A stretch of 54,565 bases of DNA, taken from positions 1-54,565 of the forward strand of contig SVAK01000006.1 of the NCBI GenBank assembly GCA_015059445.1. The letters are read 5' to 3'. The first letter of the stretch is position 1, and every line of letters begins with the position of its first letter. The DNA comes from Bacillota bacterium. GTDB taxonomy: Bacteria; Bacillota_I; Bacilli_A; RF39; UBA660. The notes beneath the pieces were generated by a model. The model saw nothing but the letters and a program-made list of their open reading frames with translations, was not told the DNA's origin and searched no databases. This document shows positions 1 through 54,565 of the stretch, piece by piece. Made by a program: the position numbers and the translations under genes.

Positions 1-39
1 AAACAAGAAGAAAAAAATGACGAGGAACAACCCGCATAA
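1..39 (+). CDS. C-terminal tail of an upstream gene (partial)
   Basis: The first 12 codons in frame 1 read an acidic, charged tail (KQEEKNDEEQPA) ending at TAA 37-39, directly followed by a strong terminator hairpin. The rest lies outside the window. In many Bacillota a DUF2953 gene such as the next one follows scpB, so a ScpB tail is possible, but the sequence cannot prove this. Confidence 0.45.
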   Translation, partial: KQEEKNDEEQPA

Positions 40-44
40 ATTTG

Positions 45-76
45 AAAATTAATAGATCTTTCTATTAATTTTTTTT
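45..76 (+). terminator. Rho-independent terminator
   Basis: A perfect 12-bp stem (45-56 with 61-72), a 4-nt loop and a T run follow the upstream stop codon. Confidence 0.8.
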
Positions 77-123
77 ACTAAAAATTTTTGCATAAAAAGA
101 TTAATTAATGAGAAACTAGTTAC

Positions 124-600
124 ATGTGGTCTCTTATTTTTTTCTTTATGAATGTAATGAACATTTTGTCGTTCATTTATCCATTCCTTGTTGAGTTTGA
201 TGTTAGAATGAATGTGCTTAAATTAAAGGGAATTGTAAGCATTAAGCTTTTTAATAAAATCAAATTTGAATTTAGAATTAGAGTAAAACATGGATACATT
301 TATATTAATCATAAAAACAAATTAAGGAAAGAAAAAATTAGTAATAAAAATGTTAATTTAGTTTTTATTATGAAATTAATAAATCAATTGTATTTTAGAG
401 AGCAATTTTTGAAGTTTTTTGTTAAATCAAATTTTGGTTACTCTGAAGATGCCTGCGTTACCGCTGTAGCCTCTGGAAACATTGATATATTTACAAAAAT
501 GTTTTTGGGAAAAATTAAAAATGTTCGCTTTACAGAAAAAAAGTTTTTTTCCTTTTTCTCTAAAAAAAACATTGCAATAAATTTAATGGTATGGGTATAA
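124..600 (+). CDS. DUF2953-like (YtfI-type) hypothetical protein
   Basis: A 158-residue basic protein with a hydrophobic N terminus (about residues 1-22), suggesting one membrane segment. The stretch FGYSEDACVTAVASGN near residue 105 resembles the DUF2953 signature, in which a Gly-x-x-Asp-Ala segment is followed by a small-residue helix. In Bacillota such genes often sit next to sporulation gene ytfJ or scpB. The start is uncertain: no clear ribosome site precedes ATG 124, and later in-frame ATGs exist. The nrd promoter overlaps its 3' end. Function is unknown and the family match is tentative. Confidence 0.45.
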   Translation: MWSLIFFFMNVMNILSFIYPFLVEFDVRMNVLKLKGIVSIKLFNKIKFEFRIRVKHGYIYINHKNKLRKEKISNKNVNLVFIMKLINQLYFREQFLKFFVKSNFGYSEDACVTAVASGNIDIFTKMFLGKIKNVRFTEKKFFSFFSKKNIAINLMVWV

Positions 601-601
601 T
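572..601 (+). promoter_or_regulatory. Promoter of the nrd operon
   Basis: A -35 TTGCAA (572-577) and -10 TATAAT (596-601) are separated by 18 bp, overlapping the stop of the preceding gene. The start at ATG 632 follows with AGGTG about 8 bp upstream. Confidence 0.55.
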
Positions 602-631
602 GTAGTTACAAATAGAGTAGGTGTGTTTTTT

Positions 632-2617
632 ATGAAAGAGGACATTTTAAACGATTTAGTCGTAGTAAAAAGAAGCGGTCAAAGAGTGTCCTTCAATGCT
701 CTTAAAATAGCAATTGCAATAAAAAATGCTTTTGATCAAATAGCAATAGCTAATTCAGAAAAAAAAGTTAATTATATTTATAATGAAGTTTTACAATATA
801 TAAGAGATAATTATAAAGGAAGAAAAACAATTAATGTAGAAGATATTCAAGATATCATAGAAACAAAGTTGAAAGAAAATAATTTTGAAGAAATTTATAA
901 AACTTTTAATGAATATAGATTACGAAGGGCGATTTCTAGAAAAGCATTTAATTTAAAACATCAACATAAGTTTACAAAGGCAATCGAAAGAATTGCTAAT
1001 GAAAGTTCAGAAAATCATTACATAAATAGTTTTCCTAATGATATATTGCTTAATTTTGGAAAAACCATCTCTTGTGAATATGCTAAAAATTATATTTTAG
1101 ATAGTAAAATAGTTAGAGCACATGAAGAGGGAAGTATATATATACATAATTTAGATTATTTTTGGTTAGGAAAAATATCTTCAACAAATATTATTATTAA
1201 TGATAATTTATTAAAAGATTTTCCCAATAACTTTATTGCATCACTATTAAGTTTGAAAAATGAAATAGACGGAGAGATAGCAATTAATAAATTAGATAGT
1301 TTATTAAAACCTGTTATATTAAAAGAATTTAAAAAACTTCTAAAAAAACATATTAAAATGTATCTTAAAATTACAGGGATAATTGAATATATAAACATAA
1401 AAAAGATAAATGAAACGATTGAGAAAATAACTACTTTGAATATGGACGAAAAAATATTTAAAGAGTTTATTTTAAACAAAAATATAGAAAACATATTTAT
1501 AGAAGCAATAGATGATAGCAAAGAACAAGTAGAATTATTTATTCAAAATGGAATTAGAGACATATTGATAATTTTAAATAATAACTATCATGAAAATAAA
1601 AAATATTCTATTAGTTTATGTACTGGAAGTAGTTTTGAAGAATTGTTAATAAATAATAAATATATAGAAGAATTAGAAAATTTAAATTATTTGGAAAATA
1701 TTACAACAATAATCAAAATTAAAAAAGATAATAATGTTGAATTGATGAAAAGAGTATATAATTTAGTTTTAAATAAGAAAAACATAGCATTTGCATTTTG
1801 TGAATCAGCGGTTAATAAAGATAAAAAAGAATTAGTAGAGTATTTTGGTGATGGAAAAAGAATTTTTGATAATCTCAATGGTGAATTTAGAGGTTCAACT
1901 GGTCGAATGATTATTTCAACAATATCGATAAATATGGCAAGATTGGGAATAATCAATGAAAATAAAAAAATCGAAGATTTTTATAAAAATTATACCGAAG
2001 TTTTAAATTTATCAAAAAACGGTCTTGTAAGTATTTTTGAAATTATTGGCGATAAAACTAAGAAAAATTATCGAGAAATTTTTAAGGATAATATTATTGA
2101 TGATGGTAAGTTAGAATATAATCAAACAATTAGAAAAGTCATAAAAAGAGGTGTTTTAAATTTAGAATTGGCTGGTTTGAAAGAATGTGTTTTAAGTTTA
2201 ACTGCCGAGGAAAAATTACAGAAAAAACTTTTAAAAGATATAATTTGTTTTGCTAAAAATAAATGTGAAGAATTTAGTAAAGAAACAAAATTAAATTTCA
2301 TAGTGGGCGAAACTAGTAAATTTAGGCCGTTAAAAAAATTAATTGAGTTAGATAAAGTTATATATGGTGTAAAGTATAATATTACTGACAAGAAAAATTA
2401 CGAAAGAATTGATAGTATGTTTCGTTTTAAAAAAGATATTAATGATGACTTAATTCAAATGGGTGAATATCAAAAACATTTATCTGGAGGTAATTTGTTG
2501 AAAATTAAATTAAATAAGAATATAAAAATAAAAAATATAATAGAAATATTAGAATTGTGTAAAAAAAGTAATATAGGTTTTGTTAAATTTGTTATAGGTG
2601 AAGAGGTAGAATTATGA
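632..2617 (+). CDS. Degenerate NrdD paralogue with ATP-cone (no radical or thiol residues)
   Basis: A 661-residue protein. The N terminus (about 10-100) is a full ATP-cone, the nucleotide-sensing regulatory domain of ribonucleotide reductases. The remainder aligns with the class III RNR barrel: AHEEG..YIHNLD matches the AHRNC..LHLHDL segment of the true NrdD downstream, and FRGSTGRMIISTISINMAR matches its GSTGSIGVVTINMPR. Key residues are missing: the YCAGW cysteine of NrdD is lysine here (K181 by ungapped alignment), no Cys-Cys pair corresponds to the SMCCRL motif, and the protein ends soon after the SGG-type segment, before the zinc cysteines and glycyl-radical loop. It cannot be a working reductase. 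Its stop overlaps nrdG by 4 bp. Start chosen at ATG 632. A regulatory or scaffolding role with NrdD is possible. Confidence 0.75.
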   Translation: MKEDILNDLVVVKRSGQRVSFNALKIAIAIKNAFDQIAIANSEKKVNYIYNEVLQYIRDNYKGRKTINVEDIQDIIETKLKENNFEEIYKTFNEYRLRRAISRKAFNLKHQHKFTKAIERIANESSENHYINSFPNDILLNFGKTISCEYAKNYILDSKIVRAHEEGSIYIHNLDYFWLGKISSTNIIINDNLLKDFPNNFIASLLSLKNEIDGEIAINKLDSLLKPVILKEFKKLLKKHIKMYLKITGIIEYINIKKINETIEKITTLNMDEKIFKEFILNKNIENIFIEAIDDSKEQVELFIQNGIRDILIILNNNYHENKKYSISLCTGSSFEELLINNKYIEELENLNYLENITTIIKIKKDNNVELMKRVYNLVLNKKNIAFAFCESAVNKDKKELVEYFGDGKRIFDNLNGEFRGSTGRMIISTISINMARLGIINENKKIEDFYKNYTEVLNLSKNGLVSIFEIIGDKTKKNYREIFKDNIIDDGKLEYNQTIRKVIKRGVLNLELAGLKECVLSLTAEEKLQKKLLKDIICFAKNKCEEFSKETKLNFIVGETSKFRPLKKLIELDKVIYGVKYNITDKKNYERIDSMFRFKKDINDDLIQMGEYQKHLSGGNLLKIKLNKNIKIKNIIEILELCKKSNIGFVKFVIGEEVEL

Positions 2618-3300
2618 TTATAAGTGGTTTTCAAAAATTAACTTTATTAGACTATCCTAATAAAACAGCGTGTTTATTATTTACGCAAGGTTGTAATTTT
2701 AAATGTCCATTTTGTCATAATAAAAGTTTGCTGGAAAATAGTTCATCAAATGAAGTAATAGATGAAGAAGAAATATTTAAATATTTGGACAAAAGAAAAA
2801 ATGTTTTAGATGGGGTTTGTATTAGTGGTGGGGAGCCATTATTGCAAAAAAATATAGAAATTTTTATAAAAAAAATAAAAGAAAAAGGTTTTTTAGTAAA
2901 GCTAGATACAAATGGAAGTTTTCCAGGAAAATTAAAATGGCTCATTGATAATAATTTAGTAGATTATGTGGCAATGGATATAAAAAATAATTTTTTCAAT
3001 TACAAAAGTGCATCTGGAATCGAGAATAACAATATAGAAAATATAAAAAAGAGTATTAGTATTTTAGAAAATTCTAATATAGAACATGAGTTTAGAACAA
3101 CTGTAGTAAAAGAAATACATGATTTAGAACAAATTGAAAGTATATGCAAATATATTGGTGTGAATACAAAATATTATCTTCAAAATTTTGAAGATAATGG
3201 TACAGTTTTACAAAAAGGATTAAGTGGTTTTGAGAAAAAAGAGTTACAAAATATTGTAAATAAATTAAAAAATACATATCCAAATATAGAGGTAAGGTAA
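2614..3300 (+). CDS. nrdG: Anaerobic ribonucleotide reductase activase (radical SAM, NrdG type)
   Basis: This enzyme cleaves S-adenosylmethionine to install the glycyl radical on NrdD. The 228-residue protein has the radical SAM cluster motif CNFKCPFC (CxxxCxxC) near residue 27, a GGEP motif near residue 72, and the MDIKNNF segment typical of the NrdG2 group. It overlaps the upstream paralogue by ATGA and is followed by nrdD after a 24-bp gap, so the three are co-transcribed. Length and motifs are normal. The only ambiguity is whether it also acts on the upstream paralogue, which has no glycyl-radical site. Confidence 0.9.
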   Translation: MIISGFQKLTLLDYPNKTACLLFTQGCNFKCPFCHNKSLLENSSSNEVIDEEEIFKYLDKRKNVLDGVCISGGEPLLQKNIEIFIKKIKEKGFLVKLDTNGSFPGKLKWLIDNNLVDYVAMDIKNNFFNYKSASGIENNNIENIKKSISILENSNIEHEFRTTVVKEIHDLEQIESICKYIGVNTKYYLQNFEDNGTVLQKGLSGFEKKELQNIVNKLKNTYPNIEVR

Positions 3301-3324
3301 TATTGAAAGGAAGGTAAAGGGAAT

Positions 3325-5661
3325 ATGTACAAAGTAAGAAAAAGAGAAGGAAAAATTGTAGCATTTGATATAAAAAAAATAGCTAATGCTATAACAAAAG
3401 CTTTTGAAGCTGAAAACAAAAATTATGATGAAGGAGTTATTGATTTCTTAGCATTAAAAGTAACAGCAGATTTTGAAAGCAAAGTTGTTGACAATATAAT
3501 TAATGTAGAAGATATTCAAGATAGTGTAGAAAGTGTTTTGATTAAAGCTGGATATGCAGATGTGGCCAAAGCTTATATCTTATATCGTCGTTTACATGAT
3601 AAAATGCGTAATATGAAATCAACTATTTTAGATTATAAAGAGGTAGTTAATAGTTATGTTAATGTAACAGACTGGCGCGTTAAAGAAAATTCAACAGTTA
3701 CTTATTCTGTTGGAGGATTAATATTAAGTAATTCAGGCGCCATAACTGCAAATTATTGGTTAAGCGAAGTGTATGATGATGAAATAGCAGATGCTCACCG
3801 TAATTGTGATTTACATTTACATGATTTATCAATGCTTACAGGTTATTGTGCTGGATGGAGCTTAAAACAATTAATTCAAGAAGGGCTTGGTGGTATTCCT
3901 GGAAAGATTACATCAGCACCTGCAAAACATTTATCAACGTTATGTAATCAAATGGTTAATTTTTTGGGAATTATGCAAAATGAATGGGCTGGAGCTCAAG
4001 CGTTCTCATCATTTGATACATATTTAGCCCCATTTGTTAAAAGTGACAATTTAACTTATAAACAAACTAAACAATGTATACAATCTTTTGTTTATGGTGT
4101 AAATACTCCAAGTCGTTGGGGAACACAAGCTCCATTTACAAATGTTACATTAGACTGGGTAGTACCAAACGATTTAGCAGAATTAAATTGTATTATTGGT
4201 GGCAAAGAAGTTGATTTTAAATATAAAGATTGTCAAAAAGAAATGGATATGATTAATAAAGCATTTATTGAAATAATGATTGAAGGCGATGCGAATGGTA
4301 GGGGATTCCAATATCCAATTCCAACATATTCTATAACTAAGAATTTTGACTGGTCTGAGACAGAAAATAATAAATTGTTATTTGAAATGACAGCAAAATA
4401 TGGAACTCCTTATTTTTCAAATTATATTAATAGCGATATGGAACCAAGTGATGTTAGAAGTATGTGCTGTAGATTAAGACTGGACTTAAGAGAGTTAAGA
4501 AAAAAATCTGGAGGATTTTTCGGTAGCGGAGAATCAACTGGCTCAATTGGGGTTGTAACAATAAATATGCCAAGAATCGCATATTTATCAAAAAATGAAA
4601 AAGATTTTTATGAACGTTTAGAACAATTAATGAATATTGCTGCTAGAAGTTTAAAGATAAAGAGAAATGTTATAACTAAGTTATTAAATGAAGGCTTATA
4701 TCCTTACACAAAAAGATATTTAGGATCATTTGAAAATCACTTTTCAACTATTGGTTTAGTTGGTATGAATGAAGCATGTCTTAATGCTAAATGGATTAAT
4801 ACAGATTTGACAAATGAAGAAGCTCAAAAGTTTACACAAGATGTTTTAAATTATATGCGTGAAAAATTATCTGATTACCAAGAAGAATATGGAGATTTAT
4901 ATAATTTAGAAGCAACACCTGCTGAATCAACATCATATCGTTTTGCTAAGAAAGATAAAAATTTATATCCAAATATTATTACAGCATCATCTGAAAATGA
5001 AACTCCATATTATACAAATAGTTCTCACTTACCAGTTGGTTATACTAATGATTTATTTGAAGCTTTAGATATTCAAGATGAATTGCAAACTCTATATACT
5101 TCAGGGACAGTATTCCATGCTTTCTTAGGAGAAAGATTAACTGATTGGAAAGCAGCAGCTAATTTAGTAAGAAAAATAGCAGAAAATTATCGTCTTCCTT
5201 ATTATACTTTATCTCCAGTTTATTCTGTATGTAGAAATCATGGATATATAAATGGAGAAGTTAGCAAATGTCCGACTTGTGGTGAAGAAGCAGAAGTTTA
5301 TAGTAGAATTACCGGGTATTATCGACCAGTAAAAAATTGGAATGATGGTAAAACACAGGAGTATAAACATAGAAAAACTTATGATGTGAAATGTTCAAAA
5401 ACAAAGGCTAAAGATAAAATAGAAAATGATTGTATTATGCTTTTTGGCACTAAAACATGTCCTAATTGTAAGGTAGCAGCTCAATTATTAGAAAAAGCTC
5501 ATGTAGATTATAAATTTATTGATGCTGAAGAACAAACAGATTTAACAAAAAAATATGGTGTTAAACAAGCGCCTACATTAATTGTTGTGACAAATGGTAA
5601 ATCAGAAAACATTGTTAATTTATCAAATATAAAAAAACATATTGAGGATTTTAAAATCTAA
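3325..5661 (+). CDS. nrdD: Class III ribonucleotide reductase with fused glutaredoxin domain
   Basis: Reduces ribonucleotides to deoxyribonucleotides by glycyl-radical chemistry without oxygen. Order in the 778-residue protein: ATP-cone (about 3-95), RNR barrel with LHLHDL..GYCAGW (C175) and SMCCRL (C381-C382), the SGTVFH segment, a zinc site (C636, H639, C649, C652), then the glycyl-radical motif RITGYYRP (G664). Unusually, about 85 further residues follow: a glutaredoxin/thioredoxin-like domain with CPNC (C712, C715) and a QAPT cis-proline segment. Thioredoxin reductase begins on the last base of its stop codon. Known NrdD2-type enzymes use a redoxin rather than formate as reductant, so this fusion probably carries its own electron donor. 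AAGGAAGG lies about 13 bp before ATG 3325. Confidence 0.92.
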   Translation: MYKVRKREGKIVAFDIKKIANAITKAFEAENKNYDEGVIDFLALKVTADFESKVVDNIINVEDIQDSVESVLIKAGYADVAKAYILYRRLHDKMRNMKSTILDYKEVVNSYVNVTDWRVKENSTVTYSVGGLILSNSGAITANYWLSEVYDDEIADAHRNCDLHLHDLSMLTGYCAGWSLKQLIQEGLGGIPGKITSAPAKHLSTLCNQMVNFLGIMQNEWAGAQAFSSFDTYLAPFVKSDNLTYKQTKQCIQSFVYGVNTPSRWGTQAPFTNVTLDWVVPNDLAELNCIIGGKEVDFKYKDCQKEMDMINKAFIEIMIEGDANGRGFQYPIPTYSITKNFDWSETENNKLLFEMTAKYGTPYFSNYINSDMEPSDVRSMCCRLRLDLRELRKKSGGFFGSGESTGSIGVVTINMPRIAYLSKNEKDFYERLEQLMNIAARSLKIKRNVITKLLNEGLYPYTKRYLGSFENHFSTIGLVGMNEACLNAKWINTDLTNEEAQKFTQDVLNYMREKLSDYQEEYGDLYNLEATPAESTSYRFAKKDKNLYPNIITASSENETPYYTNSSHLPVGYTNDLFEALDIQDELQTLYTSGTVFHAFLGERLTDWKAAANLVRKIAENYRLPYYTLSPVYSVCRNHGYINGEVSKCPTCGEEAEVYSRITGYYRPVKNWNDGKTQEYKHRKTYDVKCSKTKAKDKIENDCIMLFGTKTCPNCKVAAQLLEKAHVDYKFIDAEEQTDLTKKYGVKQAPTLIVVTNGKSENIVNLSNIKKHIEDFKI

Positions 5662-6563
5662 TGCATAGTGTATATGATGTTGTTATAGTAGGGTGTGGAC
5701 CAGCGGGGTTAACCGCTGCAATATATTGTGCTCGAGCAAACAAAAAAGTTCTTATTTTAGAAAAAGAAACAATAGGAGGGCAGATGTCATCTGCTCCTCT
5801 TATTGAAAATTATCCAGGATTCAATAGCATTTCTGGTAGCGAACTTGCCAATTATATGTATGAGCAAGTAGTATCGCTAGGAGTAAATATAGAATTAGAA
5901 GAAGTAAAAGAAATAAAAGTAGCCGATAAAAAAACGGTAGTAACAGAAGATAATGAATATGAAACTAATGCTGTAATAATTGCAACTGGTTCAAAATATC
6001 GTTTGTTAGGATTAGAAAATGAAGAACAATTAATTGGAAATGGTATTCATTTTTGCGTTTCGTGCGATGGTGCATTTTATAAAAATAAAACTGTTGCAGT
6101 TATTGGAGGTGGAAATAGTGCTGTTATAAATGCGTTAGCTTTAAGTGAACTTTGTCAAAAAGTATATTTAGTTCAAAATCTAAGTAAATTAACAGCTGAG
6201 CAAATATTGATAGACAAATTAAATTCTAAAAGTAATATTGAAATTTATGCATCCACCACGGTAAAAAGAATTGTTGGTGATGCCGAATTAGAAAAAATTA
6301 TTCTTGATAAGAATAGTGTTCTAGAAGAATTAATAATAGATGGAATGTTTGTTTCAATTGGATTGATCCCACAAACTGATAGTGTAAAAAATATTTTGGA
6401 TATCAACGATTATGGGTATATCACTGCTGAAAATTGTATTTCAAAAATACCTGGAATTTTTGTTGCTGGTGATTGCCGTGATAAAAAAGTAAAGCAAGTA
6501 ACAGTTGCAGTAAGTGATGGAACCATAGCAGCAATTAACGCAATCGAATATTTAAATAATTAA
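5661..6563 (+). CDS. trxB: Thioredoxin reductase
   Basis: A 300-residue FAD/NADPH enzyme that reduces a dithiol redoxin. It shows the FAD-binding GCGPAG near residue 11, the redox-active CVSCDG pair in the middle, the NADPH-binding GGGNSA and the C-terminal GDCRDK FAD motif. Length is slightly short but complete. Its ATG shares one base with the nrdD stop (TAATG), implying translational coupling. The most economical partner is the CPNC domain fused to NrdD next door, though a general role in thioredoxin reduction is not excluded. Confidence 0.9.
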   Translation: MHSVYDVVIVGCGPAGLTAAIYCARANKKVLILEKETIGGQMSSAPLIENYPGFNSISGSELANYMYEQVVSLGVNIELEEVKEIKVADKKTVVTEDNEYETNAVIIATGSKYRLLGLENEEQLIGNGIHFCVSCDGAFYKNKTVAVIGGGNSAVINALALSELCQKVYLVQNLSKLTAEQILIDKLNSKSNIEIYASTTVKRIVGDAELEKIILDKNSVLEELIIDGMFVSIGLIPQTDSVKNILDINDYGYITAENCISKIPGIFVAGDCRDKKVKQVTVAVSDGTIAAINAIEYLNN

Positions 6564-6749
6564 TACATGGTATACTTTTTGATTTCTATCACCAAAGAAT
6601 TCTTTAATATCAACTTCTAAAACACGTGCTATAGTACAGCTATACTAAAAGATTGCTGTACTTTTTTTGATTCAATATTACTTATTAAAGTATGACTTAA
6701 ATCACATTTTTCTGCTAGTTGTTCTATCATCTGCTGGATTAAACTTCAT
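6552..6749 (-). pseudogene. Broken XRE-family helix-turn-helix regulator
   Basis: On the minus strand an ATG with an upstream AGGTGG reads MKFNP and then loses frame. A second frame gives a recognisable helix-turn-helix core (QLAEKCDLSHTLISNIES). A third frame supplies the end (IARVLEVDIKEFF). At least two indels therefore break the gene, and part of helix 1 seems deleted. It overlaps the 3' end of trxB by 12 bp. It is the remnant of a small XRE repressor, probably from a lost mobile element or toxin-antitoxin locus. Confidence 0.6.
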
Positions 6750-6871
6750 ATAGAACACCACCTATATATATATTATCTCATTTATTATAGATTTTTTCTG
6801 CAATTAATTGAATCAAATTTATGGTTAATAATAGAAGAGGTTTTGATTTCAGCGAAGTTCACTTATAACTA

Positions 6872-7589
6872 GCCACTCAAAACACTTATGATTATGGCCG
6901 TAGTAATTTTAATAGAGTCAAAGACTATGGAGGAACATTTTATATATTATTAGCGTATGTTATGAATTCTTGGGAACCTGTGTCAGAAGTTTCTTTGCCG
7001 TTTTCTAGACTTACGAGTTTATATAAAGATGAAGAAATAGTTAATAAAAGTGCTTTAATTGATATAAACTCTATTGTACAGCTAGGGAATGAGGGTAGTT
7101 GTAGTAATAATACCATAAATGATATGAGTATCTGTACTAATGGATTTTTAGCTAAAAAATAATTATAACTGATGATCAATTTAGCATATTCATTAAATTA
7201 TCAGATAATGTTCAAAATAACAGGTTTTATTTGGAGCATCTCAAAAATTTATTGGAGTCATGAATGCGAGAACAATATATAATAATATTGAATTTGAAGA
7301 AGGTGTGCAATTTATATCTATTGATGGTATAAACTATGCAGATGTTATTACAAGTTTAACTAAATTTCAATTATCAATAAAAGCATATACTAGTGCTACG
7401 ACAAAAGAACTGGCTCCTGTAACTCCTGAACATGTGGATAATCCTTAAGAACCAATCACGCCTTCGGAAAATCCAGACTCAACACCTAAAGATGATAAAA
7501 TTAATACAGATAGAAAAATTGAGGTAGAAGAAAATGATTATAACAAAGAGAAACTAAACTTGCTTTTTTGCCCCAAAAAGTGGTTATAA
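6872..7589 (+). pseudogene. Decayed surface-protein-like gene remnant
   Basis: Short coding pieces run in different frames: one around 6880-7162 (contains NFNRVKDYGGTFYI and ends after FLAKK) and one around 7220-7589 (contains EEGVQFISIDGINYADV). The second is cut by TAA 7446-7448, after which a Pro/Ser/Asp-rich linker continues in frame to TAA 7587-7589. Proline-rich linkers near the C terminus are common in Gram-positive surface proteins. No domain was recognised. The stretch has no convincing ribosome site and looks like an eroding accessory gene. Confidence 0.4.
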
Positions 7590-7647
7590 ATCCTAGAATT
7601 ATTGCTTTTTTAGAATTTTTAGGTATATAATTAATTGAGTGATGTTT

Positions 7648-8361
7648 ATGAAAATAGGAATACTAGATTCAGGCATTGGAGGTTTAACTGTACTAAAGTC
7701 TTTGCTAAGAAAATGTCCTGATCACGAATATATTTATTATGGAGATACAATTCATCTACCATATGGTGAAAAAAGTAGAGAAGAAATTATTGGTTATGCA
7801 AATAATATAATAAATTTTTTTGAATCTGAAAATATTGACTTAATTATTATAGCGTGTGGCACTTTAAGTTCAAATAAAGAATTTTTAAAGAGCAAAAAAA
7901 GACTGATTGATATAATATCACCACTTAAGGGGAAATTAGACAATTATAATAAAATAAGTATAATGGCAACACCTTTAAGTATTAAAACTAATGCATTTAA
8001 GAAATATATAAATACAAAAATTGATTTAATTTCATGTCCAAAATTAGTTCCTATAATTGAAAGTGAAGATTATAGTGATTTAGATAATGTTCTAGAGAAA
8101 TATTTAGAGAATTCTATTGATAGTGATGCACTTATTTTGGGATGTACTCATTATCCCATAGTAAAAGATAGTATAATAAAATTTTTTAACAAGGAAATAA
8201 TTTGTTTAGATAAATTTGTGGTAGAAATGCTATCCGAATTAAAACCGGGGAAAAGTAGTTTAAAATTATATTTTAGTAAGATTGATGAAATTTTAATAAA
8301 GAATGTAAAAAAAATATTAGAGATAGATAATCTTAATATAGAAAGAAAGTGGTTAAAATGA
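7648..8361 (+). CDS. murI: Glutamate racemase
   Basis: Converts L- to D-glutamate for peptidoglycan. The 237-residue protein has the N-terminal DSGIGGL motif, a first catalytic cysteine in IIACGTLSS near residue 71, and the second in LGCTHYP. In the usual family motif the first cysteine is followed by Asn-Thr; here it is Gly-Thr. The protein is also somewhat shorter than the usual ~260. Two upstream in-frame starts (GTG 7639, ATG 7642) exist; ATG 7648 has the best spacing to GAGTG. It overlaps murD by 4 bp, forming a D-glutamate supply and ligation pair. Confidence 0.85.
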   Translation: MKIGILDSGIGGLTVLKSLLRKCPDHEYIYYGDTIHLPYGEKSREEIIGYANNIINFFESENIDLIIIACGTLSSNKEFLKSKKRLIDIISPLKGKLDNYNKISIMATPLSIKTNAFKKYINTKIDLISCPKLVPIIESEDYSDLDNVLEKYLENSIDSDALILGCTHYPIVKDSIIKFFNKEIICLDKFVVEMLSELKPGKSSLKLYFSKIDEILIKNVKKILEIDNLNIERKWLK

Positions 8362-9680
8362 TTGAAAATAAAAAAATATTAGTATTAGGAATGGCCAGAA
8401 GTGGTTATCATGTAGCAAAGTTACTTGCTTCTAAAAATAAAATTATTGTTACCGATAGAAGCGAACAAAAAGAAGAATTAGTTAATGAACTAACTAATTT
8501 AGGAGTAACGTTTATTAAAAACGATACAGGAATTGAATTGCTGGATGATTCTATTGATTTATTAATAAAAAATCCAGGAATTGAGCCAACTCATCCTTGT
8601 GTAAAAAAAGCTATGGAATTGGGAATTCCTATAGTAAATGAAATGGAAGTCGCATATCATTATTTACCAGCAAATACAAAAATTATTGGAATTACTGGTT
8701 CCAATGGAAAAACAACTACAACAACAATATTATATAATTTATTAAAATTACATAATATTGATGCTATTTTAGGGGGAAATATTGGTTATCCGTTAAGTGA
8801 AGTAGTTGCCACTGTTAAAGATAATTCTGTATTAGTTTTAGAAATATCGGATCATCAATTATTTAATTTGCAAAGGTTTAAAACTGATATTAGTATATTA
8901 ACTAATTTATGTCCAACTCATTTAGATTTTCATGGAAATTACGAAAATTATATTAATGTTAAAAAGAAAATATTTAATCATCATGATGAATCAAATAAAG
9001 CATTTATTAATTTTAAAAATGAGGACAGTTTGAAAATTACTAAAGATATTAAAAGCAAAAAAATATATTTTAATAATGAAGCTAATTATTATGATGAAAA
9101 AGGAATATATATTGATGGTGAATTAGTTGTTTCATTAAAAAATATAAAAATTAAAGGTAGTCACAATTATGAAAATATTCTGGCTGCTTTGATGGGGCTC
9201 AAAGAATTTGCTTTTGATAAAGAAATAATTAAAAATTATTTACAAAATTTTAATGGAGTGGAACATCGTATTGAAGTAGTTGATGCCAATATAGAAGTTG
9301 ATTTTTATAATGATTCTAAAGCAACTAATCCAACTTCTACGTTAACAGCATTAAAGACTATGACTAAACCAACCAGATTAATTCTTGGAGGAATGGAAAG
9401 AAATCAAGATTTTAATGAATTGAATGATGAAATAAATATTGTTTCTTGTATTTATGCTATCGGAGAAGTTACTGATAGAATAGCTGAATATGCGCTTAGC
9501 AAAAACATACAATGTGTTAAATGTTATACTTTAGATAAAGCGATGGAATACATAAAGAAAGATCTAGTTAATGGAGAAGCAGTTTTATTATCTCCAGCGA
9601 GTGCATCTTGGGATCAATATGATAAATTCGAAACCCGAGGAGAAGAATTTAAGAAATTGGTTGAAAATTTATTTGAATAA
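8358..9680 (+). CDS. murD: UDP-N-acetylmuramoyl-L-alanine--D-glutamate ligase
   Basis: Adds D-glutamate to UDP-MurNAc-L-Ala in the cytoplasm. The 440-residue protein has an N-terminal Rossmann-type segment (VLGMARSG), the Mur ligase P-loop GITGSNGKTTT, the central LTNLCPTHLDFHG motif and the C-terminal NDSKATNP and LSPASASWDQY motifs. Length is normal. ATG 8358 was chosen over GTG 8349 because it overlaps the murI stop as ATGA, and GAAAGAAAGTGG precedes it. The preceding enzyme makes its D-glutamate substrate. Confidence 0.95.
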   Translation: MIENKKILVLGMARSGYHVAKLLASKNKIIVTDRSEQKEELVNELTNLGVTFIKNDTGIELLDDSIDLLIKNPGIEPTHPCVKKAMELGIPIVNEMEVAYHYLPANTKIIGITGSNGKTTTTTILYNLLKLHNIDAILGGNIGYPLSEVVATVKDNSVLVLEISDHQLFNLQRFKTDISILTNLCPTHLDFHGNYENYINVKKKIFNHHDESNKAFINFKNEDSLKITKDIKSKKIYFNNEANYYDEKGIYIDGELVVSLKNIKIKGSHNYENILAALMGLKEFAFDKEIIKNYLQNFNGVEHRIEVVDANIEVDFYNDSKATNPTSTLTALKTMTKPTRLILGGMERNQDFNELNDEINIVSCIYAIGEVTDRIAEYALSKNIQCVKCYTLDKAMEYIKKDLVNGEAVLLSPASASWDQYDKFETRGEEFKKLVENLFE

Positions 9681-9689
9681 AGTTATAAT
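9661..9689 (+). promoter_or_regulatory. Promoter inside the murD end
   Basis: TTGAAA (9661-9666), 17-bp spacer, TATAAT (9684-9689), upstream of the Ig-like membrane protein. Confidence 0.6.
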
Positions 9690-9719
9690 TGTTATAGTAG
9701 TAAAAGGGGCTATGATAAT

Positions 9720-11090
9720 ATGAACGATAATGGGAATAACAACTTAAATGGAACTATTTTAGGTAATGTCGATAATAATCAAAATTTAACTACTAGTTCA
9801 ATTTCTAACGATGATGTGGAAACTTTAGATAGTGGAATGGTAAATACAAATAATACAATGACGGATAGTCAAATGTCTAATCAAAATTTATCATCGCAAT
9901 CACAAAATACATTTTTTACTAACCCTCCGATAAGTGACAATGTTATAAGCAATCAAAGCGGAATAAATGAAACACCACACAGTCCCGCGACTATTGTAAA
10001 TGAAGTGCCACCAATAATTGAGCCAACACCAGCATATACTAATCTTCAGAATATTAACCCAAATCCAATGCCTGGATTTGAAGCGCCAGGAACAATTGGC
10101 ACAACACCTCCAATTTCTTTTGAACCAGAAAAGAAACCGAAGAAAAAATCGAATAAAATATTGTTTATTATAATTGTATTAGTGGCTTTGGCAGCAGTAG
10201 GATTTGGTACATATTATGTTTTAAATTATACCGATTTATTAGAAGAAAAAGAACAAGTAACTGTAACCATTAAAGATTTACAATATAATCTTGGAGATAG
10301 CTTATCTGCAAATATTAACGATTATGCAGCTATATCTGGGACAGATACTAGAAATTGTAGTTTAAATACAACAAATGTTAATGTAAATGCGCTGGGAATT
10401 TATGAGTATACAATTACTTGTGGAGATATAGTTAAGACTGGAAAAGTAACTATTGTGGATAATACTAAATTGGTTGTAGAGACAAAAGTGGTTTATAAAG
10501 TCAAAGGTGATACAATTGAAGCCAGTGAATTTGCTAAAGAGACTGATGAAACTTTAACTTTTGAATTTGTAGAACCTGAAGTTGTAAATAATTTATTAGC
10601 CGGAGATGCAGGTAATTATACTATTAAATTAAGAGTTACTTCTCAAAATAATAAAGTTGCTGAAGTGGAAGCATCATTAATAGTAACTGAATATGCAATT
10701 AAAGGATATTATACTTGTTCATCTGAAGGACAAAATATTACAGATTCAAGTGCTGTTATGACAGTATCTGAACAATTTGCAATAGTAAATGATGGTAATA
10801 ATGGTTATGGAAAAATTGCTTATGAAATTTATAGTTTCAAATTTAGTGATGAAACAGAATATACTAGTTATTTAGCATCGTATAAAACAGATAATAGTAT
10901 TACTATTAATAATATTACTGGTGATACAGAATTTAATGATGAAACTTTGACAATTACGATAACAAATCCTAAAGCAAATGATTTAGTAATTAGTGAATAT
11001 GGTGAAACTAATATGGAAAAATATCAAACTATAAGAGAATATTTTACCAACATTTTGGGATATACATGTGTATACAGAGTTCAAGAATAA
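9720..11090 (+). CDS. Membrane-anchored protein with Ig-like extracellular domain
   Basis: A 456-residue protein of unknown function. Residues 1-130 are Asn/Ser/Thr/Pro-rich and probably disordered. A basic KKPKKKSNK stretch precedes one transmembrane helix (about 147-167), so the N terminus is likely cytoplasmic and the rest outside. Residues about 178-330 look like bacterial Ig-like repeats: YNLGDSLSANINDY, paired cysteines, a GIYEYTITCGD strand and a TGKVTIVDN end. The C-terminal part (about 340-456) also has two cysteines and resembles no family I can name. There is no sorting signal. It has its own promoter and a terminator over its stop codon. Confidence 0.65.
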   Translation: MNDNGNNNLNGTILGNVDNNQNLTTSSISNDDVETLDSGMVNTNNTMTDSQMSNQNLSSQSQNTFFTNPPISDNVISNQSGINETPHSPATIVNEVPPIIEPTPAYTNLQNINPNPMPGFEAPGTIGTTPPISFEPEKKPKKKSNKILFIIIVLVALAAVGFGTYYVLNYTDLLEEKEQVTVTIKDLQYNLGDSLSANINDYAAISGTDTRNCSLNTTNVNVNALGIYEYTITCGDIVKTGKVTIVDNTKLVVETKVVYKVKGDTIEASEFAKETDETLTFEFVEPEVVNNLLAGDAGNYTIKLRVTSQNNKVAEVEASLIVTEYAIKGYYTCSSEGQNITDSSAVMTVSEQFAIVNDGNNGYGKIAYEIYSFKFSDETEYTSYLASYKTDNSITINNITGDTEFNDETLTITITNPKANDLVISEYGETNMEKYQTIREYFTNILGYTCVYRVQE

Positions 11091-11113
11091 TTTTTATAAT
11101 TATTCTTTTTTTT
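11083..11113 (+). terminator. Rho-independent terminator
   Basis: A 10-bp perfect stem (11083-11092 with 11098-11107), with the stop codon inside it, followed by a T run. Confidence 0.8.
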
Positions 11114-11141
11114 GGTTATTAAAATTTCATCAAAATTATGT

Positions 11142-11147
11142 TATAAT
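11142..11147 (+). promoter_or_regulatory. -10 element for the cysteine desulfurase
   Basis: TATAAT ends 19 bp before ATG 11167. TTAAAA 17 bp upstream is a weak -35. AGGTGA follows at about 11158. Confidence 0.4.
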
Positions 11148-11166
11148 TTCCGCAATAGGTGATTTT

Positions 11167-12291
11167 ATGATTTATTTAGATTACAGCGCAACTACTCCTG
11201 TAAATAGAGAAGTATTAGATAGTTTTAATAGAGCATCTCTAGATTTTGTTGGAAATACTAATTCTTTACATAATCTTGGTGTTAATGCTAGCAGACTTGT
11301 GAAAAGTGCAACTAAGCAAATTTCGGATATATTAAAAATAAAAGAAACGGAAATAATTTATACTAGTGGATCATCAGAATCTAATAATTTAGCTATAAAA
11401 GGAATATGCCTAAAGTATCAAAATCGTGGCAAACATATCATAACAACAAAATTTGAACATTCTTCTATTTATGGTCCACTTGATTACTTAAAAAAATTAG
11501 GTTTTGAAGTAAGTTATGTTGAATCTAATAAAGATGGAATAATAGATTTAGATAATTTAGAGTCATTAATTAGAGAAGATACCATTTTAGTTAGTATCAA
11601 TGCAATTAATAGCGAAATAGGAATTAGGCAACCCATTGAAGAAATTGCTATTATACTAAAAAAATATCAAAAATGTTTTTATCATGTGGATTTAACTCAA
11701 GCTCTAGGAAAAGTGGAAATTAATTTAGATAATATTGATTTAGCATCTTTTTCGGCTCATAAAATATATGGATTAAAAGGTATTGGTTGCTTGATAAAAA
11801 AAGAGAATATTTTATTAGAACCTTTAATACATGGAGGAAAATCAACAACTGAGTTTAGAAGTGGAACTCCAGCACATCCTTTAATAGTATCTTTATCTAA
11901 AGCTTTAAGATTAGCAAATAAAAATTTAGTTGAAAATTATCAATATGTCCAAGAGTTAAATATATATTTAAAAAATAATTTGAATAAATATTTAGATGTT
12001 TGTATAAATAGTAATGAAAAATGCATACCGCACATTTTAAATATAAGTATATTAGGTGTTAAAGCCGAAACATTTATGCATGCATTAGAAAATCATAGCG
12101 TTTATGTATCAACTAAATCAGCGTGCAGTGATGAAGATGTTTTAAGTGAAACAGTTTTGGCTTTAACGAATAATAAAGAAAAAGCTAAGTCTAGTATTAG
12201 AATTAGTTTATCGTATTTAACTACGAAGGAAGAATTAAAAGAGTTTTTAATAATATTTGATAAGTGTTATAAAAATTTAAAAAGATTTTAG
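11167..12291 (+). CDS. Cysteine desulfurase (NifS/IscS-like)
   Basis: A PLP enzyme that takes sulfur from cysteine for Fe-S clusters or tRNA thiolation. The 374-residue protein opens with the typical IYLDYSATTPVN, has TSGSSESNN and EHSS segments, the PLP lysine in FSAHKIYG, and the catalytic cysteine in STKSACS near the C terminus. The start was placed at ATG 11167, with AGGTGA upstream, because the family begins here. No scaffold (IscU/SufU) or thiI gene is adjacent, so its partner lies elsewhere. Assignment to IscS, NifS or CsdB subtypes is not possible by eye. Confidence 0.9.
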   Translation: MIYLDYSATTPVNREVLDSFNRASLDFVGNTNSLHNLGVNASRLVKSATKQISDILKIKETEIIYTSGSSESNNLAIKGICLKYQNRGKHIITTKFEHSSIYGPLDYLKKLGFEVSYVESNKDGIIDLDNLESLIREDTILVSINAINSEIGIRQPIEEIAIILKKYQKCFYHVDLTQALGKVEINLDNIDLASFSAHKIYGLKGIGCLIKKENILLEPLIHGGKSTTEFRSGTPAHPLIVSLSKALRLANKNLVENYQYVQELNIYLKNNLNKYLDVCINSNEKCIPHILNISILGVKAETFMHALENHSVYVSTKSACSDEDVLSETVLALTNNKEKAKSSIRISLSYLTTKEELKEFLIIFDKCYKNLKRF

Positions 12292-12311
12292 ATTAATTCT
12301 AAAATCTTTTT
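12281..12311 (+). terminator. Rho-independent terminator
   Basis: A 12-bp stem (12281-12292 with 12298-12309), 5-nt loop and T run, including the end of the cysteine desulfurase gene. Confidence 0.8.
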
Positions 12312-12378
12312 GCTTTATATAGTTATTTGAACTTTTCATCAAAATAACAATGAACATAAGCTATAATGGGAGGTAAAA

Positions 12379-12975
12379 ATGAATAATAATGTTGAAAGAG
12401 CTAGATGTATAGTTGAAGAATTTAACAGAAATCATCGACCACAAAGTTGTTGCTGTTGTAATAATGGAGGAACTCCAATTAATGCCAATTTTACAATAGG
12501 TACTGTTACTACTGGAGCTCCAGGTTCTCAAGCTGCAGCAAGTATAACAGGGATGTCGCCCAATTTTGTGTTAAATCTTACTATACCTCAAGGTCCAACA
12601 GGTCCAATTGGTCCAGCAGGAGCTACAGGCCCACAAGGTAATCCAGGTATCCAAGGTATTCAAGGTCCACAAGGTGTAACAGGCCCAGCAGGTGCTACTG
12701 GTTCAACAGGTCCAACAGGTCCACAAGGTATCCAAGGTATTCAAGGGTTAACTGGCGCAACAGGTCCAACAGGTCCACAAGGAGAAATAGGTCCAACAGG
12801 AGCTATAGGACCACAAGGTATCCAAGGTATCCAAGGCCCAACAGGCCCAACAGGCCCAACAGGTCCAACAGGTCCAACAGGCCCAGCAGGAGAAACTGGC
12901 GCTCAAGTTGTACAATAAGTTCAAGGTATTCAAGGAGCAACAGGCCCAACAGGTCCAGCTGGCGAAGATGCATAG
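12379..12975 (+). pseudogene. Collagen-like protein gene interrupted by a stop codon
   Basis: After GGGAGGT, ATG 12379 opens a 179-codon frame. The N-terminal region has a CCCC cluster and a [16 protein letters not shown] domain. From about residue 73 it is Gly-X-Y collagen repeats rich in GPT, GPQ, GIQ and GAT, as in exosporium or surface collagen-like proteins of Bacillota. TAA 12916-12918 ends this frame, but the repeats continue in the same frame for 18 codons to TAG 12973-12975. Just before the stop, another Gly position is Val (GAQVVQ), so the Gly-X-Y register is decaying. The truncated product could still be made and trimerise. A terminator follows the second stop, showing that it is the original gene end. 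Confidence 0.7.
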
Positions 12976-12980
12976 TTGCT

Positions 12981-13018
12981 AAAAAAGTTCTATTCCTAAT
13001 AATGGATAGAACTTTTTT
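12981..13018 (+). terminator. Rho-independent terminator
   Basis: A long stem (AAAAAAGTTCTAT side pairing with ATAGAACTTTTTT), with one bulge, and a T run. Confidence 0.8.
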
Positions 13019-13059
13019 GCTTTTTTAATATATAATAATTATTAAATGGAGAGTGTGAA

Positions 13060-13460
13060 ATGTTTGAAGTTTTGCTTATGTTAATACCTATATTAGCAGT
13101 ATGTATAATTGGTTTTACAATTGCGATGATATTAAGTCCCAAATTGCGTGGAAAGATGATGAGTAGTCAAATTAAAGCTGCCAAATATATGATAGAAGAA
13201 AGTGAAGAGTCAATAGCTGATATTGCTACTCCAGTCGGAAATATTGCAGTTAAATCTCAAAAAAGATTATAGATAATAATGAGGAAAGTTTAAGAGAGAT
13301 GGTTACTAAAAGTGCTAATATAGCTAAAGATGCCATTGAAACTACAGTAAGAGCGATAAAAAAAGGAATTACAGAAGATGAAAAAATGTATTGCAAACAT
13401 TGCGGTGCATTTATTGATAAAGATTCTAAATTTTGTAAAGAGTGCGGAAAGAAACCATAG
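13060..13460 (+). pseudogene. Small membrane protein with C-terminal zinc ribbon, split by a frameshift
   Basis: ATG 13060 (GGAGAG upstream) starts a 70-codon frame with one transmembrane helix (about residues 4-26), ending at TAG 13270-13272. Just before, an A6 run in TCTCAAAAAAG sits at a frame change: adding one A (or a -1 shift) joins it to a frame that continues through NNEESLREMVTKSA to a zinc ribbon with two CxxC pairs (CKHCG and CKECG) and stop TAG 13458-13460. The joined protein would be about 133 residues. No new ribosome site is evident at the junction. A homopolymer deletion, a sequencing error or slippage would each explain it. Confidence 0.65.
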
Positions 13461-13488
13461 AAAACAGTTTTAAAACTGTTCTTTTTAT
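13461..13488 (+). terminator. Rho-independent terminator
   Basis: Palindromic stem AACAGTTTTAAAACTGTT (13463-13480) followed by CTTTTT, directly after the zinc-ribbon frame. Confidence 0.7.
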
Positions 13489-13540
13489 TTATAGTATATC
13501 CATTTAAAAGATTTTTGCATAAATTATTTTAGGTGATATT

Positions 13541-14620
13541 TTGAATAATTATAAAGTTTGCGTTTACGCAATAACTAAAAACGAAGAAAGATTTGTTAAT
13601 CGCTGGTATGAGTCTATGAAAGAAGCAGATAAAATAGTTGTTTTAGATACTGGTTCTGATGATAATACTGTTAGTATTTTAAAAGATTTAGGAGTAGAAG
13701 TACACGTGAAAAAAATTGATCCTTGGCGTTTTGACGTTGCAAGGAATGAATCATTAAATTTAGTTCCTGGTGATTATGATATTTGTGTTTGTACTGACTT
13801 AGACGAAGTTTTCGAGGTAGGATGGAAAGATAAATTGTTGTCGGTGTGGAATGATGATGTTACTAGAGTAAGATATACTTATAATTGGTCTTTTGACGAA
13901 TATGGAAAACCAGCTACAACTTTCTTGTTAAATAAAATACATAAAAGAGATGCTTATAAATGGATGCATCCAGTTCATGAGGTATTAACTCCTTTAAAAG
14001 AAGAAAAAGAAGTTATGTGTAAAGATATGATATTAAATCATTATCCAGATAAAACTAAATCAAGAAGTAGTTATTTACCTCTTTTAGAATTAAGTGTAAA
14101 GGAAGATCCTAGCGATGATCGAAATATGCATTATTTAGGAAGAGAATATATGTATTATTTAAGATGGGAAGATTGTATTAAAACATTAAAAAAACACCTA
14201 AGCTTGGAAAAAGCGACTTGGAGAGATGAACGAGCAGCATCAATGCGTTTTATCGCAAGAAGTTATAGGGCTTTAAAAAAAGATGGAGAAGCTATAAATT
14301 GGTATTTAAAAGCAATTGAAGAAGCTCCTTATTTGCGAGAAGCTTACGTAGAACTTGCTTATCTTTATTATGAAGAAGGCAATTATCAAAATGCTTATAT
14401 TTATTTAAAGAAAGCATTAGATATTAAGGATAAAAGTAATTCATATATTAATGAAGAATTTGCTTGGAATGGTTTTATCTATGACTTATTGAGTATTTGT
14501 TCTTATAATTTAGAATATTATGAGGAAGCAGTAGAATATGTGAAATTTGCTTTAGAATTAGATAAAAATAATTTAAGACTTCAAATTAATTTAGAAGAAA
14601 TGGAAAAACTTATTAATTAA
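13541..14620 (+). CDS. Family 2 glycosyltransferase with TPR repeats
   Basis: A 359-residue cytoplasmic protein. The first ~110 residues form a GT-A type domain: ITKNEERF at the nucleotide-sugar site, VLDTGSDDNT, and a DLDE metal-binding motif in VCTDLDEVF. From about residue 200 the sequence turns into tetratricopeptide-like helix pairs (AINWYLKAIEEAPYLREAY, NYQNAYIYLKKAL, YYEEAVEYVKFALEL). This matches GT2 enzymes with TPR tails that act on cell-surface glycans or proteins; the acceptor is unknown. The start is TTG 13541, with AGGTGAT 3-9 bp upstream. It is monocistronic and terminated downstream. Confidence 0.8.
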   Translation: MNNYKVCVYAITKNEERFVNRWYESMKEADKIVVLDTGSDDNTVSILKDLGVEVHVKKIDPWRFDVARNESLNLVPGDYDICVCTDLDEVFEVGWKDKLLSVWNDDVTRVRYTYNWSFDEYGKPATTFLLNKIHKRDAYKWMHPVHEVLTPLKEEKEVMCKDMILNHYPDKTKSRSSYLPLLELSVKEDPSDDRNMHYLGREYMYYLRWEDCIKTLKKHLSLEKATWRDERAASMRFIARSYRALKKDGEAINWYLKAIEEAPYLREAYVELAYLYYEEGNYQNAYIYLKKALDIKDKSNSYINEEFAWNGFIYDLLSICSYNLEYYEEAVEYVKFALELDKNNLRLQINLEEMEKLIN

Positions 14621-14630
14621 TAAAAATAGG

Positions 14631-14650
14631 ATCCCATAAAAGGGATTTTT
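14631..14650 (+). terminator. Terminator of the GT2 gene
   Basis: ATCCC/GGGAT stem with outer A/T pairing and a T run. Confidence 0.55.
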
Positions 14651-14654
14651 AAAT

Positions 14655-14682
14655 TAAAAAAAGCGATCATTAATTATCGCTT
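14655..14682 (-). terminator. Terminator of the sortase gene
   Basis: Read on the minus strand, AAGCGAT/ATCGCTT forms a stem that includes the sortase stop codon and is followed by a T run. Confidence 0.65.
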
Positions 14683-16310
14683 AATAACACCGCATGAATC
14701 ACTAATCTGTCTTTTCCATTATTAGAACAAGTTGATAAAGTAATTATTTTATCAGTTGGAGCCACTGGAGTATTAAAATTGTAAATACTACGATTAGTTA
14801 TTAGATTTAAGAAACTTTGAAATTTTTCTTCAGTACTAAAGTCTGCTATTAAATAGTCATTTGTTTTTGGAATGGTATATATAGAGAATATTTTCCATTT
14901 CATTTTTTTGTATAAAGTATCAAATTCTATTATTTGATTTTCTTCATCTTTATACCAGTTAGAACGTTTTACTTTATAAAGCGTACCAAACATAACCCCG
15001 CTATAATACATATTATGACCAAAAATAATTGTATTTTGACTTAAATTAACGCTATCAGCACGATAGTCCATAAATATCCAACCACTATTATCTTTTTGTT
15101 TTTTGAAATTTTTATTTAAATAATAGTCGTTGTCATTGGCTTGAACAACTGGATAATCAACATTAGTGTTGTTTACTTTTAACCAGCCAACAGTATCTTC
15201 GTTTATTTGAAGAAGACTAGCTATATCATCATTAGAAATAATTGGTTCTTCATTTTCAACAGGTTTTTCTTCATTATCTAGTTCGTTATCCGGTACTGTA
15301 GTATTATTGTTTTCTATTTCAATATTTGTATTATTTTCATTTTGTTTCTGTTCTTCTTGATATTCTGCAATAATATTACTAATATCTTCTTGAATACTTT
15401 CTACTTTTTGCATGGATGTATAATTTGAGTAGAAAACATAAAATATTACAGAACTTATAATGAAAAGAGCAATAATAATACAAGTTTTTATAGTGTTGAT
15501 ATGAATTTGATTCATTAAATTATCTTCTAAATAATCTTTAGAATAATCAATCTTGAATTGAATACCATTTATTTTGACATTTCTTTTATTAATTTTTTTT
15601 AAATATTCAATCAATTCAATATCACTTATGTTTTGTTTGATATAAATTTTGATATTTTTTAGTTTGTGTTTATATAAAACTTCTAAAATATTTTCAATAT
15701 CATTTTTATTTAACTTATTTATATGAATTATTTTTAGATATTTATTAATACTTATAAAAGATAGAAAGTCTTCTTCGTCTTCCTTTGTAAAAGGTAAATT
15801 TAAATAAATAGTTGTTTTATAATATATTGAAGAAAATTTATCTAAGTTATTATCTTTCATAAAATTGCTTAAAAATAGCATTTCATTCCTAGAATCAACT
15901 GTAATCTTTTCTTTATCAAGCATTTCCAACAAATAAGTTGGGATATTATACAAAGATACATAATTAATAGTATTAGTTTTAATTATTTTTTCGCATATTC
16001 GATAATTTAAAATAGATTCTTCTAGAAGATATAACGATTTAATTTTAGGGACGTTTGAAGACACATGTAAAATTAGGGGGGCTATTGAGAATTCTTTTAT
16101 AACTAAAGTATTTACATTATAGTCATTTATTAATTCTTTTATAAAAGCATGCACTAATTTAACGTTTTGCATTATATATTCATCGCTAAATACTAATTCA
16201 TTTTGGCTTATAACATTAGTGTTAATTAAGTTTTTTTGTTCAGTATTAAGACGTTTTCTTATAGAAAAAAATAACTTATTATCTTTTATCTGCAAAAGTA
16301 TCTTTACCAT
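14670..16310 (-). CDS. Class B-type sortase with large cytoplasmic N-terminal extension
   Basis: A membrane transpeptidase that links surface proteins to the cell wall. In 546 residues: 1-270 is a predicted cytoplasmic region of unknown fold rich in Ile, Lys and Asn; 276-295 is one transmembrane helix; 300-360 is an acidic Asn/Glu linker; and about 365-546 is the sortase domain with catalytic H432 (FGHNMYYSG), C528 (TLSTCSNN) and R535. NTIIFGHN and the IDE/NTVGW-like strand order fit class B. Sortases are usually about 200-280 residues with almost nothing on the cytoplasmic side, so the extension is exceptional. A likely substrate is encoded divergently at 16439. AGGAGA precedes the start on the minus strand. 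Confidence 0.85.
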   Translation of the reverse strand: MVKILLQIKDNKLFFSIRKRLNTEQKNLINTNVISQNELVFSDEYIMQNVKLVHAFIKELINDYNVNTLVIKEFSIAPLILHVSSNVPKIKSLYLLEESILNYRICEKIIKTNTINYVSLYNIPTYLLEMLDKEKITVDSRNEMLFLSNFMKDNNLDKFSSIYYKTTIYLNLPFTKEDEEDFLSFISINKYLKIIHINKLNKNDIENILEVLYKHKLKNIKIYIKQNISDIELIEYLKKINKRNVKINGIQFKIDYSKDYLEDNLMNQIHINTIKTCIIIALFIISSVIFYVFYSNYTSMQKVESIQEDISNIIAEYQEEQKQNENNTNIEIENNNTTVPDNELDNEEKPVENEEPIISNDDIASLLQINEDTVGWLKVNNTNVDYPVVQANDNDYYLNKNFKKQKDNSGWIFMDYRADSVNLSQNTIIFGHNMYYSGVMFGTLYKVKRSNWYKDEENQIIEFDTLYKKMKWKIFSIYTIPKTNDYLIADFSTEEKFQSFLNLITNRSIYNFNTPVAPTDKIITLSTCSNNGKDRLVIHAVLLSDN

Positions 16311-16400
16311 AACTCAGTCTCCTTATTATATATAATAACACGATTTGACATAAAATAACAAAAAAAATTTAAAATAATGTAGATTTTTGTATTTTTATGT

Positions 16401-16406
16401 TATAAT
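16401..16406 (+). promoter_or_regulatory. -10 element of the cohesin-like surface protein gene
   Basis: TATAAT with AGGAGAGG at 16424-16431 ahead of ATG 16439. The -35 is not obvious. Confidence 0.35.
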
Positions 16407-16438
16407 GTTGACATAATAAGAGTAGGAGAGGATTGAAT

Positions 16439-16978
16439 ATGAAGAAATTTTTAGGTTTTATGATTATGTCTTTAGTAGCATTATTGCCATTGGCTACAGA
16501 TGCTGCAACTAGTATTGGCTATAGTTGTGGTAACGTTGATGAAAATAATTTGAGAACATGTACAATTAGTTATAATATAACAGATCCAGAGGGTGCTGAT
16601 AGTTTAACTGTAAAATTAACTGAGCAAGGCGGAGCATCAATTACTGAAATTGATAATGCGTCCGACACTGATTGGACAGTTAGTACTTCTGATTATGATA
16701 GCGCTAATAAAGTTTGGAATGTACTATTAGCATCGCCAGGAGTAGCAGGAGAAGGTAATTTATTTAAATTTACATATCAAGTTTCTGGAGAAGATGATTG
16801 TAAAGTGCTTATTTCTTTAAATAATGAAACAACTACAATTGAGCCTGAAACTGATAAACCGGCTGATCAAGAGGATACCGGAGCTACTTTACCATACATT
16901 GCTTTAGGAACAATTGCTGTAATCGCTGTTGGAGCTTATGTTGCTACTAAAAATAAATCAAAAATGTATAAAATTTAA
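16439..16978 (+). CDS. Secreted cohesin-like protein with sortase-type anchor
   Basis: A 179-residue exported protein. Signal peptide: MKK, then a hydrophobic core ending near ATDAA (about residue 22). The mature domain (about 25-140) has a beta-rich sequence with GEGNLFKFTYQVSG, reminiscent of the cohesin/carbohydrate-binding fold, and three cysteines. The tail reads QEDTGATLPY, a hydrophobic helix of about 18 residues, then KNKSKMYKI. This is the layout of a cell-wall sorting signal, with a motif diverged from NPxTG. Its divergent neighbour is a sortase, so the two probably form an enzyme-substrate pair. ATG 16439 is preferred over TTG 16433 on ribosome-site spacing. Confidence 0.7.
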   Translation: MKKFLGFMIMSLVALLPLATDAATSIGYSCGNVDENNLRTCTISYNITDPEGADSLTVKLTEQGGASITEIDNASDTDWTVSTSDYDSANKVWNVLLASPGVAGEGNLFKFTYQVSGEDDCKVLISLNNETTTIEPETDKPADQEDTGATLPYIALGTIAVIAVGAYVATKNKSKMYKI

Positions 16979-16995
16979 TTTATAACGTAATTTTT

Positions 16996-17027
16996 AAATA
17001 GTCTTTCATATGAAAGGCTATTTTTTT
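16996..17027 (+). terminator. Rho-independent terminator
   Basis: A 12-bp stem (16996-17007 with 17012-17023, one G-T pair), 4-nt loop and T run. Confidence 0.8.
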
Positions 17028-17048
17028 ATTCTGAAATAGTCTTTTTCT

Positions 17049-17076
17049 TTGAAAGAATGTTATTTTGTGGTATAAT
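17049..17076 (+). promoter_or_regulatory. Promoter of lysS
   Basis: TTGAAA, 16-bp spacer, TATAAT. The untranslated leader is only about 13 nt, so there is no room for a T-box or riboswitch. Confidence 0.6.
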
Positions 17077-17095
17077 TTCTGCAAGGTGGTAATTT

Positions 17096-18580
17096 ATGCG
17101 TGAATTTACAGAACAAGAATTAGTTAGAAGAGAAAAAGCAGAAAATTTAAGAACTTTAGGATTAGATCCTTTTGGTCATAGATTTGATGTGACAAGTAAT
17201 TCAAAAAAAATTAAAGAAATATATGAAGTTTGTAGTAAAGAAGAATTAGAAGAAACAAAAAACGAAGTAGTTATTGCTGGGCGTATTATGAATAAACGTC
17301 GTAGTGGTAAAGCTGGATTTATGGATATTCAAGATAAATTTGGTAATATGCAAATTTATATTAGTATTAGTGATGTTGGAGAAGAAGAATATGAATTATA
17401 TAAATCATGTGATTTAGGAGATATTATTGGTATTACTGGTTGGGTTTGTAAGACAAATACTGGTCAATTGACTGTACATGCTACTAAATATACTCATTTA
17501 GTTAAAGCATTACGCCCACTTCCCGAAAAATTCCATGGTCTTACTGACGTTGAAGAAAGATATCGTCGTCGTTATGTTGATCTAATTATGAATGATAATG
17601 CGAAAAGAATAGCTTTTTTAAGGCCAAAAATTATTAGATGTATTCAAAATTTTATGGATAATAGAGGTTTTGTTGAAGTTGAGACTCCAATTTTGACAAG
17701 TCTTTTGACAGGAGCTTCAGCTCGTCCATTTACAACTCATCATAATACACAAGATTTAGACATGTATTTAAGAATAGCATTAGAGCTTCCGTTAAAAAGA
17801 TTATTAGTTGGCGGAATGGAAGCTGTTTATGAAATAGGTAGAACATTTAGAAATGAAGGAATGGATCCAAAACATAATCCAGAATTTACTTTAATGGAAG
17901 CATATCTTGCTTATTCTGATTTGGAAGGCATGATGGAACTTACAGAAGCAATGTATACAACAATTGCTAGAGATGTTGTTGGTAAAATGACATATAATTG
18001 GTGTGGTCATGAAATTAATTTAGAAGGCCCATGGAGAAGAATAAGCATGACTGATGCTATTAAAGAGGTAATAGGAATAGATTTTAAAGCAATAAATTCT
18101 ACTGAAGAATGCTTGCGTTTAGCAGAAGAACATAATATTTTGGTAGAAGAGCATCAAAAATCTTATGGACATATCATAAATTTATTCTTCGAAAAATACG
18201 TAGAAGAGACTTTGATTCAACCAACATTCCTTTACGGTCATCCAATTGAAATATCTCCGCTTACGAAGAAAAATCCAGAAGATCCTAGATTTGTAGATCG
18301 TTTTGAATTATTCATTGGTGGTAAAGAGTTTGCCAATGCTTATACTGAATTAAATGATCCAATTGATCAATTAGAAAGATTTGAAGCACAATTAAAAGAA
18401 AAAGATCTTGGTAATGAGGAAGCAAATGATATTGATATGGATTTCATTGAGGCTCTAGAATATGGTATGCCTCCTGCTGGTGGTATTGGATATGGAATTG
18501 ATAGACTTTGTATGTTATTTACAGAAAGTGAGACAATTAGAGAAGTTATTTTATTCCCTACGATGAAACCTAGAGATTAA
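17096..18580 (+). CDS. lysS: Lysyl-tRNA synthetase (class II)
   Basis: Charges tRNA-Lys with lysine. The 494-residue length is typical. The N-terminal OB-fold anticodon-binding domain contains [22 protein letters not shown] (about residues 58-79). The catalytic core shows motif 2 [15 protein letters not shown] and motif 3 in [19 protein letters not shown] precedes the ATG by a normal distance. It has its own promoter and terminator and looks monocistronic. Confidence 0.97.
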
Positions 18581-18585
18581 CGTCT

Positions 18586-18610
18586 AAAAAGCTGAAAAAG
18601 CTTTTTTTTT
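18586..18610 (+). terminator. Terminator of lysS
   Basis: An 8-bp AAAAAGCT/AGCTTTTT stem followed by a long T run. Confidence 0.75.
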
Positions 18611-18653
18611 ATTTTTGATAGTGTTATAATTTTTTTAGGAGGTTAGAGAAAAA

Positions 18654-20147
18654 ATGACAATAACACAAATTATTGGTCTTGTAGTTGTATTAGTTTTAGC
18701 AGCTCTAGGTGGATTTTTCATTATTAGAAAATCAAAGAAGCATGATTTGGCTAAATGGATAACATTATTTATTTTTGTTTCATTAGCACTTACTTGGGTT
18801 TTCTCCTATGGATATTACAATGGAACTGAGTTTATTGATTATGGTATGAATCAACAAGGGATTACTGATATTCCTAACTTATTGTACTATTCAATCAATT
18901 TTGCTGGTGATAAAATTATTTTCTTACTAGCATTGGGAGCATTTTATGCTGTATTAAGTAAATGCAATGGTTACAAAAAATTAGTAGTTACTATTGCAGA
19001 AAAATTAAAAGGAAAGGAAATTACATTTGCGTTAGCTGCATCATTATTATTTGCTGCGATGGCTTCATTGTTTTCACAAAGCTTTATTGCTTTAATTTTT
19101 GTTCCATTTGTAGTATCAATAATTCTTTCAATGAAATTAGATAAACTAACTGCATTTTGTGTTACTTTTGGTTCAATTTTGATTGGGACTTTAGGAGTTA
19201 CATATGGTGGTGAAGGTTTATATTGGTTCAATTACTATACTCAAACTACTGTAGCAACCGGAATGATTTATCGTTTAATTATTTTAGTGGTTTCGTTTAT
19301 TTTATTTAATTTTTTTACTGTTTTACATGCAAAGAAAGTATTAAATGGTAAAAAAGTAAATGAAAGTGAAGTAGATCCATTTAAAGTAGAACATGTTGAT
19401 AAGAAAGCTAAAACTTGGCCTATTATCATATTATTCTCAACATTATTTATTTTAATTGTTTTAGGATATATTAGTTGGGAAGCGAACTTTGGAATTACAT
19501 GCTTTAGCAAATTCCATGAATGGTTAATGGAACTAAAAATAGGTGGCTTTGCTGTATTCAAGGTTATTTTAGGAACTCTTTCTACAAAAGTTACAAATGG
19601 TGCTTTTGGATATTGGAATTTATTCCATATGTCAATTATCTTAATAATTATAAGTATAGTAGCTGCTTTAGTAAGTAGAATTAAATTAGATGATTTTATT
19701 GAATCTTATGGTGTAGGATTTAAGAAGATTGGAAAAGGATTATTATTATTTATTGGAACTTATATGGTTATGGTAGCAGCCTATATGAGTCCATTTATTC
19801 CAACAATAACTAATACAATATTTAAGAGTATCGAAACATTTAATCCGTTCTTAGTTACACTTGATGCACTTTTAGCAAATACTTTCCATGTGGATTTTGG
19901 ATTTACAGGTTATGTAGTTGCAACGTATTTTACAAGTACATTTGGAACTAACTTAGAAGTAATTCATACAATATTTACAACAATGTATGGCTTTGTAGGA
20001 TTATGTATTCCAACAAGTGCAATATTACTAATCGGATTGTCCTATTTAGATATTGACTATAAGACTTGGATGAAGTATATTTGGATGTTTGTTGTAGCTA
20101 TTTTAGTAATTTTATTATTACTATTTACTATAATGACATATCTTTAA
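18654..20147 (+). CDS. Multi-spanning transporter, YfcC-like
   Basis: A 497-residue integral membrane protein with about 11-12 hydrophobic helices in two halves, separated by a charged loop (VNESEVDPFKVEHVDKKAK, about residues 235-253). The DKIIFLLALGAFYAVLSK segment in the first half and its counterpart in the second half recall the YfcC/ArsB-NhaD-like carriers of carboxylates, amino acids or ions. The substrate cannot be read from the sequence. Its position after lysS is not enough to call it a lysine carrier, since each gene has its own terminator. TATAAT at 18625 and AGGAGG at 18637 precede ATG 18654. Confidence 0.5.
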   Translation: MTITQIIGLVVVLVLAALGGFFIIRKSKKHDLAKWITLFIFVSLALTWVFSYGYYNGTEFIDYGMNQQGITDIPNLLYYSINFAGDKIIFLLALGAFYAVLSKCNGYKKLVVTIAEKLKGKEITFALAASLLFAAMASLFSQSFIALIFVPFVVSIILSMKLDKLTAFCVTFGSILIGTLGVTYGGEGLYWFNYYTQTTVATGMIYRLIILVVSFILFNFFTVLHAKKVLNGKKVNESEVDPFKVEHVDKKAKTWPIIILFSTLFILIVLGYISWEANFGITCFSKFHEWLMELKIGGFAVFKVILGTLSTKVTNGAFGYWNLFHMSIILIIISIVAALVSRIKLDDFIESYGVGFKKIGKGLLLFIGTYMVMVAAYMSPFIPTITNTIFKSIETFNPFLVTLDALLANTFHVDFGFTGYVVATYFTSTFGTNLEVIHTIFTTMYGFVGLCIPTSAILLIGLSYLDIDYKTWMKYIWMFVVAILVILLLLFTIMTYL

Positions 20148-20166
20148 TTTGAAGCATAAATAAAGT

Positions 20167-20197
20167 AAAAAGCTTGGCCATAAGGCTAAGCTTTTTT
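20167..20197 (+). terminator. Rho-independent terminator
   Basis: A stem of 12-13 bp (AAAAAGCTTGGCC with GGCTAAGCTTTTT), 4-nt loop and T run. Confidence 0.85.
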
Positions 20198-20282
20198 GTG
20201 AACTAAAAATCTGTCAATTTTTTATGAATAAACAATTAATAAACCAAACATTATAAACATAGAATTGTAAGGGAGAATATTT

Positions 20283-22400
20283 ATGTTTAATAATTTTGGA
20301 GTACATATAGCAAGTATTTTTAGAAAAGCAGAAGAAGAAAGATATGAATTACGTCATCCATATGTAGGAACTGAACATTTGCTGCTTGCAATTTTATCAA
20401 ATGATAAAGATATGATATTATATTTAAGAGAATATGGTTTAACTTATGACAAATTTAGAAAGGAATTAAATATAGTAGTTGGTAATGCTTCAAAAAATAG
20501 TGATATAAATTTATATACACCACTTTTAAAAAGAGTAATTAATAATGCTCTAGAAAATGCAAAAGAAAATAATAATGGTATAGTAACTACTAAGCATTTA
20601 ATTTTATCTATATTAGAAGAAGGAGAAGGCATTGCAATAAGATTATTAGTAAGCATGAATATTGATATAGATAGTATTTATGATGATTTAAATAAGAATA
20701 ATAAATTAACTAATAAAAAATTAGAGTTATATGAAACAGGTATTCCATTGAACGATACTATAGATTTTGATGAATGTGTTGTTGGCAGAGATAAAGAAAT
20801 AGATTTAATTATTGAAACGCTTTTAAGAAAGAAAAAAAATAATCCTATATTAATAGGAGATGCCGGAGTTGGTAAAACTGCAATAGTTGAAGAATTAGTA
20901 AGAAGAATTGAAAGAAAAGAAGTTCCAGATATTTTGTTTAATACAAAAATAGTGGCATTAGAAATGGGATCTTTAGTATCGGGAACTAAATATAGAGGAG
21001 AATTTGAAGAAAAACTTACTAAGATAATTAAAGAATTAGAACAAAATAGTAATGTGATATTGTTCATAGATGAGATTCATTCAATGGTAAATGCTGGTGG
21101 AGCAGAAGGTGCTATTACAGCAGGAGATATTTTTAAACCTGCTTTAGCGCGTGGTAAAATAAAATGTATTGGAGCAACAACTACTAATGAATATCAAAAA
21201 TTCTTTTCCGGTGATAAAGCTTTAATGCGTCGTTTTGAAATAATAAATGTAGAGGAACCTAATCAAAGTGAAACAAAAGATATTTTATTGAAAGTTAAAA
21301 ATGAATATGAAAATCATCATAAAGTAATTATTCCAGATAATATAATTGAGAAAGTTATATATTATTCTGATAAATTTATAACAACTAAAAAAAATCCAGA
21401 TAAAGCTATAGATTTTTTAGATTCTATTTGTTCAAAAGTGAAAACTAATAATAATTATAATTTAGAAAAGAAAAACTTATATCAAAAATTAGAGAGTTTA
21501 AAAAAAGCAAAAAAAGTTTGTGTAAAAAATAATGATTATGATAAAGCACTAGAAATATATAGCGAAGAAATAGATATAAATAAAAAAATAAAGAACTTTA
21601 ATGATAGTAGGAAACAAACTATTAAAGAAAATGATATAATAAATGTTTTAGAAAATAAAACCAATATGATATTTACTAAAACAAAATTAAATTTTCTGGA
21701 TAATATAAAAAAAAGTATTCAAAAAGATTTATATGGGGTAGATAAATATGTAGATAATATTATTACATTAATACAGGAAAATTTATTAAATAAAATAGGA
21801 TTTTTAAAAGTATATTTAGAAGGCGAAGCATATTTAGGAAAAAGCACTATAGTGAAGATAATTGCTGAAAATTTTCCGAGATGTAATTTTATTAAAATAG
21901 ATTTGAAAGAATATAGGAGTTCTTGTGATATAAATAAATTAATTGGCACTACTCAAGGTTATATAGGGTATAATGATGCGCATATATTTAGTAAATTAAA
22001 AAATGATAATTTTAGTATAATATTATTTGATAATTACAATTGTGCTCATCCTAATATTAAGGAATTAATTAAATCAATTTTAAAGGAAAAAATTATTACA
22101 GATAACAAAGGTGACAAGATTTATTTTAATAATACTTTTATATTTATTACAGATGATATAGAGAAAAATAATAAAGTTGGATTTAATAATAAAATCACAG
22201 AAAATAAATACAATGAATTGTATGATTTAGTTGACTCGGTAATAAAATTAAATAATTTAAACAAAGAAACTTTAATAAATTATTTAGAAAGCAAAAATGT
22301 TATTAATAAAGATAAGATACTTAAAGAAAGTGAGTATGAAAAATATAATTATAAGAATGTTGGAAAATTAATTAAAGAACATATGCTTATTAATAATTAA
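20283..22400 (+). CDS. ClpC-like AAA+ ATPase with degenerate second ATPase module
   Basis: A 705-residue Hsp100-family unfoldase. It has a double Clp_N domain (about 1-145), a complete first AAA+ module (Walker A GDAGVGKT 192-199, Walker B LFIDEIHSM, arginine region MRRFE), and a middle segment with a UVR-like helix (NNDYDKALEIYSEE). The second AAA+ module keeps Walker A (GEAYLGKS 514-521), but its Walker B reads LFDNYN (D583-N584), losing the catalytic glutamate. It is much diverged and the C-terminal small domain is short; typical ClpC is about 810 residues. I see no ctsR, mcsA or mcsB beside it and no CtsR-type direct repeat upstream. It is probably a specialised chaperone or ClpP adaptor; ClpC orthology is moderate. 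Confidence 0.8.
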   Translation: MFNNFGVHIASIFRKAEEERYELRHPYVGTEHLLLAILSNDKDMILYLREYGLTYDKFRKELNIVVGNASKNSDINLYTPLLKRVINNALENAKENNNGIVTTKHLILSILEEGEGIAIRLLVSMNIDIDSIYDDLNKNNKLTNKKLELYETGIPLNDTIDFDECVVGRDKEIDLIIETLLRKKKNNPILIGDAGVGKTAIVEELVRRIERKEVPDILFNTKIVALEMGSLVSGTKYRGEFEEKLTKIIKELEQNSNVILFIDEIHSMVNAGGAEGAITAGDIFKPALARGKIKCIGATTTNEYQKFFSGDKALMRRFEIINVEEPNQSETKDILLKVKNEYENHHKVIIPDNIIEKVIYYSDKFITTKKNPDKAIDFLDSICSKVKTNNNYNLEKKNLYQKLESLKKAKKVCVKNNDYDKALEIYSEEIDINKKIKNFNDSRKQTIKENDIINVLENKTNMIFTKTKLNFLDNIKKSIQKDLYGVDKYVDNIITLIQENLLNKIGFLKVYLEGEAYLGKSTIVKIIAENFPRCNFIKIDLKEYRSSCDINKLIGTTQGYIGYNDAHIFSKLKNDNFSIILFDNYNCAHPNIKELIKSILKEKIITDNKGDKIYFNNTFIFITDDIEKNNKVGFNNKITENKYNELYDLVDSVIKLNNLNKETLINYLESKNVINKDKILKESEYEKYNYKNVGKLIKEHMLINN

Positions 22401-22430
22401 GAATTTGATGCATTTTATTAGCTTAATATA

Positions 22431-22466
22431 AAAATATCTGGTAAAAAATTACTAGATGTTTTTTTT
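22431..22466 (+). terminator. Rho-independent terminator
   Basis: About 13-bp stem with two G-T pairs (22431-22443 with 22450-22462) followed by a T run. Confidence 0.75.
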
Positions 22467-22490
22467 ATGTTTTCATTTAAATAAATGATT

Positions 22491-22499
22491 TGTTATAAT
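22491..22499 (+). promoter_or_regulatory. Extended -10 promoter
   Basis: TGTTATAAT (TGnTATAAT form) upstream of the NahK-like kinase. No good -35. Confidence 0.5.
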
Positions 22500-22520
22500 A
22501 TAATTATGTGAGGGAAATGT

Positions 22521-23627
22521 ATGTTAGATAGAATTTTAGAAAACTATGATATAAAAGGTAGTTTAATAAAGATAGAAGATAATAATTCAGGAAATATTAA
22601 TAAAACTTTTGTAGCAACTTTTTTAGATAATAATATTGAAAAAAAATATTTGGTTCAAAAAATTAATACTACGGTTTTTGCTGAGCCATATAAATTAATG
22701 AAAAACATTGAAGGTATTACAGCCTTTATTAAAAAACAAACAAAGTTAGAAAATGATAATAACCATAAAACTTTACAAATTATTAAAACAAAAAAAGGAA
22801 ATTCTTTATGTAAAATATTACCGGAAAAAGAATACTATCGAATTTATGAATTTATTGAAGATGCAGTTGCTTATGATTGTTCGACTGAATTAAATGTGGT
22901 ATTTAATACGGGGAAGGCTTTTGGAAATTTTCAAAGATTGTTAGCAAAGTATCCAATGAATCAATTAGAAGAAACGATTAAGGATTTTCATAATACTCCT
23001 AGTAGATTAAAAACTTTTATCAGTGATATTAAAATAGATTCACAAAAAAGGGCAATTGAAGTTGCAAAAGAAATAGTATTTATTATCCAAAGAGAGGATA
23101 TTTGTTCTTTAATAATGGATAAATTAGGAACTGATGAAATACCATTTCGAGTTACTCATAATGATACTAAGGTAAATAATGTTTTAATGAATAAAGATAA
23201 TGGAGAGTTTTTGGCTGTAATAGATTTAGATACAGTTATGCCAGGTAGCTTGCTTTTTGACTATGGGGATGGAATAAGATCAACAGCATCAAATGCCAAA
23301 GAAGATGAAATAAATTTAGAAAAAGTATATATTAATTTAGAATTATTTGAGGCTTATACTGATGGATACATGAGCGAAATGGCCCCTTACTTAACAAAAA
23401 CAGAATTATCATTAATGGGGGAGTCAATCAGAATTATTACTTTAGAATTAGCTATTAGATTCTTAAATGATTATATAAATGGTGATACTTATTTTAAGAT
23501 TGATTATGAAAAACATAATTTAGATAGAGCATTAAATCAGATTAAATTAGTGATTGATATTGAAGATAAAATAGATTATATAAATAAATATATTTATGAA
23601 AGTTATGAAAAATATATCAATAATTAA
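22521..23627 (+). CDS. APH-fold sugar kinase, NahK-like
   Basis: A 368-residue cytoplasmic kinase of the aminoglycoside phosphotransferase fold. The catalytic loop reads THNDTKVNNVLM, followed by the metal-binding segment VIDLDTVMPGSLLFDYGD. Both closely match N-acetylhexosamine 1-kinase (NahK/LnpB), which phosphorylates GlcNAc or GalNAc at C1 in host glycan salvage. Other sugar kinases of this fold remain possible, and no glycan phosphorylase gene is next to it. GAGGGA precedes the ATG. It has a terminator of its own and converges on the P-type ATPase. Confidence 0.7.
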   Translation: MLDRILENYDIKGSLIKIEDNNSGNINKTFVATFLDNNIEKKYLVQKINTTVFAEPYKLMKNIEGITAFIKKQTKLENDNNHKTLQIIKTKKGNSLCKILPEKEYYRIYEFIEDAVAYDCSTELNVVFNTGKAFGNFQRLLAKYPMNQLEETIKDFHNTPSRLKTFISDIKIDSQKRAIEVAKEIVFIIQREDICSLIMDKLGTDEIPFRVTHNDTKVNNVLMNKDNGEFLAVIDLDTVMPGSLLFDYGDGIRSTASNAKEDEINLEKVYINLELFEAYTDGYMSEMAPYLTKTELSLMGESIRIITLELAIRFLNDYINGDTYFKIDYEKHNLDRALNQIKLVIDIEDKIDYINKYIYESYEKYINN

Positions 23628-23658
23628 AAAAGATCCAGTTATATCTGGATTTTTATTT
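23626..23658 (+). terminator. Terminator of the kinase gene
   Basis: ATCCAG/CTGGAT core extended by A/T pairs with one bulged G and a T run. It may also serve the convergent gene. Confidence 0.65.
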
Positions 23659-23681
23659 TAGATAATTAGTTTTATATTAAA

Positions 23682-26243
23682 TTAAATTTCTAATTTAACA
23701 CCCTTTTTCTTTAAAATGATTTTTCTTATAAAATCTATAGGTATAACTGTAAACGCTAATATAATTACAAAAAACAATTCAAATATAGAGAGACCATAAG
23801 TTCTAAATAAATCATGTCCGTTATAGATTAAAAAAATTTGAGCAATGATTATAAAGGAAAATACAATAAGAAAAACTTTGTTCTTTAAAATATTAGAGAA
23901 AATATTTAATCTTTCAGTTCGGGCATTAAATGCATTGAAGATGCCAATAAAAATAAATAATGCAAAATATGCAGTCATAAAATGCTTATAATCACTTCTA
24001 ATTATCTCTTTAAATATTGGAACCTTTAAAAATAATATGCAGAGTAGAGCAGAATAAAGTCCAGTAAATAAAATCTCGGAATACATATATTTATTAATAA
24101 TAGGTTCATCTATTTTTTTGGGTTTATGTTCCATATAGTATTTAAGTGGAGCTTCGTAAGAGAATGCTAGTCCAGCAAAAGTATCCATTATCATATTTAA
24201 CCATAACATTTGAATAATAGTGATAGGAGTACTTACTCCTATGTAAGATCCAACAATAGATAAAAATAGTGCAGTCATATTAACAGTTAATTGATAAATA
24301 ACAAACTTTCTGATGCTTTTAAAAATAGTTCTTCCATATAAAATAGCTTTACTAATAGATAAGATATTATTATCTAAAATAACAATATCACTAGCTTCTT
24401 TAGCAACCTCTGTACCACTTCCCATTGAAAAACCGACATTTGCTTTTTTTAAGGCTGGAGCATCATTAACACCATCTCCAGTCATACCTACAATTTGATT
24501 CATTTCTTTTAGTATAGTTACTAGCCGACTTTTATCTTGAGGTAGAGCTCGTGCTACAACTTTCAATTTGTGGCATATTTTCTTGATATTTTCATTACTC
24601 ATACGATTAAATTCATCACTAGTTAAAATCAAATCGCTAGGATTTGTGATAATACCGCAGTCAGCTGCAATATTTTTAGCTGTATCTTTAGCATCTCCTG
24701 TAATCATAATGACATTTATTCCTGCATTTCTTATCAAATTAATTCCATCTTTAGCTTCTCTTCTCAATTCATCTTTTAATGTAATAAATCCAACAAAGGT
24801 TAGATTATCTAAAGATTCACCTTTAGCAAGCGCGATAACTCTAATTCCTCTTTTTGTATTTTTTTCTATTTCTCTTAAAAATAGATTTTTATTTAATATG
24901 TATTTTTCTTCCCCTAAACTATTTAAATATTTATGGCATTTATTTATAATTACTTCGCTTGCACCTTTTACATATATATCATCTGCTAAGTAAACTGCGC
25001 TAAATTTATTTTCGCTATCAAAAGGAATTCTTTTAGTTATTTTGATGTTATTTTCTTTAAATTTAAAAAAGCAAATTAAAGCTTTATCAGTAGCATTTCC
25101 CCCAATGATTTTGTTATTACTTATAGTACTTTCGTTATTTAATATAATTGATTTATATAAAATGTCATGTAATTTAGTTTTTTTAATTTCCGCTTCATTT
25201 TTATATATTTTTAGATCTCCAGAAACAAAAGAAGTAACTTCTAATTCTCCTTTTGTAAGAGTACCGGTTTTATCTGTAAGTAGATAGTTTAAGTTGCCAC
25301 TAGTTTCAATTCCGGTGGGTTTTCTTACTAGAACATTATCTTTAAGCATTCTTTTCATATTAGATGACAACACTAAAGTAATCATCATAGGAAGTCCTTC
25401 TGGGACAGCGACAATTATAATGGTGACTGATAAAGTAAGAGCATATATTAAGTGGTTTATAATAATTTTTGGGGTTGTAATTGTAGTAATAATTAAATCT
25501 AGATCAAAATTATTTGCAATAACAATTTTATTAAAAAGATAAGATAGCGAAACAACTAAAGCCCCGATATAACCAATTTTACTAACTATTTTTGCAAGTC
25601 CATATAATCTTGTTTTAAGCGGAGAAGTTGGATCGCTTTCTTGAATTTCTAAAGATATCTTACCATATTCAGTTTCATTGCCTACTTTTTTCACAAGCAT
25701 TTTTCCATAACCATTAGTAATAACTGTTCCTCTAAATAGTTTATTATCTTTATCGTTTTTTTTGATATCTTTTGATTCTCCAGTTAGTGATGCTTCATTA
25801 CAAGATAAACTTCCACTTATTAAGATGCCATCAGCAGGGATGGAATCTCCAGTAGATAGTTTTACTATATCTCCAACGACTATGTCGTTAATTATTATTT
25901 CTTTTAAAGTGTTATTTCTTAAAACTTTAACTTTTATTTTGGCTGCTTCAGTTTGTAATCTTTTAAAAGCAGCTTCGCTACCGTATTCGGAAATGGTAGA
26001 AATAAAGGATGCTAGCATAACGGCAATGGCAATTCCTATTGTTTCATACCAATCATATTTAGAAAAAATAAATAAAATTTTAATACCTAAAGCAATTAAA
26101 AGTATTTTGATAATTGGATCTCCTAGGGATTCTAATAGAATTTTAAAGAATGTTTTTTGTTTAATTTTAGTTAACTCATTAGTACCATATTTTTTTCTAT
26201 TAATAATTACTTCTTCATCATTTAAGCCGTTATAATTTATCAT
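23682..26243 (-). CDS. Calcium-type P-type ATPase (P2)
   Basis: Pumps cations, most likely Ca2+, out of the cell using ATP. The 853-residue protein has an N-terminal cation-ATPase domain, the actuator loop with LTGES, M4 with VAVPEGLP, the phosphorylation motif DKTGTLT, the KGASE nucleotide-binding segment, TGDGVNDAP, and M6 with LNMIMDTFAGLA. The M4 and M6 signatures match plasma-membrane calcium pumps (PMCA-like). Length and motifs are complete. GGAGGAAAT precedes the start. It lies downstream of trmL on the same strand but behind a terminator. Confidence 0.9.
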   Translation of the reverse strand: MINYNGLNDEEVIINRKKYGTNELTKIKQKTFFKILLESLGDPIIKILLIALGIKILFIFSKYDWYETIGIAIAVMLASFISTISEYGSEAAFKRLQTEAAKIKVKVLRNNTLKEIIINDIVVGDIVKLSTGDSIPADGILISGSLSCNEASLTGESKDIKKNDKDNKLFRGTVITNGYGKMLVKKVGNETEYGKISLEIQESDPTSPLKTRLYGLAKIVSKIGYIGALVVSLSYLFNKIVIANNFDLDLIITTITTPKIIINHLIYALTLSVTIIIVAVPEGLPMMITLVLSSNMKRMLKDNVLVRKPTGIETSGNLNYLLTDKTGTLTKGELEVTSFVSGDLKIYKNEAEIKKTKLHDILYKSIILNNESTISNNKIIGGNATDKALICFFKFKENNIKITKRIPFDSENKFSAVYLADDIYVKGASEVIINKCHKYLNSLGEEKYILNKNLFLREIEKNTKRGIRVIALAKGESLDNLTFVGFITLKDELRREAKDGINLIRNAGINVIMITGDAKDTAKNIAADCGIITNPSDLILTSDEFNRMSNENIKKICHKLKVVARALPQDKSRLVTILKEMNQIVGMTGDGVNDAPALKKANVGFSMGSGTEVAKEASDIVILDNNILSISKAILYGRTIFKSIRKFVIYQLTVNMTALFLSIVGSYIGVSTPITIIQMLWLNMIMDTFAGLAFSYEAPLKYYMEHKPKKIDEPIINKYMYSEILFTGLYSALLCILFLKVPIFKEIIRSDYKHFMTAYFALFIFIGIFNAFNARTERLNIFSNILKNKVFLIVFSFIIIAQIFLIYNGHDLFRTYGLSIFELFFVIILAFTVIPIDFIRKIILKKKGVKLEI

Positions 26244-26302
26244 ATTTCCTCCATTTAAATATATGGAGTGGTTACTAAAAAAAGAACATATAATATATGT
26301 AA

Positions 26303-26337
26303 AAAATAAAAAAATGTTACACTTTTTAGTAACATTT
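26303..26337 (-). terminator. Terminator of trmL
   Basis: On the minus strand an AAATGTTAC/GTAACATTT stem is followed by a T run. It overlaps the trmL stop. Confidence 0.7.
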
Positions 26338-26845
26338 AAGCTTCTTCGATAAAAGTTTTTGATTTATGTGGTTCATCAAATAATAAATCTTTGTAATTTT
26401 GTTGGCGTAAAGCTTCATAAACTACTATTGCAACCGTATTAGATAAGTTTAAACTTCTTACATCACTAGTCATTGGTATTCTCATACATTTATCTATATA
26501 TGGTTTTAATATTTCTCTAGGTATCCCTGTAGATTCTTTACCAAACATAAAATAAATATTTTTGGTAGTATCAGAATAATCAAAATAAGTATGGGGTTTG
26601 TGACCATATCTTGTTAAAAAGTAAAAATCTCCTTTGTTTTTTGAAAAGAATTCATCAATGTTTTCATAAATGGTGTAGCAACATTTATCAACATAATTAA
26701 CGCCACTTCTTTTGACAGCTTTATCATCTAAACTAAAACCTAGTGGTTTAATTAAATGTAGATGAATACCAGTGGCTATGCAAGTACGCATTATATTTCC
26801 TGTATTAGTAGGAATTTCTGGTTCAAATAAAACAACGTTTATCAT
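26336..26845 (-). CDS. trmL: tRNA (cytidine/uridine-2'-O-)-methyltransferase TrmL
   Basis: A SPOUT-fold methyltransferase that 2'-O-methylates the wobble base (position 34) of some leucine tRNAs. The 169-residue protein has VVLFEPEIPTNTGNIMRTC at the N terminus, FGKESTGIP in the middle and the knot-forming RSLNLSNTVAIVVYEALRQ near the end, all typical of TrmL. Start ATG at 26845-26843 was chosen over an upstream GTG (26854), since AGAGGTGA sits 4-11 bp upstream of the ATG. It diverges from ftsK. Confidence 0.93.
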   Translation of the reverse strand: MINVVLFEPEIPTNTGNIMRTCIATGIHLHLIKPLGFSLDDKAVKRSGVNYVDKCCYTIYENIDEFFSKNKGDFYFLTRYGHKPHTYFDYSDTTKNIYFMFGKESTGIPREILKPYIDKCMRIPMTSDVRSLNLSNTVAIVVYEALRQQNYKDLLFDEPHKSKTFIEEA

Positions 26846-26890
26846 ATAAATCACCTCTAAGCTTTTTCATTATATAAAATCTAGAATTAA

Positions 26891-26919
26891 TTGTCAAAAA
26901 ATAAGATTTAGTTTATAAT
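26891..26919 (+). promoter_or_regulatory. Promoter of ftsK/spoIIIE
   Basis: TTGTCA, 17-bp spacer, TATAAT. Transcription should begin near 26926, excluding in-frame starts at 26918 and 26924 and supporting ATG 26936. Confidence 0.7.
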
Positions 26920-26935
26920 GATAATGGTGATTATA

Positions 26936-29170
26936 ATGGCAAAAAGAAAAAAATCAAAAGAGGCAAATAATCCAGGAATGAGTGTAGAATTAACAGGGTT
27001 AATTTTGGTATTAATTGGGATAATTGGATTTGGATTTGGTTATATTGGAACTATTATCAAAGAATTTGCAATGTTTTTATTAGGGTCTTGGTGGATTATT
27101 TTTGTCATTTATATTCTTTTAGTAGGATTATATATGTTGTTGAAAAGAAAAATGCCCAAATTTTTCTCTTCAAAATTAATTGGCTTTTATTTGGTTTTGA
27201 TAGTTATTTTAGTAGGTAGTCATTTTACTTTTTTGGATAAAACAGGAAGTCCAATGGAAATATTAAAAATAACTTTTGATCAATTTATGGAAAGAATGAA
27301 TACTATAAATATTTCTAATTCTATTTTGAATACAGGAAATACTTCAATAGCTATTGGAGGAGGGCTAATCGGAGCTGTATTTATTAGCGCATTATATTTC
27401 CTATTTGCTAAAACTGGCACTATTGTTGTTTTAGTGGTTATTGGCTTATTTGGTTTAATTATGTTGTTTGATATTACATTTACTGATATTTTTGAAAAAA
27501 TAAAAAGCTTTATTAGTACTAGGAGGTCCTCAAAAACTGGTAATTCTGAAGAAGATTTACCTAAACTTTCAGATATAGGTGAAGAAGTAGAATCTGAAAT
27601 GAAAAAGCTGCCAGAGAAAGATAATAAAATCATTATTACTAGTTTAGATGATTTAAAAAGTAAAAAGGTATCCGAAGTTGTAGAAGCTGAACCAATCATA
27701 GCAATTGATAAGCCATTAAGTAATGGTAGTTATAATTTGCCACCATTAAGCCTTTTAAATGAAATAAAAATTTCTAAAAAAGCTAGTTCAGATTCTTTTA
27801 CTTTAAATAATAAAGAAATATTAGAAAGGGTTTTAAAAGACTTTCAAATTACTGCTAAAGTAGTTGAGATTCATGTAGGCCCTGCTGTTACTCAATATGA
27901 AATAGTAGTACCAGCTGGTACAAAAGTAAGTAGAATACTATCAATAAATAAAGAAATTGCATTAGCGCTTGCTGCTAAAGATGTTCGAATTCAAGCACCA
28001 ATACCAGGGAAAAGTACTATTGGTATTGAGATACCTAATGAATCTATCAGCGCGGTTGCATTTAGAGAAATATTAGAAGCTAATAAAAATGTAAAAGATA
28101 AATATGGAATAATGGTTACATTAGGGAAAAACTTAATGGGTAAACCTATTGTAGCAGATATGACAAAGATGCCTCACCTTTTGGTGGCCGGTTCTACTGG
28201 TTCTGGTAAATCAGTTTGTATTAATTCGATTATTTGTTCAATATTTATGAATTATAACCCTAAAGATGTTAAATTGGTTTTAGTTGATCCTAAAAAAGTT
28301 GAACTTTCAAATTATAATGGAACGCCGCATTTGTTGTGTCCTGTAGTAACTGATCCAAAGAAAGCCTCAATAACACTTCAAAAAATTGTATCTGAGATGG
28401 AAAAAAGATATGATTTGTTTAGCGAGAAGGGCGCTAAAAAGATTAGCGAATATAATGAATATATTGACAAAGAAAATAAAAAACACCCAGAAACTCCACT
28501 TAATAAAATGCCATTTATAGTTGTTATAATTGACGAACTTGCTGATTTGATGTTAGTAGCAAGTAAAGAAGTAGAAGATTCAATTATGCGTATTACTCAA
28601 ATGGCCAGAGCAGCTGGTATTCATCTAATTGTTGCTACTCAAAGACCATCAACTGATGTTATTACAGGTGTAGTAAAAGCTAACATTCCATCACGTATTT
28701 GTTTTGCTGTTGCTAGTCAAATTGATTCACGTACTGCTCTGGATATGTCTGGTGCTGAAAAATTACTAGGTAAAGGTGATATGTTATATTTGCCTATGGG
28801 TGAAAATACACCGGAGCGTATTCAAGGCTGTTTTATATCAGATGATGAAATTAATAGATTAATTAATTATTGTACAAAACAGATGACTGCTACATATGAC
28901 GCAGATATTTCTTTAGCTAATGCCAAAGCAAACACAGAAGGTGGAGGCGATGGTGTAGATGGATATGATGATCCAATGTATAATGAAATTGTTGAATTTG
29001 CAGTCATGACAGGAAAGATTAGTGCTTCTTTAATTCAAAGAAAATTTAGGTTTGGTTTTAATAGGGCAGCAAGAATGATAGATTTATTAGAAGCAAGAGG
29101 AATTGTAGGACCACAAAATGGCTCGAAGCCAAGAGAAGTATTAGTAAAAAAAGAATCTGAGGAAGAATAA
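26936..29170 (+). CDS. ftsK: DNA translocase FtsK/SpoIIIE
   Basis: A membrane-anchored motor that pumps chromosomal DNA through the division or sporulation septum. The 744-residue protein has 4-5 N-terminal transmembrane helices, an acidic linker, the alpha/beta motor with Walker A AGSTGSGKS and Walker B VVIIDELADL, and a C-terminal winged-helix gamma domain (SLIQRKFRFGFNRAARMIDLLE) that reads polar DNA sequences. The linker is short, as in SpoIIIE/SftA-type proteins. Cell-division FtsK and sporulation SpoIIIE cannot be separated by eye. Start ATG 26936 follows GGTGAT, and its promoter is very close, so the leader is short. Confidence 0.94.
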   Translation: MAKRKKSKEANNPGMSVELTGLILVLIGIIGFGFGYIGTIIKEFAMFLLGSWWIIFVIYILLVGLYMLLKRKMPKFFSSKLIGFYLVLIVILVGSHFTFLDKTGSPMEILKITFDQFMERMNTINISNSILNTGNTSIAIGGGLIGAVFISALYFLFAKTGTIVVLVVIGLFGLIMLFDITFTDIFEKIKSFISTRRSSKTGNSEEDLPKLSDIGEEVESEMKKLPEKDNKIIITSLDDLKSKKVSEVVEAEPIIAIDKPLSNGSYNLPPLSLLNEIKISKKASSDSFTLNNKEILERVLKDFQITAKVVEIHVGPAVTQYEIVVPAGTKVSRILSINKEIALALAAKDVRIQAPIPGKSTIGIEIPNESISAVAFREILEANKNVKDKYGIMVTLGKNLMGKPIVADMTKMPHLLVAGSTGSGKSVCINSIICSIFMNYNPKDVKLVLVDPKKVELSNYNGTPHLLCPVVTDPKKASITLQKIVSEMEKRYDLFSEKGAKKISEYNEYIDKENKKHPETPLNKMPFIVVIIDELADLMLVASKEVEDSIMRITQMARAAGIHLIVATQRPSTDVITGVVKANIPSRICFAVASQIDSRTALDMSGAEKLLGKGDMLYLPMGENTPERIQGCFISDDEINRLINYCTKQMTATYDADISLANAKANTEGGGDGVDGYDDPMYNEIVEFAVMTGKISASLIQRKFRFGFNRAARMIDLLEARGIVGPQNGSKPREVLVKKESEEE

Positions 29171-29204
29171 AAAAGGTTAGAATAAAAATTCTAATCTTTT
29201 TTTT
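29171..29204 (+). terminator. Rho-independent terminator
   Basis: A 13-bp stem with one G-T pair, a 4-nt loop and a run of eight T. Confidence 0.85.
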
Positions 29205-29239
29205 GTTTTACATTAAATATAATTAAAATTGAAAATAAG

Positions 29240-29269
29240 TTTACAAAGAAATTTTATATATGATAAAAT
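29240..29269 (+). promoter_or_regulatory. Promoter of the thioredoxin-fold protein gene
   Basis: TTTACA, 18-bp spacer, TAAAAT. The start site would fall near 29276, consistent with start ATG 29292 and AAAGGA at 29277. Confidence 0.5.
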
Positions 29270-29291
29270 TAGTATGAAAGGATATGAGAGT

Positions 29292-29891
29292 ATGAGCGCA
29301 AAAAAAGTAGTAGCAACTAAAAATATTAAAAGTAGCCAAAAAAAGAAAACTATTGAAATTGATAAATACATTAGTCCTAAAAATTACTTATATGCAATTT
29401 TAATTTTACTTGGTGGTATTATTCTTACTCTTTATATTTTTGAATGGTATCAAGTAAAAAAAGAAGAAAAATTAATGACAAGTTATTTAATATCTTCAAA
29501 AACTATTGAATCAAGTATTGAAGATTTAAATTCATTAAATCAAATTAGGCAAGAAGCTCCCTCATCATATTTCATTTATATAAGTTATACGGGGGATGAA
29601 GAAATATATAATTTAGAAAAAGATTTTAAGAGAGTTATTGATAAATATAAATTAAATGATATGTTTTATTATGTTGATTTAACAAAATTGAAAAATAATA
29701 ATGAAAATTATTTAAATGAAATAAAAAATAGTTTGGGAATTAAAGATTTGAAAAAAATTCCGGCATTAATTTATGTTCATGAAGGGAAAATTTTAGAAAG
29801 TAATGTTTTAGATGGCATAAACGATACTTTACTCAAAGCCGGGGATTTAGAAAATTTATTAGATATCTACGAATTTGAAACTGTTAAATAG
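29292..29891 (+). CDS. Membrane-anchored thioredoxin-fold protein lacking CxxC
   Basis: A 199-residue protein with a basic N terminus, one transmembrane helix (about 33-50) and an external domain. The pattern YFIYISYTGD, an alpha helix, FYYVDLTKL, and IKDLKKIPALIYVHEGKI followed by a C-terminal helix fits a thioredoxin fold, including the cis-proline (KKIPAL). The active-site CxxC position reads Y-T-G-D, so it cannot do thiol-disulfide chemistry. It could bind or present a partner at the membrane. Upstream in-frame ATG/TTG codons exist; 29292 has the best ribosome site. Confidence 0.6.
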   Translation: MSAKKVVATKNIKSSQKKKTIEIDKYISPKNYLYAILILLGGIILTLYIFEWYQVKKEEKLMTSYLISSKTIESSIEDLNSLNQIRQEAPSSYFIYISYTGDEEIYNLEKDFKRVIDKYKLNDMFYYVDLTKLKNNNENYLNEIKNSLGIKDLKKIPALIYVHEGKILESNVLDGINDTLLKAGDLENLLDIYEFETVK

Positions 29892-29950
29892 GCAAAAGCA
29901 TCTGCGCTAGTTAAATTATCTCATACATTAATGTAGGAGGTAATTTTTTT

Positions 29951-30406
29951 ATGTTATTTGATAATAACGATATTGATTTAGATTTTACATTTTTAAATTT
30001 AGCCGGTTTAACAAATAATAATATGGAGTTTGATAGTGATAATAGAAATTTATTTGCTGCTAAAGAAGGCTTCTTAAGGGGAAATATGTTTAGAAATGAA
30101 TATAAGCCTTATAAAAATTTAACTTTTATAAATATTCGTCCTAAAAATGATAGAGATGCAAAGTTGTTTAATGTAATGTGTTATTCTTTTGCCATAACAG
30201 ATATGAATTTATATTTGGATGTTCATCCAGAAGATAGAAAAGCATTAACTTATTTAAAAGAATTAATAGTTGAGGAAGAAAAAGCAAAAAAAGAATATAT
30301 TATGAAATATGGTCCATTAAATGTTTGCGATACTAAGGGTGACAAATTCGACTGGATTAATGGTCCATGGTCTTGGGAAAATTTAGGAGGTAATATTTAT
30401 GTTTAA
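29951..30406 (+). CDS. cotJB: CotJB-type spore coat protein with CotJA-like N-terminal segment
   Basis: A 151-residue protein. Residues about 66-144 match CotJB: LFNVMCYSFAITDMNLYLDVHPED, a YGPL segment, and the ending FDWINGPWSWE. Residues 34-55 (LFAAKEGFLRGNMFRNEYKPY) resemble the C-terminal half of CotJA, where a phased A-L-x-x-G-T-hydrophobic element is followed by L-x-x-P-Y. In Bacillus cotJA, cotJB and cotJC are separate genes of one operon for an inner-coat/Mn catalase complex; here the first two appear joined. GGAGGT lies 8 bp before the ATG. It overlaps cotJC by 8 bp. Confidence 0.75.
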   Translation: MLFDNNDIDLDFTFLNLAGLTNNNMEFDSDNRNLFAAKEGFLRGNMFRNEYKPYKNLTFINIRPKNDRDAKLFNVMCYSFAITDMNLYLDVHPEDRKALTYLKELIVEEEKAKKEYIMKYGPLNVCDTKGDKFDWINGPWSWENLGGNIYV

Positions 30407-30956
30407 GTATGTAAAACACACTAACTTTCCAATAAATATAACTAAGAAAGATTTAAAAATGGCTAAATACCTTATGACACAATTTGGCGGTGCTAATGGA
30501 GAACTTGCAGCGGCGATGCGTTATTTTAGTCAAAAATTTACAATGCCAGACGATAAAGGAAAAGCACTACTTAATGATATTTCTACCGAAGAACTAGGAC
30601 ACTGTGAAATGATTTGTACAATGGTTAATCAACTTACTAAAAATGCTACATTAAAAGAATTAGAAGAAGCAGGACTTTCTTCATATTATGCAGATCATAA
30701 TAAAGGAATCTATCCAGTAGATGCATCAGGTGTACCATTTACTGCAACATATTTTGCTGTAACAGCTGATCCAATAGCAGACCTTATGGAAGATATGGCA
30801 GCAGAACAAAAAGCAAGAGCGGTATATGAAAACTTAATTGATTTAACAACTGATGAAGATGTACTAGCACCATTATTATGGCTTCGTCAAAGAGAAGTAG
30901 TGCATTTCAATAGATTCAAAGAATTATATGAATATTATAAAAGCAAAGGATATTAA
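30399..30956 (+). CDS. cotJC: Manganese catalase-like spore coat protein CotJC
   Basis: A 185-residue ferritin-like dimanganese protein (CotJC/Mn catalase family) that can decompose hydrogen peroxide. It shows GGANGELAAAMRYFSQKF with a metal-ligand glutamate, the TEELGHCEM helix with the E-x-x-H pair, and a C-terminal RQREVVHFNRFKE helix carrying another E-x-x-H. Length is typical for CotJC. GGAGG within the end of the previous gene serves as ribosome site, so the pair is translationally coupled. In a spore-former it would sit in the coat; in an anaerobe it would also protect against peroxide. Confidence 0.9.
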   Translation: MFKYVKHTNFPINITKKDLKMAKYLMTQFGGANGELAAAMRYFSQKFTMPDDKGKALLNDISTEELGHCEMICTMVNQLTKNATLKELEEAGLSSYYADHNKGIYPVDASGVPFTATYFAVTADPIADLMEDMAAEQKARAVYENLIDLTTDEDVLAPLLWLRQREVVHFNRFKELYEYYKSKGY

Positions 30957-30976
30957 GAGATTAATATCTTTTTTTT
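30945..30976 (+). terminator. Terminator of the cotJ operon
   Basis: GATATTAA/TTAATATC stem, GAGA loop and T run, including the cotJC stop. Confidence 0.75.
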
Positions 30977-30994
30977 CAAATAGTGTGTTAAGTT

Positions 30995-31023
30995 TTGAAA
31001 AATTAACTCTTATATGTTATAAT
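30995..31023 (+). promoter_or_regulatory. Promoter upstream of the amber-interrupted gene
   Basis: TTGAAA, exactly 17 bp, TATAAT. Transcription would start near 31030, followed by GAGGTGG and ATG 31043. Confidence 0.65.
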
Positions 31024-31042
31024 TTATCTGAGGTGGAATAGT

Positions 31043-31318
31043 ATGCAAAATAATCAAGACACATAGGACAATATGTATATGCCAGGTGATAAAGCAGTAA
31101 GATTTACTGGTATTCTTGATGAACCAGAAAATATTACAAATACAGCCAAAGGATATAGTTATAAATCATATGATGGTAAAGAATGGCCAACTTTGAAATT
31201 GGCAATGGAATATAATGATAAATTATTGAAAAGTATGAAAATTAATCCAAATCCTATGTTCTATGGTATAGAAGATATAACTCCTGGTTTATATGATATT
31301 GAAAATAGGTCTAGATAA
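31043..31318 (+). pseudogene. Small hypothetical gene with an amber codon after seven codons
   Basis: A near-perfect promoter and AGGTGG with 6-bp spacing point to ATG 31043 as the true start. The frame reads MQNNQDT, then TAG (31064-31066), then continues to ATG 31073 and on to the stop at 31318. The TAG is one base from a glutamine codon (CAG). Translation could restart at ATG 31073, only 7 bases past the stop, giving an 81-residue protein (contains DGKEWPTLKLAMEYND) with no family I recognise. Either a recent nonsense mutation or a reinitiation arrangement. TAG is used as a normal stop elsewhere in the window. Confidence 0.5.
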
Positions 31319-31329
31319 TTGCAATTAAT

Positions 31330-31358
31330 TTGATAATAAGTATATTTTATGATAAAAT
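31330..31358 (+). promoter_or_regulatory. Promoter of the antisense RNA
   Basis: TTGATA (31330-31335), 17-bp spacer, TAAAAT (31353-31358). No reading frame with a ribosome site follows, only RNA hairpins and a terminator. Confidence 0.6.
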
Positions 31359-31364
31359 GTATAT

Positions 31365-31475
31365 AGATGAAGGAAACTTCATAAAATAAAAAAGGAACAC
31401 TTAATAACGCATGTTGAGTGTTGCCATAGAAATGGTTACCACCTAAATCATTGCTGAGTTAGGTGGTTTTCTTTT
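31365..31475 (+). ncRNA. Candidate antitoxin antisense RNA (~110 nt)
   Basis: From the predicted start near 31365 the RNA folds into an ATGAAG/CTTCAT hairpin with a GAAA loop (31367-31382), a 9-bp AACACTTAA/TTGAGTGTT hairpin (31396-31422, one G-T), a small CCAT/ATGG hairpin, and a terminator with perfect ACCACCTAA/TTAGGTGGT stem (31438-31467) and a T-rich tail. It is convergent with the small hydrophobic peptide gene on the minus strand, whose mRNA would run over the same bases to a separate minus-strand terminator. This is the layout of type I antitoxin RNAs such as RatA or par RNAII. Confidence 0.6.
31385..31422 (-). terminator. Minus-strand terminator of the toxin mRNA
   Basis: Read on the minus strand, AACACTCAA/TTAAGTGTT is followed by CCTTTTTTATTTT. 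The same hairpin has no T run on the plus strand, so it is directional. Confidence 0.6.
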
Positions 31476-31557
31476 ATATTAAAACTATAAATAGCAATAA
31501 TAATAAAAGGAAAATAATTATGAATAATACTATGATTAAAAAATCTTTCTTATGCAT
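31474..31557 (-). CDS. 27-residue hydrophobic peptide, candidate type I toxin
   Basis: Starting at 31557, a strong GGGAGG (31570-31565) with 7-bp spacing precedes ATG. The peptide begins MHKKDF and then consists almost only of Ile, Leu, Phe and Val, forming one membrane helix, and ends at TAA 31476-31474. A promoter on the same strand (31618-31646), a 5' leader of about 55 nt, and a 3' end overlapped by a convergent RNA match the plan of Fst/TxpA-type membrane toxins. No sequence family is recognised, so function is inferred from layout and composition. Confidence 0.6.
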   Translation of the reverse strand: MHKKDFLIIVLFIIIFLLLLLLFIVLI

Positions 31558-31617
31558 ATTATCGCCTCCCTTCATTAGAAGATTGGCACCACCCAACTTA
31601 TTAAGATTCCTAAAATC

Positions 31618-31646
31618 ATTATAACAAATATTTGTTCGCAAAACAA
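31618..31646 (-). promoter_or_regulatory. Promoter of the peptide mRNA with a palindromic operator
   Basis: On the minus strand: TTGTTT (31646-31641), 17-bp spacer, TATAAT (31623-31618) in an extended TGTTATAAT form. A perfect 14-bp palindrome AACAAATATTTGTT (31623-31636) fills the spacer and touches the -10, a likely repressor site. Confidence 0.55.
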
Positions 31647-31733
31647 TATAAAAAGCGCAATCATTACAGATAAATTTTAATTTTTTTATTTGCCTATTTT
31701 TCGGCCTTTTTATCATTGATAACATTCGCGCCA

Positions 31734-32100
31734 GTTGAGTTAGGACATTGTGAAATGATAGCAGCAATGGTTAATCAGTTAACTAAGAATGCGACATTAA
31801 AAGAATTAGAAGTAGCAGGACTTGCATCATATTATGCAGATCATAATAAAGGAATATATCCAGTAGATGTTTCAGGTGTACAATTTACAGCAATATATTT
31901 TGCTGTAACAGCAGATCCAATAACAGATTTAATGGAAGATATGACATTAGAACAAAGAGCAAGAAAAGTATATGAAAATTTAAATTGATTTAACATCTAT
32001 TGAGGTGTATTAGATCATTATTATGGATCATCAAAAAGAAATAGTACATTTCAATAGATTTAAAGAGTTATATGAATATTATAAGAGTAAAGGATATTAA
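31734..32100 (+). pseudogene. Truncated second cotJC copy
   Basis: From 31734 the sequence is closely similar to cotJC from its ELGHCEM helix onward, then shows indels and stops around 31986-32030 and ends with the same HFNRFKELYEYYKSKGY tail at TAA 32098-32100. The first ~65 codons are absent; the sequence before the junction belongs to the toxin-antitoxin module. No ribosome site is visible. It is a broken duplicate of 30399-30956. Confidence 0.85.
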
Positions 32101-32155
32101 ATTAGTAAAATATATGTCAATTTTTATTTTAAAAATAAGTTTTGAAGCAATGTGT

Positions 32156-32164
32156 TGATATAAT
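32156..32164 (+). promoter_or_regulatory. Extended -10 promoter of the nucleotidyltransferase gene
   Basis: TGATATAAT (TGnTATAAT form), no clear -35, about 25 bp before ATG 32189, with AGAGGTGAT in between. Confidence 0.5.
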
Positions 32165-32188
32165 TATTTTAATAGAGGTGATTCTACT

Positions 32189-35100
32189 ATGGGAATTAAT
32201 GACTTTATTAGAAACATTAAGCAAAAAAGATATATAAAAAAATTAATCGAGAATAATGACTTTGGCAATTTAGTAAAGTTTATAAAAGATAACATTGAAA
32301 ATTATGAAGTTGATCTAGATTTTGTGGATGAGGTCTTTGGAACTTCTGCTAAAAGATTTCTAAAAGTATTTGATGATAATGGTAATTTTATTTTAGATAA
32401 TAACACTAGTATTTGGACGATTATATTTAACCAAAAATTAAAGAGAATATTAATCTCAGTTGATAGTAATTGGGAAAAAAAGTTTACTCCAATTCAAGTA
32501 CAATATATTAAATATTCCTTAGAAAATCCAGATTTCGACGATGTATTTTGGTATGCTGATGATAGTGATGTTGATAATTTGCTAACAAAATATTTTGATG
32601 GAGAAAAAATAAAGGATAACATTTTTGATTTGCTGATAAATAGATGCCCAGAATGTGGTAGGGAATTCTTCAAAAATCCGGAGTACAAAAAGCATTTTAC
32701 TAAATTAGAAATAAATTATTTGATGAACTATAATAATTTAGATGAAAATTTTGAACATCTTATGTCTTTAAAAAGTTCAAAAAGAGAATTGTTGCCTCTT
32801 TATTATGATGGTAGAAAGTTATTGCCGATGTATTATCATGAAATAATGTTTGATGCTTATTTTTGTGATGATATTTGGGAGAATATACATAAATATAAGA
32901 AACACTACAGCAAATTGCAATTAGCCTTTATTAAAAAATTTCGTTCAAATGAAACAGCAATGAATATCTTTGGAAATATTGGGGTGAATGCAAATAATTT
33001 GTCAGAATTTTTTTATTTAGAAAACAACAACTTGAAATTACAACCAAAAATTGCAAGAGAATGGTTTGATTGTGGGTATTACACAATATTGGAGAACATT
33101 TATGAAGAAGATTTTTCTGAATGTGAGTTAAGCGAAAATGAAATAAAAATATTAAAAATATACCAAAATATAAATACATCACGTTCCAAAGAAACATTTT
33201 TAGAAATATTAACTACCAAAAAAAATGATATATTTGCATCAGAAAAAAAATTGGAATCATTTTTGAATTTAATTGTGTCACTTTTAAACATTTTAGAAAT
33301 GTCTAATTCTACTGAATTAGATAATTTTAAAGTAGAATTTATAGCTCAGTTGTTAGACCACGAAAATCCTCAAAAAGCACTTGAAGATATAAATGATGTG
33401 TATACGAGAAATAATTTGCCAATTGTAGCAAAAGTTTTTTTAACTTTTAAAATACTAAATAAGAATTATGATAGATTTGACATGGATTTAGAAGGTTCTA
33501 GTATATCTCCAATCTTGTTACAATGTAAAAATGATTATGAACGTGATAAGATTATTTTTTCTGATTTATTAAAAGCGACATTAGGTTCAAATAATAGGTC
33601 TATAAGAGATTACTTGTTAAATATTAAAGAAGGAAACGAATTATTTTTTAAGGTAAAAAATAATGGATTAGATAGTTTATCACGTAGAGAATTTAATACA
33701 TTACAAATATTTGTTAGCCACTTAAGAGTTCTATATAACAATACAAAAATAGGAAAACAGAAACCTAATACATTAACAGGTAATTTACTAGTTGATATTC
33801 AAATATTGAGTGAAGCTTTTGGTGTTACTGAACGTTATGATTTGCCAGATAGAATAATTAGAATGTACGGTTTTTTTGCTGGTTTTAAATCATTTAATGA
33901 AATTTGGGAATATTTTATTTCAAAAAGGGAAATTGCTGATAAAAGAAACAGATTAAATGCTGAAAAAATCACTATTAGTGGTTTTAAATTACAAAGTGGT
34001 GATTTTATCAAAGGTATTGGTTCAATAGATTATTTATCTGATATACTCCAAAATGGATCGGTAGCCAAAGAATTTTTAGGGGCTAGTTCTACTAGTGATG
34101 CCACCCCGTTAGATACAGATTTATCCAGAATTGATAACCCCAATGATAATTTATCATCTATGATAGATAAAACTAAAGCTGGTAATTATGGGCCGATATG
34201 GTTTGTGCTCAAAAATAAAAAAAGCATAACAGTAACTAGAGACGAATTTGGTAATAAAAGTGATTATGATAGAGATAACTTGGAAGCTTTTGTCACTGTC
34301 GGGAATAATCATTATGGAATTAGGACCGGATTTGCCTCAAGTGAAATAGATTTTATTATAATAGATAATGAAGAAATAACCGAATTGTTACCAGAAATAA
34401 AGCACTTATTAGTTATTAATGGTTTTTATGTGCCGATTGTAGATAAAAATAATGGAAAATTACTATTTTTGCCAAAAGAATTTGATGACATGAGAAAAAA
34501 ATTAAGTGGTTTAAGAAATTATGATTCATATGATTTTCAATTTTCAGATAATTTATTAGTTGATAGTGAAATAAATGATATAATAAACGGCATTAATGAC
34601 TGCCAAAAAGACGCAGATTTAAAAAAGAAAAAAATTAATGAAAGTATCAAAATGGCCTTAAAAGGCTTAAATTTAGAATTCAAAGATTATTTTGATTATG
34701 ATATTAATTTAGGAAATGTTCAACTAATTGATACAGGTTCAACTGGTAGAGGAACTAGTATCGGCAAATCTTCTGATTTTGATTTTATTATGAGAATTGA
34801 TAGTAATACTGATATACAAGATTTAAAAAAAGCAATTATGGAAGCCTTAAATATAGATCCTAGTCAAGATACAATGAAAAATTTGAGATTAAAAAATGTT
34901 GAGATTCCAGGTGTAAATGAACCGGTGGATATAGATATAAGTTTTGTTAGAAAAAGAAATACTAATTTTTATAGTACAGATATAGCTTTAAAAGATAGAT
35001 TAGAGCAAATTAAAACTCAAGATGAGAAAAGATATAAAGAAGTATTGGCAAATATTATTTTAGCTAAAAAAGTGTTAAAAGAAGCAAAAGCTTATAAACC

Positions 35101-35467
35101 TAGTCACTCAATAGATGCAAGCGAAGGAGGCCTTGGTGGAGTTGGTGTTGAAAATTGGATTTTACAACATGGCGGTTCTTTTTACGATGCTGCAATGAGT
35201 TTTGTGGCTACAGCGCACGGAAAAACATTCGAAGAATTTAAAAAAAATTATGTAATTTGGGATTACGGATTAAATTATTATACAGGAAAATTCGATGAAT
35301 TTGTTTCTGGAAATATGACTGAAGCAGGATATAAAAATATGAAAAAAGCTTTAGAGGAATATTTAAAAACGGTGAAAGTTGCTGAAAAGGACAATAGTCA
35401 AACATATGAAATTACCCAAAATAATGTAGATTCTTATATTCTCGATGAAGGATCTTTGCATAGATAG
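32189..35467 (+). CDS. Large protein with C-terminal class I nucleotidyltransferase domain
   Basis: A 1092-residue protein without signal or membrane segments. The C-terminal part holds a polymerase-beta-type nucleotidyltransferase: GSTGRGTS (G850, S851), a DFD pair (D863, D865), a third acidic strand DID (D914, D916), and GLGGVGVENWILQHGGSF, which parallels the GG..GYL.E.L...GSF element of archaeal CCA-adding enzymes and CD-NTase/OAS relatives. The centre (about 590-800) has LQNGSVAKEFLGASST, YGPIWFVL and IRTGFASSEID (R712-D721), whose Ser-Glu pattern could fit an ADP-ribosyltransferase-like fold, though this is weak. The N-terminal ~580 residues are mostly helical, with one CPECG. Substrate unknown; a defence, toxin or signalling role is possible. 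Sits beside a toxin-antitoxin candidate and pseudogenes. Confidence 0.65.
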   Translation: MGINDFIRNIKQKRYIKKLIENNDFGNLVKFIKDNIENYEVDLDFVDEVFGTSAKRFLKVFDDNGNFILDNNTSIWTIIFNQKLKRILISVDSNWEKKFTPIQVQYIKYSLENPDFDDVFWYADDSDVDNLLTKYFDGEKIKDNIFDLLINRCPECGREFFKNPEYKKHFTKLEINYLMNYNNLDENFEHLMSLKSSKRELLPLYYDGRKLLPMYYHEIMFDAYFCDDIWENIHKYKKHYSKLQLAFIKKFRSNETAMNIFGNIGVNANNLSEFFYLENNNLKLQPKIAREWFDCGYYTILENIYEEDFSECELSENEIKILKIYQNINTSRSKETFLEILTTKKNDIFASEKKLESFLNLIVSLLNILEMSNSTELDNFKVEFIAQLLDHENPQKALEDINDVYTRNNLPIVAKVFLTFKILNKNYDRFDMDLEGSSISPILLQCKNDYERDKIIFSDLLKATLGSNNRSIRDYLLNIKEGNELFFKVKNNGLDSLSRREFNTLQIFVSHLRVLYNNTKIGKQKPNTLTGNLLVDIQILSEAFGVTERYDLPDRIIRMYGFFAGFKSFNEIWEYFISKREIADKRNRLNAEKITISGFKLQSGDFIKGIGSIDYLSDILQNGSVAKEFLGASSTSDATPLDTDLSRIDNPNDNLSSMIDKTKAGNYGPIWFVLKNKKSITVTRDEFGNKSDYDRDNLEAFVTVGNNHYGIRTGFASSEIDFIIIDNEEITELLPEIKHLLVINGFYVPIVDKNNGKLLFLPKEFDDMRKKLSGLRNYDSYDFQFSDNLLVDSEINDIINGINDCQKDADLKKKKINESIKMALKGLNLEFKDYFDYDINLGNVQLIDTGSTGRGTSIGKSSDFDFIMRIDSNTDIQDLKKAIMEALNIDPSQDTMKNLRLKNVEIPGVNEPVDIDISFVRKRNTNFYSTDIALKDRLEQIKTQDEKRYKEVLANIILAKKVLKEAKAYKPSHSIDASEGGLGGVGVENWILQHGGSFYDAAMSFVATAHGKTFEEFKKNYVIWDYGLNYYTGKFDEFVSGNMTEAGYKNMKKALEEYLKTVKVAEKDNSQTYEITQNNVDSYILDEGSLHR

Positions 35468-35525
35468 GTGATAAAAAATCAAATATATAAAGATAGCAAA
35501 AAAATATTTATTTTTTTAAATAATC

Positions 35526-35534
35526 TGGTATAAT
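35526..35534 (+). promoter_or_regulatory. Extended -10 promoter
   Basis: TGGTATAAT, followed by GTAGGAG and ATG 35560. Confidence 0.5.
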
Positions 35535-35559
35535 TTTTATAGAAAGTAGGAGAATAATA

Positions 35560-35763
35560 ATGGGAACAAAAAAGCAAGAAAGTAATGAATTAGAAGAAAA
35601 CAAGATTAAGCAAGTTAAATTAAAAAGTGAGATGTACAATCATGATAACGAAAAGATTGCAAGAAGAGATGACGAAACTAATGAAGCAATGATGTGGGGA
35701 TTTGTTATCGGTTTTGCCTTATTCTTTGTTTTATTAATTGTAATTATTGTTTTTGTTAACTAA
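35560..35763 (+). CDS. Small single-pass membrane protein
   Basis: 67 residues: a highly charged N-terminal part (1-42, rich in Lys, Glu, Asn) and one C-terminal transmembrane helix (about 45-66). A tail-anchored topology with the charged part in the cytoplasm is likely. No family recognised. It is followed 12 bp later by the DUF2179-type gene, with which it is probably co-transcribed. Confidence 0.6.
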   Translation: MGTKKQESNELEENKIKQVKLKSEMYNHDNEKIARRDDETNEAMMWGFVIGFALFFVLLIVIIVFVN

Positions 35764-35775
35764 TAAAGGAGAATT

Positions 35776-36288
35776 ATGGTATTACTTACATGTTTAAAAA
35801 TTTTTGCAGCAAGGATTGTTGATGTTTCTTTAGGAACTCTTAGAACAGTATTTTTTGTTAAGGGAAAAACTATAGAGCCATTTATAATTGCATTTGTAGA
35901 GGTTTTAGTCTGGTATGCGGTTGCGAGAGAAGCTTTAAACACTACTGGTAATACCATTTTAGTTGCTATATCTTATGCTGCTGGATATGCTGTAGGAACA
36001 TTTATTGGTTCTAAATTATCTGGTATTTTAGTAAAAGGTGTAGTAGGAGTTCAAATTGTTGTAAAAGAAGATTCTGAAAAACTAATAAATAGATTAAGAA
36101 AAAAAGGCTATGGTATTTCAATAATTGAATTAAAAAATGATTATGAAGGAAAAAATAAGGATATGTTATATATTCAAGTTAATAACAGAAAGTTAAAAGA
36201 ATTAACTAGTATAGTTAAAAGTTATGATAAAAATGCCTTTATAGTAGTTAACGAGACTAAATTAATTCAAAATGGATTTATTAAGTAA
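35776..36288 (+). CDS. UPF0316/DUF2179-family membrane protein (YebE-like)
   Basis: A 170-residue protein with three transmembrane segments in its first ~95 residues and a soluble C-terminal DUF2179-like domain (KKGYGISIIELKNDYEG, then MLYIQVNNRKLKEL). The N-terminal KIFAARIVDVSLGTLRTVFFVKG is characteristic of the UPF0316 family, which includes Bacillus YebE. Role unknown. AAAGGAG precedes ATG 35776 by a good distance. A terminator follows. Confidence 0.8.
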   Translation: MVLLTCLKIFAARIVDVSLGTLRTVFFVKGKTIEPFIIAFVEVLVWYAVAREALNTTGNTILVAISYAAGYAVGTFIGSKLSGILVKGVVGVQIVVKEDSEKLINRLRKKGYGISIIELKNDYEGKNKDMLYIQVNNRKLKELTSIVKSYDKNAFIVVNETKLIQNGFIK

Positions 36289-36315
36289 AAAAGCTTGTTA
36301 TATCAGGCTTTTTTT
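36286..36315 (+). terminator. Rho-independent terminator
   Basis: AAAAAAGCTTG/CAGGCTTTTTT stem with one G-T pair and a T run. It is directly adjacent to the next promoter. Confidence 0.75.
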
Positions 36316-36323
36316 GGTATAAT
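36315..36323 (+). promoter_or_regulatory. Promoter of the rimP-nusA-infB operon
   Basis: TGGTATAAT, an extended -10, starting inside the T run of the previous terminator. Confidence 0.5.
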
Positions 36324-36338
36324 CTATTTGATTAATTG

Positions 36339-36358
36339 AGTGGGCGTAAATTCCCACT
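36339..36358 (+). promoter_or_regulatory. Leader hairpin of the rimP operon
   Basis: AGTGGG/CCCACT 6-bp stem with an 8-nt loop, followed by TTTTATTATTA. It lies in the short untranslated leader before rimP and could be an RNA control element or weak attenuator. Confidence 0.4.
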
Positions 36359-36381
36359 TTTATTATTAGTTTGAGGTGAGT

Positions 36382-36633
36382 ATGGAAAGGTTAGAAAGTT
36401 TAAAAAGTGCTTTAAGTGAAGCGTTAAAAGAAAAAGGAATAATAGTTGATGAAGTTACAACCGAAAAGAAAGGGAAATACAATTTTTTAACGGTCGTATT
36501 AGACAAAGTTGGGGGAATAGATTTAGATGGAATTGTAGAAGCTACTAATATCATAAACCCCATAGTGGATAAATATGATATATGTGATGATTCATATATC
36601 TTAGATGTAATAAGCAAGGAAAGAGGTAATTAA
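36382..36633 (+). CDS. rimP: RimP N-terminal domain protein (truncated form)
   Basis: RimP helps assemble the 30S ribosomal subunit. Only 83 residues are encoded, whereas family members have about 150. The visible part (YNFLTVVLDKVGGIDLDGIVEATNIINPIVD, ending near YILDVISKERG) is the N-terminal alpha/beta domain; the C-terminal SH3-like domain is missing and no continuation is seen, because nusA begins one base after the stop. The classical neighbourhood (nusA, rnpM, infB, rbfA) supports identity. ATG 36382 is preferred to GTG 36376 because GAGGTG lies just upstream of it. Confidence 0.75.
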   Translation: MERLESLKSALSEALKEKGIIVDEVTTEKKGKYNFLTVVLDKVGGIDLDGIVEATNIINPIVDKYDICDDSYILDVISKERGN

Positions 36634-36634
36634 T

Positions 36635-37747
36635 ATGGATAGTAAAGCATTTATTAAAGCATTAGATAATATTGTTAAAGAAAAAAATATTAGTGCTGAT
36701 GTAGTATTTGAAGCAATGACTTTAGCATTGCAAACAGCTTATAAAAAGAATTTTGATTCTAAAACAAATGTAAGGGTAGATATAAACCGTGAAACAGGTG
36801 AAATAAAAGTATTTTCTTATTTAGTTGTAGTAGATGAAATTGATGAAGGAAGCGAGAGTGTTGATGAAGAAGGAAATGTTATAGAAATACCTCCTCAAAT
36901 CAATATTGATGCTCAAATTTTACTTGAAGAAGCTAGAGAAATAGATCCAACAGCTCAAGTAGGTGATACAATTGAAAAAGAAGTTACCCCAAAGGATTTT
37001 GGACGTGTAGCAGCAGGTACTGCTAAACAAGTAGTAACCCAAAAAATTAGAGAAGCCGAAAAAAATAGTATTATTGATGAATTTGCTGACAAAGAATTTG
37101 AAATTATGTTGGGTATGGTAGCAATGGAAGATCAAAGAAATTATTATATCGATTTAGGGCGTACGAGAGGTATCTTGCCTAAATCAGAAATTATTCCAGA
37201 CGAAACTATAAAAATGGGGTCAAGTATCAGAGTGTATATTACTAAAGTGGAAAATGGTACTAAAGGTCCTGTTATTATGACATCAAGAAAACATTATGGA
37301 TTTGTTAAAAGGTTATTTGAATCTGAAATTCCTGAATTACAAGATGGGTCGATTGTTTTATATGGTGTAGCAAGAGATGCTGGTAATAGAAGCAAAGTAG
37401 CGGTTTATTCAACAAATGAAAGAATAGATGCAATCGGTTCTTGTATTGGTGAAAGAGGAAGTAGGATAGCTAGTATATTAAAAGAATTAAATGGTGAAAG
37501 AGTGGATTTAATTTTATATGATGAAGATCCAACAGTATTTATTGCAAATGCATTGTCACCAGCAAAAAATGTAATTGTTAATATAACTGATGAGGTAAAA
37601 AAAGAGGCTTTAGCTATTGTTACAGATGATAATTTAAGTTTAGCAATCGGTAAAAAAGGAAGCAATATTAGACTTGCCAGTAAATTAACAAAATATAAAT
37701 TAGAAATTAAAACTTTATCTCAAATTAATGAAGAAGGAAATAAATAA
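36635..37747 (+). CDS. nusA: Transcription termination/antitermination factor NusA
   Basis: Binds RNA polymerase and nascent RNA to control pausing, termination and antitermination. The 370-residue protein has the N-terminal polymerase-binding domain (FEAMTLALQTAYKKN), an S1 domain (about 130-200) and two KH domains (CIGERGSRIASILKELNGERVD, AIGKKGSNIRLASKL). It lacks acidic C-terminal repeats, as is usual in Bacillota. GAGGTAAT within rimP is its ribosome site, so translation is coupled. Confidence 0.96.
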   Translation: MDSKAFIKALDNIVKEKNISADVVFEAMTLALQTAYKKNFDSKTNVRVDINRETGEIKVFSYLVVVDEIDEGSESVDEEGNVIEIPPQINIDAQILLEEAREIDPTAQVGDTIEKEVTPKDFGRVAAGTAKQVVTQKIREAEKNSIIDEFADKEFEIMLGMVAMEDQRNYYIDLGRTRGILPKSEIIPDETIKMGSSIRVYITKVENGTKGPVIMTSRKHYGFVKRLFESEIPELQDGSIVLYGVARDAGNRSKVAVYSTNERIDAIGSCIGERGSRIASILKELNGERVDLILYDEDPTVFIANALSPAKNVIVNITDEVKKEALAIVTDDNLSLAIGKKGSNIRLASKLTKYKLEIKTLSQINEEGNK

Positions 37748-37765
37748 TAAAAAGGGGATTAAATT

Positions 37766-38026
37766 ATGAAACAGAGAAAAATACCTATGCGCACTTGCGT
37801 AATAACTAAAGAAAAATGTGAGAAGAAAGATTTAGTTAGAATTGTTAGAACGCCTGAAGGGACAGTTGAAGTTGACGTGACCGGAAAGAAAAATGGAAGA
37901 GGAGCTTATTTAAAAAAAAATCTAGAAGTCTTTAATAAAGCAAAACAAAATAAAGCGTTAGAAAGAATCTTAGAAATTAAAATAAATGATGAAATATATG
38001 ATTCATTAGAGAAGTTAGTGAAATAA
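37766..38026 (+). CDS. rnpM: RnpM/YlxR RNA-binding protein
   Basis: An 86-residue basic protein of the DUF448/YlxR family, known to bind and modulate RNase P RNA. It has the signature PMRTCVITKEK, KKDLVRIVRTP and GRGAYLKK. It is placed as usual between nusA and infB, but the L7Ae-like ylxQ gene that often follows is missing here: infB begins 16 bp later. AAAGGGG precedes the ATG. Confidence 0.9.
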   Translation: MKQRKIPMRTCVITKEKCEKKDLVRIVRTPEGTVEVDVTGKKNGRGAYLKKNLEVFNKAKQNKALERILEIKINDEIYDSLEKLVK

Positions 38027-38042
38027 GAAAGGAGATGCACAA

Positions 38043-40148
38043 ATGAGTGTTAAAGATTATGCCAATGATTTAAATTTATCAGTAGCGGAAGTATTAAAAA
38101 AATGTGGAGATCTAGGAATTAAAGCATCAAGTGGAGAAGATATATTGGCGGATGATGATATTATTATGCTTGATAATACTTTAAACTTAATCAGTACAGA
38201 TGCAGAAATCACTTATGATGAAGATGAATTAGTAGAAAATATTGCTATGGATATTATGGAAAGTAAAAATATAACTGAAAGTAATACCTCTAAAAAGCAG
38301 AAATTAAAGAAAAAAGATACAATAAAGGAAAATAAAGATAATTATAAAATGCTTAAAAAAGAAATGTATAAGCATAAAGAAAAATTAATGAGTAATATTC
38401 CTAATGAAGATATCGTGTTATATAAACAAGGAATGACTGTATCAGAACTTGCTGATAATTTGAATGTAAGTGGAACAGATATTATAAAAAAATTAATGGG
38501 TCTTGGTTTGATGCTTAGTTTAAATGATCAAATTGATTATGAGAATGCCGAAATAGTTACGCTTGATTATAACAAAACTTTAAAAAAAGAAGAAACTCAA
38601 GATTTGGCTAATTTTGAAGAATATGAAATAATCGATAAAGAAGAAGACTTAGAAAAAAGACCACCAATAGTTACAATCATGGGTCATGTTGACCATGGTA
38701 AAACAACTCTTTTAGACTATATTAGAAATTCTCATGTAGTTGATGGAGAGTTTGGTGGAATAACTCAACATATTGGGGCTTATCAAATTAATCATGATGG
38801 TAATAAAATTACTTTTATCGATACTCCAGGACATGCTGCATTTACAGAAATGCGTGCAAGAGGAGCTAGTGTAACAGATATTGTAATTATTATTGTAGCA
38901 GCAGATGATGGAGTAATGCCTCAAACTAAAGAAGCCATTGATCATGCTAAATCTGCAAATGTTCCAATTATTGTAGCAATTAACAAAATTGACAAACCAG
39001 AAGCAAACCCTGAAAGAATTCTAACAGAAATGGTTGAAAATGGACTTACTCCAGAAGAATGGGGTGGAGATATTCCATTTATTAGAATTTCTGCTCACAC
39101 AGGAGAAGGAATCGACTTATTATTAGAAACAATTGAAACAATTGCGGAAATAAATGAATATAAAGCAAATCCAGCTCGTTATGCAACAGGTTCAGTTATT
39201 GAATCAAAGATGGATAAAAATATTGGTGGAATAGCGTCATTTATTATTCAAAATGGAACACTTCGTATAGGAGATCCAATTGTTGTGGGAGAACATTTTG
39301 GGAAAGTAAGAACAATGAAAAATGATTTAGGTGAGTCAATTGTTGAAGCTGGACCTAGTACTCCAGTAGAAGTAACGGGCATTTCTGAAAATCCAGAAGC
39401 CGGTGATAAATTTATGGCTTTTGAAACCGAAAGCAAAGCAAAAGAAATAGCCGAAAAAAGAAAAAATATTAATGCTTCAAAATATAAACAAGATATTGTA
39501 TCTCTTGATGATTTATTTAAAAAAATTGAATCAGGTCAAAAAGAAGTTAATGTTGTTTTAAAAACGGATGTTAGAGGTTCTGAAGAAGCTGTCAAAAATG
39601 CCTTACAAAAAATAAGCATTGGTGATGTAGTTGTAAAAGTTATTAGAAGTGGGATTGGAACTATTACAGAATCAGACGTCGTTCTTGCTAATGCTTCAAA
39701 TGCTATTATTATAGGATTTAATGTCGTTCCTAGTAATATTACTAAAGAAATAGCTAAAGAATATAGTGTTGATATTAGACTTTATACTATAATTTACAAA
39801 TTAGTTGAAGAAATGGAACTAGCTATTCAAGGTATGTTAGATCCAGAATATGAAGAAAAAGTTATAGGCAATGTAGAAATTAGAAAAATATTTAAATTTT
39901 CTAAAATTGGCAATATTGCAGGGTGTTATGTTACAGATGGGCTAGTTAAAAATAATGCTAGTGTAAGAGTAGTTAGAGATGGAATTATAATTCAAGAAGA
40001 TAAAATATCAACATTACAAAAAGGTAAAGAAACAGTTAAAGAAATGAAAAAAGGCTTTGAATGCGGCATTACCTTAGAAACATTTAATGACATTAAAGAA
40101 GGAGATATATTAGAAGTTTATGAATTAGTTGAGGTAAAACATGGCTAA
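38043..40148 (+). CDS. infB: Translation initiation factor IF-2
   Basis: A GTPase that places initiator tRNA on the ribosome. The 701-residue protein has two short IF2_N modules (1-55 and about 125-180) separated by a Lys-rich linker, G1 GHVDHGKTT from residue 214, [12 protein letters not shown], then IF2 domains II-IV ending YELVEVKHG. The linker is short compared with many species. GAAAGGAGATG precedes the start. Its stop overlaps rbfA by 8 bp. Confidence 0.97.
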
Positions 40149-40482
40149 TCATAAAGTAGAAAGAATAGCATCTGATATTATTAAATATTTAAGCAATATA
40201 ATGTTAACTGAAACAAACGATGATTTACTAAAAAGTATTACTTTAACAGAAGTAAAAGTAAGTAAAGATTTAAGTTATGCAAAAGTATATTTCACAAGCA
40301 TTTTAGATATGCCTCATAAAGATATTGAAAAAGAAATGAAAGAAGCTGCACCATTTTTAAGAGGAAAACTTGCTAAAGTATTAGAAGTTAGAAATATACC
40401 AGAATTACAATTTATATATGATGAAACAATTGAATATGCTACTAAAATAGAAAGAATTATTACGAATATTCACAAAGACTAA
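40141..40482 (+). CDS. rbfA: Ribosome-binding factor A
   Basis: A 113-residue KH-like protein for 30S maturation, with the typical HKVERIASDIIKYLSNI start, VKVSKDLSYAKVYFTS and the VLEVRNIPELQFIYDET end. Translationally coupled to infB (8-bp overlap, GAGGTAAA upstream). Confidence 0.93.
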   Translation: MANHKVERIASDIIKYLSNIMLTETNDDLLKSITLTEVKVSKDLSYAKVYFTSILDMPHKDIEKEMKEAAPFLRGKLAKVLEVRNIPELQFIYDETIEYATKIERIITNIHKD

Positions 40483-40491
40483 GGGCAGTTC

Positions 40492-41103
40492 ATGAAGTTA
40501 AGTGGTTTAAAGTTTGTAATTAGAACGAATGATGAATTATCAGAAAAAGAAAAAGATTATTTAATCGATGTTTATCATAAATTATTTATAAATATATATG
40601 GAAATGATTTTGTAGATGCTTTTTCTTATGTTACTAAAACTAATGCAAAAGAATTAATTAATGAAACATATGATGTAAAAATTTTAGCTACAAACTACAA
40701 TAAGGCAAAAGATCTATTAGATAATTTAAAAGAAGATGCTAATAGTGAATTATTATTAATATATATTAATGAAAATAATTTAATTGGTTCAGCTTTAATA
40801 AAAAGAATGGATTCTGTTAATTCAATAGTTCCTTATATTACACTAGATGGTGTTGATAAAGATTTGGAAAGAGAAATTTGGAAAAAAACAGTTTCTTTTA
40901 TAGAAAAATATTTAAATAATTTAGGTTTTCAGAAAATGTATTTAGAAATACCCTTAAAAGAAGGACCTTTATTAATTAGAGCAAAAGAATTAGGATTCAA
41001 AGAAGATCTAGAAGATATATTAGTCGAAGATGTTTATACTTACATTTTAAATAAAAATTTAGAAGGAAATAATAGCAATGTTGAACAAAATATTAGTTAT
41101 TAA
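40492..41103 (+). CDS. GNAT-like hypothetical protein
   Basis: A 203-residue protein between rbfA and truB, where most Bacillota have no gene or a DHH phosphatase. The strand-helix pattern (LLLIYINENNLIGSALIKRM, then YITLDGVDKDLEREIWKKTVSFIEKYLNNLGFQKMYLEI) suggests an N-acetyltransferase-like fold, but the acetyl-CoA pyrophosphate loop (R/Q-x-x-G-x-G/A) is not visible, so activity is doubtful. AGGGCAG lies 4 bp before the ATG. It overlaps truB by 26 bp in another frame, implying coupled expression. Confidence 0.5.
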   Translation: MKLSGLKFVIRTNDELSEKEKDYLIDVYHKLFINIYGNDFVDAFSYVTKTNAKELINETYDVKILATNYNKAKDLLDNLKEDANSELLLIYINENNLIGSALIKRMDSVNSIVPYITLDGVDKDLEREIWKKTVSFIEKYLNNLGFQKMYLEIPLKEGPLLIRAKELGFKEDLEDILVEDVYTYILNKNLEGNNSNVEQNISY

Positions 41104-41923
41104 TAAAGATAAAGGGGTTACAAGTAGGGAAGTTGTTAATAAGTTAAGTAAGATTTTGGGAATAAAAAAAATTGGACATACTGGTACTCTTGATCCTATA
41201 GCTACAGGAGTGCTTGTATGCTTAACTGGTAAATACACTAAGCTTGTAGATATGATAACTTCTTTAGAAAAAGAGTATATTGCAACAATTAAGTTAGGAA
41301 TTAAAACTGATACATTAGATATAACAGGTAGTGTTTTAGAAGAAAATTATAATTATGAAATAAATAAAGAACAAATAGTCCAAGTATTAAATAGTTTTAT
41401 TGGAGAAAAAGAACAAATAGTTCCTATATATTCAGCAGTTCATATACATGGAAAAAGATTATATGAGTATGCAAGAGAGAATAAGCAAGTAGAATTACCT
41501 AAAAGAATTGTATACATAAAAGAAATAGAATTATTAAATTACCAAGATGATTTAATAAAATTTAGAGTAGTAGTTAGTAAAGGAACGTATATAAGAAGTC
41601 TAATTAAAGATATTTGTGATACATTAAATGTTTTAGGTACTATGGATGAGTTAGTAAGAACTAAACAAGGGTTATTTACTATTGAAAATGCGTATAACTT
41701 AAAAAATATAAGTGATAATGAATATCAAAGTTTAAAATTAGAAGACGTTTTGGATTTAAAAATGGTTGCCTTAGATAAAGACTTAGAAAAAAAAGTTCTT
41801 AATGGTAACAAGTTAGAACTTAATTATGATGGTTACATTTTATTTAAAAAAGATGATATAGATGTGGCATTGTATTATTTTGAAAAAAATATAGGAACCT
41901 TAAAGATATTAATGAATAATTAA
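41078..41923 (+). CDS. truB: tRNA pseudouridine55 synthase
   Basis: Makes pseudouridine 55 in the T loop of tRNAs. The 281-residue protein has INKDKGVTS, then the catalytic GHTGTLDPIATGVL with the nucleophile Asp near residue 39, YSAVHIHGKRLYEYAR and KGTYIRSLIKD. Length is normal. AAGGAAATA within the upstream gene is its ribosome site. The riboflavin kinase gene ribF that often follows is absent. Confidence 0.95.
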   Translation: MLNKILVINKDKGVTSREVVNKLSKILGIKKIGHTGTLDPIATGVLVCLTGKYTKLVDMITSLEKEYIATIKLGIKTDTLDITGSVLEENYNYEINKEQIVQVLNSFIGEKEQIVPIYSAVHIHGKRLYEYARENKQVELPKRIVYIKEIELLNYQDDLIKFRVVVSKGTYIRSLIKDICDTLNVLGTMDELVRTKQGLFTIENAYNLKNISDNEYQSLKLEDVLDLKMVALDKDLEKKVLNGNKLELNYDGYILFKKDDIDVALYYFEKNIGTLKILMNN

Positions 41924-42001
41924 ATTAAAATAAGTGTATTTTAGAAATAACGCTGGCTGTAATCATAAATTTTAATAAAAATATTTACTTTTTAAGTGTT
42001 T

Positions 42002-42062
42002 TATAATATAATTAAATAGAAGTTTTTACTTAGATTAAAAAGTTTCCGATTTTAATCCAAGT
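42002..42062 (+). promoter_or_regulatory. rpsO promoter -10 and structured leader
   Basis: TATAAT (42002-42007) is followed by a leader with a strong imperfect hairpin: ACTTAGATTAAAA (42028-42040) pairs with TTTTAATCCAAGT (42050-42062), with one mismatch and a 9-nt loop. The leader of about 80 nt before ATG 42096 is long for this genome and would suit S15 autoregulation. Confidence 0.5.
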
Positions 42063-42095
42063 TTAAACCAATTATAAAGAAAGGAAGAGAAAAAT

Positions 42096-42365
42096 ATGGC
42101 TTTAAACAAAGAAGAAAAAGCACAAATTATTAAAGAATTTGCTAAGAACGAAAAAGATTGTGGTTCAGCTGAAGTACAAATTGCTATTCTTACAAAAGAA
42201 ATTAATGATTTAACTGCTCATATGAAAGAGCATACACATGACTACCATTCAAAAAGAGGGTTACTTATTAAAGTTGGTAGAAGAAAAAAATTACTTAATT
42301 ACTTAAAAGAAAATGATGTTGTAAGTTATAGAGAAGTAATTAAAAAATTAAATTTAAGAAAATAA
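42096..42365 (+). CDS. rpsO: 30S ribosomal protein S15
   Basis: The 89-residue primary 16S rRNA-binding protein, with GSAEVQIAILTKEINDLTAH, HSKRGLLIKVGRRKKLLNYL and the LNLRK end. Full length. AAAGGAAGAG precedes ATG. A hairpinned leader upstream suggests feedback control by S15, as known in other bacteria. Confidence 0.97.
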   Translation: MALNKEEKAQIIKEFAKNEKDCGSAEVQIAILTKEINDLTAHMKEHTHDYHSKRGLLIKVGRRKKLLNYLKENDVVSYREVIKKLNLRK

Positions 42366-42393
42366 GGGCGCGGATGTTTTTCGCGTCTTTTTA
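42366..42393 (+). terminator. Terminator between rpsO and pnp
   Basis: GGCGCG/CGCGTC stem with one G-T pair and TTTTT. It may be partly read through into pnp, which has no clear promoter of its own. Confidence 0.7.
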
Positions 42394-42410
42394 TTTAGAA
42401 AGAGGTTATT

Positions 42411-44582
42411 ATGAAAAAAGTATTCGAGTTAGATTTCTATGGTAGAAAACTAGTAGTAGAACATGGAGAACTAGCTAAACAAGCACACGGTAGTGTTTTA
42501 GTAAGATTTAATGACACAGTAATACTGAGTACTGCAGTTGTATCAAAAACTGCCAATTTGCTTTCTGATTTTTTTCCGTTAATGGTGTTGTATAATGAAA
42601 AATTATATTCTGTAGGAAAAATTCCAGGCGGATTCATTAAAAGAGAAGGGCGTCCAACTGATAATGCGACTCTTGCGGCCAGAATGATTGATAGACCTAT
42701 GCGTCCTTTATTTCCAGAAGATTTTAGAAATGAAGTACAAATAGTTAATACCGTTTTAAGTGTTGATCAAGATAATTCGCCAGAATTAACGGCTCTTTTT
42801 GGTTCTAGTTTAGCAACTAGTATTAGTAAAATACCATTTAATGGACCAGTAGCAGCAGTTAAAGTAGGACGTGTTAATGGCAAATTTATTATTGATCCAT
42901 CAGTTGAAGAACTAGAACAGTCTGATATTGATTTAACAGTAGCAGGTACAATGGATGCTATAAACATGGTTGAAGCTGGAAGTAAAGAAGTATCAGAAGA
43001 AGATATGTTAGAAGCTCTACTTTTAGGACATGAAGCAATTAAGAAATTAGTTGAATTCCAAAATGTGATTATTTCTGAAATTGGCGAAGAAAAAATGGAT
43101 TATCCAAGATTAGAAATAAGTGAGGAATTAAAAAGTGAAATTAAAGAACAAATTGAAGATAAAGTAGACAAAGCTTTACGTATTAAAGAAAAAGCAGAAA
43201 AATATGCAACTATAGATGCAATACAGGAAGAATTAATAAAAAAATATACTGAAGAATATGAAGAGGCTTTGAAGAGTGATGAATTTAAAGAATTAATTAC
43301 CAAAGTTTGTTTAGTATTTGAAAATGTTAAATATGATGTGTTTAGAAAAATAGTAGTTGACGAACGTATTCGTATAGATGGACGTCAAATGGATGAAATA
43401 AGACCCCTTAGTGCTTCTATTGATATTTTACCAAGAACTCATGGTTCAGCATTATTCACAAGAGGAGAAACCCAAAGTTTATCTATTACTACTTTAGGAG
43501 CTTTAGGAGAATCTCAAATGCTTGATGGTTTATCTATTGAAGACGAAAAAAGATTTATGTTACATTATAATTTTCCACAATTTAGTGTAGGAGAAACAGG
43601 ACGATATGGTAGTCCAGGCAGACGTGAAATTGGGCATGGCGCTTTAGGAGAAAGAGCTTTACTTCAAGTAATTCCTTCTGAAGAAGAATTCCCATATACA
43701 ATTAGAGTTGTATCAGAAATTTTAGAAAGCAATGGTTCTTCTAGTCAAGCAAGTATCTGCGCTGGATGTTTAAGCTTAATGGCAGCGGGTGTTCCAATTA
43801 AAGCTCCGGTTGCGGGTATTGCAATGGGGCTTATTACCAATAATGATAAATATACAATTTTAACAGATATTCAAGGTTTAGAAGACCATTTAGGAGATAT
43901 GGATTTTAAAGTTGCAGGTACTAGAAAAGGGATATGTGCCTTACAAATGGATATTAAAATAGACGGTATTAATAAAAGCATTTTAGAAGAAGCTTTAGCC
44001 CAAGCTAAAAAGGCTCGTTTGCAAATCCTAGACTTATTTGAAACTGTTATTGAAGAACCAAGAAGTGAATTGAGTCCATACGCACCAAAAATCGATACCT
44101 TTAATATTGATCCAGAAAAAATTAAAGATGTAATTGGTCGCGGTGGAGAAATGATTACAAAAATTATTCTTGAAGCTAGTAATGTAAAAACAGTAAATGA
44201 TAAAAATGCTGTTAAAGTTGATTTAGAAGATGATGGTAGAGTAATTATTTATCATACTGATAAAAATATTATCAATAAAACTCGTGAAATGATTGAGGCT
44301 GTCATAAGAGAAGTTGAAACAGGAAAAATTTATACTGGTAGGGTAGTTAAAGTAGAAGATTTTGGATGTTTTGTAGAACTTTGGCCAGGATGCGAGGGAA
44401 TGGTTCATGTTTCTCAACTTGATGAAAAAAGAGTTAATAAACCAAGCGATATTGTTAAAGTTGGAGATGAAATAATTGTAAAATCTTTAGGATGCGACAA
44501 TCGCGGTAGACTTAACTTATCAAGAAAAGAAGCCTTACCAAAAAAAGACATAAAAGAAGAAGTAAAAAAAGAGGATAATTAA
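42411..44582 (+). CDS. pnp: Polynucleotide phosphorylase
   Basis: A 3'-5' phosphorolytic exoribonuclease of mRNA decay. The 723-residue protein has two RNase PH domains (the second with FTRGETQSL and the catalytic region [16 protein letters not shown]), a KH domain ([12 protein letters not shown]) and an S1 domain ([18 protein letters not shown]). Complete and of typical length. AGAGG precedes the ATG. It follows rpsO as in most bacteria. Confidence 0.97.
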
Positions 44583-44608
44583 TATATTTAAAGTAGAGGA
44601 GTGAAGTT

Positions 44609-45358
44609 ATGGATGTATTTTTAGGACTTTTTGTAATTGCTATCATCGTTGTTATTGGCGCAATTAAACAAATTAATGAGTATGAAAGGGGTATAAAATT
44701 TACTTTTGGTAAATTCTCAAAAATTATGAATCCAGGATGGAATTTAGTATTTCCGATATTCCAATCTTATAAAAAAGTAGATATAAGAACAAAAGCTGTA
44801 GATGTTCCAGAACAAGAAGCAATAACAAAAGATAATGTATCAATTAGGATTAATGCTGTTTTATATTATAAAATATTTGATGCTTCTAAAGCAGTTATTG
44901 CCGTAGAAAGCTTTAATTATGCAGTTAGTCAGCTAGCTCAAACGACTATGCGGAATATTGTTGGTTCAGTTTCATTAGATGAATTACTTTCTCAAAGGGA
45001 TAAAATTTCATCAGAAATATGTAAAATTGTTGATGAAGCAACTGATCCATGGGGAATTAAAGTAGAAAATGTAGAATTAAAAGATGTGGCCTTGCCAGAA
45101 GAAATGAAAAGAGTAATTGCTAAAGTAGCAGAAGCTGAAAGAGAAAAGCAAGCTGTTATTACTAAAGCTGAAGGAGAAGTTGAAGCATCACAAAATCTAG
45201 CTAAAGCTGCCGAGACTATGTCAAAAGTTAATGGTGCATTACATTTAAGAACTCTATCTACTATAAATGATGTTAGTAGTGATCAATCGAATACAGTAAT
45301 ATTCTGTTTGCCAATTGAAGTATTAGAAGCTATGAAGGGAAATAAAGATAAGAAGTAG
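44609..45358 (+). CDS. SPFH/Band 7 protein (slipin)
   Basis: A 249-residue stomatin-like membrane-microdomain protein. It has one N-terminal hydrophobic helix (about 2-20), then the SPFH domain with INEYERGIKFTFGKF, PGWNLVFP, VDIRTKAVDVPEQEAITKDNV and an AEAEREKQAVITKAEGE helix at the end. NfeD, the usual partner, is not beside it. GAGGAG precedes ATG. The role is likely in membrane organisation or protease quality control. Confidence 0.9.
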   Translation: MDVFLGLFVIAIIVVIGAIKQINEYERGIKFTFGKFSKIMNPGWNLVFPIFQSYKKVDIRTKAVDVPEQEAITKDNVSIRINAVLYYKIFDASKAVIAVESFNYAVSQLAQTTMRNIVGSVSLDELLSQRDKISSEICKIVDEATDPWGIKVENVELKDVALPEEMKRVIAKVAEAEREKQAVITKAEGEVEASQNLAKAAETMSKVNGALHLRTLSTINDVSSDQSNTVIFCLPIEVLEAMKGNKDKK

Positions 45359-45376
45359 TTGTCAAACTACTTTTTT
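45353..45376 (+). terminator. Terminator of the slipin gene
   Basis: AAGTAGTT/AACTACTT 8-bp stem with the stop codon inside, then a T run. Confidence 0.8.
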
Positions 45377-45388
45377 ATTTGATAGAAT
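45359..45388 (+). promoter_or_regulatory. Promoter of the RluD-family gene
   Basis: TTGTCA (45359-45364), 18-bp spacer, TAGAAT (45383-45388). The start site would be at about 45395, the ATG itself, suggesting a leaderless mRNA. Confidence 0.4.
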
Positions 45389-45394
45389 AATGTC

Positions 45395-46051
45395 ATGAAA
45401 AGCGAAAAGTTAGATATTATATATGAAGATAAATATATTATAATAGTAAATAAACCCTCAGGGTTATTTACTATTAGTACTGATAAAGAAAAGATGAAAA
45501 CATTGTTTCATCAAGTTTTATTATATTTAAAACAAAAACATAAGAACAATAAAGTATTTATTGTTCATAGATTAGATAAAGATACTAGTGGATTATTAAT
45601 ATTTGCTAGAAATGAAGATGTTAAAAAAAAGTTACAGGACAATTGGGATAAAGTAAAAAGAGAATATATTACCATAGTTTCTGGAGAAGTATTAAAAGAA
45701 AAAGATACGATAAAGTCATATTTAAAAGAAACTAAAACATTACTAGTATATTCTTCGAACGATAAAAATGGTAAATTAGCTATTACAGAATATGAGAAAG
45801 TCGCTAGCAATAAAGATTATAGTATGCTGAAAATATATATAAAAACTGGTAGAAAAAATCAAATAAGAGTTCATTTAAATGATATTGGTCATCCAATAGT
45901 TGGTGACAAAAAATATGGGAATATTAAAAATAAGCAGGTAAAAAGATTATGTTTGCATGCGAACTATTTAGAATTTAGACATCCAGTTACTAATGAACTT
46001 TTAAAGTTAGAAAGTAAATACCCTCAAGACTTTGATAAATTAATTAAGTAA
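45395..46051 (+). CDS. RluA/RluD-family pseudouridine synthase
   Basis: Makes pseudouridine in rRNA or tRNA. The 218-residue protein has IIIVNKPSGLFT, the catalytic HRLDKDTSGLLIFA (Asp nucleophile), GRKNQIRVHLNDIGHPIVGDKKYG and LHANYLEFRHP. There is no N-terminal S4 domain, so it is a short RluA-type enzyme; the target base cannot be predicted. No ribosome site precedes ATG, and the likely promoter lies so close that the message may be leaderless. Confidence 0.9.
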   Translation: MKSEKLDIIYEDKYIIIVNKPSGLFTISTDKEKMKTLFHQVLLYLKQKHKNNKVFIVHRLDKDTSGLLIFARNEDVKKKLQDNWDKVKREYITIVSGEVLKEKDTIKSYLKETKTLLVYSSNDKNGKLAITEYEKVASNKDYSMLKIYIKTGRKNQIRVHLNDIGHPIVGDKKYGNIKNKQVKRLCLHANYLEFRHPVTNELLKLESKYPQDFDKLIK

Positions 46052-46102
46052 AAAAGCTACAAAATGATGTGAACCCTATTTAGGAGAACAATTAAAAAAG
46101 CA

Positions 46103-46144
46103 GAATATTAAAAAGAGAAAATTATTTTTCTCTTTTTAATATTC
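46103..46144. terminator. Bidirectional terminator
   Basis: A perfect 19-bp stem (46103-46121 with 46126-46144) and a 4-nt loop, with A-rich and T-rich flanks inside. It sits between the convergent RluD-family and vanY-like genes and includes the stop codon of the latter. Confidence 0.85.
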
Positions 46145-47233
46145 CATCATATATAAATCATAATATTCTTCATATGTTAACCCGGACTCATAAACTTTAG
46201 TAGCAAGTTCTACTCCTAAATATCTAATATGCCATGGTTCTTCCATATATCCGGTTATTGGTACCCCAGCTTCAGTGTATCTCACAATAAATCCGTATTT
46301 ATAAGAATTTTTTAATACCCATTGATAATCTTTTTCATCTAATCGTGCTCCAATTACATTTGGATCATTTAAATCTACAGCTAATCCTAATTGATGTTCT
46401 GATGAACCAGGGCGAGCAGAGTAGGTGTCAGCCGCTTCTACGCCATCTTGAGCTACATAATTAGTATATAAAGTATTTTGAAAAGAATAAGAACGATAAG
46501 CGGTTGTGCTTTCTAAAGTTATTCCATCTTCTTTTGCTGCTTCAATAAATAGTTTATAAGCTTCAGCAGCAGGTCTTACCATTTTAGCTCCTCGAGTAGT
46601 ATCAAAAAGCGTTACTAAATCTTTTGGAACAAATTCTTTATCAACATGATGATACTTATTAACAATTACAGTTAGGTCATTTGAATTTTCTACTAATGTA
46701 CTATCTGTATAAAACTCTTTATCTAGATTAATGTTTACATATGTTACAACTGTTTGAATATCTTTTTCAGTTTTCTTTAAGTAATCGTCATATCTGTCTA
46801 AATTATCGATGTTAAAATTTTTAATATCAATGTATTTACTAAAATCTTTTTTGGCTAATTTTAATAATTTACTTTGATTTTTTTCGCTTAATTTAAATAT
46901 GTTATTTATCTCCTGTGCATTATAACCAATTTTTAAATAAGTATTTATATTATTAATGAAACCATCAATATTTAAATATTCTATGTTTATATATTCTTCG
47001 ATATATTCTATATTAAAATTATTACTTTGCAACATTTTGTCTAATGTTTTAGAATAATCGCTTTTATATACATCACTTAATTTATTTTCTTTTATTACTT
47101 GAATAGCTTCTTTGCTATAATATTCTTTTGATCCCGTATTTCTTGTTAGTAATATGATAATTCCAATAATTATTATAGTTAACGATAATATAATGATAAG
47201 AAGAACTTCCTTTTTTAATTTTTTGCGTTTCAT
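46136..47233 (-). CDS. D-alanyl-D-alanine carboxypeptidase, VanY/DdcB family (M15B)
   Basis: A membrane-anchored zinc peptidase that trims the terminal D-Ala of peptidoglycan stems. The 365-residue protein has a basic N terminus and one transmembrane helix (about 10-30), a ~150-residue helical spacer, then the VanY domain with TTAYRSY, SARPGSSEHQLGLAVD (zinc ligands H280 and D287) and EPWHIRY (H335). The spacer is longer than usual. It has its own promoter. Neighbouring minus-strand genes also encode envelope proteins. Confidence 0.9.
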   Translation of the reverse strand: MKRKKLKKEVLLIIILSLTIIIIGIIILLTRNTGSKEYYSKEAIQVIKENKLSDVYKSDYSKTLDKMLQSNNFNIEYIEEYINIEYLNIDGFINNINTYLKIGYNAQEINNIFKLSEKNQSKLLKLAKKDFSKYIDIKNFNIDNLDRYDDYLKKTEKDIQTVVTYVNINLDKEFYTDSTLVENSNDLTVIVNKYHHVDKEFVPKDLVTLFDTTRGAKMVRPAAEAYKLFIEAAKEDGITLESTTAYRSYSFQNTLYTNYVAQDGVEAADTYSARPGSSEHQLGLAVDLNDPNVIGARLDEKDYQWVLKNSYKYGFIVRYTEAGVPITGYMEEPWHIRYLGVELATKVYESGLTYEEYYDLYMMEY

Positions 47234-47251
47234 AAGCGATCACCTATAATA

Positions 47252-47281
47252 ATTATATCATGGTTAGATTTTTTTGTTCAA
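47252..47281 (-). promoter_or_regulatory. Promoter of the VanY-type gene
   Basis: On the minus strand TTGAAC (47281-47276), 18-bp spacer, TATAAT (47257-47252), then AGGTGA before the ATG. Confidence 0.5.
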
Positions 47282-47296
47282 AAATTTATATTACTT

Positions 47297-47333
47297 TACA
47301 AAAAAGTTAGTTCATTATTTTGAACTAACTTTT
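47297..47333 (-). terminator. Terminator of the repeat-protein operon
   Basis: AGTTAGTTCA/TGAACTAACT stem with a T run on the minus strand, overlapping the stop codon at 47315. Confidence 0.8.
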
Positions 47334-48919
47334 CTAGTCTTTCCAGTTCTTTCCCAACCATCTAAGCTTGTTTCAGAACTCCATTTATATTTGTATTTTG
47401 TAACGCTTTTTGTTGATTTAGTAGGATTTGTTGTAGTGGTAGAGCCTTTAGTACATGTTGCTGCTGCTCCAGTACCTACTTTATTATATCCTTCACCACA
47501 AGTATATTCGGTATTTTTTGTTGCACTTATCGTATCTTTGGTATTTAACACACATTTAGTACCATTTAATGTACCTTCGGAACAACTATAAGTTGTTTTA
47601 GGTGTAGCATTTACAGATGAAGTAGAGGTAATTGTACATTTAGTACCATTTAATGTACCTTCAGAACAACTATAAGTAGTCTTAGGTGTAGCATCTACAG
47701 ATGAAGTAGAAGTAATTGTACATTTAGTACCATTTAATTTACCTTGAGAACAACTATAAGTAGTCTTAGGTGTAGCGTCAACTTCTTTGTAAGATGATTT
47801 ATTACAATAATATTTATAATAAGTTCTTGTACATCCACTATAAGATGAACATGAGTCTGTATAAGATCCGCTATACTTACATCCATTATAAGTTTTTCCT
47901 TTATATAAAGTATAACTTTGATAGTAAGACTTTGTTGTGCTTATACGACAATATTTTTCGTTTATTAATTCTCCTTCAGAACAACTGTAAGTAGTCTTAG
48001 GTGTAGCATCTACAGATGAAGTAGAAGTAATTGTACATTTAGTACCATTTAATTTACCTTGAGAACAACTGTAAGTAGTCTTAGGTGTAGCATCTACAGA
48101 TGAAGTAGAAGTAATTGTACATTTAGTACCATTTAATTGGCCTTGAGAACAACTATAAGTAGTCTTAGGTGTTGCGTCGATAGCGCTGCTGTTTTTTATA
48201 CATTTAACGCTAGAACCATTACCAGTTTTTGTATAACCACTAGGACAATTATAGGTTACATTTTTAGTAGCATTAACAGTAGAACTGCTACCTTTTACAC
48301 ATTTAGTGTTAGTTCCACTTCCAGTTTTTGTGTAGCCAGAAGGACAATTATAAACTGTTTCTGTTGCTTTATATGGTTGTTTATATTGGTGTTCAACTTC
48401 TTCTGGAGTGGTGCATGTTCCGTTGTTACATAATTGGTTGCATCCTAACTCTTCAGTAGTTTTAGCAACTTCGCTACCACAAATTAAAGTGACAGTCATT
48501 GTATATTCACCATTGTCATTTTTAACCATAACGTAACTATCTTCAGTATCACAAGTTCCATCACCATAACTAAACGGTAAGATTAATTCCTTGTTTATTA
48601 AATCTTGTAGTGTATATTTTAATGAATTTCCTGTAGTAGGTAATTCGCTTATTTGAAAATATTCTTTTGCAGTATCATGAAAATATCTATAATTATTAAT
48701 AAAGATTCCGGAATATGAATTTGGATTTGTTAAAACTTCATTAATGTTGTTGTTAATATTATTTTCATCATAGTCAACATTTATATTATTAGAATTAGAA
48801 TCATTTCTTGTAAATAACCATATGATTAAGAAGATGATTGCAGCAATTGCTAATATAACTAATCCCTTTTTAATTAAGCTTCCCCAATCAATTCTTTTTC
48901 TAGGTTCTTCTATATACAT
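47315..48919 (-). CDS. Membrane-anchored cysteine-rich repeat protein
   Basis: 534 residues. A cytoplasmic MYIEEPRKRIDWG start, one transmembrane helix (about 16-37), an Asn/Asp-rich linker, a ~100-residue external domain, then paired NCPSGYTKTG units and six 28-residue repeats of the form YSCSxGxLNGTKCTITSTSSVDATPKTT-like sequence (given here as pattern, two Cys each). A 49-residue Tyr/Ser/Cys-rich stretch interrupts the repeats after the third unit. The C terminus is basic with a final ...TRKVSSK. No sorting signal is seen. Probably an extracellular stalk or adhesin stabilised by disulfides. It lies 10 bp after the upstream gene, so one operon with it. Function unknown. Confidence 0.7.
   Translation of the reverse strand: MYIEEPRKRIDWGSLIKKGLVILAIAAIIFLIIWLFTRNDSNSNNINVDYDENNINNNINEVLTNPNSYSGIFINNYRYFHDTAKEYFQISELPTTGNSLKYTLQDLINKELILPFSYGDGTCDTEDSYVMVKNDNGEYTMTVTLICGSEVAKTTEELGCNQLCNNGTCTTPEEVEHQYKQPYKATETVYNCPSGYTKTGSGTNTKCVKGSSSTVNATKNVTYNCPSGYTKTGNGSSVKCIKNSSAIDATPKTTYSCSQGQLNGTKCTITSTSSVDATPKTTYSCSQGKLNGTKCTITSTSSVDATPKTTYSCSEGELINEKYCRISTTKSYYQSYTLYKGKTYNGCKYSGSYTDSCSSYSGCTRTYYKYYCNKSSYKEVDATPKTTYSCSQGKLNGTKCTITSTSSVDATPKTTYSCSEGTLNGTKCTITSTSSVNATPKTTYSCSEGTLNGTKCVLNTKDTISATKNTEYTCGEGYNKVGTGAAATCTKGSTTTTNPTKSTKSVTKYKYKWSSETSLDGWERTGKTRKVSSK
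47545..48180 (-). repeat. 84-bp tandem repeats within the cysteine-rich protein gene
   Basis: The element ACATTTAGTACCATTTAA recurs at 47552, 47636, 47720, 48035 and 48119, with exact 84-bp steps within each block. A diverged sixth unit lies around 47951, and about 147 bp of unrelated coding sequence splits the array. All spacings keep the reading frame. Confidence 0.9.
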
Positions 48920-48929
48920 AAATTACCTC

Positions 48930-50780
48930 CTAATTTTCTAATATACGACCTTGTCCATTAATATTTTTTAATTCTGGACCTTCTAAAGCGCTGAACATTA
49001 AATATTGTAATTCTTCATATGCTTTTATTAAATTGTCGATATCGGGATCTGGTGTACTACCAGCTGATGGTACAAATGTAGGGTACATTGGAGCAATAAA
49101 AGAATTATATGTTATATACCAATCGTTGTAATCTGTAACTTGAGCTTTCATATTAATTTCATTTTTACCATTTAATGCACTTTCTTCATTTGTAAATCCG
49201 TTTAATGAGGCAGCAAAGATATTTAAGTAATTATACATATCTTTTTTTGCTGCTAAATCATTAGGATTCTCTAAAACCTTCCTGCATAATGGTTTAAAAC
49301 CACTTAAGAATTGTTCTATATCGGAACCTTCAGCTGCAAAATAATTTAAAGCATCTAGTTTAGCTAAATCTGCTTTAGTAGTAGCTCCAAATAATGCATT
49401 GTCTACAATACGGTTAAATGAAGTATTGAATGATTGAGCTAAATTTACGTTATCTGTTGTTTGTAAAGATTTATTATCAATAGCTATTAGAATTTCTACT
49501 ATATCATTTATACTAGCTCCGTCATAAAAATTTGATTTTTGGATTTGATATGCACGATTTACATAGTCTACAGCTTTAGCAGAAGTAATGTTGTAAATAG
49601 TTCTAGCATTTTCATAATCTTCAATATAACTTAAATTGAATCCCTTATTAACTCCAGCATAATTTTCAACCATAGGAATGAATGGAGCATTTAATATTTT
49701 AGAAACTTCTTCAATTGAGAAATTTTCAACCATTAATGTAGAAAAATATTCATTATATCCTTTAGAAATTAATGCATCAATTGTAACTCTTTTTTCATTT
49801 GCTTCAGTTGATGAAGTGCTAGTAGGATATTTTGTGCCTTCAGGCTTATTATTTGTTTTATTATTGGTATTTTCGCATTTATTTAGCATAAGTAACATAA
49901 GAATTAAGATTACACTAATACCAGTTGTCCATCCAATAGCTTTTGCATGTTCTTTTACCCATTGAACAGTTTTTTCGCTAATTTGGGCTAATTTATTTTT
50001 AACTTCTCCTTTTTTATTTTTCTTATTTGCATCTTTTTCTAAATCAGTAAGTAATTCTTCTATCAGTGCTTTAAGTTGAGCATCTAGAATACTATTGTAT
50101 TTGTCTAGTATAGCTTGTTTTTCGGCTTTTTTAGTTTTAGAATTAGCTAATTTTTGTAAATCGTTTTGAAGTGCTTTTTCGTCAATTATAGAATCTAAAT
50201 GTTTTTGAATTTTTTCTAAAGTTGCCTCTTTTTCGGCCTTTTCGGATTCTAAATCCTTAGTAGATATGTTTCTTTTTTCAAGTGTTGCTATAGTACTTTT
50301 TAATGATGCGATTTCGGCTTCTAAATCTGTTTTAGCTTTAATTAAATCTAAATCCTTTTCATCAACTCCAAGCAATTTTGCTATAGGAGCAACGTCTGGT
50401 GTGTTGGCCTTTTTAAATTCATCGCTAATTTTCTTTATTAGTTTTTGTTTTTGATCTTTAGGTAAAGGTTTTTTATTTTTGTCTAAACCATTAGCTAATG
50501 TTTCAAGAGCAACCTGAATTGTTTTAACTGCTGAAATTTTTTTGAATCTCTCTAAAAATTCATTAATAGTTTTGATTCTAGCTTCAAGTCTTCTTAATTC
50601 TTTAGTACCTTTGTTAGCAGATAATTTTCCTTCAGCCAATTGACTTATTATCTCTTTTTTTTGTTCTTCTAAACTTGGTATATCTGGTTCACCAGTTTTT
50701 CCTTTTTTTCCGTTTAATTCTTCATTTAGTTGGTTAATATATTCTTGAACTTTTTTTAATTTTTCTTGTAATTCACTCAT
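48930..50780 (-). CDS. Coiled-coil membrane protein with helical extracellular domain
   Basis: 616 residues. The first ~290 are highly charged Glu/Lys/Leu coiled coil with a GKKGKTGEPDIPS break near residue 25. One transmembrane helix follows (about 295-315, IGWTTGISVILILMLLMLN), then a Thr/Ser linker and a ~290-residue external domain that looks mainly helical. The N terminus is thus probably cytoplasmic. It ends GRILEN. No family recognised. The start is ATG at 50780 after GGGGGAT; an upstream in-frame start at 50822 would precede the predicted transcription start. It forms an operon with the repeat protein. Confidence 0.65.
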   Translation of the reverse strand: MSELQEKLKKVQEYINQLNEELNGKKGKTGEPDIPSLEEQKKEIISQLAEGKLSANKGTKELRRLEARIKTINEFLERFKKISAVKTIQVALETLANGLDKNKKPLPKDQKQKLIKKISDEFKKANTPDVAPIAKLLGVDEKDLDLIKAKTDLEAEIASLKSTIATLEKRNISTKDLESEKAEKEATLEKIQKHLDSIIDEKALQNDLQKLANSKTKKAEKQAILDKYNSILDAQLKALIEELLTDLEKDANKKNKKGEVKNKLAQISEKTVQWVKEHAKAIGWTTGISVILILMLLMLNKCENTNNKTNNKPEGTKYPTSTSSTEANEKRVTIDALISKGYNEYFSTLMVENFSIEEVSKILNAPFIPMVENYAGVNKGFNLSYIEDYENARTIYNITSAKAVDYVNRAYQIQKSNFYDGASINDIVEILIAIDNKSLQTTDNVNLAQSFNTSFNRIVDNALFGATTKADLAKLDALNYFAAEGSDIEQFLSGFKPLCRKVLENPNDLAAKKDMYNYLNIFAASLNGFTNEESALNGKNEINMKAQVTDYNDWYITYNSFIAPMYPTFVPSAGSTPDPDIDNLIKAYEELQYLMFSALEGPELKNINGQGRILEN

Positions 50781-50812
50781 TTTTAAAATCCCCCTTTGTG
50801 AATATGGCCTAT

Positions 50813-50841
50813 ATATTAACACAAAATTACTAATATGTCAA
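50813..50841 (-). promoter_or_regulatory. Promoter of the coiled-coil/repeat-protein operon
   Basis: On the minus strand a consensus TTGACA (50841-50836), 17-bp spacer, TAATAT (50818-50813). One of the best promoters in the window. Confidence 0.75.
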
Positions 50842-50884
50842 CCGCAAGACCACAAAATTTACAAACAATTGTTATGATATGATA

Positions 50885-50913
50885 CAAAAAAGTGAAGCAC
50901 TCAATTACTTCAC
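50885..50913 (-). terminator. Terminator of tmcAL
   Basis: GTGAAG/CTTCAC stem with a 10-nt loop and, on the minus strand, a T run. Confidence 0.6.
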
Positions 50914-50959
50914 ACAATAATTTTTATTATAGTTTAAATATATTAAAATATAGTTAATC

Positions 50960-52075
50960 TTAAAACTTGATAGGTTTGTTATTAGTTTCAAATTCTAAAT
51001 TGTTATCTTTTGATACTAAATCATATATTGCAGCTGCTTTTAATTCGTATTGATAAGTTAAAGACTCTTTGAATGGAGTAATAGGAATCTTGAGATTTTT
51101 CTTAATTTTATTTAAATGTTTTTTGCCATTATCGTTAAACCCTAATATTTTTATATAGTCAAAAGTTAAATTAAAATTGTCTTCTTTGGTAAAGCCAATT
51201 AAAATATGAACAAGCATTCTTCTGATTTTGTTATATGTATATCTTTTAGATTTTGTTTTTTCAATTAATTCATCAATGTTTTCGCATTCGTTAATAACCT
51301 TTTTTAATCTATTTTCAATTCCTTCATCGACATCTAAATAAATACTTAAATCTTTTTCAGTTATTATTTTATATTTAATGGTTTTGAAAAAATCGTTAAA
51401 AGAAATATTTTTAATAAATGAAAGAGTTATCTTAGGTACATATTTTGATATTTCTATATTGTTAATTAATTTATTTCTAATATTTGATGCACTTATAATT
51501 TCTTCATTTGAGTCTATATCTAAATAATTATTAGTTCTTTTAATTGTAATTGGTTTAATATTATATTTATTTAGTTTAATGCTTTTTAGGTAAGATATTC
51601 CAAGTAAGTCATTAGAATTGAAATCAAATTCAATATTTATTGCTTTGGCTAATGCAGTAGGGTAATTTAGACCTTCAGCTAAGTATTTTTTTACATTGCT
51701 ATTGTATTCATCCTTATTATAGAGAGTGTAATCAGTTATTTTATGCAGGGTGTCTAAATCATTACATTCACTACCAAATATAACATATTCACAACCCAAT
51801 TTTTCTAGCATAGTAATACTAGCATTAGCAAATATATCAGCACTTTGAGTTCCATATACAAAAGGCAGTTCTACTACAATGTCGATGCCTTCTAAAAGCG
51901 CGATATTAGTTTTATCTTTTTTAGAAATTATGGAAACTTCACCGCGTTCTAAAAAATAACCATTTAATATTAAAATGATTAGAGAATTAGGATATAATTC
52001 TTTAACTTTTTGTAAATGATATAAGTGTCCATTATGAAATGGGTTATATTCACAAATAATACCAACTATTTTCAT
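50960..52075 (-). CDS. tmcAL: tRNA(Met) cytidine acetate ligase
   Basis: Forms N4-acetylcytidine at position 34 of elongator tRNA-Met from acetate and ATP. The 371-residue protein opens with MKIVGIICEYNPFHNGHLYHL, holding the HxGH nucleotidyltransferase motif, and continues with ILNGYFLERGEVSIISK, the VELPFVYGTQSADIFA segment and a SASNIR segment (ATP-binding). Length is slightly short against ~400, with a reduced C terminus. It was formerly annotated as YlbM. Divergent from miaA, another tRNA-modification gene. Confidence 0.92.
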   Translation of the reverse strand: MKIVGIICEYNPFHNGHLYHLQKVKELYPNSLIILILNGYFLERGEVSIISKKDKTNIALLEGIDIVVELPFVYGTQSADIFANASITMLEKLGCEYVIFGSECNDLDTLHKITDYTLYNKDEYNSNVKKYLAEGLNYPTALAKAINIEFDFNSNDLLGISYLKSIKLNKYNIKPITIKRTNNYLDIDSNEEIISASNIRNKLINNIEISKYVPKITLSFIKNISFNDFFKTIKYKIITEKDLSIYLDVDEGIENRLKKVINECENIDELIEKTKSKRYTYNKIRRMLVHILIGFTKEDNFNLTFDYIKILGFNDNGKKHLNKIKKNLKIPITPFKESLTYQYELKAAAIYDLVSKDNNLEFETNNKPIKF

Positions 52076-52112
52076 TTAAATCACAAATAAAATATAACAA
52101 TTTAAATTGTTA

Positions 52113-52149
52113 TTGTCAATTTTGTTTATTATCATTTATAATAAACAAA
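52113..52149 (+). promoter_or_regulatory. miaA promoter with perfect inverted repeat
   Basis: TTGTCA (52113-52118) and TATAAT (52137-52142), 18-bp spacer. A perfect 12-bp inverted repeat (TTTGTTTATTAT 52121-52132 and ATAATAAACAAA 52138-52149) spans the spacer and -10, a possible operator. Confidence 0.5.
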
Positions 52150-52160
52150 AAGGTGATTTG

Positions 52161-53015
52161 ATGATTGTTTGTTTAGTAGGACCCACTGGTGTTGGAAAAA
52201 CCAAATTAAGTATTATGTTAGCTAAAAAGTATAATGGAATAATTATTAATGCAGATGCATGTCAAATATATAAAGAATTAAATATTGGAACTGCAAAGGT
52301 TAAAGAGGAAGAAAAAGAAGGGATAGAACATTTTTTGTTTGATATAAAAAGTCCAGAAGAAGATTATAGCGTTGCTGATTATCAAATGGATTTAAGATCT
52401 TTGCTAGAAGAATATAAAGATAGAAATATTATTTTAGTTGGCGGTACAGGTTTATATATAACAGCAGGATTATATGACTATTGTTTTAGCTCTATAAAAA
52501 AAGAAGATTATAGCAAGTATTCTAATGAAGATTTATATGAAATGTGTAAAAAGATAGATAGAAATCTAAAAATAGATCATAACAATAGAAGGCGTTTAGA
52601 AAATTATTTAAATAGAGAAAATAAAAATATTAAAACTCCTAGACTATTATATGATAATACTTATTTTATTGGTCTTACTACCAACAGGGACGTTTTATAC
52701 GAAAGAATCAATAATAGAGTAGAAGAAATGGTTAATAATGGGTTAGTTGAAGAAGTCAAAACATTATTTGAAAAATATGGGAATGTAAGAATATTAGGGA
52801 GTGCCATTGGTTATAAAGAAATAATAAAATATTTTAAAAATGATACAACTTTAGAAGAAGCAATAGAAGAAATTAAGAAAAATTCTCGCCATTATGCCAA
52901 AAGACAATATACATGGTTTAATAATAAAATGAATGTTAACTGGTTTGATACTGATTTTGTTGATTTTAATAAAACTTATAATAAAGTAGTAGATTATTTA
53001 GAAATTTCTAAATAA
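52161..53015 (+). CDS. miaA: tRNA dimethylallyltransferase
   Basis: Adds a dimethylallyl group to A37 of tRNAs that read codons starting with U. The 284-residue protein has the P-loop GPTGVGKTK, DACQIYKELNIGTAK, the HFLFDI segment, GGTGLYI, and the C-terminal SAIGYKE and RQYTWFNN motifs. AGGTGA precedes ATG 52161, which is where the family starts; an upstream in-frame extension from 52107 overlaps the promoter and is rejected. Confidence 0.96.
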   Translation: MIVCLVGPTGVGKTKLSIMLAKKYNGIIINADACQIYKELNIGTAKVKEEEKEGIEHFLFDIKSPEEDYSVADYQMDLRSLLEEYKDRNIILVGGTGLYITAGLYDYCFSSIKKEDYSKYSNEDLYEMCKKIDRNLKIDHNNRRRLENYLNRENKNIKTPRLLYDNTYFIGLTTNRDVLYERINNRVEEMVNNGLVEEVKTLFEKYGNVRILGSAIGYKEIIKYFKNDTTLEEAIEEIKKNSRHYAKRQYTWFNNKMNVNWFDTDFVDFNKTYNKVVDYLEISK

Positions 53016-53023
53016 TCTTTTTT
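52992..53023 (+). terminator. Terminator of miaA
   Basis: A perfect 26-bp palindrome (GATTATTTAGAAA and its complement, 52992-53017) covering the miaA stop codon, followed by a T run. Confidence 0.8.
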
Positions 53024-53061
53024 ATATACACTTTTGTTGTAAATTATTATCCATAACAATA

Positions 53062-53090
53062 TTGACTAATCTAGGAAAATAAATTAAAAT
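53062..53090 (+). promoter_or_regulatory. Promoter of the surface-protein gene
   Basis: TTGACT, 17-bp spacer, TAAAAT, about 48 bp before ATG 53139. Confidence 0.6.
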
Positions 53091-53138
53091 TTATATAAGG
53101 GTAAAAGAGTCCATTAGGGAAGAAAGAGTGTGTATAAA

Positions 53139-54565
53139 ATGAGAAAGAAAGGTATACCAAGGGAAAGTGTTCTAGCATGTGTTTTCTTGCTTATAATAAT
53201 AGAGATTCTTACAGTATTTTTAATGTATAAAAGTTTTTCAAATAAAGATACTGACTTACATAGCGTTAAATTAAAAGAACAAATAGTAGAAAATGATAAT
53301 TTATTTGCTGTGTTATTACAGCAAACAGACGGAACATATAAGGAATCAGATGAAGACTTTTGGTCAATTACTGGTTATAACTATAATGAATCTATGTCTG
53401 GCTGTATGGATATGAGTGGTAATAAATTAGATGGTTCATTAGAATATGATGCAGTAAATGAAAAAATAACTATAAATACAAGCAAAACTGCTTATTGCTA
53501 TTTATATTTTGATTTATTTGAATCAACTGTTTTGAGTAATTCAATAATATCTTTGACAGAAGTGGAAGATAGTGGAGTATATCACGAAACGGCTTCAGGA
53601 ATGAAAGCAGCAGCTACTTATTCCGTTATTCCTGCTAATGCATCATCATGGAGTAGTATGACATTAGGAGAAGGAGTTACAATAACTTCAGAAGCAGAAG
53701 GGACTTATCAATTAGCAGTTAGTTGTGATGATGGTGGTAATTGTACCCCACCAAGTAGCACTTCAACATTTAAACCATTAAATAGTGGTTATTATAAAGT
53801 ATTTGGTGCTGGAGAACATATAGCATATAGTATATATGTAGATGATCAACAAGTATATAATTATCATCCATACTCCGGAGAAGAATCAGGAAGTAGGGAT
53901 TTAGGATACTTAACACCAGAAAATACAATCAAAATTGTACATGAAGCTCTAGGAGGAACAGAAAATATTTCATTTGGGATATCATATGCTACAATTGAAA
54001 CTGTAAATTTAGATTCATATCGCTATGAAGGTGCTGAAGTAAACAACTATGTAACATTTAATAATGAAACATGGAGAATAATAGGAGTAGAAGAAGGAAG
54101 TACAATAGGTTTAACAAGTGGAGAATATTATACTAAGATAATTAGAAGTGAAACATTGGGAGATTTTGCTTATGATTATGGTGCGTTTTCAGATGCTACA
54201 GAATGGAGATACACACAACCAAATAATTTTCTAAATCTAGGTTATTATAATAAACAAGAATATTTTGATGAATCTTTTGGAACAACTATTGATGCAGGTT
54301 TCACTACAAATGGATTAACAGAAGAATCAAGAGGAATGATAACACAGCCAACTTGGAGAGGATTATATTATGATAATGTTACAACAACATCTGCAACATA
54401 TTTTTATGAAAAAACAAGTGGAAGCTCGTCAAGTGGATATGTAGGATTAATGAGTCCAAGTGACTATGGATATGCTGCATTACAAAGTGAGTGTGCAAGT
54501 ACTCAATTAACATCATATTCGTCGTGTGCGTCAAATAACTGGTTATCAGGAAATAGCGAATGGTT
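53139..54565 (+). CDS. Large exported surface protein (partial, runs off window)
   Basis: An open frame of 475 codons with no stop before the window edge. It begins MRKKGIPRESVLA, then one hydrophobic helix (about 12-32), giving an anchored or signal-like N terminus. The extracellular part is rich in Ser, Thr, Gly and Tyr, with several separated cysteines (SCDDGGNCTPP, AYCYLYF). NNYVTFNNETWRIIGV resembles the DUF6273-type domain found in repeat-bearing surface proteins of gut Bacillota. AGGGAAG lies upstream, with rather long spacing. Function unknown; adhesion is plausible. Confidence 0.7.
   Translation, partial: MRKKGIPRESVLACVFLLIIIEILTVFLMYKSFSNKDTDLHSVKLKEQIVENDNLFAVLLQQTDGTYKESDEDFWSITGYNYNESMSGCMDMSGNKLDGSLEYDAVNEKITINTSKTAYCYLYFDLFESTVLSNSIISLTEVEDSGVYHETASGMKAAATYSVIPANASSWSSMTLGEGVTITSEAEGTYQLAVSCDDGGNCTPPSSTSTFKPLNSGYYKVFGAGEHIAYSIYVDDQQVYNYHPYSGEESGSRDLGYLTPENTIKIVHEALGGTENISFGISYATIETVNLDSYRYEGAEVNNYVTFNNETWRIIGVEEGSTIGLTSGEYYTKIIRSETLGDFAYDYGAFSDATEWRYTQPNNFLNLGYYNKQEYFDESFGTTIDAGFTTNGLTEESRGMITQPTWRGLYYDNVTTTSATYFYEKTSGSSSSGYVGLMSPSDYGYAALQSECASTQLTSYSSCASNNWLSGNSEW

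Follow-up and report, generated by a model that had tools for sequence, protein, structure and literature searches.

We report that the first gene of the nrd operon in the analysed stretch of DNA (the window; 54,565 nucleotides) encodes a paralogue of the class III ribonucleotide reductase NrdD, which is predicted to be catalytically dead and which is maintained together with its ATP-cone; 57 distinct versions were found in one family of small-genome gut Bacilli. "NrdX" is our working name for this product of positions 632-2617. Our data suggest that NrdX is probably a dedicated regulator of a working enzyme. Specifically, the reading that we favour, and to which we give an even chance, is that it is a pseudoenzyme retained in order to sense ATP/dATP in trans on behalf of the resident class III reductase; the fuller version, i.e., a dedicated ATP/dATP-sensing subunit made from a gutted catalytic paralogue and reused with live reductase subtypes, with activity control in trans and NrdR lost, we place just short of evenly balanced. 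In ribonucleotide reductases, the control of overall activity usually resides in the catalytic chain itself or in the radical subunit. If our reading is correct, class III reductases would have a regulatory subunit in the form of a conserved dead NrdD whose one remaining site is the activity site; moreover, NrdX would offer a natural way to study ATP-cone action apart from catalysis, and would show by what means gut bacteria with small genomes and no NrdR might regulate their dNTP pools. Our literature search, which covered open papers, found no description of an NrdX-like protein.

The NrdX frame begins with the ATG at 632 and stays open for 661 codons until its stop at 2617, and the nrdG2 ATG at 2614 creates a 4-bp overlap; the open frame and the overlap, both noted in a preliminary description of this DNA, were re-derived from the sequence. 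The operon order is NrdX-NrdG2-NrdD (thioredoxin-fused)-TrxR, with NrdX first and almost no gaps between the genes. The features are:

572..601, + strand: promoter-like TTGCAA-N18-TATAAT just 5' of the operon, tentative (consensus scan)
632..2617, + strand: NrdX, 661 aa, predicted to be catalytically dead and NrdD1-derived (ORF call, Pfam, motif census)
659..928, + strand: NrdX ATP-cone (a-site) with ligands K13, R14, Y95, R99 and R103 all kept (Pfam PF03477, residue mapping)
1013..2590, + strand: degenerate NrdD barrel core of NrdX, lacking active-site cysteines, flap, s-site hairpin, zinc site and radical domain (Pfam NRDD at residues 128-653, motif census, AlphaFold2)
2614..3300, + strand: nrdG2, radical-SAM activase (TIGR02495), translationally coupled to NrdX (ATGA overlap)
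3325..5661, + strand: catalytic class III reductase of the NrdD3/PRK08270 type with ATP-cone, catalytic cysteines, zinc site, RITGYY glycyl loop and C-terminal thioredoxin-like domain (profile matches, motifs)
5661..6563, + strand: thioredoxin reductase-like flavoprotein (TrxR), the final operon gene (profile matches)

The promoter-like site is weak because such sites are no commoner in the region than in shuffled sequences. A 158-aa ORF with no Pfam match lies immediately 5' of NrdX (window 124-600).

Pfam gave matches to the ATP-cone (E 6.7e-12) and to NRDD (PF13597; E 2.7e-31, 109 bits versus a cut-off of 26.2), and the homology of NrdX to NrdD is therefore not due to chance; the same matches bear out the earlier statement that the ATP-cone and the NrdD core are kept, and by homology NrdX is assigned to the NRDD fold family. 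The closest NCBIfam model was the PRK07111 type (E 1.2e-50), which NrdX matches well short of the curated cut-off; the best PDB sequence match was the Prevotella copri NrdD, the nearest solved structure (8p23 series). The AlphaFold2 model (mean pLDDT 84, pTM 0.76) has a confident core with the cone attached via a low-confidence linker.

Relatives were collected within the family of the host genome, and 57 distinct NrdX were aligned with 27 intact NrdD1; residues are numbered as in P. copri NrdD (Pc) via the alignment to intact NrdD1, and residue roles were taken from the P. copri NrdD structures (PMC11226230). In the window NrdX, Pc C171 is replaced by Ser184 and Pc C416 by Asp407 (the partner and thiyl-radical cysteine sites, respectively), and both cysteines are replaced in 57/57 NrdX. 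The residue in place of the first catalytic cysteine is Ser184 and not Lys, as the preliminary description had it, while the "Cys-Cys pair" noted there as lost (MCCR in the neighbouring NrdD) is indeed gone. The zinc site and radical loop are absent, also as described, and all 57 sequences lack the zinc cysteines and the C-terminal glycyl-radical domain. The losses exceed those listed before: all 57 sequences have also lost the NxN flap and the specificity-site hairpin and have a shortened loop 2, and the TPxE loop and the triphosphate-binding HxHD motif are degenerate, the latter reading YxHN in the window and having its first His replaced in 56/57. A separate ORF that could supply the radical domain, as for the split NrdD1 described below, was considered and rejected, there being no room between NrdX and nrdG2. 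On cysteine, radical/zinc, substrate and specificity-effector grounds alike, NrdX is predicted not to work as a class III reductase.

The cone residues K7, R8, Y83, R87 and R91 (Pc), which hold the two nucleotides (ATP/dATP) in Prevotella NrdD (PMC11226230), are kept in all 57 NrdX (K13, R14, Y95, R99 and R103 in the window, R99 and R103 being just beyond the Pfam match). The PF03477 match and the five ligands taken together identify the domain as an ATP-cone (a-site). Mean pairwise identity among NrdX is 62% for the cone versus 36% for the core, the reverse of the order in catalytic NrdD1 (71% and 81%, respectively), indicating that selection in NrdX has shifted onto the cone. Some core positions are nearly invariant, including Glu215, a derived residue present in 54/57 NrdX at a position where NrdD1 has an invariant Gly. 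The nucleotide-sensing role proposed earlier for NrdX thus gains indirect support, through the invariant ligands and the cone being the most conserved part.

Estimates of dN/dS were restricted to unsaturated pairs, leaving out distant, saturated ones, and for NrdX they range between approximately 0.08 and 0.22 in close pairs (≈75% identity or more), i.e., in the same range as NrdG2 and TrxR, with the catalytic NrdD3 evolving slower (mostly 0.03-0.1). The NrdX frame is open throughout the collected set (for genome G094 the full open frame was seen both in the ORF list and by alignment-based search) and the order NrdX-NrdG2-NrdD3-TrxR is conserved among relatives. The spacing between NrdX and NrdG2 varies from -38 to +7 bp in 57 loci and is exactly -4 in 32 of these; NrdG2 and NrdD3 are usually separated by a 3-31 bp gap. 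A degeneration restricted to the window genome was rejected, the 57 distinct sequences coming from many genera. That NrdX is maintained and not decaying, as the preliminary description held, is hence strongly supported: the 57 orthologues, all predicted to be inactive, are under purifying and not relaxed selection, and relatives with intact residues belong only to the parental NrdD1 lineage. At one locus (L098:7971-13938) NrdX and NrdG2 are 98-99% identical to those of L090/L095, with NrdD3 only at ≈83% and TrxR at ≈43%, a difference that reflects either a chimeric assembly or recombination inside the operon.

In a tree rooted on NrdD1 of another Bacilli family (from a quick search, with SH-aLRT as the sole support measure), the 30 tested NrdX form one clade inside the NrdD1 of the host family, beside a group with split NrdD1; the phylogeny indicates that NrdX arose from a catalytic NrdD1 within this family. 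In a set of 395 genomes of the class, NrdX-like short frames at E 1e-90 were seen in the host family alone. The copy in genome G005 (L136) is a long branch, and its grouping with the NrdD1 of L026 has a slightly better likelihood (p-AU 0.58); this dead NrdD may be an independent second inactivation. Within the genus of the window one chromosomal place (murD side, two further shared genes) carries either NrdX-NrdG2-NrdD3-TrxR, as in the window, or NrdD1-radical domain-NrdG1 (G088, G243, G241), and therefore one reductase operon replaced the other in place. The murD side is likewise conserved, with the nrd operon type swapped, when window positions 632-12291 are compared with L258 and L049. Most relatives are metagenome assemblies, and in individual cases, for example G241 with its NrdX plus NrdD1, contamination may play a part.

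Of the 20 family genomes with NrdD3-Trx, 17 have NrdX or a dead NrdD1, versus 1 of the 125 without it (Fisher 3e-18, relatedness uncorrected), and NrdX adjoins catalytic NrdDs of three types. In a second NrdX group (≈650-700 aa), the NrdX gene is head-to-head with one for an E. coli-type NrdD in G004, G146, G168, G184, G245, G298 and G322, and head-to-head with NrdG2-NrdD3-TrxR in G218; at L086, NrdX directly precedes the start of an NrdD1 that retains its first cysteine and runs off the contig. The dead NrdD of G005 and the NrdD3-Trx cassette are on different contigs. A hetero-oligomer partner of NrdD, as suggested in the preliminary description, would agree with the operon structure and with NrdX being linked to three types of NrdD. 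The cassette occurs without NrdX in three family genomes (G038, G082 and G137), and NrdX was absent from the ten NrdD3-Trx cassettes examined in other Bacilli families; NrdX is therefore not universally needed. G038 has an intact second NrdD. The E. coli-type NrdDs of G137 (L175:2506-4491) and G082 (L188:4858-6894) keep the thiyl-radical cysteine and end before the glycyl-radical loop, and are either decaying or on a parallel route to a radical-less paralogue. The fusion of NrdD3 to a C-terminal thioredoxin/glutaredoxin-like domain is common across other Bacilli families.

NrdX and NrdD3 carry the only two ATP-cones of the window genome (1.02 Mb, 95% complete); a search of 18 genomes gave exactly two in 17 and three in G241. 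No class I or II reductase was found in the window genome, and NrdD3 is therefore the only reductase found there. The NrdD3 cone (window 3325-5661) has a His at the R87-equivalent position. That NrdX compensates for a damaged NrdD3 cone was rejected: the same His occurs in several NrdD3-Trx outside the family and in those without NrdX, so this change does not track NrdX. No NrdR match was obtained in the window genome, and NrdR was below the cut-off in 144 of 145 family genomes, with only G130 passing; G072 carries an NrdR remnant with stops beside nrdD.

What NrdX retains fits a sensor and what it has lost belonged to an enzyme; together with the purifying selection, the operon coupling, the linkage to reductases of three types, and the lack of NrdR and of any second reductase in the window genome, this speaks for a trans-acting ATP/dATP sensor. 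Having lost all parts for substrate, specificity effector and radical, NrdX would have been retained for its ATP-cone, which presumably binds ATP/dATP, and the remaining barrel would act as an oligomerisation platform. Tetramer formation in Prevotella NrdD is driven by dATP-loaded cones, which contact both cores and other cones (PMC11226230); cone-cone or cone-core contacts of NrdX could make the neighbouring NrdD (here NrdD3-Trx) follow the ATP/dATP ratio. In its simplest form, NrdX would offer cones in trans to NrdD3 as a dATP-triggered brake, with the sign of the effect presumed. We infer both the physical partner (NrdD or NrdG2) and the direction of the effect. That NrdD3 has a cone of its own counts against the trans-acting sensor, as do the NrdD3-Trx cassettes that lack NrdX and the separate contigs in G005.

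NrdX might instead bind NrdG2 as an ancestral NrdD would, its cone gating the free activase available for forming the NrdD3 glycyl radical. This is the main rival and we regard it as unlikely: NrdX-NrdG2 is the tightest pair in the operon, but loci with an E. coli-type NrdD next to NrdX have a different, NrdG1-like activase, NrdX and NrdG2 are divergently oriented in one genome, and in Prevotella NrdD bound dATP does not prevent the glycyl radical from forming (PMC11226230), which leaves control at the activation step without precedent. A free ATP/dATP sensor acting on a non-reductase target, e.g. nrd transcription in place of NrdR, would agree with the near-complete lack of NrdR in the family and with NrdR too sensing via an ATP-cone (PMC11226230). 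However, NrdR is equally missing in relatives without NrdX, so its loss does not track NrdX, and a replacement of NrdR by NrdX was rejected for this want of correlation across the family; moreover, no DNA-binding domain, including an NrdR-type zinc ribbon, was found in the 661-aa NrdX (Pfam, NCBIfam; NrdR has ≈150 residues), and a 540-residue barrel is an odd carrier for a free sensor, which makes this explanation quite unlikely.

A structural or assembly partner of the reductase (chaperone, scaffold) without sensing would account for the well-predicted barrel and for the near-invariant core positions, among them the derived Glu215, but conservation peaks in the nucleotide pocket of the cone rather than in the core, and we strongly doubt this alternative. 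Conserved polar core residues (E149, K159, D222, N434, R437, R501, E518 and D574, with E215 being new) could point to a new enzymatic activity; nearly all are shared with NrdD1 and may be structural, and with the HxHD motif and TPxE loop degenerate such a gain is very improbable. A decaying pseudogene carried with the operon would explain the fast-evolving core, and the truncations of the second NrdD in G082 and G137 before the glycyl-radical domain imply that redundant NrdDs do decay; the open frames, invariant ligands and conserved coupling argue against it for NrdX, and the purifying selection contradicts it, leaving it hardly credible.

Among known systems, the PRK07111-type NrdD1 is closest in having the best NCBIfam match and the same order of ATP-cone and NRDD, and NrdX nests in the family NrdD1; it differs in that NrdX lacks the cysteines, flap, s-site hairpin, intact loop 2, zinc site and radical domain. 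NrdR resembles NrdX as a stand-alone ATP-cone reporting nucleotide state, but has a zinc-ribbon DNA-binding domain and a small size, neither of which applies to NrdX. The class I reductase large subunits of betaherpesviruses are catalytically dead and have a signalling role; as in NrdX the reductase fold is kept after catalysis is lost, but these viral proteins have no bacterial operon with a live reductase. The Leeuwenhoekiella NrdB (5olk; PMC11226230) also has an activity-sensing cone on a non-catalytic polypeptide, but there the carrier is a functional radical subunit, whereas NrdX is a dead catalytic paralogue.

Finally, the catalytic NrdD1 of the host family is mostly split: the main chain terminates behind its zinc-site CPxCGR, and a separate ORF of 50-80 aa, immediately 3' of it and ahead of NrdG1, carries the glycyl-radical motif RIRRITGYLVG..DRFNNAK (L049:7762-10852, also L016, L018, L050, L101-L131 and L256-L261). 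From its motifs this represents a predicted two-piece class III reductase, for which no paper was found in our literature search; NrdD1 is unsplit in the outgroup and in some family members (L026, L027, L210-L214).

Follow-up and report, generated by a model that had tools for sequence, protein, structure and literature searches.

An accessory Bacilli protein with an ADP-ribosyltransferase-like domain and a CD-NTase/CCA-type nucleotidyltransferase on one chain

The window, by which we mean the whole stretch of 54,565 nucleotides analysed here (assembly GCA_015059445.1, contig SVAK01000006.1), contains the intact gene of a stand-alone protein, P0001, which is laid out as a variable helical arm, a conserved helical block, a domain resembling ADP-ribosyltransferases (ARTs) and a nucleotidyltransferase (NTase) of the CD-NTase/OAS/CCA type (Table 1). 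The first-pass annotation had given the reading frame and its length correctly, and had been unable to name a family for the central block and the N terminus; indeed, profile searches with Pfam, NCBIfam and PHROG brought no family above cut-off across P0001, and a match to a known housekeeping family was looked for and not found. Weak Pfam matches to pRN1_helical, Crinkler, zf-C2H2, Prefoldin and HEPN_RiboL-PSP (4/38) were inconsistent among family members and were set aside. The Rfam search returned no RNA element worth keeping. Of the promoter that had been assigned to the gene, the extended -10 element is present by eye and a good -35 partner is absent; because promoter-like matches around P0001 occur at chance level (39 observed versus 34.4 expected), we regard it as a plausible candidate at most.

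Table 1. Features at the P0001 locus, in positions of the window
Feature	Positions	Strand	Residues	Basis or remark
Decayed second copy of the CotJC-like 3' end	31737–32103	+		left of P0001; broken frame
Candidate extended -10, TGATATAAT	32156–32164	+		reading by eye; statistics give no support
Shine-Dalgarno, AGAGGTGA	32174–32181	+		reading by eye; 7 nt 5' of the P0001 ATG
P0001, stand-alone protein	32189–35467	+	1092 aa	intact ORF; ATG start
Variable helical N-terminal arm	32189–33118	+	1–310	30% identity to L086, versus 55% in the core
All-helical conserved block	33119–33979	+	311–597	motifs SNS.E, NNLP..K, GSNNRS, DR..RM; all helices here in the AlphaFold2 core model
Central domain, probable ART fold	33998–34528	+	604–780	separate AlphaFold2 model, pLDDT 86.3; Foldseek
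Nucleotidyltransferase domain	34676–35386	+	830–1066	Foldseek PDB; PADLOC Cyclase profile
NTase motif GSTGR...DFD	34736–34783	+	G850, S851, R854, D863, D865	invariant in 81/81
Third acidic NTase residue	34934–34936	+	D916	invariant in 81/81
Element GLGGVGVENWILQHGGS	35129–35179	+	981–997	E988, W990, G996 invariant in 81/81

P0001 stands next to a gene at 30399–30956 that we take to be CotJC-like, and the slot beside that gene holds P0001 together with a remnant that has 75–83% DNA identity to the intact CotJC-like gene of sister genomes. In four of these (G004, G003, G013, G006) the slot is empty, the CotJC-like gene being separated from the gene of a 170-aa membrane protein by only ~330–370 bp, an interval that holds a small membrane gene. 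Four others (G018, G005, G002, G015) carry another gene there on the opposite strand, presumably DUF3800-like, and because these loci (L164, L168, L169, L170) hold a different reverse-strand gene, the slot looks like a hot spot for accessory genes. Around P0001 lie genes of the spore-coat type, small membrane genes and translation genes, which are also there at the empty sites; none of the genes next to it is a known defence gene or effector.

A prfB-like gene is instead the neighbour of five relatives from the window's genus. In our family tree, a quick tree with a midpoint root, P0001 clusters with L086, L087 and L091 (support 97–99) and those of the prfB-adjacent copies that were sampled (L115, L120, L139) form a clade of their own, a position apart from the congeners' copies which indicates that P0001 was gained independently of them. 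Most Saccharibacterial sequences fall in a clade inside the Firmicutes part of the tree, and those of Patescibacteria in a separate clade. Serine recombinases lie near six relatives, and no partner gene was found to recur beside relatives in the Bacilli loci. From the empty sites, the alternative cargo, the tree, the recombinases and the missing Bacilli partner, our best reading of the P0001 gene is an accessory unit, one gene in size, that moves horizontally, and the accessory neighbourhood proposed in the first pass is borne out by the sister genomes.

Two further stretches lie to the left of the gene. On the reverse strand, 31474–31590 is a short ORF ending in MHKKDFLIIVLFIIIFLLLLLLFIVLI, with a Shine-Dalgarno sequence and a terminator-like hairpin alongside; it looks like a hydrophobic peptide of the type I toxin kind, and is probably the toxin-antitoxin candidate of the first-pass annotation. 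The region 31040–31318 is a possible pseudogene, whose small ORF (31073–31318) seems to be the remainder of a gene with a TAG cutting off the upstream start (ATGCAAAATAATCAAGACACATAG).

The last ~780 residues of P0001 form one conserved three-part unit of helical block, ART-like domain and NTase. An AlphaFold2 model of this core (residues 311–1092, 38-row alignment; pLDDT 86.9, pTM 0.86) runs from helices up to ~597 through a mixed alpha/beta domain and a long helix to the NTase. What had been described as a helical N terminus of ~580 residues is helical, but falls into two parts, of which the second is conserved from Bacilli to Patescibacteria (81 aligned relatives) and the first, to which most relatives show no match, is presumed to be a sensor or targeting part. 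In pairs of relatives the core evolves under purifying selection (dN/dS 0.15–0.42), and three of the four pairs have a faster-evolving N-terminal part (core versus N-terminal part 0.15 versus 0.32, 0.20 versus 0.38, 0.31 versus 0.72), consistent with an enzyme that is maintained while its arm diversifies. The ART-like domain and the NTase co-occur in 81 of 81 aligned relatives from several phyla.

The C-terminal NTase, proposed earlier as an OAS/CCA-type enzyme with its catalytic residues kept, stood up to structural comparison. A Foldseek search of the core model against the PDB led to the CBASS enzymes CdnC (6p8v/6p80/6u7b, E 6.5e-4 to 1.1e-3), and the same list held archaeal CCA-adding enzymes (1r89/4x4u) and OAS1 (4rwp), at TM-scores of 0.3–0.5 on the target; searching PDB sequences with profiles or with single sequences added nothing informative. 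PADLOC 'oligonucleotide-cyclase' profiles are the only profiles that reach the domain, weakly (E 1e-4), and one of them, the Cyclase profile PDLC00776, matches 23 of 38 family members; the SMODS cut-off is not reached. The GS motif and all three acidic positions (G850-S851, D863-x-D865, D916) are identical in 81 of 81 aligned relatives and, with the NTase fold, place P0001 in the CD-NTase/pol-beta superfamily; R854, D871, N955, K960, K964, E988, W990 and G996 are likewise invariant or nearly so. The GG..GSF element is present as GLGGVGVENWILQHGGSF at residues 981–998, and its GG.GG.G.ENW...GGS pattern resembles, as we take it, the region that follows the catalytic core in archaeal CCA enzymes and OAS1. 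Judged by sequence, these conserved residues imply that the family is enzymatically active.

The central domain was folded alone from 60 sequences with AlphaFold2. In the Foldseek search that followed, yeast Tpt1 leads the PDB matches (probability 0.98, TM 0.61 on the target), and DarT1, archaeal Tpt1/KptA, CteC, DarT, cholix and PltA come after it; a comparison of this region (residues 590–800) with ADP-ribosyltransferases had been proposed in the first pass. The matches are individually weak (E 0.02–2, best 0.02; TM about 0.3–0.6), yet one superfamily dominates the top of the list, and for this reason we accept that the modelled domain very probably has an ART fold. Against a viral library the domain matched unnamed proteins at E 1.6e-4, with a PARP-like protein further down. 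Its motifs are GD..KG, G623, E628, SD.TP.D.D (636–644), E699 and HYGIRTG (708–714), and invariant or nearly invariant among the 81 relatives are G604, D605, K/R608, G623, E628, D637, T639, P640, D642, D644, E699, G710, R712, T713, G714, P749 and G774. The 'IRTGFASSEID' block singled out earlier is thus real and conserved, with G710, R712, T713 and G714 present in 78–81 of the 81. An HHalign comparison with E. coli KptA placed KGIGSIDYLSDILQNGSVAKE on the expected ART motif-1 helix, with K608 (K/R in 81/81) opposite the motif-1 His; the score is no better than that of 13 control E. coli proteins, for which reason we did not count it as evidence and treat the alignment as a lead only. From the model, the domain may be catalytically active as an ART.

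The family is sparsely distributed. It occurs in 8 of 120 related genomes, which contradicts a conserved single-copy syntenic gene, and, within the same family, in 33 of 386 genomes (about 9%). A single-sequence query of the GTDB genome contigs retrieved nothing, whereas the 38-row alignment gave 78 loci from the best 80 of 129 confirmed candidates, and these come from uncultured Bacilli, Clostridia, Saccharibacteria and Patescibacteria (Paceibacterota, Zambryskibacteria, Uhrbacteria, Magasanikbacteria, Daviesbacteria). Relatives match residues ~315–1066, mostly at 35–47% identity, usually leaving the N-terminal arm unmatched; the closest among the matches listed is L086 (1110 aa). Carriers include organisms with very small genomes, namely gut Bacilli of ~1 Mb, Saccharibacteria and Patescibacteria. 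In the phages, plasmids and viral contigs searched, no family member was found.

Several relatives depart from the plan of P0001. L127:341–12442 carries three full-length paralogues in tandem (1167, 1420 and 1407 aa). On the reverse strand, L017:6952–10503 encodes a relative with the NTase half, most of the ART domain missing and, at the C terminus, a different large region that bears a TRHNHDE motif, of which a varied form is also seen in L048. Members at L109:2531–6445 and L110:518–4351 end in an additional hydrophobic segment; to judge from these sequences, part of the family may be anchored in the membrane.

In other genomes the three-part unit forms part of much larger proteins, 2,014–6,816 aa in length. 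The giant forms occupy separate clades of the tree, and all six genomes with forms of at least 2,000 aa have EssC matches (G123, G248, G359, G415, G234, G408), those of G359 being two fragments below cut-off, one of them directly upstream of the giant relative. One such protein, of 3,017 aa (L049:3865–12916), has an EssC fragment and WXG100-like genes upstream of it, the latter assigned by eye. The giant at L050 has a PF03496 ART (E 1.2e-14); motifs of the HExxH, transglutaminase-like and HD-like kinds were picked out in it by eye. L048:1251–16553, L050:2–9067 and L046 (a 6,816-aa ORF) are giant multi-enzyme proteins from EssC-bearing genomes, and in the first two DarT-like and PF03496-type ARTs, HExxH, transglutaminase-like and HD-like stretches share one chain with the P0001 unit. 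The window's own genome, a MAG that is 95% complete, yielded no EssC, its sole match being an FtsK/SpoIIIE-type translocase at 28172–28807, and in at least eight further carriers of the stand-alone form no match passes the cut-off (gaps in MAGs are possible). Subject to this incompleteness, the stand-alone form seems independent of type VII secretion; because the window's genome has no EssC, it probably acts inside its own cell.

What, then, could such a protein do? The predicted domain folds and the accessory status of P0001 are well supported; its ART activity, its sensing, the growth arrest, its substrates and a defence role we infer, and the signalling or tRNA-modifying roles suggested in the first pass are likewise putative. 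The family probably serves in conflicts, whether with phages or with rival cells, and our preferred reading, which we hold tentatively and rate at somewhat short of an even chance, is that P0001 is an accessory, horizontally moving, sensor-gated conflict protein of a defence-like kind that acts in its own cell through ART and NTase. The variable arm would sense a trigger or pick a target, and the conserved helical block would couple it to the two linked catalytic domains. The ART would use NAD+ to ADP-ribosylate nucleic acid, or would strip phosphate from it, and the NTase would add nucleotides to a nucleic-acid end or build an oligonucleotide out of NTPs. Once activated, the protein would put RNA or nucleotide metabolism out of action and halt growth, for example that of a phage-infected cell; within the giant proteins, at least one of them in a type VII locus, the same unit would act in a neighbour cell. 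In support we count the intact NTase site, the ART fold with nucleic-acid-acting ARTs atop the list, the linkage of the domains, purifying selection on the core beside a fast arm, the patchy presence and slot polymorphism, the tree, the recombinases, the stand-alone carriers without EssC and the occurrence of the unit in giants, of which one also has a PF03496 ART and one adjoins EssC. Counted against it are the weak ART matches, KG in place of an HGT-type motif and the control-level HHalign to KptA; so are the lack of a known defence gene or effector next to P0001 and the family's absence from the phages, plasmids and viral contigs searched, which are common vehicles of defence genes.

The giant forms could also be read the other way round, with P0001 exported into neighbours as a secreted interbacterial type VII toxin and the stand-alone copies serving as effectors or as cassettes that feed giant toxins. 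The EssC matches of all six giant-bearing genomes, the L049 locus and the separate clades of the giants speak for this, and re-use of the module in giant multi-enzyme proteins recalls the polymorphic multi-domain toxins (PMC3482391) and type VIIb effectors. Unlike these, P0001 stands alone in a genome without EssC, which sets it apart from type VIIb effectors, has no recognisable N-terminal export domain and has no immunity gene adjoining it, so that we consider export unlikely. Similarly, but still less probable in our judgement, a protein of RNA end repair or tRNA quality could join a KptA/Tpt1-like ART that cleans RNA ends to a CCA-like NTase that rebuilds them. Tpt1/KptA and CCA enzymes both act on RNA ends, both are among the fold matches, and the conserved residues imply activity. 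The patchy presence and slot polymorphism are unlike housekeeping repair, however, and led us to set a housekeeping reading aside; the arm is fast and variable, and a Lys stands where KptA has its motif-1 His. Nor does P0001 belong with the named enzymes: it shares the NTase superfamily with archaeal class I CCA-adding enzymes and OAS1 but has extra domains, ~13% identity and no universal single-copy distribution, and the resemblance of its central domain to Tpt1/KptA and DarT, in fold and in the local alignment at the motif-1 helix (at control-level score), goes with KG(I/V) for HGT and with Pfam cut-offs for PTS_2-RNA (PF01885) and DarT that were unreached. The genome has no match to PF14487, and no DarG, NADAR or macrodomain partner gene accompanies P0001, which sets it apart from DarTG.

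About equally improbable is an all-in-one relative of CBASS, in which the NTase would make a cyclic oligonucleotide that activates the ART of the same chain. CdnC structures are the nearest to the NTase and share its fold and GS...DxD...D set, the PADLOC cyclase profile reaches most of the members compared, and the two domains keep company in all aligned relatives. Against this, the NTase of P0001 is fused behind an ART-like domain and ~600 helical residues, the SMODS cut-off is unreached, a known ligand-binding domain is not recognised, and no Cap effector, HORMA, TRIP13, E1/E2 or JAB gene was recognised alongside, which also excludes canonical CBASS. A type II toxin-antitoxin-like toxin of the MenT or DarT kind, restrained by a neighbouring antitoxin, appears highly improbable. 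MenT and other NTase toxins are pol-beta type NTases that block tRNA, their chemistry is plausibly common to P0001, and ART toxins such as DarT exist as well. In seven Clostridia loci (L141, L145, L146, L147, L153, L158, L159) a gene of one family (96–152 aa, ~150 aa) follows the relative by about 10–115 bp, and its product is a possible partner, regulator or immunity protein. This gene is absent from the Bacilli loci, the window included, the 67-aa gene downstream of P0001 also occupies empty sites, and P0001 differs greatly from MenT in size and architecture and lacks an antitoxin partner; with no conserved adjacent antitoxin gene in the Bacilli loci, we rejected a TA pair, and the toxin-antitoxin arrangement suggested in the first pass did not hold.

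Returning to P0001 as a conflict protein of its own cell, a bolder form of this proposal, which we think rather unlikely, is an undescribed system in which ART and CD-NTase on one polypeptide act one on the other's product or acceptor, for example with oligonucleotides made or RNA extended by the NTase becoming ADP-ribosylated. A fast-evolving helical sensor would gate it, and it would provide cell-autonomous immunity in reduced-genome gut Bacilli and Patescibacteria and be re-used as a weapon delivered by type VII secretion.

PMC9503650, PMC3482391 and related literature deal with ARTs in general, with KptA and DarT, with giant multi-toxin proteins and with NTase toxins of the RelA/SpoT kind. 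Within the open-licence literature on ARTs with CD-NTases, OAS-like NTases, KptA or Patescibacteria we found no ART–NTase fusion like P0001, an absence that is not proof, and none of the family models covers it.

In summary, P0001 belongs to a new family, assembled from conflict-enzyme folds that are themselves known, and common to gut Firmicutes and Patescibacteria. Both ART domains and CD-NTase domains have a central place in bacterial immunity and toxins, and in the open-licence papers we found no account of the two fused into a single conserved catalytic unit. The clear motifs of the family, GS/DxD, E699 and K608, make it directly testable. Should P0001 prove to be an enzyme of defence or signalling, the repertoire known so far would gain a chemistry that couples NAD+ and nucleotides.
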